Shown here: one piece after another, positions 1 through 44,722 of the stretch
Position numbering within the stretch: the stretch's first letter is position 1
How the letters are laid out: each line of letters starts with the position of its first letter
NCBI GenBank assembly: GCA_029004715.1
Contig: JAQVYX010000005.1
Span: 1 to 44,722 of the forward strand
Source: Acidaminococcaceae bacterium
GTDB taxonomy: Bacteria; Bacillota; Negativicutes; Acidaminococcales; Acidaminococcaceae
Length of the DNA: 44,722 bases
Reading direction: 5' to 3'
The notes under the pieces: model-generated
What the model was told of the DNA's origin: nothing
The model's input: only the letters and a program-made list of their open reading frames with translations
Databases searched by the model: none
Program-made: the position numbers and the translations under genes

Positions 1-35
1 AACAAAAACTCTGCACCGGTTATACCGGTGCAGAG
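1..35 (-). terminator. Intrinsic terminator of greA-lysS
   Basis: A perfect 12-bp inverted repeat (CTCTGCACCGGT at 9-20, ACCGGTGCAGAG at 24-35) with a TAT loop is followed, reading the minus strand, by TTTTTGTT. It begins 12 nt beyond the lysS stop codon, so it is a textbook Rho-independent terminator. Confidence 0.93.
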
Positions 36-47
36 CTAATATTATGC

Positions 48-2077
<2,030 letters not shown>

Positions 2078-2119
2078 TATATTTACTCCTTTTAGAAAAA
2101 AATCGTCTATATGACCTAA

Positions 2120-2148
2120 ATTATAGTTTTTTGTTAGTCCCTTGTCAA
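2120..2148 (-). promoter_or_regulatory. Sigma-A promoter of greA-lysS
   Basis: On the minus strand TTGACA (2148-2143), a 17-bp spacer and TATAAT (2125-2120): both hexamers match consensus. It lies in the 74-bp gap between the acyl-ACP-reductase-like gene and greA, about 40 nt before the greA start, and separates greA-lysS from the upstream operon. Confidence 0.9.
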
Positions 2149-2151
2149 CCT

Positions 2152-3237
2152 TCAGGCATGCCCCATGACAAGTTTTTGTGTCCACACCTGTCTAACAACA
2201 GCAATTTCTTCTGCGGTTACAGGCCTTTCAAAATTACGAAAACCAGCTAATTCGAAATTATGTTTATCAGCTAAAGCAGAAATAGTTTTAATTTGTTCAA
2301 TGGTAATATTTCTCCCTAAGGTGAAATTTTCATAGCGCCCTTCCAATGCCAATAGCATTGTCTCTGCCATACAAGCATAAGACGTTCTTGGCGGAAAGCC
2401 AAAATTAAATCCAAAATCAACGTCGCCCGGTACCTTAATGACACCACCTTCTATAACTAATACATCTTTCCTGCTAGAGCTAACAACCTTAGAAACATTT
2501 CTAGGTCGTGCTACATCGCAAACAACTGCCCCCGCTTTCAAATCTCCCGGTTCTATCAAGCAATCTACCGCGCTCGTTACCGTAATTACAACATCAGCAT
2601 CCTTTAAGCTGGCCGTAATATCGGAAGAAACTGAAACTCCACAACGCACTTGCCGGTCTAATTCCTGTGCTAATTCTTCCAAGGGAGTTTTGTGCCTAGC
2701 CACCAAAGTCATATGTTTGACTTTTCTTGCCAGCATTTTAGCACAAGCAGCACCAATAGAACCCGTTGCTCCCACAATAGTAACATTAGCCTCTGCAATA
2801 TCACGTCCTAGACATTTAATTGCTTCCTCTGTACCTTGCAAGGCAGTGGCAACAGTGTAGCTATTTCCGCTAGTTACAGCAATATCTAAATTTTTAGCAA
2901 TGGTTATTCCTGCATCCCCTACAATTGAAGTGAATGCACCCAAACCTACTATTTTAGCACCCAGATCTTGAGCTAATTTACCTGCCTCAATTATCTTGTC
3001 CGTAACATACTCTTCCGGCAGAGTCAACATTTGCCTAGCTGTTAAGGGGCACGCTATGAACCAACCTTCTGCCGTTGCATAAGGTGATTTTACTCCTGTA
3101 ATATGCGAAACTTTAATTGGCCCCACATGTTTCATAGCCCCTTCAATAAAGCTATCCGGCACATACCTTAAAATGGGAAACTTTCTAGCAAAATCATCAA
3201 CTACTAAGGGATGCAAAATGAACGCAAACTTTTCCAT
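2152..3237 (-). CDS. Long-chain acyl-ACP reductase-like protein (AAR family)
   Basis: Resembles cyanobacterial acyl-ACP reductase, which reduces fatty acyl-ACP (or acyl-CoA) to fatty aldehyde with NADPH. Seen in the 361-residue product: GLGAFTSI (98-105), an SGN motif (123-125), the Rossmann loop GATGSIG (156-162), the block YACMAETMLLALEG (287-300) with Cys289 where AAR has its catalytic cysteine, and GRNITIEQI (308-316). Automatic annotation often calls such proteins shikimate/saccharopine dehydrogenase; the cysteine block argues for the AAR relationship. The ATG at 3237 overlaps the upstream stop (TGATG) and has AAAGGAG 8 nt before it; a TTG at 3240 is possible. Last gene of a three-gene operon. 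Family assignment is good; the substrate is unproven. Confidence 0.8.
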   Translation of the reverse strand: MEKFAFILHPLVVDDFARKFPILRYVPDSFIEGAMKHVGPIKVSHITGVKSPYATAEGWFIACPLTARQMLTLPEEYVTDKIIEAGKLAQDLGAKIVGLGAFTSIVGDAGITIAKNLDIAVTSGNSYTVATALQGTEEAIKCLGRDIAEANVTIVGATGSIGAACAKMLARKVKHMTLVARHKTPLEELAQELDRQVRCGVSVSSDITASLKDADVVITVTSAVDCLIEPGDLKAGAVVCDVARPRNVSKVVSSSRKDVLVIEGGVIKVPGDVDFGFNFGFPPRTSYACMAETMLLALEGRYENFTLGRNITIEQIKTISALADKHNFELAGFRNFERPVTAEEIAVVRQVWTQKLVMGHA

Positions 3238-4151
3238 CAAATAGACTCCTTTGTCTCTAAATAATCAATTTCAGGTTTAACATCATATTGTTGCAATATA
3301 GCTTTATATGTGTCTCCATCTAAAGCAGTTTTACTACCCTTTAATGCTACCAAAACTGCTTCCATTACATTTGTACCAAAGCTACGACCTTGAAAATTTG
3401 GCGTTACAGTAATAAGGCAAGCAATACCTGCTTTTGTCAAAAACTTTCTATCTTCAGGCGTAACGGTATTGGTTATCATTATTTTTCCAGGCAATGCGGC
3501 CGGCATAAAATGCCTAATAAAATGAAAGTCACCGGCAATAATATCATTTTGCAAAAAATACTCTGGATGGCGCACTATACTTTTAGTTTGACCATCGCCT
3601 GTAGGATAGAACCAATCAATAGGTAATTTAGTAATAATAGGCACAACTAATCTGGCTAAAAATTTTAGAGATTGTAAAGATTTAATTGGGTAGTTTATCC
3701 CTAACCCATAAATCAAATCACCAAAAGTAACTTGAGCTCCTGCTTGAACAAGAGCCTGTCCCAGCGCTAAGCGATCAACACCGCACATGTGTAAAACGCT
3801 TTTCCCGTGGAAATCAATAATCCCCTTGGCCGCTAATTGCTCTATCAAATACGGTTCCAAAGAACGTTTTAGTCCGCTACCATCTAAAACCGGAGTATGC
3901 TCAACACCAGCAATTAGTTTAGCACTATCGTTAAAAACATAGGGCTTGTCTCCGGCAAAAATATAAAGATCAGTTCCGCCCAAACCAAAAGCATCAACTT
4001 TACCATCGTATTGCACAAACAACGCTCTAGCTTTTTCTTTATCACCATCAGTACCTCTACGCTCTATATGGATTACTTGGTTGCCAATTTCCACCTCCAT
4101 AGAGGCATCTCTACTGCTGGAGCCCAAACTAATACTTAGTACATATTTCAC
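3237..4151 (-). CDS. Protein of the 'quinate 5-dehydrogenase'-labelled family, function unknown
   Basis: 304 residues. I recognise the family as the one many genomes label quinate 5-dehydrogenase, but I see no classic glycine-rich Rossmann loop at the N-terminus and know of no biochemical support for the name. Visible motifs: SLGSSSRD (8-15), RRGTDGD (31-37), DGKVDAFGLGGTDLY (49-63), PVLDGSGLK (87-95), YPTGDGQ (182-188) and a C-terminal segment with NFQGRSFGTN (252-261). Several are Gly/Asp-rich and could bind a nucleotide or phosphate (inference). The GTG start follows the regulator's stop by 1 nt and has AAAGGGG upstream. The gene is translationally linked to the AAR-like gene by a 1-nt overlap, which suggests the two act together. 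Confidence 0.7.
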   Translation of the reverse strand: MKYVLSISLGSSSRDASMEVEIGNQVIHIERRGTDGDKEKARALFVQYDGKVDAFGLGGTDLYIFAGDKPYVFNDSAKLIAGVEHTPVLDGSGLKRSLEPYLIEQLAAKGIIDFHGKSVLHMCGVDRLALGQALVQAGAQVTFGDLIYGLGINYPIKSLQSLKFLARLVVPIITKLPIDWFYPTGDGQTKSIVRHPEYFLQNDIIAGDFHFIRHFMPAALPGKIMITNTVTPEDRKFLTKAGIACLITVTPNFQGRSFGTNVMEAVLVALKGSKTALDGDTYKAILQQYDVKPEIDYLETKESI

Positions 4152-4152
4152 T

Positions 4153-4683
4153 TTAGCCCAACCCCTTTATACTTTGCATAACATCTGCAATAATTTTGGG
4201 GTCTAGGTATTTATCTTCTTCAATAGGTGACTCACCAATAGAAATTCCTACAACATGCTTATCTAGCAAAGCCTCAGCACTACGAATTCTCATATCAGAT
4301 GCCGCTACTATAACAACATCGTTTTCTCTTAGCTTGGCAACTATGGACATAACATCATTAAGTAACTGTACACCAGTCCTAGACTTTACAAAGGCCCAGC
4401 GTTCTTGCTCACTAAAAATTACAGAAAAATCTATCCCTTCCTTATTAGCCAAAGTTATAATTTCTTCCGCATTGTTAATAGGAAACGCAACTAGAGCTAC
4501 TTTACCACCTTTGCGAATTTCTCCAAGACTCTCTAAGCGCGATATAAAGGCCCTATCCGTTGCATAGGCTTTCGCTACTTCTGTTTGCGAAAACCCTTGA
4601 ACGCGCATATCAAGCATGGAAACTATCTGTTGCACGATTTTATTTCTATTTATAAGTTTATCGCCAATACGTATAAGCTTCAT
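4153..4683 (-). CDS. HTH transcriptional regulator of the AAR-like operon
   Basis: Small DNA-binding protein of about 176 residues. Residues 29-58 form a helix-turn-helix (GFSQTEVAKAYATDR then FISRLESLGEIRKG). The remainder is an alpha/beta domain with hydrophobic strands (KVALVAFPI at 61-69, NDVVIVAAS at 121-129, HVVGISIG at 143-150) that looks like a ligand-sensing fold, although I cannot name the ligand. Two in-frame ATGs compete: 4692 is only 2 nt from GAGGGG, whereas 4683 is 11 nt away, so I chose 4683. It is the first gene of the operon and lies just downstream of a 37-bp palindrome covering the -10 box, so autoregulation is likely (inference). Confidence 0.75.
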   Translation of the reverse strand: MKLIRIGDKLINRNKIVQQIVSMLDMRVQGFSQTEVAKAYATDRAFISRLESLGEIRKGGKVALVAFPINNAEEIITLANKEGIDFSVIFSEQERWAFVKSRTGVQLLNDVMSIVAKLRENDVVIVAASDMRIRSAEALLDKHVVGISIGESPIEEDKYLDPKIIADVMQSIKGLG

Positions 4684-4701
4684 ACTAAACATTACCCCTC
4701 A

Positions 4702-4738
4702 AAAATATAGTGTGCACAATATGTGCACACTATATTTT
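4702..4738. promoter_or_regulatory. Palindromic operator at the promoter of the regulator operon
   Basis: A perfect inverted repeat with 16-bp arms (4702-4717 and 4723-4738) around a 5-nt centre; the core is TGTGCAC-N5-GTGCACA. It contains the -10 box (4734-4739) apart from its outermost base and covers the predicted transcription start. Position and symmetry fit a repressor operator, most simply for the HTH protein encoded directly downstream. A hairpin terminator is less likely because it lies between the promoter and the first gene. Confidence 0.75.
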
Positions 4739-4762
4739 ACCACAAGCTTATTGCTTTCTCAA
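4734..4762 (-). promoter_or_regulatory. Sigma-A promoter of regulator/'quinate DH'-like/AAR-like operon
   Basis: Minus-strand TTGAGA (4762-4757), a 17-bp spacer and TAAAAT (4739-4734). The predicted start falls inside the 37-bp palindrome, giving a leader of roughly 40 nt before the regulator. Confidence 0.75.
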
Positions 4763-4825
4763 CAGGATTTTTGTAAATTATTGAACATTTTTAATAGTTT
4801 TGCCTTAAAACAAACCGTCACAAAT

Positions 4826-5797
4826 TTAATCAGCCAACAACTGTTGTTGATACTCTTGCAAAAGCCTAATGAAGTCTTCATAGTTTTCTATTTGATTAAA
4901 TTTGACTCTAAAAGTTGCCGACTTAGGAAGGCCTTTAAGATACATATTTACATGCCTGCGCATTTCCTTCAATGCTATTACTTCACCCTTAAAAACTATG
5001 AGATCTTGTAGATGTCTTTTAATCATAGCAAAACGAGTAATAATCTCCACCGGAGCTGGCAATGTTTCCCCACGCAAGGCAGCCTTTAATCCCGCAAAAA
5101 TCCAAGGATTACAATCAGCACCTCTACCTAACATGATACCATCACAACCAGTTTCTTGTAACATGCGTAACCCATCATTTACGGTCATGATATCGCCATT
5201 ACCAAATACAGGTATTTTTACAGCTTGCTTCACCTGTTTTATAATATTCCAATCTGCATTTCCACTATAGAATTGTTCCCTTGTCCGTCCATGTATTGCT
5301 ACTGCCGCTACTCCCGCCTTCTCAGCCAAAACTGCTATTTCAGGAGCATTTAGATGGTCACTATCCCACCCTGCACGAAATTTTGCTGTTACAGGAATAT
5401 TCACGGCTTCCACCATAGCTGCCAATATTTCATATGCAAGCTGCGGTGTTTTCATAAGAGCAGAACCTTCACCATTAGAGACTATTTTATGCACAGGACA
5501 GCCCATATTAAAATCAACTATATCAGCACCTGTTTCTTCAACAATCTTAGCCGCCCGTGCCAAATCATCTGGAGAACTTCCAAAAAGTTGAATAGCTGTT
5601 GGTCGTTCACTAGCAGCTATGCGTAACATAGAAAAAGTTTTAACGTTTTTATACAATAACCCTTTAGCACTAACCATTTCCGAGACAGTAAGCCCGCATC
5701 CTTGCTCGCGACAAATAACGCGATACGGCAGATCAGTAACGCCTGCCATGGGCGCCAAGGCCAAAGGAGTATCCATTTTAAGTTTACCTATTTGCAT
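4826..5797 (-). CDS. dusB: tRNA-dihydrouridine synthase B
   Basis: FMN-dependent reduction of specific uridines in the tRNA D-loop. The 323-residue protein is a TIM barrel with LAPMAGVTDLPYR (14-26), the active-site cysteine in DFNMGCPVHK (Cys100), a catalytic-site lysine in TAKFRAGWD (Lys139), and HGRTREQFY (169-177). An OAM-type C-terminal helical domain follows. Start ATG at 5797 with AGGAG. A coaX terminator hairpin ends directly in front of this SD, so dusB depends on read-through or on a promoter inside coaX. The Bacillus neighbour order dusB-lysS is kept, with the AAR operon and greA inserted between. Confidence 0.96.
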   Translation of the reverse strand: MQIGKLKMDTPLALAPMAGVTDLPYRVICREQGCGLTVSEMVSAKGLLYKNVKTFSMLRIAASERPTAIQLFGSSPDDLARAAKIVEETGADIVDFNMGCPVHKIVSNGEGSALMKTPQLAYEILAAMVEAVNIPVTAKFRAGWDSDHLNAPEIAVLAEKAGVAAVAIHGRTREQFYSGNADWNIIKQVKQAVKIPVFGNGDIMTVNDGLRMLQETGCDGIMLGRGADCNPWIFAGLKAALRGETLPAPVEIITRFAMIKRHLQDLIVFKGEVIALKEMRRHVNMYLKGLPKSATFRVKFNQIENYEDFIRLLQEYQQQLLAD

Positions 5798-5811
5798 ACA
5801 ATTCTTCTCCT

Positions 5812-5843
5812 AAAAAAGGACCCGCCGTGGCGAGTCCTTTTTT
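5812..5843 (-). terminator. Terminator between coaX and dusB
   Basis: Minus-strand hairpin GGACTCGC-CACG-GCGGGTCC (5837-5818) with one G-T pair, flanked by an A-run upstream and TTTTTT downstream. The U-tract ends within a few nucleotides of the dusB SD (AGGAG), so partial termination would set dusB expression. Confidence 0.85.
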
Positions 5844-6616
5844 TATTTTTTATTATGCTCGTACAATATTCTAAGCCCATCTAAAGTCAAGAATGATTCT
5901 ACTACATCAACATGTTCAGACTCAGCTGCCATCGTATTAGCGAACCCGCCTGTAGCAATTACAAAAGCTTGCCCACCAAGTTCTTCTTTCATACGCGTAA
6001 CAATACCATCCATCTGACCAACAAAACCAAAAATGACACCGGACTGCATTGCTTTTACTGTGTTACGGCAGATAACCTTATTAGGTTTTTTTAATTCAAT
6101 TCTAGGCAGCTTCGCCGCCTTTTGGAACAAAGCCTCAGTAGAAATACCAATGCCAGGTGCAATAGCACCACCTAAATATTCACCATCAGGAAGTAAAGCA
6201 CAGAAAGTGGTAGCAGTACCAAAATCAATAATAATCAAATTACCCTTGTCTTTATATTTTGTATGCGCAGCTACGGCATTTACAATACGATCAGCACCTA
6301 TTTCTCGGGGATTTTCATAGCGCAAAACCAATCCAGTTTTGATACCAACACCAACAACTATTGGTTCTATATCAAAATAACGCTTACACATATTGCACAG
6401 GGGAACTAACAGCGGTGGTACTACTGTGGAAATAATAATAGCATTCACCTGCATCATATCCACATGCGTATAAGCAAACATACTACTTAATAAAATACCA
6501 TATTCATCCGCCGTCTTGGAACGGTCACTAGCAAAACGCCAATGTACTAAAAGTTTCTCGTCAGCATAGACACCAGCAACTACATTGGTATTGCCTACAT
6601 CAATTACTAATAACAT
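5843..6616 (-). CDS. coaX: Type III pantothenate kinase
   Basis: Catalyses the first step of coenzyme A synthesis (pantothenate to 4'-phosphopantothenate) and, as a type III enzyme, is not inhibited by CoA. 257 residues with the ASKHA phosphate-binding motif DVGNTN (6-11), GADRIVNAVAA (107-117), and the second phosphate loop DFGTATT (131-137). Start ATG at 6616 with GGAGG 7 nt upstream. It follows bioY by 28 nt in the birA-bioY-coaX unit, so biotin and CoA cofactor genes may share a transcript. A terminator overlaps its stop codon. The Bacillus gene order ftsH-coaX is kept, with birA-bioY inserted. Confidence 0.97.
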   Translation of the reverse strand: MLLVIDVGNTNVVAGVYADEKLLVHWRFASDRSKTADEYGILLSSMFAYTHVDMMQVNAIIISTVVPPLLVPLCNMCKRYFDIEPIVVGVGIKTGLVLRYENPREIGADRIVNAVAAHTKYKDKGNLIIIDFGTATTFCALLPDGEYLGGAIAPGIGISTEALFQKAAKLPRIELKKPNKVICRNTVKAMQSGVIFGFVGQMDGIVTRMKEELGGQAFVIATGGFANTMAAESEHVDVVESFLTLDGLRILYEHNKK

Positions 6617-6644
6617 CTAATTTCCTCCCTACGGGTGGTTTATA

Positions 6645-7214
6645 TTAGCCCTTTGCTACCTTAAATAAACCTGCTGCCATTAGAGCTTTTCGCACCTTGG
6701 CACCAACATATGCAGCAATTGCTGCCTTTATTATATCAAAAGGTAGAAAAGGTGCAATAGCTAAAAGCATAGATTTTTCCCAAGACATAGGCTTTTGCAA
6801 AAAATAAGTAAAACTTAGTTTAAACCCAATGAGTCCAATTACATAGCAAACTAGCATAGCAAAGGCTAAATAGGCAAAATTTTTAAGCAAGCCAGCCTGT
6901 AAATCATTACTTGTAAACTTGCCTACAAGCCATGACAAAACAACGAAACCAACAATAAACCCACCCGTAGGTCCCACTAGCATAACTGCACCAGCTTGGC
7001 CCTGATTAAATACCGGCAAACCTAAACATCCCAATATAATCCAAGTAATAATACTTATGGGACCCCATTTAGGTCCCAATAAAAACCCACTTAAAATAAC
7101 AACCAAAGGTTGCAAAGTATGTGGTACCGGTCCTATAGGGATAACTATATATGAACTAATAATTACTAAAGCCGTAAATAATCCCGACAATAGCATCTCT
7201 CTGGTTTTCATCAC
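6645..7214 (-). CDS. bioY: Biotin transporter substrate-binding subunit BioY (ECF type)
   Basis: Integral membrane S-component that binds biotin for an energy-coupling-factor transporter; the ECF ATPases and T-component are not in this window and are probably shared subunits encoded elsewhere. 189 residues, about six membrane helices, with BioY features: an N-terminal TALVIISSYIVIPIGPVPHT-type segment and GFLLGPKWG, followed by GPTGGFIVGF. Start: either GTG at 7214 (4-nt GTGA overlap with birA, AGGAG 9 nt upstream) or the next codon ATG at 7211. Overlap with birA and the BirA-type operator upstream show biotin-responsive co-regulation. Confidence 0.93.
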   Translation of the reverse strand: MMKTREMLLSGLFTALVIISSYIVIPIGPVPHTLQPLVVILSGFLLGPKWGPISIITWIILGCLGLPVFNQGQAGAVMLVGPTGGFIVGFVVLSWLVGKFTSNDLQAGLLKNFAYLAFAMLVCYVIGLIGFKLSFTYFLQKPMSWEKSMLLAIAPFLPFDIIKAAIAAYVGAKVRKALMAAGLFKVAKG

Positions 7215-8209
7215 TCGTATTTGCTCCTTTTGGCTTGCACTGGTCTAATAGAAACATCGCCTGCTATAACCTTTTCAATTACTCCGTTACCTCTATCTAC
7301 CAAAAGCAAACCATCTTCATCAATATCAAGTGCTCTTCCCGTATAAGTCATATCAGGAGCAATAACTCTGACTTCTTTACCAATAGTTGCTGAATATTGT
7401 CGCCACATTGCAAGAATAGGCGCAAATCCATCAGATAATACTATCTCATAGAGTTCCTCTAGATTCTTCAAAACCGATGCTAACAATTCTACCCGGTTAA
7501 TTTTCTCTTTACTTACATCCGCCATAGAAATAGCTGATACACGTAAATCCTCCGGTACTTTTGACTTAGGAACACAGACATTAATCCCAATGCCAATAAC
7601 AATATAATTAATATGGCCAAATTCTGCACTCATTTCCGTAAGAATACCAACCAATTTTTTACCCTCCAGCAAAATATCATTAGGCCATTTAATGACTGCA
7701 TTTATCCCTTTATACTCATTAACAGTACGAACAACAGCTACTGCTGCCAATAATGTGCACTTAGCTGCCTCATCCGGCATAAATGGTGGTTTTAAAATAA
7801 CTGAGAACCACAAACCATCCCCAGCAGGGCTAAACCAACCTCTGGCTAATCTTCCCTTCCCACCTGATTGCTCTTCCGCAACGCAAACAACACCATTATC
7901 ACAGCCTGCATTAGCTAAAGCCTTAGCCATTTCATTCGTTGATATAACTGATTGGGCATAATTTACCTGTCTGCCCAACCATTTTGTCTTTAGTTTAGAC
8001 TCAATTTCTGACGGTAGCATCTTATCTGGCACATGTGTAAGCACATAGCCTTTTTTAGGCAATGCCTCTATGCTATATCCCTCTTTTTTTAAAATTTGAA
8101 TATGTTTCCAAATCGCTGTCCTAGAAATTTTTAACCGCGTTGCAATTTCCTCTCCAGAAACAGGATCAGAGCCATTTTCTCGCAAGATACTCAATATTTT
8201 TGTACGCAC
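7211..8209 (-). CDS. birA: Bifunctional biotin ligase / biotin operon repressor BirA
   Basis: Attaches biotin to acceptor lysines of carboxylases or decarboxylases and, as biotinyl-AMP-bound dimer, represses biotin genes. N-terminal winged HTH (about 16-45, SGEEIATRLKISRTAIWKH), then the ligase domain with the adenylate-binding loop GGKGRLARGW (116-125), KWPND (174-178) and the C-terminal SH3-like domain. The frame is open 12 codons further upstream, but the GTG at 8209 has AAAGGAG 8 nt before it and the promoter -10 box occupies the upstream codons, so 8209 (332 aa) is the start. First gene of birA-bioY. Confidence 0.96.
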   Translation of the reverse strand: MRTKILSILRENGSDPVSGEEIATRLKISRTAIWKHIQILKKEGYSIEALPKKGYVLTHVPDKMLPSEIESKLKTKWLGRQVNYAQSVISTNEMAKALANAGCDNGVVCVAEEQSGGKGRLARGWFSPAGDGLWFSVILKPPFMPDEAAKCTLLAAVAVVRTVNEYKGINAVIKWPNDILLEGKKLVGILTEMSAEFGHINYIVIGIGINVCVPKSKVPEDLRVSAISMADVSKEKINRVELLASVLKNLEELYEIVLSDGFAPILAMWRQYSATIGKEVRVIAPDMTYTGRALDIDEDGLLLVDRGNGVIEKVIAGDVSIRPVQAKRSKYE

Positions 8210-8225
8210 TTTAACAACTCCTTTG

Positions 8226-8257
8226 ACGTTATCCAAAGTATACAATCAGGTTAACCA
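8226..8257 (-). promoter_or_regulatory. Candidate BirA operator
   Basis: On the minus strand TGGTTAACC (8257-8249), 14 bp, then GGATAACGT (8234-8226). This resembles the known BirA site, TTGTTAACC and GGTTAACAA half-sites 14-16 bp apart, with one mismatch in the left half and about three in the right. It spans the spacer and -10 of the birA promoter, as expected for autorepression by biotinyl-AMP-BirA. Confidence 0.7.
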
Positions 8258-8265
8258 AATGTCAA
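8237..8265 (-). promoter_or_regulatory. Sigma-A promoter of birA-bioY
   Basis: Minus-strand TTGACA (8265-8260), 17-bp spacer, TATACT (8242-8237). It lies between the ftsH terminator and the birA SD and overlaps the candidate BirA operator. Confidence 0.88.
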
Positions 8266-8277
8266 TCAAAATTATAG

Positions 8278-8309
8278 AAAAAGACCATACCTGTACAGGT
8301 ATGGTCTTT
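8278..8309 (-). terminator. Terminator of ftsH
   Basis: A 24-bp perfect palindrome (GACCATACCTGT and its complement, 8283-8306), extended by AA/TT pairs, is followed on the minus strand by TTTTTC. It starts just past the ftsH stop and ends before the birA promoter. Confidence 0.9.
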
Positions 8310-8315
8310 ACTTTT

Positions 8316-10244
8316 TTATTGTGCTGTAGGCACTGGTTCCGTCACCGGTTCCAAAACATCTTTATTGGCTTGTTCCTCTACGGGAACAGGACCAATCGGT
8401 GCCGGTGTATCCGGCGGAGTAGGAGGATCTTGCTTATGTTCTTCCTTCGGTAATATCTTCCCGTATTCCATTAATTCTTTAACTTCGTGACCTTCCAAGG
8501 TCTCCCTCTCAATCAAGGCTTCAGCAATCAAATGTAACTTATCTAGATTATCAGTCAACAGCTTAACTGTACCGTCATAAGCCTCACCAATAAACTTACG
8601 AATTTCGTTATCAATTTGAGCAGCAACTTCTTCACTATAATTATTTTCTTTGCCAATATCTCGTCCCAAGAAAACTTGTTCTTGTCTATGACCAAAAGTT
8701 ACTGCGCCCAAAGTTTCACTCATACCATATTCACAAATCATTTGACGTGCTAATTCTGTAGCACGTTGCAAATCGTTGCTGGCACCACTGGAAATCTCAT
8801 GCAACACTAACGACTCAGCCACACGTCCACCCAGAAGTAACTTCAACTCATCTAGCAATTCGCTCCTAGTTGCATAATAGCGATCTTCCCTGGGCAAGCT
8901 CAGAGTATAACCACCTGCTCTGCCACGGGGAATAATAGTTACCTTATGCACAGGATCAGTATGATCTAATAGCATCCCAACTAGAGTATGTCCTCCTTCG
9001 TGATAAGCGGTTAATTTCTTTTCGTTATCACTAATTACTCTACTCTTACGTTCAGGACCCATCATAACTCGCTCTGCAGCCTCTTCCATTTCATTCATAG
9101 TAATTGTCTTTTTATCACGACGAGCCGCGAGAAGAGCCCCTTCATTTACTAAGTTGCTCAAATCAGCACCGGTAAATCCAGGTGTACGACGAGCTAAAAC
9201 GCCCAAATCTACATCCTTGTCTACGGGTTTCCCTTTAACGTGCACCTTTAATATTTCTTGCCGCCCTTTTATATCAGGACGATCAACCACAATTTGTCTA
9301 TCAAAACGACCGGGGCGTAACAGTGCCGGATCCAAAATATCCGGACGGTTAGTGGCCGCTATCATAATAATGCCCTCATTGGCGCCAAATCCATCCATTT
9401 CCACCAACAATTGATTTAAAGTTTGCTCACGCTCATCATGTCCACCACCAAGACCTGCGCCTCTTTGGCGTCCTACTGCATCGATTTCATCTATGAATAC
9501 AATACATGGTGCATTTTTCTTCGCTTGTTCAAATAAATCGCGCACACGTGAAGCACCTACGCCAACAAACATCTCAACGAAATCTGAACCACTGATGCTA
9601 AAAAACGGTACTCCCGCTTCACCAGCTACAGCTTTGGCTAACAAAGTTTTGCCTGTGCCCGGAGGTCCAAAAAGCAAGACACCTTTAGGAATACGGGCTC
9701 CAAGATCATTAAACTTTTTAGGTGATTTCAAAAATTCTACGACTTCTTCTAGTTCTTGCTTAGCTTCATCAGCTCCCGCAACATCCTTGAACGAAATCTT
9801 AACCTTCTCATCTCCATACATTTTAGCACGGCTTTTGCCAAAAGACATAACCCTGCTTCCTCCACCTTGACTTTGATTCATTAACAAGAACCATAGCCCC
9901 ACAATTAACAACATTGGCAACAAAGAAGAAAGCAATGTTGTCCACCATGGTGGTTGTGGAGGTAATTCCGCTCTAATTTCTACATCGCGCGCACGCAAAG
10001 TATCAATAAGTTTAGGATCGTTAGGAGTGATAGTTGAAAAATCGGCTCCGGATTTTAATTTTCCTGTTATAACATTATCAACAATAGTAACTGATTTTAC
10101 ATCATCTTGTTGCACTTGTTTCATAAAATTAGTATAAGTAATATCGGTTTTGGGAACCGTAGTTGCTGAATAATAATCAATAATCCAAATCGCAACAACA
10201 ATTATCAGCAAATAAAAACTAACATTTCTAAAAAATTTGCTCAC
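8316..10244 (-). CDS. ftsH: ATP-dependent zinc metalloprotease FtsH
   Basis: Membrane-anchored AAA+ protease for quality control of membrane and regulatory proteins. 642 residues: transmembrane helix 1 (about 9-25), an extracytoplasmic loop, transmembrane helix 2 (about 104-122), Walker A GPPGTGKT (193-200), Walker B IVFIDEID (248-255), the SRH arginine region, the zinc motif HEGGH (415-419), and a Pro-rich hydrophilic tail over the last 30 residues. GTG start at 10244 with AAGGAG 7 nt upstream. It follows hpt as in Bacillus but has its own promoter at 10282-10310 and a strong terminator. Confidence 0.98.
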
Positions 10245-10281
10245 TGTATAACTCCTTTTTTTTACATTTTTCTACCTTATA

Positions 10282-10310
10282 ATATTACACCAAAGAATAA
10301 AATTGTACAA
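10282..10310 (-). promoter_or_regulatory. Sigma-A promoter of ftsH
   Basis: Minus-strand TTGTAC (10310-10305), 17 bp, TAATAT (10287-10282), in the 75-bp hpt-ftsH gap. Confidence 0.65.
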
Positions 10311-10319
10311 GTAAGCTTT

Positions 10320-10859
10320 TTATTTGCCGTAAACTTCCGGTTTTAAAATGCCAATATAAGGAAGTGTACGATACTGTTCATCATAATCAAGGCCAAAACC
10401 TACTACAAATTCATCCGGAATGATAAATCCACTATAATCTGGAAGCATTTTTACTAAACGTCGCTCTTTTTTATCTAGCATTGTGGCAATCTTGATTGAA
10501 TTGACATTACGTTCAACAAAAAGTCCTTTAACCGCATTGAGCGTTAATCCTGTATCAACAACATCATCAAGCAGTAATACATCTTTACCACTAATATTTT
10601 TTGTAGTATCAAACGATATTTTCACATCACCACTGCTATTTGTCCCACTACCATATGACGACACTCTTATGAAATCTATTTTCGTAGGCAAATCAATTGC
10701 TTGAGTAAGTTCTGTCATAAAATAAACGGCACCTTTTAAGATTCCTATAATAAGCAATTCTTTGCCGTTATAATCTCTCGTAATTTCTGCGCCCATTTCC
10801 CTAATACGTTTTTTTAGTGGTTCTTCAGCAATTAGGATTTCCCTAATGTTCTTGTTCAT
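10320..10859 (-). CDS. hpt: Hypoxanthine phosphoribosyltransferase
   Basis: Purine salvage: transfers phosphoribose from PRPP to hypoxanthine or guanine. The 179-residue protein has the PRPP-binding motif VLLLDDVVDTGLTL, the GILKGAVYF loop near the N-terminus, and a C-terminal VGFGLDYDEQYR typical of the family. Start at ATG 10859 with AAAGGAG; a TTG two codons upstream is too close to the SD. It begins 2 nt after the tilS stop, so the two are translationally coupled. The tilS-hpt-ftsH order is the classic Firmicute arrangement. Confidence 0.96.
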   Translation of the reverse strand: MNKNIREILIAEEPLKKRIREMGAEITRDYNGKELLIIGILKGAVYFMTELTQAIDLPTKIDFIRVSSYGSGTNSSGDVKISFDTTKNISGKDVLLLDDVVDTGLTLNAVKGLFVERNVNSIKIATMLDKKERRLVKMLPDYSGFIIPDEFVVGFGLDYDEQYRTLPYIGILKPEVYGK

Positions 10860-10861
10860 GT

Positions 10862-11887
10862 TCAAACTTCTCCTTTTGCGGTTTTATATTTTTTACTTTG
10901 ACGCGGAGTATTATTAATATCTATCCGCAATTTGTTTTTAGCATAGGAAGCCTTAACTCCTGGCAAATCTAAGCTCTTACCGCTTGTACGCTTAACTACA
11001 AGTGCTACCACTGCTTTTATATGCTCATAGTTAAATTCACCAGCGTTTAAATTGGCTATCATCAAGCGTACAACTCTTGTTTGTATGGCAATTGGCAGCT
11101 GCAAAAATTCTTTACCTACTGTTACCTCATATGTATTGCCTAGTTCATTTCCATAACTAGTTAGATAATTTCGTGCCTGCTCATCCAAACATTCTTCATC
11201 CATAGCCGCAAGAACAGCCACTTGTGCCAAACTTTTTTTAATTTTTGGATTCACCTGCTCTAATAACGGTACTAGAGTCTTGCGCACCCAATTTCTTTTA
11301 TACTCAACATCATCATTAGTACTATCATGACAAAAAGCAATGTTTTTTTCCGCGCAATAATTCTCCATATCTTCTCTGGTAGCAGATAAAAAAGGTCTCA
11401 CTAGAAATCCATTTTGGGGCAACATGCCCCTAAGTCCACGAATACCGGCTCCACGCAATAAATTAAGCAATACTGTTTCTGCCTGATCATCCCTATGATG
11501 TGCTAAAAAGATTGCTCTAGCACCTATTTCTTGTCTATAGCTTTCCAAGGCTGCATAACGCAATTTGCGTGCCGCCTCTTCCACAGACAGACCCATGTCA
11601 GCCACCAATTTTTGTACATCAATGTCAGCCTGCCTATAAATTAGGCAGCGCTCAGCACAAAAATCAGCTACTAAACGGGCATCCCTTTCGGCTTCTTGTC
11701 CGCGCAAATGATGTTGCACATGCATAACACATAAGCTGAACTTCATTTCCCTGCTTAATTGCGCCAAAGTGTCCGTCAATGTCATAGAATCAGCTCCGCC
11801 TGAACAAGCAGCTACAACTGTTACACCATGTCGTAACACTGTACACGTTCTCAACATTTTATGAAGTTTTTCCATTAGTGGACTCAC
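10862..11887 (-). CDS. tilS: tRNA(Ile)-lysidine synthetase
   Basis: Converts the wobble cytidine of the CAU-anticodon tRNA-Ile to lysidine so that it reads AUA. The N-type ATP pyrophosphatase loop SGGADS is at 29-34; HHRDDQAETVLLNLLRGAG lies further on, together with the substrate-binding TilS domain. The 341-residue protein is shorter than Bacillus TilS because the C-terminal domain is reduced. GTG start at 11887 with GAGGTG upstream; an ATG four codons in is an alternative. A terminator hairpin stops immediately before its SD, so tilS-hpt need read-through from yabR. Confidence 0.93.
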   Translation of the reverse strand: MSPLMEKLHKMLRTCTVLRHGVTVVAACSGGADSMTLTDTLAQLSREMKFSLCVMHVQHHLRGQEAERDARLVADFCAERCLIYRQADIDVQKLVADMGLSVEEAARKLRYAALESYRQEIGARAIFLAHHRDDQAETVLLNLLRGAGIRGLRGMLPQNGFLVRPFLSATREDMENYCAEKNIAFCHDSTNDDVEYKRNWVRKTLVPLLEQVNPKIKKSLAQVAVLAAMDEECLDEQARNYLTSYGNELGNTYEVTVGKEFLQLPIAIQTRVVRLMIANLNAGEFNYEHIKAVVALVVKRTSGKSLDLPGVKASYAKNKLRIDINNTPRQSKKYKTAKGEV

Positions 11888-11904
11888 GTTGTTTTCACCT
11901 CAAA

Positions 11905-11933
11905 TAAAAAAGGCACTCCAACTGGAAGCGCCT
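11905..11933 (-). terminator. Terminator between yabR and tilS
   Basis: Minus-strand hairpin AGGCGCTTC / GGAGTGCCT (9 bp including two G-T pairs, CAGTT loop) followed by TTTTTT. The U-tract runs straight into the tilS SD (GAGGTG). Confidence 0.8.
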
Positions 11934-11946
11934 CTTATCAGTTAAT

Positions 11947-12369
11947 CTAATCTCCCCTACGGGCACCACGACCACCACGCTTAGATTCCGTATTTCTCTT
12001 CAAATCTAATAATCTGTCATCGCTATCTTTTAAAAATCTTGACATCTTATCTTCAAAGGTTGCAACCGGAACTACCTTAGGTGCAGACGTTACTGAACGT
12101 CTTTCCATCGGTCTTCTTGGTGGCGGCTCAGGCGCTGGCATCAATGCTTTTAATGACAAGCCTATTTTACCGCGCTCATCAATACTGACCACTTTAACAG
12201 TGACCTTTTGTTTGTCTTTTAGAAAATCATGAACATCCTTAACATACACATTGGATACTTCTGATATGTGTATAAGACCCACTTTTCCTTCAGGTAATTG
12301 CACAAATGCACCAAAATTGGTAATACCTGTAACTTCACCTTCAACTACTGTGCCTATTTCCAAAGCCAT
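11947..12369 (-). CDS. yabR: S1-domain RNA-binding protein (YabR-like)
   Basis: 140 residues. An S1 OB-fold fills the first 75 (EGEVTGITNFGAFVQLPEG then GLIHISEVS and GKIGLSLKA), as in ribosomal protein S1 and general stress protein 13. The basic, Arg/Pro-rich tail (PEPPPRRPMERR, RGGRGARRGD end) probably adds nonspecific RNA affinity. The exact role is not established. Start ATG at 12369; the SD (AAGGGGG) is 13 nt away, rather far. It has a strong own promoter at 12414-12443 and heads the tilS-hpt unit, as in the Bacillus divIC-yabR-tilS neighbourhood. Confidence 0.88.
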   Translation of the reverse strand: MALEIGTVVEGEVTGITNFGAFVQLPEGKVGLIHISEVSNVYVKDVHDFLKDKQKVTVKVVSIDERGKIGLSLKALMPAPEPPPRRPMERRSVTSAPKVVPVATFEDKMSRFLKDSDDRLLDLKRNTESKRGGRGARRGD

Positions 12370-12413
12370 ATATTGAAAATATCCCCCTTACATTAAGTTC
12401 TTTTTCGAACCTA

Positions 12414-12443
12414 ATTATACCTTTGCAATTAACCTAGTGTCAA
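12414..12443 (-). promoter_or_regulatory. Sigma-A promoter of yabR-tilS-hpt
   Basis: Minus-strand TTGACA (12443-12438), 18-bp spacer, TATAAT (12419-12414), directly after the divIC-like stop codon. Confidence 0.87.
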
Positions 12444-12447
12444 GCTT

Positions 12448-12810
12448 TTAGTGTTTTTGTGTTGTATATTTTTCTTCCTTTTTGGTTAGAGTCTCTGTTG
12501 TTTTTTTGCTATCGGCAGTGCTTTTTTCTTTGTCCTCAATAATAAACAGAGGAATTTCTCCCTTGCGCACCATATTATGTTCTTCTCTGGCTAACTTTTC
12601 AATGTACTTTAAATCTCCTAAGTTTTTTTCTTCTTGCTCTAATTGCTTTTGTTCTTTTTCTAATTGCTTAATTTTTTCTTGCGTTCTTGCTGTTTCTTTA
12701 TTAACCACATAAATAGTGTACCCCTGTTGTGCCACGCGCATAAGAAAAAGTGCCAAAATCACAAACAGAACTATCTTAAAATATTTAAAGGCTTTGTTGC
12801 CTTTTTTCAT
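12448..12810 (-). CDS. divIC: Septum formation initiator (DivIC/FtsB family)
   Basis: Bitopic membrane protein of the divisome, expected to form the DivIB-DivIC-FtsL (FtsQBL) complex that activates septal peptidoglycan synthesis. 120 residues: short basic N-terminus, one transmembrane helix (about 11-30), a heptad-rich coiled coil (about 36-65, KIKQLEKEQKQLEQEEKNL), the family motif YIEKLAREEHNMVRKGE (69-85), then a Lys/Thr-rich tail. Start ATG at 12810 with AAAGGTGG. Own promoter at 12846-12875. Same place as divIC in Bacillus, upstream of yabR. Confidence 0.9.
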   Translation of the reverse strand: MKKGNKAFKYFKIVLFVILALFLMRVAQQGYTIYVVNKETARTQEKIKQLEKEQKQLEQEEKNLGDLKYIEKLAREEHNMVRKGEIPLFIIEDKEKSTADSKKTTETLTKKEEKYTTQKH

Positions 12811-12845
12811 TCTGTTCTTCCACCTTTCTTAGTATTGTTGGCAAT

Positions 12846-12875
12846 ATTATAACATTTTTGTTCATACTCCAACAA
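12846..12875 (-). promoter_or_regulatory. Sigma-A promoter of divIC
   Basis: Minus-strand TTGTTG (12875-12870), 18-bp spacer, TATAAT (12851-12846). The -35 abuts the hup terminator. Confidence 0.65.
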
Positions 12876-12876
12876 C

Positions 12877-12914
12877 AAAAAACAACCCGATGTGAAAACA
12901 TCGGGTTGTTTTTT
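12877..12914. terminator. Terminator of hup
   Basis: Perfect 12-bp stem (AACAACCCGATG at 12881-12892, CATCGGGTTGTT at 12899-12910), 6-nt loop, T-runs on both sides. It lies 9 nt past the hup stop and acts for minus-strand transcription. Confidence 0.9.
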
Positions 12915-12922
12915 TCGAAGGA

Positions 12923-13201
12923 TTATTTTTTATTAACTGCGTCTTTAAATGCTTTACCAGCCTTAAATGCCGGTACAGTAGCCTTTGCAATTTTAATTGT
13001 TTCCCCTGTACGAGGGTTCTTGCCATTGCGTGCCTTACGAACACGATGCTCAAAAGTCCCAAAGCCAATCAATTGAACCTTTTTCTTTTTTGCAACTGTT
13101 GCTTTAACAGCATCAATAAAAGCATTTACTGCTTTTTCAGAGTCCTTTTTGGTTAAACCTGCTTTTGTAGCTACTGCTGCAATCAATTCACTTTTGTTCA
13201 C
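12923..13201 (-). CDS. hup: DNA-binding protein HU
   Basis: Histone-like dimer that bends and compacts DNA. 92 residues with the standard HU layout: N-terminal helices starting MNKSELIAAVATKAGL, GFGTFE (47-52), and the DNA-binding beta arm RKARNGKNPRTGETIKI (55-71). GTG start with a very strong SD (AAGGAGG, 8 nt). It lies between yabN and divIC, where Bacillus has yabO-yabP-yabQ. No convincing sigma-A promoter is visible upstream, but a sigma-H-type element is present at 13272-13296. Confidence 0.97.
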   Translation of the reverse strand: MNKSELIAAVATKAGLTKKDSEKAVNAFIDAVKATVAKKKKVQLIGFGTFEHRVRKARNGKNPRTGETIKIAKATVPAFKAGKAFKDAVNKK

Positions 13202-13271
13202 AATAAAATCCTCCTTGAATTTTTATTTGCACAGGGCAAAAAACCTGTACACATTTACCCTACTTGGTTTT

Positions 13272-13296
13272 ATTCGCTATTACTTTTGTTTTTCCT
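13272..13296 (-). promoter_or_regulatory. Sigma-H-type promoter candidate of hup
   Basis: Minus-strand AGGAAAA (13296-13290), 14-bp spacer, GAAT (13275-13272). This matches the Bacillus sigma-H pattern (AGGAWWW, then GAAT with the same spacing as at the spoVG promoter). Predicted leader about 60 nt. Confidence 0.55.
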
Positions 13297-13312
13297 GCTA
13301 TTTTTTCCATAT

Positions 13313-14773
13313 TTAATGTTTTTTTTCATTTTTTTTTGCTTCTTCCCAAAAAACATCCATGTTCAACAGGCTAAAATCGCTCCATTCCCGTCCTGTAGCG
13401 GTTATTTTATCTTCCACATAATCAAACCGCCTACAGAACCTGTTATTTGCTAAATTAAGTGCTGTTTCTGGCTCTAAGCCTAAATGTCTGGCATAGTTTA
13501 CCAAGGCTAAAAACGCATCTCCTAATTCCCATTCTATATGCTCAGCAATATTTTCTTCTACCGCTTCTTGCAATTCGTTCATTTCTTCCAATACTTTTGC
13601 CCAAACATCTTGTTTATTCTTCCAATCGAATCCAACTTTAGCAGCTTTAGATTGGATTTTATAAGCCCTCATTAACGCTGGTAACCCTTTAGTTACACCA
13701 TCTAATACACGCTTTCTATCCTTTTTTTCTTCTGCTTTTATGGTCTCCCAGTTACGTAAAACTTCCTCGGCATCTGATATTTCTATGGTACCATATACAT
13801 GTGGATGTCTATGAATCAACTTTGCTACAATATCATCAATAACATCTTGCATAGTAAAAACCCCTTCTTCTTCAGCCAAACGGGCATGAAAAACGACCTG
13901 CAAAAGTACATCTCCCAATTCTTCGCGCATACCCTTAATGTCCTTGTCATCAATAGCCTCTAGGAGCTCATAAACCTCTTCTAACATGCCCTTACGTATG
14001 CTGCTATGTGTTTGTACCCTATCCCATGGGCATCCTTTAGGTGAGCGTAAAGTCTTAACCACCTCATCTAAAGGCTTTATATCCATAATACCTATAGTTT
14101 TTATAGCTGGGATATATAAAGTGGTTAAATGATCTATATGTTTTTGACGATCCAATTCAAAAAGTGGAATTTTTAAAAAATCTTCGTCTTGCAAGCCTAA
14201 ATTGCGCAAAAATACAACTTCAGTTTCATCCGATAGTACATTCATCAAATTAATTTTCAGCTCAGATGCCACCAATTTACTATATACTTGTGTAATAATC
14301 AGAGGATACTTACCCGCATCTGCCAACGCTCTCTTATCTTGAGCATCAATAACGCGAACGCCTTCAATAGGATCAATGCCAACTTTAGTATATATTAGAT
14401 CTAAAAAACTCATAGACGGCAAAATCTGTAAAACTATACCAAGGTTAGCAGCTTTTTCACGCAAAAGCACTACCGTTCTTTCTGCTACCAAAGGGCTACC
14501 CGGCACAGCGTACACTACATTTTTATTCTGTGCTTCTTGCAATACATAATTGGAAATTTTATCATAAACTTGCTCGAAGTCATGACCTTCTTCATAGAAA
14601 TGATCACAAGTAACAAAATTAATCCCTGCACTAGTAAGTACCGGCACACTTGGATGAATCTGTGTACGCAAGATAACCTCTTTTGCGTTTTTCATAACTT
14701 CCAAAGTTTCCACGGAAATATGTCCCGCATTACCAGGGCCTAACCCAACAACTATAACTGTCCCTTTTTTCAT
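13313..14773 (-). CDS. yabN: YabN-type fusion: tetrapyrrole methylase-like domain plus MazG
   Basis: 486 residues, matching Bacillus YabN. Residues 1 to about 215 form an SAM-dependent tetrapyrrole (corrin/porphyrin) methylase fold: VVGLGPGNAGHIS (8-20), VVYAVPGSPLVAERT (86-100). From about 235 comes a MazG nucleoside triphosphate pyrophosphohydrolase with GCPWDRVQT (247-255), EEVYELLEA (265-273) and EELGDVLLQ (284-292), then a second MazG-like half. MazG is expected to remove aberrant NTPs; the role of the methylase half is unknown. The ATG overlaps the flippase stop (ATGA). Confidence 0.93.
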   Translation of the reverse strand: MKKGTVIVVGLGPGNAGHISVETLEVMKNAKEVILRTQIHPSVPVLTSAGINFVTCDHFYEEGHDFEQVYDKISNYVLQEAQNKNVVYAVPGSPLVAERTVVLLREKAANLGIVLQILPSMSFLDLIYTKVGIDPIEGVRVIDAQDKRALADAGKYPLIITQVYSKLVASELKINLMNVLSDETEVVFLRNLGLQDEDFLKIPLFELDRQKHIDHLTTLYIPAIKTIGIMDIKPLDEVVKTLRSPKGCPWDRVQTHSSIRKGMLEEVYELLEAIDDKDIKGMREELGDVLLQVVFHARLAEEEGVFTMQDVIDDIVAKLIHRHPHVYGTIEISDAEEVLRNWETIKAEEKKDRKRVLDGVTKGLPALMRAYKIQSKAAKVGFDWKNKQDVWAKVLEEMNELQEAVEENIAEHIEWELGDAFLALVNYARHLGLEPETALNLANNRFCRRFDYVEDKITATGREWSDFSLLNMDVFWEEAKKNEKKH

Positions 14774-16389
14774 GCTTTTTCCCTCAACACTTTCATGGAT
14801 TTTAATACTACTACCATTTTTTCCCCTACAAATGGTATTTTACCTAACTCGAACTCACTAAATCCGCCTAGTAAAAGTAATACTACGACATAAATAAGCA
14901 TGGCAAACACTATTGCTAACAGTGCAGAAATAGCATTACCTGTAAAAAAAGTTGCAACATAATTATGTAACGCTCTAGTACTAATGCCCATGATTATTGC
15001 AGCCGCTAAGGTTTTAAGAAAGGGATGCATAGGGAACTCGAAATTGGTATATCTAACTAAAAAGAAAATATTTAGTGCGGCAGCAACTGCAAAATTTATA
15101 TTTGAAGCCCAAGCCGCTCCCACAATATTATAGTCAGGAATAGCCGTTAATTCCCAAACAAAAAACACCTTAACTGCAGCACTAACAAACATATTAAGCA
15201 TAGGTGTTATCGTCATCCCTACACCCTGTAATATTCCAGTGGAAACTTGATGCATTCCCAACAAAAAGATAGACGGCGATAAATTCGCAATAGAAGGTCC
15301 TGCAGCTTTAGTGCCATAAAGCAGTAGAGAAATTGGCTGTGCCAATACCCACATACCGATTGCAGCAGGTAATGTTATCATACAACACAACCTCATAGCG
15401 GTAAATCCCTTAGCACGCACCACCGACAATTTGCCTAAAGCCTGTGCTTCGGAAATTGCCGGAACTACTGAAGCCGCTAAAGAAATAGTTGGAATAGTTC
15501 CCATCATCACCAATGGCAGAGCCATACCTGCCAAATAGCCAAACGCTGTCGTTGCCTGCACTACTGTAAAACCTGCCGCTTCCAGTCTGCCAGGAACAAT
15601 AAGCATATCAATACCTGTAACTACAGGTAACATTAAACTAGCACAAGAAACAGGCAAGGCTAGTAAAATTAAACTTTTCGCAATACTTTGTACCGATTCC
15701 TTTTTTGTTTTGGCCTGATATTTTATTTTTTCCTGAATTTTTTTGTGTTCTTTGCGATAAAACCAACTTAAAACTACAAGGCCTGTAATAGACCCTGGTA
15801 CAGCGCCAAATGCCGCTCCTGCCGCTGCATATTCCAAACCATAAGGCAACAACCAGTAAGCAAATAACAACATAACTACTACCCTGACAAATTGCTCAAT
15901 AATCTGAGATACAGCCGGTGGCGTCATCATTTGATACCCTTGGAAATAACCTCTGAAGCTTGCCAAAATAGTTGCGAAAAATACAGCCGGAGTTAATGCT
16001 AAAAGTGCATAATAAGCCCTTGCATCACGAATAATATTGACATCTATCAACCAACCGGCAATAAAATATAATGCCCAAGCAAAAATAATACCGGTCGCCA
16101 CCATTAACATTAACGAAATGCGAAATACTCTTCCCGCACCAATGTAATCACTTTTAGCTATTCTTTGCGCTACTAAGATGGAAATCGCAATAGGAATTCC
16201 TGCTGCCGAAATAGAAATCATTAAAAGATATATAGGATAAGCAATCTGATAAAGCCCTATCCCTTCCCCGCCTAAAAGTCTGGATAAAAGAATACGGTTA
16301 ACCGAACCAATTATTTTCACCATAAGTCCCGCTATGGTCAATATTAACGCACCGCGTAAAAACTTATCTTTGGCCAATTCGTATTCCAC
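14770..16389 (-). CDS. SpoVB/MurJ-superfamily polysaccharide flippase
   Basis: 539-residue multipass membrane protein of the MOP exporter superfamily, with about 14 predicted helices, the N-terminal FLRGALILTIAGLMVKIIGS-type helix and LGGEGIGLYQIAYPIYLL typical of SpoVB-like proteins. Members flip lipid-linked envelope precursors; here lipid II or another polysaccharide precursor is the likely substrate. It occupies the Bacillus spoVB position (mfd-spoVT-spoVB-yabN), but without spoVT and the other sporulation genes a general envelope role is more likely. Start uncertain: GTG at 16389 or a TTG four codons in. Confidence 0.85.
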   Translation of the reverse strand: MEYELAKDKFLRGALILTIAGLMVKIIGSVNRILLSRLLGGEGIGLYQIAYPIYLLMISISAAGIPIAISILVAQRIAKSDYIGAGRVFRISLMLMVATGIIFAWALYFIAGWLIDVNIIRDARAYYALLALTPAVFFATILASFRGYFQGYQMMTPPAVSQIIEQFVRVVVMLLFAYWLLPYGLEYAAAGAAFGAVPGSITGLVVLSWFYRKEHKKIQEKIKYQAKTKKESVQSIAKSLILLALPVSCASLMLPVVTGIDMLIVPGRLEAAGFTVVQATTAFGYLAGMALPLVMMGTIPTISLAASVVPAISEAQALGKLSVVRAKGFTAMRLCCMITLPAAIGMWVLAQPISLLLYGTKAAGPSIANLSPSIFLLGMHQVSTGILQGVGMTITPMLNMFVSAAVKVFFVWELTAIPDYNIVGAAWASNINFAVAAALNIFFLVRYTNFEFPMHPFLKTLAAAIIMGISTRALHNYVATFFTGNAISALLAIVFAMLIYVVVLLLLGGFSEFELGKIPFVGEKMVVVLKSMKVLREKA

Positions 16390-16449
16390 CTCTCAGCAAA
16401 GCCTAAACTTTTGCTCTGCGCTCTTTTGACACCAATTACAATGATTTTA

Positions 16450-19400
16450 TTATAGCATATTAACTAACGCTTTCTCCAACCACTCTAGTGGTTGCTTTTC
16501 TATCTGATTTTTCCTTATTAACAGTTGGGCATGAAGTCCATTTTTAAACTGTGCACCAGGTGCATAATCTTTAACTAACTTCATGATTCCCTCTGGATTA
16601 GCTATGCTTTTTTCACCAAAATTAATACGTACTTCATTTTGTTTTACTGAAATGCCCATAATTTTCAATAAACGGCATAAACTCCGTAAAACAGCTACTC
16701 GCCAAAGATTAACTACTTCCACCGGTGGTTCTCCGAAACGGTCTATGATTTCGTCTAGCAAATCTTCTCTGTCTTCATAAATCAACTCACTACAACGTCG
16801 ATAAATCTCCATCTTATAACGAGGATTAGCTATATAATCATCAGGTATGTAGGCATCCAAAACAATTTCGAGAACCGGATCCGGTTCTGGCAAGGCATCT
16901 TCGACACCATTTTTAAGAGAATTAATTGTTTTCTCCAGCAAACTACAATAAGCTGCAAACCCAATACCCGCAATATGTCCATGCTGTTCTGCCCCTAATA
17001 AGTTTCCGGCACCACGAATTTCCAAGTCACGCATAGCAATTTTAAACCCAGCACCCAATTCTGTAAAGTCTCTAATAGCTTGTAAGCGTTTTTGCGCAAT
17101 TTCGCTAAGGACTCTTTGTCTCTTATAAACAAAATATGCATAAGCCAACCGCGAAGAGCGTCCCACCCTGCCACGCATTTGATACAACTGTGATAAACCA
17201 AAGTTTTCAGCGCCATCAATTATAATTGTATTGGCCAAAGGCACATCTAGACCATTTTCAATAATCGTAGTACATAAGAGTAAATCAAATTGTCCTTCAT
17301 AAAATCCAATCATAGCATCTTCTAACATATCTTCCGGCATTTGCCCGTGAGCTATGCGAATAGAAATTCCCGGTACTAAATTATGCAAATGTTTCGCAAT
17401 CGCTTCCAACCCCTGCACTCTATTATGTACGTAATAAATTCTTCCTCCGCGCCTAATTTCTCTCTCCAAGGCTTCTTTTATCATACCGTCATTATACTCA
17501 GCCACATAAGTTTCTACCGGCAAACGTTCTTCTGGTGGAGACTCAATAATACTCATATCTTTCCCTTTTACCAAAGCTAAATGTAATGTGCGAGGTATGG
17601 GAGTTGCCGACAATGTTAGTACATCGACACCAGTAGTCCATTTTTTCATTTTTTCTTTTTGTGCGACACCAAAACGTTGTTCTTCATCTATAATTAAAAG
17701 ACCCAAATCTGGAAATCTAATATCAGGCTGAAGAATTCTATGAGTGCCAATAAGCACATCTATCTGCCCTTCTTCCATTTTAGCCAGCACTTGTTTTTGC
17801 TCGCTGGGCGTACGAAAACGGCTGAGCATATCCACCCTCACGCCAAATGGTTCCATGCGTTGTGTAAATGTCAACAAATGCTGTTGCGCCAATACGGTAG
17901 TTGGTGCTAAAACCGCTACCTGTTTACCATCCATAACCGCTTTGAAAGCTGCCCGTATAGCCACTTCAGTTTTGCCATAGCCCACATCACCACATAAAAG
18001 ACGTTCCATTGGAACATCTCGCTCCATGTCCCTTTTGATTTCTTCCACAGCATTTATTTGGTCAGGTGTCTCCTCGAAGGGGAAGCTAGCTTCAAAATCC
18101 TTTTGCCATTGGGTATCCTTGGAAAAAGCATAACCAGGCACTATTTTTCTTTGGGCATACAAGCGCAATAGTTCTGTAGCTAATTCTGTGATAGCTTTCT
18201 TAGCTTTGTTGGTAACACGCTGCCAATCAGCACCACCAATACGAGAAAGTCTTGGCGACTGATTTTCATTGCCTATATACTTATGTAATAGGTTCACTTG
18301 TTCAATAGGAACATATAACTTATCATCCTTTGCGTACTGCAAATAGAGATAGTCACGATGTACGCCGTCTACTTCAATAGTTTTTACGCCTACATACCTA
18401 CCAATACCATGAACTACATGTACTACGTAATCTCCCTCTTTTATTTCCGAAAAATACTGTATTTGCGCTCCCGCTTGTTTATGCTTAGTCAAGCGCCTTT
18501 TTTTTTGCACTCCAAATATATCGCTCTCAGTTAAGAGCAACCAGTTTTCATTCCAAAAGCGGAACCCATTGGCAAGTTCTCCTACGAATACGCAACCACT
18601 TTTCTCCGTCAACTTTTCGCCTTGCTTAACGTAATGTATATTAATGCCTTGTCTACTAAGACTTTCCGCCAAACCCGCCGCTTTTTCTGCCGTACTCATC
18701 ATGATTAAAGGAACTAATCCTTCGTCCTGCCACCCTTTTAAATCTTTGGTCAACAGCTCTGTGTTCCTATTATAAGGAGCCATCGTCCGTACAGGTACAG
18801 TTACTTGCATAGCTTTAGAGAAATATGGATGAGGCAACGCACTAGAGACTAATAATTTATGTTTACTACAAAAATCAATGACCTGCTCCGGTGTAAACAA
18901 ATTTATTTCATGCTCTTTATTAATGTCAGATAACTTCTTTATTTCCGAGAAAAATTCTACCGGTTCATCTAAAACAACTAAAGCTGATTTTTCTACATAA
19001 GCAAATAAATCAACTTGCCCGGCTAGTTTTTTCCACACTATAGGTACTACTTCAGCCTGTGAAAAATTCACTAAAGATCTTTGCGATAAATAATCAAAAC
19101 TACGCATAGCATTTATCATATTATCAAACCATTCAACTCTAAGAGGCTCATCTGTATTTATAGCAAAAATATCTAGTATGTCTCCACGCAAACTAAACTG
19201 TCCACGTGTATCTACCTGTTCAGCGCGTTCATACCCCATATTAACTAACGCGGTAATAACCTCTTCTTGTTCTATCTCCATTCCTACTCGCAAAACTAAA
19301 TTATCTTTAAAAAGACTCTCTGGCTTGGGAAGTTTCTGTACAAAAGCTTCCGCCGTAACAAAAATAATACTCTTTTCTTGTGTCCTAATGAGTTCCAAGG

Positions 19401-19725
19401 CGCTAATACGTTCGGCCAACAGTTCCTTACTTTGGGCATCAAATTTGGCAGCAAGCAAATCAGCAGGATACAGTTCTCTCATTGCTAAGTCAGGATAAAA
19501 ATAATTAAGTTCCCTACGATAAGAACGAATATCATCGCGTCTGGGCAACAAAAATATTAATGGTCCTTGTAAACCAATATTATCTTTTAAAGCGCACAAA
19601 AGACCCGTCTTAACGGGTCCCCCCAAGCCGGTTATATTTATACTTTTCTTCCCAGCTTGCCAAATGGCAGCTATGTCAGAAATTATAGTTATTTTTTTTA
19701 GTAAAGCCAAAAGCTCATTTCGCAT
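16450..19725 (-). CDS. mfd: Transcription-repair coupling factor Mfd
   Basis: Translocase that removes RNA polymerase stalled at DNA lesions and recruits UvrA. About 1091 residues: N-terminal UvrB-homology region (about 1-350), RNA-polymerase interaction domain following GDYVVHVVHGIGRY, RecG-like SF2 motor with Walker A GDVGYGKTEVA, DEEQRFGV box, SATPIPRTL, the helicase C domain ending in QMRGRVGRS, and the C-terminal UvrA-masking domain. Start at the ATG at 19725 with only a weak SD; TTG two codons upstream is possible. A terminator hairpin ends 17 nt before the start, leaving no space for a promoter. Confidence 0.97.
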   Translation of the reverse strand: MRNELLALLKKITIISDIAAIWQAGKKSINITGLGGPVKTGLLCALKDNIGLQGPLIFLLPRRDDIRSYRRELNYFYPDLAMRELYPADLLAAKFDAQSKELLAERISALELIRTQEKSIIFVTAEAFVQKLPKPESLFKDNLVLRVGMEIEQEEVITALVNMGYERAEQVDTRGQFSLRGDILDIFAINTDEPLRVEWFDNMINAMRSFDYLSQRSLVNFSQAEVVPIVWKKLAGQVDLFAYVEKSALVVLDEPVEFFSEIKKLSDINKEHEINLFTPEQVIDFCSKHKLLVSSALPHPYFSKAMQVTVPVRTMAPYNRNTELLTKDLKGWQDEGLVPLIMMSTAEKAAGLAESLSRQGINIHYVKQGEKLTEKSGCVFVGELANGFRFWNENWLLLTESDIFGVQKKRRLTKHKQAGAQIQYFSEIKEGDYVVHVVHGIGRYVGVKTIEVDGVHRDYLYLQYAKDDKLYVPIEQVNLLHKYIGNENQSPRLSRIGGADWQRVTNKAKKAITELATELLRLYAQRKIVPGYAFSKDTQWQKDFEASFPFEETPDQINAVEEIKRDMERDVPMERLLCGDVGYGKTEVAIRAAFKAVMDGKQVAVLAPTTVLAQQHLLTFTQRMEPFGVRVDMLSRFRTPSEQKQVLAKMEEGQIDVLIGTHRILQPDIRFPDLGLLIIDEEQRFGVAQKEKMKKWTTGVDVLTLSATPIPRTLHLALVKGKDMSIIESPPEERLPVETYVAEYNDGMIKEALEREIRRGGRIYYVHNRVQGLEAIAKHLHNLVPGISIRIAHGQMPEDMLEDAMIGFYEGQFDLLLCTTIIENGLDVPLANTIIIDGAENFGLSQLYQMRGRVGRSSRLAYAYFVYKRQRVLSEIAQKRLQAIRDFTELGAGFKIAMRDLEIRGAGNLLGAEQHGHIAGIGFAAYCSLLEKTINSLKNGVEDALPEPDPVLEIVLDAYIPDDYIANPRYKMEIYRRCSELIYEDREDLLDEIIDRFGEPPVEVVNLWRVAVLRSLCRLLKIMGISVKQNEVRINFGEKSIANPEGIMKLVKDYAPGAQFKNGLHAQLLIRKNQIEKQPLEWLEKALVNML

Positions 19726-19742
19726 TTGCAAATCAACTCATT

Positions 19743-19775
19743 AAAAAAGGGCTTTAGCTACTGCCAAAACCCTTT
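19743..19775 (-). terminator. Terminator between glpX and mfd
   Basis: A 13-bp minus-strand stem AAAGGGTTTTGGC / GCTAAAGCCCTTT (two G-T pairs, 4-nt loop) followed by TTTTTT. The U-tract ends about 17 nt before the mfd ATG. Confidence 0.88.
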
Positions 19776-19811
19776 AGTATTTCAAAACAACAGTCATAAT
19801 AAAAATCTCAT

Positions 19812-20774
19812 TTATAATTTAATATGTATATCCTTGCTATCAAAGCTATGTATAGCGTCTACAAAACGAACCGTCCCTGTTGCATAACGCATGGAAACAG
19901 TATGTGTGCGTACACCATTGCCAAAATATCTCAATCCATGTAGCAAATCACATTCAGTAATGGCTGTGGAAGTGAACATGCAATCGTCTCCCTTAACCAA
20001 ATCTTCAATGGTCAGAACTCTATTAATATCACCAATGCCCATTTTCAAACAGCGAGCAACTTCTGTATCATTTTCAGGGCACAGTCTAGCTTGCATATCG
20101 CCACCCAAACATTTAAGTCCAGCTGCAGCCAACACACCTTCCGGTGCGCCACCTTTACCGATATACATATGTACGCCACTGCCTTCAATACCGGCATTTA
20201 TAATAGGATCTACATCACCATCGGTAATAAGTTTAATGCGAGCACCTGCAGCTCTTACGCCATCAATAAGCTTCTTATGACGTGGCCTATCCAAAGCAAC
20301 AACAGTTAAATCGCTTATTTTACGATCTAGCGCCTTAGCAACACGAGCCAAATTATCTTCTACAGAATCGTCAATATTAATACAGCCTTTGGCACGAGGA
20401 CCTACGGCAATTTTATCCATGTACATATCCGGAGCGTGAAGCAAACAACCCTTAGGAGCAATAGCAATTACTGCAATGGCTCCAGGCTGCCCTTTTGCCA
20501 CTAAATTAGTTCCTTCAACCGGATCAACAGCAATATCTACTTCTAATCCGCCAGCTCCTACTTTTTCACCAATATAAAGCATTGGAGCTTCATCTAGTTC
20601 ACCTTCGCCAATAACAACAGTACCGCTAATATTTACAGTATCAAACATTTTACGCATAGCATCTACCGCTAGTTGGTCAGCGCCGTTTTTATCTCCACGC
20701 CCTACGCTATGCCCACAAGCTATAGCTGCTGCCTCGGTAACGCGAACAAACTCCATACATAACTCTCTATTCAT
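19812..20774 (-). CDS. glpX: Fructose-1,6-bisphosphatase class II
   Basis: Gluconeogenic hydrolysis of fructose 1,6-bisphosphate to fructose 6-phosphate, metal dependent. 320 residues with the class II signatures GEGELDEAPML, DPVEGTNL, SVGRGDKNGADQLAVDAM near the N-terminus, and KGGAPEGVL. Length equals typical GlpX. The frame is open eight codons further, but the ATG at 20774 (MNRELCMEF) has AAGGAG 9 nt upstream. Promoter candidate at 20799-20826. Gluconeogenesis fits growth on organic acids or amino acids. Confidence 0.96.
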   Translation of the reverse strand: MNRELCMEFVRVTEAAAIACGHSVGRGDKNGADQLAVDAMRKMFDTVNISGTVVIGEGELDEAPMLYIGEKVGAGGLEVDIAVDPVEGTNLVAKGQPGAIAVIAIAPKGCLLHAPDMYMDKIAVGPRAKGCINIDDSVEDNLARVAKALDRKISDLTVVALDRPRHKKLIDGVRAAGARIKLITDGDVDPIINAGIEGSGVHMYIGKGGAPEGVLAAAGLKCLGGDMQARLCPENDTEVARCLKMGIGDINRVLTIEDLVKGDDCMFTSTAITECDLLHGLRYFGNGVRTHTVSMRYATGTVRFVDAIHSFDSKDIHIKL

Positions 20775-20798
20775 TCTACAACACTCCTTCTTTCCCAA

Positions 20799-20826
20799 TT
20801 ATTACACTTTCTAAAATAATGTGCAA
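20799..20826 (-). promoter_or_regulatory. Sigma-A promoter candidate of glpX
   Basis: Minus-strand TTGCAC (20826-20821), 16-bp spacer, TAATAA(T) (20804-20799), just after the Yip1-type gene's stop. Confidence 0.55.
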
Positions 20827-20835
20827 GAAAAACCA

Positions 20836-21402
20836 CTAAAAAAAACTTATGACTATCATTCTAACAAACATGTAGATAGGTACTAAAAATACAATAAGCC
20901 ACAAAAAAAAGCCAAAGACTACAAGCGCAGCTGCTCGCCCAAAATTAATCAAATACACAGCTTCAACAGCTCTAATCATAAGGTAGACACACCAAAAACA
21001 ACCAAAAAGCATTGTCAAAGGAAGCGTTAGCAACCATATACCGCCTAAACTTACGCCTAAAAGTGCAACCGGAGTCAAAACCAAAAACGGTAGTGCAGTA
21101 AAACCCAATATGCAAAGCAGCCCTCGCACGTTACCTGCACCACCACCACAAGCGTCAATAAGTCCATGTAAAAAACAACCAAAAATAGCCATTCCTACAA
21201 TTTTGGTCAAGATAATTCCTACTAGTATAGCAAAGCGTATTCCCAAAGTTTGTTGTGAAAAAGCAATATTAGTACAAACTCCAATAAAAGCACCCAAGCT
21301 AATTGTAAAATAAAATAAACTGCGCCATATAGTAGGATTAAGAGCCAGTTCAGCCATTCCTGTTTTTGTTGCAAAGAGAACATCAAAGGATTTTCTCCTC
21401 AT
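20836..21402 (-). CDS. Yip1-domain-like integral membrane protein
   Basis: About 188 residues, hydrophobic, with five or six predicted membrane helices and a cytosolic N-terminus (RRKSFDVLFATKTGMAELAL). Layout and the GLIDACGGGAGNVRGLLCILGF segment resemble the Yip1 domain group, membrane proteins of unknown biochemical function in bacteria. The frame opens earlier, but GAGGGG is 8 nt before the ATG at 21402 and only 2 nt before the ATG at 21408. It starts 5 nt past the sppA stop and its SD lies in sppA, so it is coupled to the protease gene. The link with SppA suggests membrane protein quality control (inference). Confidence 0.65.
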   Translation of the reverse strand: MRRKSFDVLFATKTGMAELALNPTIWRSLFYFTISLGAFIGVCTNIAFSQQTLGIRFAILVGIILTKIVGMAIFGCFLHGLIDACGGGAGNVRGLLCILGFTALPFLVLTPVALLGVSLGGIWLLTLPLTMLFGCFWCVYLMIRAVEAVYLINFGRAAALVVFGFFLWLIVFLVPIYMFVRMIVISFF

Positions 21403-21407
21403 TAACA

Positions 21408-22355
21408 TCACCCCTCTGCTCGGGGTTTCATCATTACAGATACCCCACTTTGTGCTTCTATGGCCTCCATTATTTTACCGGCAACTTGATCTGCTATTTT
21501 GCTGCTAAACCAATTTTTCCAGTTTTTTACACTACCATATTCCACTGTTTCAGGAGTGCCTTTAATTCCGGCCAAAACCCCTGTAGCATCCAACGCATCA
21601 TAATAGTTCCCTAGGTCGTCTACAAGTCCCAAGGCTTTTGCTTGCTTGCCCGTATAAACACGTCCATCAGCCAATGCCCGCACTTTATCTAGGGGAATGT
21701 TACGTCCCGTACTTACTACTGTTAAAAATTCATCATACATTTCATTAACCATAGTTTGCAAAATTTCTTTTTCCTCGGGCGTCATAGGGCGTGCAGTTGA
21801 CATAATATCTTTGTGTATGCCACTTTTAATCATGACATCTTTTACACCTAGTTTTTTATAAAGCTCTTCTAAATTCTTCGTCCCCATATATACACCAATG
21901 CTGCCAGTTAAAGTAGAAGCATTAGCATAAATTTTATCACAACCGGCAGCAATATAATAAGCCGCAGAAGCTCCGGTATCACCCATAGCAGCAACTATCG
22001 GTTTATGGGACGTTTCTTTAAACCTTTGTATTTCTCTTGTAATCTCTTCTGCTGCAGTCACACTGCCACCAGGAGAATTAATCCGCAAAAGTACTGCCTT
22101 AACGCTTTTATCTTTAGCCGCTTGCCGCAATTCTTGCATAATTCTACCACTGGTTGCACCTCTAGCTTCAGCAAAAATAGCTGTACCATCAGCCCCAGAT
22201 TCAATGGTGCCTTGAATATCAATAACTGCTACTCTATCTCCTTTGGGCGCGGGTATTTTATCTGCATTATAGGCATTTTTGCCCCCCAAAAGAGAAATTA
22301 CAAAAGACAGCACTGCTATTAGTAAAATAGCGCTAATAAAAATTCTTTTAAGCAT
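21408..22355 (-). CDS. sppA: Signal peptide peptidase SppA
   Basis: Membrane-bound serine protease that degrades cleaved signal peptides. 315 residues: N-terminal membrane anchor (about 5-24), IDIQGTI (45-51), LLRINSPGGSVTAAEE (89-104), the nucleophile Ser130 in TGASAAYY, and Lys182 in KSGIHKDI. The Ser-Lys distance of 52 residues equals that of Bacillus SppA (Ser147-Lys199), so the catalytic dyad is intact. Single-domain (short) form. Start ATG at 22355 with AAAGGAG. It follows pyrG by 24 nt. Confidence 0.94.
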   Translation of the reverse strand: MLKRIFISAILLIAVLSFVISLLGGKNAYNADKIPAPKGDRVAVIDIQGTIESGADGTAIFAEARGATSGRIMQELRQAAKDKSVKAVLLRINSPGGSVTAAEEITREIQRFKETSHKPIVAAMGDTGASAAYYIAAGCDKIYANASTLTGSIGVYMGTKNLEELYKKLGVKDVMIKSGIHKDIMSTARPMTPEEKEILQTMVNEMYDEFLTVVSTGRNIPLDKVRALADGRVYTGKQAKALGLVDDLGNYYDALDATGVLAGIKGTPETVEYGSVKNWKNWFSSKIADQVAGKIMEAIEAQSGVSVMMKPRAEG

Positions 22356-22379
22356 AGACTCTCCTTTTAAACAAGTACA

Positions 22380-25679
<3,300 letters not shown>

Positions 25680-25690
<11 letters not shown>

Positions 25691-26111
25691 TACTTACATC
25701 CTCCTCAATCTTTATATCTAAAATAACACTTCCATTGTCCACCTGGGCAATTTCCATATCATATTCAACATGCAAGCGCCAAATTCCGTTTGCCTTTTTT
25801 GCAATTACTTCCTTAGTTGTAACTTTAATGGGAACAACCAAATAAGGCGTAGTATAAATACTTTCATATGAACAGCCTTGTCTATATTCCTGCCTATTAT
25901 CATATGTACCTGTACGCAAAACCAACAAACTTTTTTCATCCCATTTTATTGTCGTTTTCGTGCCTTCCATACCGGTTAAAGCCGTTTCATCATAAAGCAC
26001 GTAATTTTCCCCACTGCGCTCTGCCATTTGGCCATAAACAACAACGGTAAGCTTATCACTCTTATTCATGTCACCACTAGAACTTTTGATTGTTATTTTT
26101 ACAGGTTTCAT
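25680..26111 (-). CDS. DUF1934 (YwiB-like) protein
   Basis: 143-residue soluble beta-rich protein. The alternating hydrophobic strand pattern (KVTIKSSSGD-like start, LTVVVYGQ, YVLYDET, TTIKWDEKSLLVLRTG, PYLVVPIKV, RLHVEYDMEI) is that of the calycin-like DUF1934 family, of unknown function. The start is the ATG at 26111 with GGAG 6 nt upstream rather than a GTG four codons earlier. It heads the argS-pyrG-sppA operon, with a leader of about 150 nt from a clear promoter. Conserved adjacency to argS suggests a translation-linked or metabolic-stress role, but nothing in the sequence fixes it. Confidence 0.85.
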
Positions 26112-26263
26112 CAATTTCTCCACAAAAGTAAAGGGTTGCCCCCTTTATCACCATTGATATCATGTTGAAAATAAAAGGAACAAGCCCTCCATACTAATAT
26201 TTTATTTGCTTTTCCTGGAAAATCAGGTAAAAGATACTCTATAATCCAAAACTTACATAAGTA

Positions 26264-26292
26264 ATTATAATATACTGAGTATTTTTTCACAA
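26264..26292 (-). promoter_or_regulatory. Sigma-A promoter of DUF1934-argS-pyrG
   Basis: Minus-strand TTGTGA (26292-26287), 17-bp spacer, TATAAT (26269-26264). It implies a leader of about 150 nt, which contains a small hairpin (TAAAGGG-GGCAA-CCCTTTA) 20 nt before the SD. I see no T-box motif. Confidence 0.75.
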
Positions 26293-26325
26293 GTAAAAAA
26301 GCAGGTTATTTTCCATATTTATTAC

Positions 26326-26355
26326 TTGCGCATGTTTAGCGGATAATTGTATAAT
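26326..26355 (+). promoter_or_regulatory. Sigma-A promoter of putP
   Basis: TTGCGC (26326-26331), 18-bp spacer, TATAAT (26350-26355); divergent from the DUF1934-argS promoter, with the two -35 regions about 33 bp apart. Confidence 0.75.
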
Positions 26356-26390
26356 TAAAAAGTATTGATTTTTATAAGGAGAGTGTATGC

Positions 26391-27881
26391 ATGCATATAG
26401 AAACAGGCTCAATTATAGCCTTAGCACTGTATTTTTCTATTTTGGCAGGAATCGGGCTTGTTAATTATAAGAGCAAAGAAGACTTAGAGGGTTATGTTTT
26501 GGGTGGTCGCAAACTAGGGCCTTGGGTCACTTCCATGAGTGCCGAAGCTTCCGATATGAGTGGCTGGATGCTTATGGGACTACCTGGCTACGCATATTTA
26601 TCAGGTGTCAGCGCCTTTTGGATTGCCCTAGGGTTAGCTATGGGCACCTGGATTAATTGGGTATTTATTGCCAAACGCTTACGCATTTTCACCCACGTTG
26701 CTAATAATTCTATTACTTTACCAGAATATTTTGAAAATCGATTCATGGACCAAAGCAAAAGAATACGCATGGTTTGTTCCATCTTCATCTTTATTTTTTT
26801 CTTGATTTACACTTCTGCTAGTTTCGTAGCAGGAGGAAAACTATTTAATACAGCTTTCGGACTAGACTATCAGTGGTCATTACTCTTAACAGCCGGCATC
26901 GTTGTGTTTTATACTTTTGTCGGTGGTTTTTCCGCTGTATGTTGGTCTGATTTTTTTCAAGGAATTTTAATGTTTTTTTCAGTTCTAATCGTACCTAGTA
27001 CAGCCATCTATTATATCGGTGGTGTCGGTCCAACAATAGACCGTCTAATCGTTATTAATCCTAATTACTTCAACATGTTTACTGATGCTGCTGGTAACAG
27101 TTTAAGCATTATCGGTATAATTTCACTTTTAGCTTGGGGTTTAGGTTATTTTGGACAGCCTCACATCTTAGTACGCTTTATGGCAATACGCTCGCCCAAA
27201 GATATTAAGCGGGCTACAAGAATTGCTATGACCTGGGTTGTTATCTCCTTAGCTGCTGCCGTTATGGTAGGATTGGTCGGCCGCGTATACTTAGGCAATG
27301 TCTTAATCGGTGCCAAAGCTGAAACCGTATTTATGCAAATGAGTGGTAATTTCTATAATCCGTTCTTAGCCGGCATTATAACCTCAGGTATCCTAGGTGC
27401 CATTATGAGCACGGCTTCCAGTCAACTTTTAGTAGCATCTTCTTCCATAACTACAGATTTTTACAAAACTCTTTTGCGCAAAAATGCCTCTATCAAAGAA
27501 TTAGTAGTTGTCAGTCGCCTAATGGTAGTATTTGTTTCCCTGCTATCCGTATTGCTGGCTATAAATCCTAATAGCATGATTTTGGACATTGTATCCTATG
27601 CTTGGGCTGGCTTTGGTGCCGCCTTCGGTCCTTTAGTTATTCTTTCTCTTTTCTGGAAACGCATGACCTTAAATGGCGCGCTTGCAGGTGTTATAGTCGG
27701 TGGTATAACTGTTTTATTGTGGAAAAACTATATGTCCTTTACCGGCTTATACGAAATCGTCCCTGGCTTTTTTCTTTCTGCAATTGCTATTTATGTCTTT
27801 AGCATCATTGGCAAAAAGCCCAGTCGAGAAGTCACTGCAAAGTTTGATGAGGCTAAATTCCTTTATACCAAACAAGAATAA
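26391..27881 (+). CDS. putP: Sodium/proline symporter
   Basis: Sodium:solute symporter family; imports proline with Na+. 496 residues, about 13 membrane helices. The PutP signature is clear: VLGGRKLGPWVTSMSAEASD (36-55), then MSGWMLMGLPGYAYLSG, and FFQGILMFFSV and LSIIGIISLLAWGLGYFGQP in the middle. Start ATG at 26391 with AAGGAG; an ATG at 26387 is out of frame. Monocistronic: own promoter and a shared bidirectional terminator. It may serve osmoprotection or proline as carbon or electron source; no proline catabolic gene is nearby. Confidence 0.93.
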   Translation: MHIETGSIIALALYFSILAGIGLVNYKSKEDLEGYVLGGRKLGPWVTSMSAEASDMSGWMLMGLPGYAYLSGVSAFWIALGLAMGTWINWVFIAKRLRIFTHVANNSITLPEYFENRFMDQSKRIRMVCSIFIFIFFLIYTSASFVAGGKLFNTAFGLDYQWSLLLTAGIVVFYTFVGGFSAVCWSDFFQGILMFFSVLIVPSTAIYYIGGVGPTIDRLIVINPNYFNMFTDAAGNSLSIIGIISLLAWGLGYFGQPHILVRFMAIRSPKDIKRATRIAMTWVVISLAAAVMVGLVGRVYLGNVLIGAKAETVFMQMSGNFYNPFLAGIITSGILGAIMSTASSQLLVASSSITTDFYKTLLRKNASIKELVVVSRLMVVFVSLLSVLLAINPNSMILDIVSYAWAGFGAAFGPLVILSLFWKRMTLNGALAGVIVGGITVLLWKNYMSFTGLYEIVPGFFLSAIAIYVFSIIGKKPSREVTAKFDEAKFLYTKQE

Positions 27882-27903
27882 TATTAGTTTTATCTAGAAT
27901 ACT

Positions 27904-27940
27904 AAAAGGTAAGTATCTTTTGAAAGATACTTACCTTTTT
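27904..27940. terminator. Bidirectional terminator between putP and the GerMN gene
   Basis: Perfect 17-bp stem (27904-27920 with 27923-27939; AAAAGGTAAGTATCTTT) flanked by A/T runs, between converging genes; it can stop transcription from both sides. Confidence 0.92.
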
Positions 27941-27948
27941 CCCTTTTT

Positions 27949-28515
27949 TTATTTAACTTTTTTAATAAAACTCTCATTTCTTGCCAAAGGTTCTTCCAAA
28001 TCCATTTGTCCAAGAACAACTATTTTTTGTCCGGCAGCCAAAATCCGGACTTTTTTGATTTCAGGATATTGAGTCAAAGTATTTACTACTGCATTTACCA
28101 TCATCAAAGAGGCATATTCGCCCTCTGTTTTTTTAGTGAATTCTTTGCTGAAATTAACAGTGGCAATACCATCTTGAACACTTACGCCTAGCACCTTAGT
28201 ACCCTTAGGGAAAACATTTTGCATCTTTCTATCTGCCGGCAAGGTTTCTACTAAAGCTTTTACCGTTGCCAAGGCAAAATCATTATTTGTGACTTTAATG
28301 ATTTTACTTTCCGCCAAAAGGTAGGGCGAGCCATCAGTAGGTACTCTATACAAAACCACCTTTTTGTCTACCATCTTCTGAGTCTTTTTATTCTTGTCAG
28401 TTGCAGTAGAACCAGGCTTAGTTATGTTTGGAGCGCTGTTTTGTGCACAACCAGACACCAAAGCCAAACAACAAAATATCACCAAGGCAGTCGTCAACTT
28501 TTTAATAGAGTTCAT
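27949..28515 (-). CDS. GerMN-domain lipoprotein
   Basis: 188 residues. Lipoprotein signal peptide with lipobox LVSGC (Cys23), then a short linker and a GerMN domain (KVVLYRVPTDGSPYLLAE through KKVRILAAGQKIVVLGQMDL). GerMN domains occur in Bacillus GerM and in envelope lipoproteins, often with amidases, and probably bind cell-wall material. The ATG overlaps the amidase stop (TAATG), so the two are coupled; a shared function in peptidoglycan remodelling is likely. Anchored to the outer face of the cytoplasmic membrane (or the outer membrane if the host is diderm). Confidence 0.87.
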   Translation of the reverse strand: MNSIKKLTTALVIFCCLALVSGCAQNSAPNITKPGSTATDKNKKTQKMVDKKVVLYRVPTDGSPYLLAESKIIKVTNNDFALATVKALVETLPADRKMQNVFPKGTKVLGVSVQDGIATVNFSKEFTKKTEGEYASLMMVNAVVNTLTQYPEIKKVRILAAGQKIVVLGQMDLEEPLARNESFIKKVK

Positions 28516-29594
28516 TAGCTGACACCCCCATTCTTCTTATAAAAATCTTCAATACCATCAGCGATTGCCTGAGCCATTTTATTTTGGAACCAATTACTAC
28601 GTAAAAGTTTTTCTTCCCTAGCATTAGTAAGAAACAGTAATTCCACCAAAGCTCCCGGCATACTACAACGTTTATTCACATAGAAGTTGGCTTCGCGCAC
28701 CCCTAAGTCATTAAGGCTAGCCGTTTTTAATAAGCTTTCCTGAATGTTTTCAGCAACGCTTTCATCATATGATGTTTTGGGATTGTAGTAAGTAGAAAAG
28801 CCGCCAATATCTGTATTAACGCTAGCATTACAATGGACGCTTATAAACAAATCTGCTTTGTTTTTTTCCGCTACATCAACCCTTGCTTGTAATTCTTGCA
28901 CATCAGTAGCCTCCGGCCCCCATACATCCCTGTCTGTAGTACGAGTCATGGAGACAATAGCTCCTTTTTTTTCCAAAATAGCTCGAAGTTTTAGAGAAAC
29001 AGGTAAGGTAATCTCCTTTTCCGTTACTCCTGTTATTAGCCCATGTGTGCCTGGGTCAGTACCACCGTGTCCGGGATCCAAAGTAATATGCTTACCCTTA
29101 ATTCCTCCTGTTACTGAATAAGTTGGTACCACGCAAATATGTGTGCCCGCTCTTTTGTTTGGAGTGTCTGCAGAAACTCCACCATTAAATATATCAAGTA
29201 CGACTCGGTCAGGACGTTTAGCCCCTGGATTTTTCTTTAAAACAAACAATTTATATTCACTACTTTTTAAAGTCTGCTTCAAAGGTAATATTAAAACAGT
29301 TTTATCTCCTTGCGCTAATAAACTAATACTTTTCACTTTGGAACTATTTACAGCATATCGTCTCTGAATATCTGGTTTTAATTTACCATTAACAGTAACT
29401 TTAAGCATCGAACTTGTAAGTTCTGCTTTTGCTCTCGTTAACTGAGTAATATCGAAAACTAAGCGCAAAGTGTTTTCTTTATTAACGCCCCAGTTAAAAG
29501 CTGTTATTTGAGTGTTGGCTGCACTCACAGACCCAAAACCTACAATAGCCAATATAAATGCGCATAAAATCATTATTCTCTTTAGCAAACTCAT
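28515..29594 (-). CDS. N-acetylmuramoyl-L-alanine amidase with AMIN domain
   Basis: Secreted zinc amidase that cleaves the MurNAc to L-Ala bond of peptidoglycan. 359 residues: signal peptide (about 1-25, cleavage after VSA), AMIN domain (about 27-130) for envelope targeting, linker, then amidase_3: zinc ligands in LDPGHGGTDPG, GVTEKEITL and ISVHCNAS, and a catalytic glutamate in VELLFLTNAREE. The AmiC-type layout fits septal splitting. The frame is open 12 codons further upstream, but the ATG at 29594 follows AGAGGTGG and begins a typical signal peptide. Own promoter at 29615-29643. Confidence 0.94.
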   Translation of the reverse strand: MSLLKRIMILCAFILAIVGFGSVSAANTQITAFNWGVNKENTLRLVFDITQLTRAKAELTSSMLKVTVNGKLKPDIQRRYAVNSSKVKSISLLAQGDKTVLILPLKQTLKSSEYKLFVLKKNPGAKRPDRVVLDIFNGGVSADTPNKRAGTHICVVPTYSVTGGIKGKHITLDPGHGGTDPGTHGLITGVTEKEITLPVSLKLRAILEKKGAIVSMTRTTDRDVWGPEATDVQELQARVDVAEKNKADLFISVHCNASVNTDIGGFSTYYNPKTSYDESVAENIQESLLKTASLNDLGVREANFYVNKRCSMPGALVELLFLTNAREEKLLRSNWFQNKMAQAIADGIEDFYKKNGGVS

Positions 29595-29614
29595 CCCACC
29601 TCTTTTCCTTTGCC

Positions 29615-29643
29615 ATTTTAACACCTGCAACGTCCGTTGTAAA
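29615..29643 (-). promoter_or_regulatory. Sigma-A promoter of amidase-GerMN
   Basis: Minus-strand TTTACA (29643-29638), 17-bp spacer, TAAAAT (29620-29615), in the 52-bp gap after nnrDE. Confidence 0.7.
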
Positions 29644-29646
29644 CAA

Positions 29647-31209
29647 TTACCCTTCTTTTACCCCGGATAAAATGCTGTGCAGCGCTAAAGGCAGACATGC
29701 TACTATGTCGCCTGCTTTCATGCCGATAGTGCCTTTTTGTGCTGCTATGTCACCCGCTAAGCCGTGAACATATACCCCACAAAGAGCAGCATTCTCTACA
29801 GAAAGCCCCTGGCCTAACAGTGCTGCAATAGTACCTGTAAGAACATCCCCTACGCCTCCTGTGGCCATTCCTTCATTACCCGTGCTATTAATAAAAACAT
29901 ATCCATCCGGCAGAGCTATAATAGTAGGAGCACATTTTAATACTACTACTGCATGCCATTTTTTCGCATAACTTTCTGCAACTTTTAAAGGAGATGTTAA
30001 TATCTCCTCTTGGGTAAGGCCTGTTAGTCTAGACATTTCGCCTGGATGAGGAGTTATAATTTTAAGTGGCATTTTTCCCAAAAGTGTCACATTTGCTGCT
30101 AAAGCGTTTAAAGCATCCGCATCCAAAACTGCTGGTATCCGTATTTTTTCCACAATGGCACGGACAAAATTTTGTGTCTCTTCGCCTTGGCCCAGACCAG
30201 GTCCTATGGCAACCACATCTATATTCTCTAGAGCGGTCTCTACTTGTGTAACTGCTTTTAGATTTAATGCTCCGTTTGTTTCCTCACTAATACCTTTTAC
30301 CATTACTTCTGTTAATTTCGTTGCCAAAATACCCTGTACGCTTTGAGGTGTCAGCAAATTTACTAACCCGCCACCGCCTCGCACAGCTGCTTCACCACAC
30401 AAGGCTGCGGCTCCTGTAAAGCCTCTACTTCCAGCTATTATACTAATACGTCCATTCATCCCTTTATGCGAATTTTTAGGTCTAAACGGCAATAAGGACA
30501 GTATCATATCTTCATCTAACAAATAATGCTTGCTAGCTGCGGTCTCCAAAATGCTTTCCGGTAACCCAATATTTGCTACGAGCACATTGCCGCTATAAGA
30601 AGCCCCTGGGTATAAATACAAACCTGGCTTTGGTGCCACCATTGTAACGGTTATTTGTGCGTGCACTGCACAAGAAACCACACTCCCTGTATCTGCTTCT
30701 ACCCCACTAGGAATATCTATAGCCACAACAGGCACCGGCAATTGTTCTATAAGTTCTACAACTTGAAGATAATTACCTTTTAATTCTCCTTTAAAACCCG
30801 TACCAAGCATTCCATCTATAAAAAGATCCGCACCAACACACAGGGAAAAAATTCTGCTTTGATTTTCTTTAGAACGATTCCAAGAAAAAATCTGGGTATT
30901 GCAATTTTTTAATATTTTTAATTCTTGAGCAGCACTACCGCTAATTTCTTTAGTACTGGTTAATGTAACTACATAAACAAACGCACCCTTATTTTCTAAT
31001 AAACGAGCAGCGACTAGTCCATCACCACCATTATTACCCTTACCTACGAAAATAACTATGTGTTTTCCTGCAGCACCATCTAAAGCAACATCCGCTGCCT
31101 CAGCTACCGCCCGTCCAGCATTTTCCATAAGTACCATTTCCGGTAGCCCGACAACAGTTATAGCCTTCTTATCCACTTTATGCATCTCTTCATTTAAAAG
31201 TAGTTTCAC
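29647..31209 (-). CDS. nnrDE: Bifunctional NAD(P)H-hydrate repair enzyme (epimerase plus dehydratase)
   Basis: Repairs hydrated NAD(P)H: the N-terminal YjeF_N epimerase interconverts S and R forms, and the C-terminal ribokinase-like domain dehydrates the S form using ADP. 520 residues: epimerase with VMENAGRAVAE-type start and GKGNNGGDGLVAARLL (55-70); dehydratase with IIAGSRGFTGAAAL-like region, AIGPGLGQGEET, LDADALNAL, ITPHPGEMSRLTG and GGVGDVLTG. The start is the GTG at 31209 with GGAGG 7 nt upstream, 2 nt after the acpS stop, not the longer frame. acpS-nnrDE is a common Firmicute pair. Confidence 0.95.
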   Translation of the reverse strand: MKLLLNEEMHKVDKKAITVVGLPEMVLMENAGRAVAEAADVALDGAAGKHIVIFVGKGNNGGDGLVAARLLENKGAFVYVVTLTSTKEISGSAAQELKILKNCNTQIFSWNRSKENQSRIFSLCVGADLFIDGMLGTGFKGELKGNYLQVVELIEQLPVPVVAIDIPSGVEADTGSVVSCAVHAQITVTMVAPKPGLYLYPGASYSGNVLVANIGLPESILETAASKHYLLDEDMILSLLPFRPKNSHKGMNGRISIIAGSRGFTGAAALCGEAAVRGGGGLVNLLTPQSVQGILATKLTEVMVKGISEETNGALNLKAVTQVETALENIDVVAIGPGLGQGEETQNFVRAIVEKIRIPAVLDADALNALAANVTLLGKMPLKIITPHPGEMSRLTGLTQEEILTSPLKVAESYAKKWHAVVVLKCAPTIIALPDGYVFINSTGNEGMATGGVGDVLTGTIAALLGQGLSVENAALCGVYVHGLAGDIAAQKGTIGMKAGDIVACLPLALHSILSGVKEG

Positions 31210-31211
31210 AG

Positions 31212-31583
31212 TTATCCCTCCACAACAACTTGTGCCATAGCCAATTCTTTCACGTGACTTAATGACAAATGAATGTTTGTACAACCGCGTTCCTTAGCTA
31301 GCGTAGCAAATATGCCGCTTAACTTCACTTCTGGCTTGCCCATACTATCCTTAACTACCTCTACATCTTGTAAACTGCCACCACGAAATCCTGTGCCCAA
31401 AGCCTTAGCTACTGCCTCCTTCGCAGCATAACGAGCAGCATAACTCTGGTTTTTTTGTTTTCCCCTAGCTATGCAGTACTTAATTTCTTCTGCAGTAAAA
31501 ACTTTTTCGGCAAACTTAGGATTGGCAAGAGCTTTTTCGATACGGCTAATCTCAATTAAATCACAACCTATACCTATAATCAC
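31212..31583 (-). CDS. acpS: Holo-[acyl-carrier-protein] synthase
   Basis: Transfers 4'-phosphopantetheine from CoA to apo-ACP, activating fatty acid synthesis. 123 residues with GIGCDLIEISRIEKA (4-18) carrying the magnesium-binding aspartate, and the AARYAAKEAVAKALGTGF helix with the second metal ligand. The GTG at 31583 with GGAGG is chosen over a TTG six codons upstream, which would precede the SD. Promoter at 31632-31660. coaX (CoA synthesis) and an AAR-like gene elsewhere in the window use or make related acyl carriers. Confidence 0.95.
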   Translation of the reverse strand: MIIGIGCDLIEISRIEKALANPKFAEKVFTAEEIKYCIARGKQKNQSYAARYAAKEAVAKALGTGFRGGSLQDVEVVKDSMGKPEVKLSGIFATLAKERGCTNIHLSLSHVKELAMAQVVVEG

Positions 31584-31631
31584 AGTCTCTCCTCCTACCA
31601 ATATTTTTTTCTACCTGTTACCTATTATTTT

Positions 31632-31660
31632 ACTATACAATTGTACAATATAATTGTGAA
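31632..31660 (-). promoter_or_regulatory. Sigma-A promoter of acpS-nnrDE
   Basis: Minus-strand TTCACA (31660-31655), 17-bp spacer, TATAGT (31637-31632), directly after the znuB stop. Confidence 0.65.
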
Positions 31661-31667
31661 ATATTTG

Positions 31668-32495
31668 TTACCCTTTCATTCTGTCCCGGGCAAACCCTAT
31701 ACTATAAAAAAACAAGAAGGCCAATATATTAGCCATAACAACACTTGCACCTGTAGGTGTTGCCCACAAATAGGAAACACAAAGCCCTAATAAAAAACAA
31801 CCTACTGACAATAAAGCGGAACTTAAAACCACATTGCGAAAAGTTTTAAAGATTTGCATTGATGACAACGGTGGGAAAACAATTAAACTGGAAATCAAAA
31901 GTGCCCCCATCATCCGCATACCCAATACAATGGTTACTGCCGACAAAAATGCTATAAGAGCATTATAGCGCTCAGCATTAATACCTGTCGCTCTTGCAAA
32001 ATTTTCATCAAAGGTTACGGCAAAAATTCTATTGTAAAAAATTGCAAACAGGCAAAGTACCATAATAGACAAGCAAATACTAAGAACCACATCGCTATTA
32101 TCCATAGCCAAAATACTACCAAACATATAACTACTCATATCAACATTCATGCCCTTGGTAATAGAAATTGCAAAAACACCTAATGCTAGCGCCCCGCTAG
32201 AAATCATAGCAATAGCCGCATCACCACGAATTTTGCCATTTTCACTAAGGCGCAAAAGCAAAAATGCCGCCACTACCACTACAGGAATGGCTACATATAA
32301 AGGTGCAATATTTAAAACCATAGCAAAAGCCAAAGCACTAAAACCCACGTGAGACAGCCCATCTCCAATCATGGAATAACGTTTCAAAACCAAGCTTACT
32401 CCCAACAGGGCTGAACACAAAGAAACTAGAACCCCAACAATTAACGCTCGCAAAATAAAATCATAGGAAAACATTTCAACGAAGATTGCAAGCAT
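31668..32495 (-). CDS. znuB: Zinc ABC transporter permease
   Basis: ABC-3 family membrane component that moves zinc delivered by ZnuA. 275 residues with seven or more hydrophobic helices and family stretches such as SMIGDGLSHVGFSALAFA and RMMGALLISSLIVFPPLSS. The open frame extends 10 codons upstream, but GGAGGT sits 7 nt before the ATG at 32495, so this start is used and overlaps the end of znuC by 20 nt. Last gene of zur-znuA-znuC-znuB; no clear terminator separates it from the acpS promoter. Confidence 0.93.
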   Translation of the reverse strand: MLAIFVEMFSYDFILRALIVGVLVSLCSALLGVSLVLKRYSMIGDGLSHVGFSALAFAMVLNIAPLYVAIPVVVVAAFLLLRLSENGKIRGDAAIAMISSGALALGVFAISITKGMNVDMSSYMFGSILAMDNSDVVLSICLSIMVLCLFAIFYNRIFAVTFDENFARATGINAERYNALIAFLSAVTIVLGMRMMGALLISSLIVFPPLSSMQIFKTFRNVVLSSALLSVGCFLLGLCVSYLWATPTGASVVMANILAFLFFYSIGFARDRMKG

Positions 32496-33198
32496 CTTGT
32501 CCACCTCCGGAGAAAAATTTGCCAAGAGCAGTATTCATATATCCTGAAACTGAGCCAAAATATAACTGTTTATTGTGTAAATGTAAAATGTGATCAGCTT
32601 GACTAACAGCTTCTTTAATATCATGTGTCACCATAATAATACTCACGCCTTGGGCCCGGTTAATTTCTTTAAGTAAATGGTAAAATTGCATAGTCACCAC
32701 TGGATCAAGCCCCGTTACCGGCTCATCTAATACTAAAAGCTTATGACTTGCGCACAAAGCCCTAGCTAAAAGCACTCTTTGCTGTTGGCCACCGGAAAGA
32801 TCCCGGTAACAACAATTGCGTAAGTTGCTAATATGCAATGTTTGCATTTGCTCGTTAGCACGGGTTATTTCATTTTTACCAAAAAAAGGCTTATAACCCA
32901 ACGCATTAAGACACCCTGATAACACAACTTCCCATACACTTGCAGGAAAATCTTTTTGTACATTCGTTTGTTGCGGTAGATAACCAATTTCATTTAAGCG
33001 CAACCCATCGCCTAATGTCAGGAAGCCTTTATTAGCGGCTTTTAATTGCAGTATCCCCTTAATTAAGGTGCTTTTGCCAGAACCATTCTCACCTACGATG
33101 CAAAGATAGTCACCTTTATCAACAGCAAAATTCAATCCGGTAATGACATTTCTGCCTTCATAGGAAAAAGTAACATCTTGACAACTAATTAAACTCAT
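32476..33198 (-). CDS. znuC: Zinc ABC transporter ATP-binding protein
   Basis: Energises zinc import. 240 residues: Walker A GENGSGKST (36-44), Q-loop near IGYLPQQTNVQ, ABC signature LSGGQQQR, Walker B KLLVLDEPVTGLD, and a switch histidine in MVTHDIKE. Start ATG at 33198; AAGGAGG is 12 nt upstream, overlapping the end of znuA (1-nt gap). Metal specificity is inferred from the adjoining Fur-family regulator and binding protein. Confidence 0.94.
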   Translation of the reverse strand: MSLISCQDVTFSYEGRNVITGLNFAVDKGDYLCIVGENGSGKSTLIKGILQLKAANKGFLTLGDGLRLNEIGYLPQQTNVQKDFPASVWEVVLSGCLNALGYKPFFGKNEITRANEQMQTLHISNLRNCCYRDLSGGQQQRVLLARALCASHKLLVLDEPVTGLDPVVTMQFYHLLKEINRAQGVSIIMVTHDIKEAVSQADHILHLHNKQLYFGSVSGYMNTALGKFFSGGGQDACNLR

Positions 33199-33199
33199 A

Positions 33200-34147
33200 C
33201 TATTGTAGAGCCTCCTTTAAGGCTTTGGCATTTTCTTGCATTAAACTTACATAAGTGACGCCCTTTTTAAATTCATCCCTTGGTACATTATGGCAAGTAT
33301 TAAATTGCAGCACTTTCGCACCAGTAGCAGAGGCAATAGCCTTCGCTATCTTTTCATTAGATAATTCAATATGAAAAACAACAGGTATTTTTTCTTGCCT
33401 TACCTTGTCAATAAGAAAAGCTACCGTTGATGCACTTGGCTCAGTATCACGTGCACACCCGGGAAAAGCCGCAAAATAATCTAGACCATAAGCATCCATA
33501 AAATAGCGCAAAGGAAAACGATCACCAAAAACTACAACCTTACGTTTGCTATGGGCTACAATATCTTTAAATTCTTTATCTAGAGTGTTAAGCTTAGCTG
33601 TGTAAGCCAGATAATTCTTTTCATAGATAGCTTTATTACCACTATCAACTGTAGAAAAAACATCTTTAAGCTTTGCACTTATCTTAATAGCGTTGGCCGG
33701 ACTTGTCCACACATGTTCATCATATTCCTTCTCATCTGATGCCCCTATAGTTTTCTTTTCCTCCGTCATGCCAGGTTTTATAACCTCTTCCACCGGCTTT
33801 ATCGTATCCAAAAGCCTAATTACTTTTAAATGTTTGCTATCCACCGAAGCTAAAATTTTCTTCACCCATTCATCGGATTCGCCACCTACATAAACAAATA
33901 CTTGGCTTTCTTTAATCTTCTTAATATCCTGTGGTGTGGGCTCATAAGCATGAATTTCTGCTCCAGGAGGGACAAGCATTGTAGCTTGCACTTTATCTCC
34001 TCCAACCTGCCTAGCAAAATCATAGGTAGCAAAAACCGTTGTAACTACTTGTAACTTGTCCTTATCTGTAGCTACTTTATTACCACAACCTGCCAAAAAT
34101 CCTACACTCATAAATATAGCTACTAACACTAAAAATAAACGCTTCAC
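33200..34147 (-). CDS. znuA: Zinc-binding lipoprotein of ABC importer
   Basis: Cluster A-I (ZnuA/TroA type) solute-binding protein. 315 residues with a lipoprotein signal peptide (lipobox FLAGC, Cys21). Candidate metal ligands: His66 in GAEIHAYEPTPQD, His145 in DEHVWTSP, and a histidine in VVFHIELSNEKIA. A Lys/Glu-rich loop (about 123-142) sits where zinc-type proteins have a His-rich loop, but it contains no histidines. Hence zinc is favoured by the Zur-like context, with manganese as a lesser possibility. GTG start with AGGAGG. Confidence 0.9.
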   Translation of the reverse strand: MKRLFLVLVAIFMSVGFLAGCGNKVATDKDKLQVVTTVFATYDFARQVGGDKVQATMLVPPGAEIHAYEPTPQDIKKIKESQVFVYVGGESDEWVKKILASVDSKHLKVIRLLDTIKPVEEVIKPGMTEEKKTIGASDEKEYDEHVWTSPANAIKISAKLKDVFSTVDSGNKAIYEKNYLAYTAKLNTLDKEFKDIVAHSKRKVVVFGDRFPLRYFMDAYGLDYFAAFPGCARDTEPSASTVAFLIDKVRQEKIPVVFHIELSNEKIAKAIASATGAKVLQFNTCHNVPRDEFKKGVTYVSLMQENAKALKEALQ

Positions 34148-34159
34148 TTTATCTTCCTC

Positions 34160-34573
34160 CTATTTTTTATTATTACACTCATTACATAAACCATATAAAA
34201 CTGTCTTTAAAGAATTCACGGCAAACCCGTGTTTTTTTGCCAAATGTTCTTGCATATGGGCAAATTCTACACAGTCAAAATGTATAAGTTTACCGCATTT
34301 TTCACATTTTAAATGAAAGTGTTCTGAACATTTTCCTTCTGCTTGTGTAAGCTGAAAACAAGCCGCCGTATTTCTATCTACTGTATATTTTTTCACAGTC
34401 CCTTGTTCCACCATCTTATCCAAATGCCGATAGATAGTGGCTGTACCAATAGTTTCTCCCCGTTTACAAAAATACTCTGTTATATCTTTAGCCGTAACAT
34501 GATTTCCTGCCATAAGTTTTAAATAGCTTAATATTTTTTCCGCTTGTTTAGTTCTATAAGAAGTTCTTTCCAT
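34160..34573 (-). CDS. zur: Fur-family metalloregulator, probably Zur
   Basis: 137-residue Fur-family repressor: N-terminal winged helix (about 1-75, with TAKDITEYFCKRGETIGTAT and IYRHLDKMVEQG), then a dimerisation domain with a structural zinc site from CEKC (90-93) and CNEC (130-133) and regulatory ligands in the HFHLKC region (85-90). First gene of the zinc uptake operon, with a 7-1-7 palindrome on its promoter, so it likely represses itself and znuACB when zinc is sufficient. Fur or PerR cannot be excluded by sequence alone; operon context decides for Zur. Confidence 0.85.
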   Translation of the reverse strand: MERTSYRTKQAEKILSYLKLMAGNHVTAKDITEYFCKRGETIGTATIYRHLDKMVEQGTVKKYTVDRNTAACFQLTQAEGKCSEHFHLKCEKCGKLIHFDCVEFAHMQEHLAKKHGFAVNSLKTVLYGLCNECNNKK

Positions 34574-34597
34574 TACTGCATCTTCCTTTTTCCAATT

Positions 34598-34612
34598 TGA
34601 TAACCGTTATCA
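34598..34612. promoter_or_regulatory. Fur/Zur-type box
   Basis: TGATAAC-C-GTTATCA, a perfect 7-1-7 inverted repeat of the Fur-superfamily type, located immediately downstream of and touching the -10 box of the zur-znu promoter. Confidence 0.8.
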
Positions 34613-34640
34613 TTTTACTTGTATACGCTGATTATGTCAA
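34612..34640 (-). promoter_or_regulatory. Sigma-A promoter of zur-znuACB
   Basis: Minus-strand TTGACA (34640-34635), 17-bp spacer, TAAAAT (34617-34612), followed at once by the Fur/Zur box. Confidence 0.88.
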
Positions 34641-34647
34641 CCATTAC

Positions 34648-34691
34648 AAAGAAAGGTAATGCCCTTGGTGAATTCCAATGGCACTACCTTT
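34648..34691 (-). terminator. Terminator of azlCD-mocR
   Basis: Long minus-strand hairpin: outer 12-bp stem AAAGGTAGTGCC / GGCATTACCTTT (one G-T pair) and inner TTGG/CCAA pairs around an AATTCA loop. The 3' T-tract (CTTTGT) is weak. It lies between the mocR stop and the zur promoter. Confidence 0.7.
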
Positions 34692-34704
34692 TCTTACTTA
34701 AACA

Positions 34705-36111
34705 TTAATTTTCTTTACTATTTTGCAGTGATTTTTTTCTTAAAATACTTACAAGTATTTCCAACCCTATTTTGAATTCTTTAAGTGTAGGTGCTGCAAC
34801 TGCTATGCGTACAGCAGCGATTGGCTTTGTATTTCCTACGGCAAAACGCTCGGCAGCATAAACCTGTACTCCTTGGGCGTAAGCTGTTTCCTCAAATGCG
34901 CTTCCCGTCCACCCTTGCGGCAATACTAACCACCGGAAAAGACTAGTATCTAATCCATAAACATCATAACCAGCTAATATCTTATTGAGAATAAGATTCC
35001 GCTCAAGGGCAATATTTCGTTGCTCTTCAATTAAATACTCTGCTTTTCCTGATGCTAAAGTTCGCCCTGCAAGCTCTATCATTAGAGGTGATAAAGTCAA
35101 ATTAATATTATAAAGAGCATCAAGCATCGTTTTATAGTAACGTCTGGGCGGAACTATATAGGCAAGTCTAAGACCGGGCGCAATGGTTTTAGAAAGACTA
35201 GCGATAAAAATTGTATTCTCTGGTGCATAGGAAGCTACTGCCGCTCTTGTTTTATCATTAAAAAGGCAAAAAATTCCATCTTCAATAATAAGTAGTTCAT
35301 TTTCTATAGCAATTTTTGCTAACATTTGCTTACAAGCGTCCGACATCATGTGTACTGTAGGATTTTGAAATTCAGGAATAACATATAAACCTTTAATATG
35401 ATCATTTTTGCAGGCTCTAATAAGAGCCGTTTCAGAAATTTCTCCGTTCTTTTGAGCAAGAGGTACTAATTTAATACCTAACATGTTAGCAGCACTTTTT
35501 ATTCCTGGATATGTAAGAGGATCTACACCTATGCTATCACCGGCACTAAATAGACCGGCTAAAATAGCCGCAATGGCATTTTGCCCGCCTGCAGTGGGTA
35601 GCACCTTATCCTCAGTAGTCATATATCCCATTTTGTCTATAAATTTAACTGCTGCCGTTTTTTGCCAAACAGCTCCTTGCTCTGCTCCGTAATGTAATAA
35701 TTGTCCGAAATTAGACTCCGCAAGCATTTTTTGCAGTACCTCCGATAATTCTTTAAAGGAAGTTACAGCTGGAGCCATAGATCCCATTTCAATTAAATTT
35801 TTAGCATCAAATTTCGGCAGCATCTTAAAACACTCTAAAGCATTATAAGCAACAAAGGTCCCTCTCCCAATTGTTCCATTTAAAAGTCCTTTTTGCGTAC
35901 ATAATTTAAAAGCGCGGGTAATAGTACTAACATTAATATCCAAAAAATCTGCCAGCTCTCTTTGCGGTGGAAGTTTTGTTCCTGGCAATAGGATTCCATC
36001 TTTTATGTCCTTTTCCAAGTGCGCAGCTAAATAAAGATACAGTGGCTGCGTGCCGTTTTCCAAAATAGGTTTCCAACTCATGGGATAATTTTCAAAAGAA
36101 TTGATAGGCAT
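34705..36111 (-). CDS. MocR/GntR-family PLP-dependent transcriptional regulator
   Basis: 468 residues: GntR winged helix at the N-terminus (about 25-90, PGTKLPPQRELADFLDINVS then TITRAFKLC) fused to an aminotransferase class I-like domain with the PLP lysine in SLSKTIAPGLR (Lys308), the EFQNPT motif (247-252) and an EDG motif (277-279). Such proteins usually sense an amine or amino acid through PLP. It follows azlD by 14 nt in the same operon rather than diverging from a target, so it may control azlCD, possibly through the twin palindromes at 37175-37213. It could also have aminotransferase activity; I favour a regulator. Confidence 0.9.
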   Translation of the reverse strand: MPINSFENYPMSWKPILENGTQPLYLYLAAHLEKDIKDGILLPGTKLPPQRELADFLDINVSTITRAFKLCTQKGLLNGTIGRGTFVAYNALECFKMLPKFDAKNLIEMGSMAPAVTSFKELSEVLQKMLAESNFGQLLHYGAEQGAVWQKTAAVKFIDKMGYMTTEDKVLPTAGGQNAIAAILAGLFSAGDSIGVDPLTYPGIKSAANMLGIKLVPLAQKNGEISETALIRACKNDHIKGLYVIPEFQNPTVHMMSDACKQMLAKIAIENELLIIEDGIFCLFNDKTRAAVASYAPENTIFIASLSKTIAPGLRLAYIVPPRRYYKTMLDALYNINLTLSPLMIELAGRTLASGKAEYLIEEQRNIALERNLILNKILAGYDVYGLDTSLFRWLVLPQGWTGSAFEETAYAQGVQVYAAERFAVGNTKPIAAVRIAVAAPTLKEFKIGLEILVSILRKKSLQNSKEN

Positions 36112-36125
36112 GTCTTTTCTCCCTG

Positions 36126-36425
36126 CTAAATAGCATACATCAACATATTTATTAAAATAGCACCAATAACTACAAATGTAATAGACATATTAATCCAACT
36201 CAAAGCTACTGCCATTAACGCCCCAACCAACCCAATAGCCATAAAATCCTTGTCCACGTACAATACACCGGGGAAAACCAATGCTGTCATAGCGCTATAA
36301 GGTATTAAGCGCAAAAACTTCTCCACCCTAGGTCTATTAGTTTTTTGTCCTAAAAATAATACAGGCAGTACCCTACCCAAATAAGTAACTAACGCCATTG
36401 CTAAAATCAAAACAAATATTTTCAT
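36126..36425 (-). CDS. azlD: Branched-chain amino acid export subunit AzlD
   Basis: Small membrane protein of 99 residues with three or four helices and the family motif TYLGRVLPVLFLG. Works with AzlC as a branched-chain amino acid (or analogue) exporter. The start is the ATG at 36425 with GGAGG 7 nt upstream and a 4-nt ATGA overlap with azlC; the longer frame runs inside azlC and is not used. Confidence 0.92.
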   Translation of the reverse strand: MKIFVLILAMALVTYLGRVLPVLFLGQKTNRPRVEKFLRLIPYSAMTALVFPGVLYVDKDFMAIGLVGALMAVALSWINMSITFVVIGAILINMLMYAI

Positions 36426-37120
36426 TCCGGAGCCTCCTCTTGGTCTTCTTTTACAAAGAATACCCCTAAAAACGCTCCAACTAAGGTTGCGCAAATTATG
36501 GCCCAACTAGAAGGCATGAAATAGTTGAAGTTGACATTTAACAACGCTGTCAAGATAACTAGAAATCCAAGCTGCGTATTTTTTTTAACATTTGGGATTA
36601 CTAATCCGATAAACATTGCAAACAACGCTATACCCAAACTGCGTGAGACTAAAGTAGGCAAAAATTGAGAAGCTGCACATCCTGCAATCGTTCCAATTAC
36701 CCAAGTACTATACGTTACAGAAATCAACCCCGCAAAATAATAAGGAGTACTGTTTTTTTCTGCCGTCGTCGTAAAAATAGCAAAGGATTCATCGGTGACG
36801 CCAAAACATAATATTGCCTTTTTCCACATAGGTATGGTCAGAATTCTGTTCATAATACAGGTCCCCATAATTACATGACGAAAATTTAAAATGAAAGTAG
36901 CTAGCACTATAGGTAAAAAGCCTGCGCCTGCTACCAACATCCCCACCGCCATAATCTGGCTGGCACCGGCAAAAACCAAGATTGACATTAAAATAGTCTC
37001 TACTGTTGTAAGACCACTATGCTCACTCAAAACAGCAAAAGCTACCGCGACTGGCAAAATACCTAAAATTACAGGCAACGCGGTCTTTACCCCTAATAAA
37101 TATTGCTCTTTGTTTGTCAT
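36422..37120 (-). CDS. azlC: Branched-chain amino acid export permease AzlC
   Basis: 232-residue membrane protein with about seven hydrophobic segments and AzlC motifs LMSILVFAGASQIMAVGML, FRHVIMGTC and GVTDESFA. In Bacillus and corynebacterial relatives (BrnF) it exports branched-chain amino acids and methionine. ATG at 37120 preceded by GGGGTG; a GTG three codons upstream is too close to that SD. Promoter at 37149-37178, overlapped by an unusual double operator. First gene of azlC-azlD-mocR. Confidence 0.92.
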   Translation of the reverse strand: MTNKEQYLLGVKTALPVILGILPVAVAFAVLSEHSGLTTVETILMSILVFAGASQIMAVGMLVAGAGFLPIVLATFILNFRHVIMGTCIMNRILTIPMWKKAILCFGVTDESFAIFTTTAEKNSTPYYFAGLISVTYSTWVIGTIAGCAASQFLPTLVSRSLGIALFAMFIGLVIPNVKKNTQLGFLVILTALLNVNFNYFMPSSWAIICATLVGAFLGVFFVKEDQEEAPE

Positions 37121-37148
37121 CTGCGCCACCCCTAATTTGTTTGCAATT

Positions 37149-37178
37149 ATTATAACCCTAGCGCACTAATGCACACAA
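37149..37178 (-). promoter_or_regulatory. Sigma-A promoter of azlCD-mocR
   Basis: Minus-strand TTGTGT (37178-37173), 18-bp spacer, TATAAT (37154-37149). Confidence 0.65.
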
Positions 37179-37213
37179 TAGCTTAATTGTGTGCCAGACA
37201 ATTAAACTATTGT
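37175..37213. promoter_or_regulatory. Double palindromic operator upstream of azlC
   Basis: Two copies of ACAAT-N6-ATTGT (37175-37190 and 37198-37213) spaced 23 bp apart, about two helical turns. The two 16-bp units are also near-perfect inverted copies of each other (15 of 16). The proximal copy overlaps the -35 box. Likely a regulator binding site; the downstream MocR protein or an Lrp-type factor are candidates. Confidence 0.6.
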
Positions 37214-37238
37214 CTATATACATCAATGCTTTCTAAGC

Positions 37239-37277
37239 AAAAAAAATGAGTGAAAAGGCTAAGCCTTTTCACTCATT
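37239..37277 (-). terminator. Terminator of clpB
   Basis: Perfect 15-bp stem AATGAGTGAAAAGGC / GCCTTTTCACTCATT (37245-37259, 37263-37277), TAA loop, then a run of T on the minus strand. It lies about 72 nt past the clpB stop. Confidence 0.92.
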
Positions 37278-37349
37278 GCAAAACTAAAAATATACAAGTA
37301 TTACCACATCTGTAGAAAAAATACTACACATGCACTTTGCCAAGCTCTT

Positions 37350-39893
37350 TTATAAAACCTTCACATCAATAGCGCTATTTTCGTAAACAACTTCAATCTT
37401 GTCCCCGCTCTTGATTTCTCCGGCCACAATTTTCTTGCTGACAATAGTTTCCACAGTATGTACTATTAATCTCTTTAGAGGACGGGCACCAAAATCAGGA
37501 TCAAAACCGGCCTTGGCCAAATATTCCAAAGCTGGTTCAGTATAGGTAAGAGTAAGTTCCATTTGGTTATGCAATCTTTCTCCCAACTCATTTAAAATAA
37601 GTTTTACTATGCCCTTAATCTGAACTTGTTCCAAAGCATGGAATACTACAATATCATCTACACGGTTCAAAAATTCCGGACGGAAGAACTTCATAAGCAT
37701 ACTTTGAATTTCCTCGCGAGAAATATCTCCGTGCTTACGCATAATTTCAGCAGAGCCCAAATTACTGGTCATAATAATTAAGGTATTCTTAAAATCCACT
37801 ATGCGCCCTTGCCCATCAGTCAAACGGCCATCATCTAGTACTTGTAGCAAGACATTAAAGATATCCGCATGCGCTTTTTCAATTTCATCTAGCAAAATTA
37901 CAGAATATGGTTTACGACGGACAGCTTCAGTTAATTGTCCACCTTCTTCATAGCCAACATAGCCCGGAGGAGCGCCAATTAGGCGAGAAACAGTATGTTT
38001 TTCCATATACTCACTCATATCTATGCGAATAATATTACGTTCATCATCAAACAAAACTTCAGCCAAAGCTTTAGCTAATTCAGTTTTACCTACTCCTGTA
38101 GGCCCCAAGAAAATAAAGGAACCAATAGGTCTGGCAGGATCTTTGATGCCGGCACGGGCACGAACAACAGCTTCACTTACAGCTGTAATAGCCTCATTTT
38201 GGCCAATCACTCGTTTATGTAAAATTTCCTCCAAATGAATAAGTTTATCTCGTTCGCCTTCCACTAAACGTTGAACCGGTATTCCTGTCCAAGTGCTAAC
38301 GACCTTAGAAATATCGTCCTCATCCACTTCTTCTTTTAACAGACTATTGCCCTCTTTGCTCTTGCTTTCCATTTCAGACAATTGTTTTTCCAAAGCAGGT
38401 AAACGACCATACTTCAACTCAGCCATTTTATTTAAATCATAATCACGTTCAGCTTTTTCCATATCTTGCTTGACATTATCTATTTCTTTCTTTACTTCGC
38501 GGACCTTAGCAATTGCGCCTTTTTCAGCATCCCACTGCTTCGTAAGTACTTCATTAGCTGTTTTTAACTCAGTTAACTCTTCTTGAATTTTTGCAGCACG
38601 CGATTTAGATTGAGCGTCAGTTTCCTTGCTCAAAGCTTGAGCTTCTATTTCTAACTGCAAAATTCTGCGTTTGCTTTCATCGAGTTCTGTAGGCAATGAA
38701 TCAATCTCTGTACGTAGCTTAGCAGCGGCTTCATCCATCAAATCTATGGCCTTATCAGGCAAGAAACGGTCATTAATATAGCGATTGGACAATACGGCAG
38801 CAGCGACTAAGGCTGCATCTTTGATACGTACGCCATGATGAACTTCATAGCGCTCACGCAAACCACGTAGGATAGAAATAGTATCCTCTACACTTGGCTG
38901 CTTAACCATAACAGGCTGAAATCTACGCTCCAAGGCGCTATCTTTTTCAATATACTTACGATACTCATTTAAAGTAGTAGCACCAATACAGCGAAGTTCT
39001 CCGCGCGCCAGCATGGGTTTTAAAATATTGCCGGCATCCATAGATCCTTCAGCCGCACCAGCACCTACTACAGTGTGAAGTTCATCAATAAACATAATAA
39101 TTTGTCCGGCAGAACCTGAAACTATTTTTAGTACCTTTTTTAACCGCTCTTCAAACTCACCGCGGAACTTAGCTCCTGCCACTAAAGATGCTAAATCTAA
39201 AGCATACAAGGTTTTATTCTTCAGCATTTCAGGAACATCTCCGGCCACAATACGACGTGCCAGACCTTCTACAATAGCAGTTTTACCAACACCGGGTTCA
39301 CCTATTAACACTGGATTATTCTTTTTACGCCTGGACAAAATCTCAATAGTACGACGGATTTCTTCATCACGCCCAATAACTGGGTCAAGATCACCTTTTT
39401 TAGCCTTCTGAGTCAAATCTTGTCCATATTTTTCTAAAGTTTTTTTACTTTCATCCTCTGCTTGTCCACCTGCATATTGCAAATATAAGGAATCTACTAC
39501 TTTTTTAGTCAAACCAAACTTCTTACATAAAGAAACGACTTCACTATCGCCATCTTCAACAATGGCTCCCAGCAAGTGACCAATATTAATCTCCCCTTGC
39601 CCTGCCGCCTGTTCTGCCTTGCCCAAAACTCTAGCTAACCCCATACTCATAGTTAAACCGTCTTGCCCTTTAACGGATGGGATTTTTCTTAATAATTCTT
39701 TAGCTTCAGCAGTAAATGCTTTTTCATCAACGTTTATATTGTGCAACAAAAACTTGAAAAATCCATCTGACTGACCACACAAAGCAACTATAAAATGCTT
39801 TGTAGACAGCTCTTGATGATAATTCATAACGGCCTGCTGTTGTGCTGCCTCAAATAAAGTTTTTACTTCGTCATCATAATGTTCTACGTTCAT
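37350..39893 (-). CDS. clpB: Chaperone ClpB (Hsp100 disaggregase)
   Basis: Hexameric AAA+ disaggregase working with DnaK. 847 residues: double Clp-N domain (1-140), first AAA+ ring with Walker A GEPGVGKT (198-205), the middle coiled-coil region (about 400-520, Lys/Glu rich, with [11 protein letters not shown]-like heptads), the second AAA+ module with GPTGVGKTE, and a C-terminal oligomerisation part. The M-domain length and lack of a ClpP tripeptide loop argue for ClpB rather than ClpC/ClpA. Start at ATG 39893 with GGAGG 8 nt upstream; an ATG five codons earlier overlaps that SD. I see no CIRCE or CtsR site upstream. Confidence 0.95.
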
Positions 39894-39948
39894 AACAAAC
39901 ACCTCCATAGTATTTAATATATTTTTAATTCAATTTTATTCTTTGCGC

Positions 39949-39973
39949 AGGAAAACTTGCTTTAGTGGCGAAT
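39949..39973 (+). promoter_or_regulatory. Sigma-H-type promoter candidate of the DUF155-like gene
   Basis: AGGAAAA (39949-39955), 14-bp spacer, GAAT (39970-39973), leaving a leader of about 40 nt. The pattern and spacing equal those upstream of hup and of Bacillus spoVG. No competing sigma-A promoter is evident. Confidence 0.55.
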
Positions 39974-40018
39974 TCAATAAGTACTTAACATTTCTTTTTA
40001 ATAAATGAGGAGGCCTTT

Positions 40019-41080
40019 ATGAATTCATCCATGTTTATATACCACCTATTCGATGTCGCCGATGAAATTAACCTAGATTTAGTTGAAGCTCTTTGGGCCA
40101 GCCGCAATAAAATTGCCTCGCGTCTGCGCCTAGAAAAAGTATCTACTGATTCTATTACTTTCAAAGATCCACCGGTTCTTGTAGAACTTGGCTCTCATGA
40201 AATTACTTTCGCCAGTGCCACTTATCTGGCAGAGGTTAAAGCCAGGATTTTCGATTTGGGTGTTATTAGTTTAATTATCAACATCGACATACCAGATGAC
40301 ATTACCTATAACGAATATCTGGACCTTACTATAGCCGTAGATACAATGCCTGATGATGACCTTAGAGAGTATGTAGACGCTGTTTTAGAAACCCTTGAAC
40401 CTGCCTGTTCCAAAATGCGGCAATCAGACTTTGGTGAAGATTTTGTGGTCTACTATTTTCGAGATAAACTACCCGATTGGGACTTTGCCCCTATCTTAAT
40501 GAAGGATAGGACCAAACTAAGTCCTGAAACTCGTCAAGATACTCTAGCCAACAGGTTTTCTTATGGCAGCGATATCGCCTACCTTACTTGGGATTCTACA
40601 CTTATTTACGACAAAACTAACAGTATGGATTTACCGGATTTGCTGGAATTCGCTAATGCGCAATTTCTCGAGCTTCGCTATTATGACGATGCTCTTAATA
40701 AAGCTATTGATCAAACCTATGATGAAATTGACGCCGCAAATAAAGCTAGTCGCAGCGACCGTTTGACCACCTATCGTCAAATTCGCAATAACCTGATGGA
40801 GCTTATGGCTGATATGAGCAGTTTAACAAGTAATATTGACAACGCGCTTCAGGTTACCGAGGATATCTTTAATGCCCGTGTATACTCTAGATATATGCAC
40901 TTGCTGCGCACCTCTGTTTGGCGGGAAAACATCAACAATAAAATCAATGTTATCCAACGTAGCTATAACCTTCTAAATGAAGAAGTCCTTATGCATCGCT
41001 TTGTAACTATTGGTTACTTATGTGCCGGACTTTTAGGTCTCATAGCCTTGCTTTGTCTTTACATTGCGGTTGCTCTCTAA
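40019..41080 (+). CDS. Tail-anchored protein resembling the RMD1/DUF155 family
   Basis: 353 residues, rich in acidic residues. The central part contains YLTWDSTLIYD (188-198) and LLEFANAQFLELRYYDDALN (208-227), which look like the core of RMD1/DUF155 proteins (yeast Rmd1 and mitochondrial RMND1 relatives). A helical, probably coiled-coil region follows (about 228-325, RQIRNNLMELMADMSSL, VWRENINNKINVIQRSYNLL), and a single C-terminal transmembrane helix (about 329-352) ends at the last residue. It should therefore be tail-anchored with a cytosolic body. SD GAGGAGG before the ATG at 40019. Monocistronic, with its own terminator. Biochemical function unknown; the family match is from memory of motifs, not a search. 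Confidence 0.6.
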   Translation: MNSSMFIYHLFDVADEINLDLVEALWASRNKIASRLRLEKVSTDSITFKDPPVLVELGSHEITFASATYLAEVKARIFDLGVISLIINIDIPDDITYNEYLDLTIAVDTMPDDDLREYVDAVLETLEPACSKMRQSDFGEDFVVYYFRDKLPDWDFAPILMKDRTKLSPETRQDTLANRFSYGSDIAYLTWDSTLIYDKTNSMDLPDLLEFANAQFLELRYYDDALNKAIDQTYDEIDAANKASRSDRLTTYRQIRNNLMELMADMSSLTSNIDNALQVTEDIFNARVYSRYMHLLRTSVWRENINNKINVIQRSYNLLNEEVLMHRFVTIGYLCAGLLGLIALLCLYIAVAL

Positions 41081-41088
41081 CCCATTAT

Positions 41089-41122
41089 AACAGGAAGTTG
41101 TTCATAGCTTCCTGTTTTTTAT
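41089..41122 (+). terminator. Terminator of the DUF155-like gene
   Basis: Stem AACAGGAAG / CTTCCTGTT (41089-41097, 41108-41116) with a 10-nt loop and TTTTT tract, 8 nt past the stop codon. Confidence 0.88.
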
Positions 41123-41129
41123 TTTAGCC

Positions 41130-41178
41130 CTTAAAAGTCAAAAAGTCAAATGCTTATTTTGGTTTTTTGACCTTTAAG
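41130..41178. repeat. Imperfect inverted repeat in the DUF155-lrgA gap
   Basis: CTTAAAAGTCAAAAA (from 41130) and its near complement TTTTTTGACCTTTAAG (41163-41178) surround an 18-nt spacer that repeats the AGTCAAA motif. It follows directly on the previous terminator. No gene is associated; it could be a second terminator or the end of a decayed mobile element. Confidence 0.4.
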
Positions 41179-41215
41179 TATTAGTGCTGGTTTCAAGTTT
41201 TTTCTAAGCCATTTC

Positions 41216-41265
41216 CCTCATAAAAATACCGCATACTAATTAAAGTATGCGGTATTTTTATGAGG
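41216..41265. terminator. Perfect 22-bp-arm hairpin, probable terminator of a lost minus-strand gene
   Basis: Arms 41216-41237 and 41244-41265 are exact complements around AATTAA; the GC-rich heart is TACCGCATAC. On the minus strand it starts at the stop codon of a short open remnant (41258-41344). With AAAAA/TTTTT inside the stem it could terminate on either strand. Confidence 0.6.
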
Positions 41266-41344
41266 TTAGATTAAAACCCAGCTCTTTGAGCATTTTTTTA
41301 TCATCTTGAATGTTTGAACCTGAAGTTAACTGCTCTAATAATTG
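41258..41344 (-). pseudogene. Possible 3' remnant of a degraded gene
   Basis: A 28-codon open stretch ending in TAA reads QLLEQLTSGSNIQDDKK then MLKELGFNLTS, a composition like the end of a real protein, possibly a transposase tail. It is closed upstream by a TGA in the same frame, with further stops beyond, and has no SD or start. The stop falls inside the 22-bp hairpin, as expected when a gene's terminator outlives the gene. I do not recognise the family, so this is a weak call. Confidence 0.25.
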
Positions 41345-41373
41345 TCAGAAAGTTTGCAGTTTTATTTAAACCA

Positions 41374-41401
41374 TTGACTTTTTATTTCAAAAGTGTAAAA
41401 T
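41374..41401 (+). promoter_or_regulatory. Sigma-A promoter candidate of lrgAB
   Basis: TTGACT (41374-41379), 16-bp spacer, TAAAAT (41396-41401); leader about 80 nt to lrgA. The remaining sequence between the hairpin and this promoter holds only the coding remnant described separately. Confidence 0.65.
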
Positions 41402-41486
41402 AAGTATTCATCACACTTGTGTTCAATAATAACTCATCTATATTAACTAAAATAATATTAAGCTGATAATTTGATAGGAGGAAAAA

Positions 41487-41855
41487 ATGAATTCTCATAG
41501 TTTATTAACCGGTTTTGCGCTTTTACTTTTCATACAATTTATTGGTACCGGTATTATAGGTTTTTTTAATATACCACTTCCGCCTGCGCTTTTAGGTATG
41601 GTTTTACTCACTGTAGCCTTGCTTACTAATGTTATCAAAATAAACTGGGTGGAAGATACCTGTACCATCCTCATTGAAAAAATGGGCATGCTTTTTGTCC
41701 CTGCCGGTATAAGCATTCTTTTATATAAGGAAACTATTTTAAAAGAATGGTTTGCAATTTTTGCCACCATTTTTTTCAGTTCTGTCGTAGTCATTGTTGC
41801 TACCGGTTTATTCGTCGACATTTTACTACGCAGAGGAGGGGAAAAAAATGCCTGA
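41487..41855 (+). CDS. lrgA: LrgA/CidA family holin-like membrane protein
   Basis: 122 residues with four membrane helices (about 6-28, 31-48, 62-80, 86-110) and the family motif IPLPPALLGMVLL. Historically called antiholin-like; the Bacillus relative PftA works with PftB in pyruvate uptake, so transport is at least as likely as murein-hydrolase control. SD AGGAGG before the ATG. The 3' end overlaps lrgB by 8 nt, and the pair acts as one unit. No LytTR-type regulator gene is adjacent. Confidence 0.93.
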   Translation: MNSHSLLTGFALLLFIQFIGTGIIGFFNIPLPPALLGMVLLTVALLTNVIKINWVEDTCTILIEKMGMLFVPAGISILLYKETILKEWFAIFATIFFSSVVVIVATGLFVDILLRRGGEKNA

Positions 41856-42546
41856 TATCCTTCTGAACTCTCCACTATTAGGTTTAACCATAACCATTGT
41901 TGCCTACCGCATAGGCGAATATATTTCTGAGCGGTTCAACTTAACCTTATTACCCCCATTACTAACTAGTTGCATCCTTATTATCTTAACTCTTTCCTAT
42001 ACAGGTCTTTTTACTTATGAGCAATATCAAATCGGTGGAACTATTATTAATTTTCTATTGGGTCCTGCTACTGTTGCCTTAGCTCTACCATTAGTGCATA
42101 ACTGGTCCATTCTAAAAAAACACTACGCAATATTATTAGGTGGCGTATTTGTTGGCACCTGTAGCGGCATTATTTCTGTCATCCTTTTCGCCAAACTTTT
42201 TGGTGCCTCACACCAAATTGCCTTATCCTTAGTTCCCAAATCTGTAACAACAGCTATTGCCATGGGTATTTCAGCAAACATTGGTGGTATTCCTGCCTTA
42301 ACTGCAGCTTGCGTAATTTGCACGGGCATCTTCGGAGCTATGTTCGGTCACAAAATACTCGCCTTTATAGGTGTTAAAAATGATATTGCCATAGGCCTCG
42401 CTCTCGGCGCATCTAGCCATGGATTAGGAACGAGTAGCTGTATTCCCTATGGTACTTTGCAAGTGGCCATTGGCAGTTTAGCCATTGCACTTGTAGGTAT
42501 CGCAACCGCAATCATGGCTCCTCTCTTAATTACAATATTAAATTGA
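41848..42546 (+). CDS. lrgB: LrgB/CidB family membrane protein
   Basis: 232 residues, hydrophobic throughout, with LrgB signatures LLGPATVALALPLVHN, SVTTAIAMGISANIGG, ALTAACVICTGIFGA and GASSHGLGTS. Partner of LrgA. The start is the ATG at 41848 with GAGGAGGGG upstream; the open frame runs a further 18 codons upstream inside lrgA but lacks a better start. Function as for lrgA: holin-like or pyruvate/organic acid transport. Confidence 0.93.
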   Translation: MPDILLNSPLLGLTITIVAYRIGEYISERFNLTLLPPLLTSCILIILTLSYTGLFTYEQYQIGGTIINFLLGPATVALALPLVHNWSILKKHYAILLGGVFVGTCSGIISVILFAKLFGASHQIALSLVPKSVTTAIAMGISANIGGIPALTAACVICTGIFGAMFGHKILAFIGVKNDIAIGLALGASSHGLGTSSCIPYGTLQVAIGSLAIALVGIATAIMAPLLITILN

Positions 42547-42550
42547 ATCT

Positions 42551-42599
42551 ATAAAAAAACAAAGGTAAACATATTAAGTGTTTACCTTTGTTTTTTTAT
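42551..42599. terminator. Bidirectional terminator between lrgB and the DUF4429 gene
   Basis: Perfect 21-bp arms (42551-42571, 42579-42599; core CAAAGGTAAACA) with a 7-nt loop and A/T ends. The stop codon of the minus-strand DUF4429 gene (42596-42598) lies inside the outer stem. Confidence 0.92.
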
Positions 42600-42940
42600 T
42601 CAGTAGCTTTCCTATTATTTACAATTTTCTCAATAAAATCTCGGACTTTCACCGCCGCAGTATTATTAGCGCCATTAAAAACTAAGGTGTTTTCATCTTT
42701 CCTCGCTGCAATAATATCAGTAATCGTTTTTTCACTATCTTTACTTTGGAAGTGTAAAAATCCGTTACAAGACCAACCAGCTTCCTGAAAAATAACCCTT
42801 TTAACATGGTCTAATTCTATAATTCGTTCTTTACCTCTGCCAAAAATCAGTGTAGATAAAACGCCTTTTTTAGAGATAAGCACTCGCTCCCTATTAACCC
42901 ACATCTGACCATTAATACCCTTAATAAATAACTCTGCCAT
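42596..42940 (-). CDS. DUF4429 (PH-like) domain protein
   Basis: 114 residues, soluble. The start FIKGINGQMWVNRERVLISK and the later REAG-like segment VIFQEAGWSCNGFLHFQ, with KDENTLVFNGANNTAA near the end, match the single DUF4429 domain, a PH-like beta barrel found alone or with SHOCT helices in Firmicutes. Function unknown; such domains may bind lipid or protein partners. Start ATG with GGGAG 8 nt upstream. Monocistronic; I found only weak promoter candidates upstream. Confidence 0.75.
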   Translation of the reverse strand: MAELFIKGINGQMWVNRERVLISKKGVLSTLIFGRGKERIIELDHVKRVIFQEAGWSCNGFLHFQSKDSEKTITDIIAARKDENTLVFNGANNTAAVKVRDFIEKIVNNRKATE

Positions 42941-43307
42941 TATACCGACTCCCGTCGCCGCAATATATTAATCCCATATTAGTTTATCACAACGAAAGCA
43001 CTTTGGAAAATCAAAAAAACATTAAGTATCAGTCAAGAAAAAGTTTGCAAATCTTTCTTCGCAGGAAAAATCTTGCATTTTTAATTACTGGAAAGAACTT
43101 TTTGAAAAATTTTGGGTAAACTTATCCGGCTAAAATGTTACCCTGAAAAATCATATATATACTATCTCACTAAATTCTCTATATCCAAATGCTCTTAGCG
43201 TGAATTTTATATTCACTTCCTTATTTTATTCCTTTTGCCCACTAAAATTTTACTCTAACCAGCACAAGCACTCTTCCCGTGCTTGCGCTGGTTGATATAT
43301 AATATTT
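42941..43307. other. 367-bp intergenic region
   Basis: AT-rich, with no coding frame of note. It holds the 5' side of the DUF4429 gene (weak minus-strand promoter TTGTGA-N17-AATATA near 42978-43006), an AGGAAAA string near 43071 without a matching GAAT, and at its right end the hairpin following the AEC carrier gene. Confidence 0.6.
43257..43293 (-). terminator. Strong hairpin downstream of the AEC carrier gene
   Basis: 15-bp stem AACCAGCGCAAGCAC / GTGCTTGTGCTGGTT (one G-T pair) with a GGGAAGA loop, 15 nt past the stop. The minus-strand sequence after it (AGAGTAAAATTTTAG) lacks a proper U-tract, so it may stabilise mRNA rather than terminate efficiently. Confidence 0.6.
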
Positions 43308-44270
43308 TTAATGTAAAACGGTGGAAACCAAAAACATATAAGCCGGTATAACGACAATTCCCGCTAAAACTGTTACCAAGCTAAGCTTAGCAGCATACCC
43401 TGCGTCCGCGCCATAAGATTTGGCTACAATAGCCATTTGTGTCATAGCTGGCATTGCCGCTTGCATAGTAAAAACTTGTGCAGACAAAGGAGATATAGGA
43501 ATAAAAGGCACTAAGCACAATACACAAAATGGACAAACCAAAAAGCGCCCCAAAAGACTCCACATCATATCTCTATCAAATTGAATCGACGACAATGGTA
43601 TCCTGCTCATTTCTATGCCAATAAATATTAGTGATAGTGGTGTGGTTAAATTCCCTACATAACGAAATGTTGCGTGTAAAAAATTAGGAATAGAAACCTC
43701 ATATAAAACTGCCAAAACACCTATAATAAAACCTATAAGCGGCGGTGAGCATACTTTCTTAATAGCCGTCATAGTAAATATGCTACTATGTTTTTCTTGC
43801 CCTACCTCGCTGTCTTGCACGATATTATGAACACCCAATGTCCAAAACATTGTAGTATTAACCATATAATATAACATAACTGCTGGAATGCTTTTTTCGC
43901 CAAATAAGGCTAAATTAACTGGCAAGCCAATAAACATGGTATTAGCAATAAAAAAATTGGTACAGAAAACGCCTCTACGTCCCTCTTTAACTTTTATAAC
44001 TTTGGCCACAAGTTTTCCTATAATGTAAGCCAACAAAACAGATAAAATTGGCAACATAAGATCAGGAGCCATAGTCAAAAGTTTTTCACGGGTGAAATTT
44101 TTTGTAATGTTAGTAATCATATATAAAGGCAGTGCCACAGATGTTACCAAGCGGGCTAAAACCTTACTGCTGTTATCATCAAACCAACCTTTTTTAGCCA
44201 AAATATAGCCTATACCAATAATAAAAATCACACTAAATAATCCTGCCAGTGCATGCACGACAATCTCCAT
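43308..44270 (-). CDS. AEC-family (auxin efflux carrier type) organic acid transporter
   Basis: 320 residues with ten predicted membrane helices in two five-helix halves, a cytosolic loop near the middle (HNIVQDSEVGQEKHSS) and AEC features such as FFIANTMFIGLPVNLALFG and MPAMTQMAIVAKSYGAD near the end. Bacterial AEC members carry dicarboxylates such as malate or malonate (MdcF). The preceding gene on this strand, 185 nt away, is a CitG/MdcB type, so malonate or citrate/malate is the likely substrate (inference). Start ATG with GGGAG. Confidence 0.85.
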   Translation of the reverse strand: MEIVVHALAGLFSVIFIIGIGYILAKKGWFDDNSSKVLARLVTSVALPLYMITNITKNFTREKLLTMAPDLMLPILSVLLAYIIGKLVAKVIKVKEGRRGVFCTNFFIANTMFIGLPVNLALFGEKSIPAVMLYYMVNTTMFWTLGVHNIVQDSEVGQEKHSSIFTMTAIKKVCSPPLIGFIIGVLAVLYEVSIPNFLHATFRYVGNLTTPLSLIFIGIEMSRIPLSSIQFDRDMMWSLLGRFLVCPFCVLCLVPFIPISPLSAQVFTMQAAMPAMTQMAIVAKSYGADAGYAAKLSLVTVLAGIVVIPAYMFLVSTVLH

Positions 44271-44455
44271 TTTTATTCTCCCGTCTACAAATATCGCCTA
44301 AACGCCGCGCGTTTTACGTAATCTACTATATATAAAATTAATCATAACATAATATCCGCAGATTTATAATTAATTTATTATAGCTTTTCTGAGTACCCAC
44401 TATTTTTTATAAAATAGCACAAACAGCAAGATATAGGCTTATATGGCTAAGAGCC

Positions 44456-44722
44456 CTACATTATCAATGTAGGAAATTCTTCATTTTTCAAAAGAAATAA
44501 AGCTATAGTAATAGATAATAAATCAGCTGCTCCTCCAGGACTAATACGATGTTCAACGCAATCATGGTCGAATTTCTGAATTTCTTCTCTACCAACACTA
44601 GTAAAAATGCTGCCTTTCGATAAAATGTCTTGCGCTCGTAATTGCACCTTTTGTAGCGTTTCATAATCAGTACGCCAAATAACATTAGAATCTTCAACGC
44701 ATGTCATTAAGGAAATTAAACC
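44456..44722 (-). CDS. citG: Triphosphoribosyl-dephospho-CoA synthase, C-terminal part (CitG/MdcB family)
   Basis: The last 88 codons are present; the gene continues past the right edge, so the internal ATG at 44707 is not a start. The sequence GLISLMTCVEDSNVIWRTD followed by VQLRAQDIL and HRISPGGAADLLSITIAL matches the CitG C-terminus (E-D-x-N-V and the ISPGG-ADLL block). The enzyme makes the precursor of the prosthetic group of citrate lyase or malonate decarboxylase acyl carrier subunits. Which enzyme it serves cannot be decided from this fragment. Confidence 0.85.
   Translation of the reverse strand, partial: GLISLMTCVEDSNVIWRTDYETLQKVQLRAQDILSKGSIFTSVGREEIQKFDHDCVEHRISPGGAADLLSITIALFLLKNEEFPTLIM

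Follow-up and report, generated by a model that had tools for sequence, protein, structure and literature searches.

The window (the whole 44,722-nt stretch of Acidaminococcaceae DNA analysed here) carries a recognisable enzyme superfamily, that of the AAR/PigE acyl-thioester reductases, within a new, widely conserved and very probably self-regulated operon that also encodes an unnamed partner family. In the reading that we prefer, to which we assign a probability of roughly 0.55, the three genes termed here HTH, g2 and AAR form a self-regulated unit, in which HTH would be the repressor, AAR would reduce a thioester to an aldehyde, and g2 would be the core partner. Reductases of the AAR type have been described chiefly in cyanobacterial alkane synthesis and in pathways to pigments or alkaloids. 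No description of this operon was found in the open-access literature, and g2 is encoded in 291 of the 399 phylum genomes sampled, yet none of the libraries that we searched gives it a family name. Beyond a sequence-only reading of the same DNA, our analysis adds a proposed operator, a predicted fold for g2, aminotransferase fusions, and lineages whose AAR lacks the cysteine. Through the HTH-operator pair the ligand can be sought directly, and the chemistry of the reductase lends itself to direct assay.

Organization of the operon

Genes on the minus strand follow the order dusB, HTH, g2, AAR, greA, lysS, with these features:

4826-5797, minus strand: dusB, upstream neighbour of HTH
4734-4762, minus strand: promoter-like TTGAGA-N17-TAAAAT, 5' of HTH (consensus match only, 10/12, with TG before the -10)
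4702-4738, no strand assigned: perfect palindrome with 17-bp arms and a 3-nt spacer, directly upstream of HTH; proposed HTH operator
4153-4683, minus strand: HTH, a 176-aa regulator with an N-terminal helix-turn-helix and a C-terminal alpha/beta domain
3237-4151, minus strand: g2, a 304-aa conserved protein of predicted AAR-like Rossmann architecture
2152-3237, minus strand: AAR, a 361-aa acyl-thioester reductase homologue
2752-2772, minus strand: GATGSIG dinucleotide-binding loop of AAR (from the sequence and a HMMER alignment)
2371-2373, minus strand: TGT codon of AAR Cys289, within YACMAETM, aligned with catalytic C294 of Synechococcus elongatus AAR
2120-2148, minus strand: promoter TTGACA-N17-TATAAT between AAR and greA (perfect 12/12 sigma-70 consensus match)

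The tight linkage of three ORFs noted in the sequence-only reading is borne out, with a 1-nt gap between HTH and g2 and a 1-nt overlap between the g2 stop and the AAR start. AAR begins at a conserved ATG at 3237, giving 361 aa; an alternative HTH ATG lies upstream at 4692 and is less conserved. Nearly all of the relatives that we examined share the order dusB-(HTH)-g2-AAR-greA; the linkage is not due to chance, and the operon proposed earlier is a real one. The perfect consensus promoter before greA suggests that greA-lysS is started separately and that HTH-g2-AAR is a single unit. Two apparent irregularities were dismissed: a g2-AAR read-through in locus L009, where a normal stop is present, and an internal stop in L003, which is simply an earlier natural end.

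AAR belongs by sequence to the AAR/PigE superfamily

The AAR product is best matched by the PigE profile among NCBIfam models (2.7e-65, residues 41-356), with the AAR profile at 4.1e-39 (residues 41-330), and its best PDB match is PigE (4ppm, 2.5e-32), with S. elongatus AAR (6jzq) at 2.7e-30. By sequence it is thus an acyl-thioester reductase of the AAR/PigE superfamily, yet at 134.8 bits, against the 449.7-bit cut-off of TIGR04058, it lies outside the AAR equivalog. Against the PigE equivalog NF053554 (reductase plus aminotransferase, cut-off 850 bits) it scores 221 bits through the reductase part only; by profile it is a PigE-like reductase, not PigE. It shares the Cys and NAD(P) loop common to the family with the N-terminal thioester reductase domain of PigE, an enzyme demonstrated to convert a thioester into an aldehyde (PMC8341465); it differs in standing alone, without the C-terminal aminotransferase, in sitting with HTH and g2, and, compared with PigE (prodigiosin), in having no pigment cluster adjoining.

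Current names would make these genes shikimate/quinate dehydrogenases, and Pfam does report a Shikimate_DH match to AAR (PF01488, 1.9e-13). That match is confined to the Rossmann segment (residues 145-256) and lacks the substrate domain, the full-length AAR/PigE matches are far stronger, and g2 has no such match; a shikimate dehydrogenase identity for AAR is thereby contradicted, and we give the named functions next to no credence. The sequence-only reading, which had favoured a thioester reductase and suspected the names of being misleading, is supported on both counts, and the profile search gave no firm placement among shikimate dehydrogenases.

When aligned by HMMER with the AAR of S. elongatus (residue roles, including catalytic C294, from PMC7089970), Cys289 pairs with C294 and GATGSIG, which has the GxxGxxG form of a dinucleotide loop, pairs with GATGDIG, so that both the AAR-type loop and the catalytic-Cys block singled out earlier are present. 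(Residues are numbered from the ATG at 3237; HMMER-alignment numbers are one higher.) Homology to cyanobacterial AAR (TIGR04058; PDB 6JZQ) extends over nearly the full length, and equivalents of C294, GATGxIG, R189 (R181), R314 (R309) and H7 are kept, the last matched by eye to H9, outside the printed alignment. In contrast, Y247 has become Arg (R244), and R193, an NADPH 2'-phosphate residue as are R189 and R314, aligns with Pro in the PDB alignment. Nor is the ADO interface kept: Q70 and D81 stand opposite the ADO-docking residues R73 and R79 (alignment numbering for the window's protein, one above that from the ATG at 3237). A cyanobacterial-type alkane pathway of AAR plus ADO, for which the AAR homology is the one argument, is contradicted both by these replacements and by the absence of ADO (PF11266) from the genomes of all 61 relatives (0/61; the control was detected in S. 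elongatus), and its probability is negligible.

The 18 homologues from the window's class all have Cys289 (18/18), and mean column identity of AAR in that class is 72%; the close homologues, in which loss of the cysteine would have spoken against the sequence-only reading, thus retain it. Across the phylum the catalytic Cys is present in 101 of 112 AAR homologues; among the 11 others, L148 is set apart only by an alignment that was split, and its Cys is kept. The AAR tree is broadly taxonomic, with Negativicutes sequences grouping together. One metagenome-assembled genome titled Acholeplasmataceae (L033) has an AAR that groups with Acidaminococcaceae, and its title is probably wrong.

A predicted AAR-like fold for g2

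The middle gene, called a 'quinate dehydrogenase' in the sequence-only reading, has no sequence match in Pfam, NCBIfam or PDB, and that label was not reproduced. AlphaFold models it confidently (mean pLDDT 91, pTM 0.88), and the predicted fold appears closest to AAR-family reductases: the two best Foldseek matches are the AAR-family structures 9e4s and 9e4u (9e4s at 1.0e-6, TMq 0.53), the first of which was likewise hit by AAR in the PDB sequence search, and ranks 6, 11 and 32 are the AAR-family reductases 6jzq A/B and 6jzu (TMq 0.46-0.51; rank 6, 6jzq, at 1.6e-5 and TMq 0.51). Superposition on AAR-family structures gives TMq 0.46-0.53 with an rmsd of 8-10 angstrom; the other matches are mostly dehydrogenase-type Rossmann or periplasmic binding proteins of lower TM. 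As we read it, the order of secondary structure in g2 runs parallel to the AAR motifs, for example SFGTNVMEAVLVALKG versus SYACMAETMLLALEG, a pairing that would place Thr/Asn of g2 at the position of the catalytic Cys. Profile-profile comparison of g2 and AAR failed three ways (hhalign probability <1%), and we therefore do not claim common descent. Many polar residues are invariant or nearly so, among them D90, K95, E99, D126, R127, D145, D208, R256 and E264.

HTH, a proposed operator and a proposed mechanism

The palindrome at 4702-4738 reads AAAATATAGTGTGCACA-ATA-TGTGCACACTATATTTT and is perfectly symmetric, with the core TGTGCACA-ATA-TGTGCACA at 4711-4729. Upstream of HTH, the core TGTRCACA-N3/4-TGTGCACA (≤2 mismatches) occurs in 68 of 80 HTH-positive loci (66/78 after removal of duplicates), whereas it was found in 0/48 g2 loci without a detected HTH and in 0/1760 shuffled sequences; its presence with the regulator and absence without it make HTH very probably a dedicated autoregulator. 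The 12 HTH-positive loci without the core include several from Syntrophomonadaceae that retain the proximal half-site. In genome-wide searches of 21 genomes, exact or near-exact sites lay almost nowhere but at the operon, so that a wider HTH regulon was rejected; some genomes have scattered 2-mismatch sites, and the operator is near single-copy overall. The window's own genome has one functional-looking site, a second lying inside a methylmalonyl-CoA mutase gene. HTH resembles Tfx-type/XRE-like regulators weakly, chiefly in its N-terminal helix-turn-helix (NCBIfam 1.7e-5 to 1e-4; PDB 3vk0, 1.2e-4), but falls below all curated cut-offs; a fold search returned nothing below E 1e-3, and for the C-terminal alpha/beta domain no fold was matched with confidence.

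We propose that HTH binds the TGTGCACA-N3-TGTGCACA operator, which would overlap the transcription start, and keeps the operon repressed until it is released by a ligand from the pathway; both binding and the sign of regulation are inferred from the position of the operator at the predicted start. AAR would then move an acyl group from acyl-ACP or acyl-CoA onto Cys289, and the acyl-enzyme would be reduced with NAD(P)H to an aldehyde, a chemistry that family, cysteine and loop make likely. With an AAR-like predicted fold and no matching cysteine in the proposed alignment, g2 would be the conserved core partner, either a subunit serving the reductase or an enzyme acting beside it. More tentatively, g2 may represent a new branch of the AAR fold, devoid of the cysteine, which partners a bona fide reductase or acts with HTH alone; the pathway, undescribed but widespread in anaerobic Firmicutes, would lead from an acyl group to a conserved aldehyde or amine that is sensed by the pathway's own single-target repressor; we hold this wider proposal to be possible, though clearly less probable than the unit itself.

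Distribution and a lipid alternative

The operon recurs in most sampled anaerobic Firmicutes lineages. g2 was found in 41/61 close relatives and, nearly always at E 1e-104 to 1e-152, in the 291 phylum genomes; the genome collection has at least 554 stretches that carry it. Among 80 named loci, AAR is present in 66, HTH in 61, dusB in 68 and greA in 70. The co-occurrence survey that had been suggested divides the 399 genomes into 239 with both AAR and g2, 3 with AAR alone, 52 with g2 alone and 105 with neither (Fisher 5e-52, a value that overstates independence, the genomes being related), where a genome counts as AAR-positive for a match with E below 1e-30 at any position, paralogues not adjoining g2 included; at L142 and L143, for instance, no AAR adjoins g2 though the genome scores positive. 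AAR is thus almost always accompanied by g2 (239/242), the sole exceptions being G091, G203 and G256. Many Syntrophomonadaceae loci consist of HTH-g2 without AAR, and these, together with the 52 genomes, indicate that g2 function does not depend on the reduction in every case.

The sequence-only reading had suggested that AAR supplies a long-chain aldehyde for plasmalogens or other ether lipids, chain length being an assumption on its part. The host genome does have a PlsA-type DUF2229 protein (open frame of about 1426 aa), but this marker is distributed independently of g2 (with/without, 28/8 among g2-positive and 13/3 among g2-negative genomes; Fisher p=1), so that g2-positive genomes without it exist, as does the reverse, and bacterial plasmalogens are stated in a passage of PMC9702350 to derive from diacyl lipids. 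A role in plasmalogen supply is accordingly not supported, and we consider it very improbable.

Variants of the AAR slot

In three lineages a class-III aminotransferase is fused to a Cys-bearing AAR directly after HTH-g2:

L103, 6979-9501: aminotransferase-AAR fusion
L145, 3640-6369, minus strand: aminotransferase-AAR fusion
L148, 2604-5243, minus strand: aminotransferase-AAR fusion

According to excerpts of PMC8341465 and PMC9594044, PigE and TamH reduce acyl thioesters to aldehydes and then transaminate these to amines, and an excerpt of PMC10829540 reports assayed transaminase activity for Thermaerobacter and Thermincola aminotransferase-AAR fusions. The domain order of the TamH-type, Thermaerobacter and Thermincola proteins is that of our three loci, and the excerpts of PMC9594044 and PMC10829540 treat the fusions as enzymes, with no mention there of an HTH-g2 operon or regulator. 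The fusions and the PigE/TamH precedent support aldehyde formation by the operon's AAR and, by analogy, point to aldehyde-to-amine chemistry in the fused lineages, where the aldehyde would very likely become an amine. Were this true throughout, the aldehyde from a stand-alone AAR would be transaminated to an alkylamine by an enzyme encoded elsewhere, an idea with which the PigE profile as closest match also agrees. However, the window's operon and most of its relatives have no aminotransferase, and the fusions sit on long branches of the AAR tree; we judge a general amine pathway unlikely.

Other lineages argue against a simple enzyme story. The Cys is gone from the AAR slot in L060, L065, L072, L074, L108 and L157-L161, and in L149-L153 and L155 the slot can hardly, or no longer, be recognised; in all of these, and in L156, the slot is kept but the Cys and/or the NAD(P) loop is lost, the extreme being unrecognisable proteins of similar size. 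Cys loss requires at least two independent changes on the tree, where these branches are long. g2 is still conserved in such loci, scoring about 1e-137 to 1e-146 where scored. HTH-g2 might accordingly be the conserved core, with g2 the pathway-defining enzyme or a ligand-binding protein and AAR an accessory whose catalysis is confined to certain lineages. The strength and breadth of the g2 matches, its many invariant or nearly invariant polar residues and the persistence of HTH-g2 where AAR is lost or degenerate all favour this arrangement, but AAR almost never occurs without g2, and its 72% identity in the window's class implies a functional tie where it is present. We regard an HTH-g2 core with accessory AAR as rather improbable, and prefer the self-regulated unit in which AAR would be the reductase and g2 its partner.

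Neighbouring genes

Split DUF2229/HGD-D CoA-activase-type genes lie upstream of dusB in the flanks of the Syntrophomonadaceae-type loci L080, L091, L095, L097, L100, L102 and L106; as a clue to lipid function they were set aside, being short proteins in the flanks of some Syntrophomonadaceae loci only. A conserved protein of ~320 aa, without a Pfam match when tested on L110, is encoded between dusB and HTH at L050 (4337-5332) and 14 further loci, mostly in Sporomusaceae and Thermosediminibacter-like genomes.
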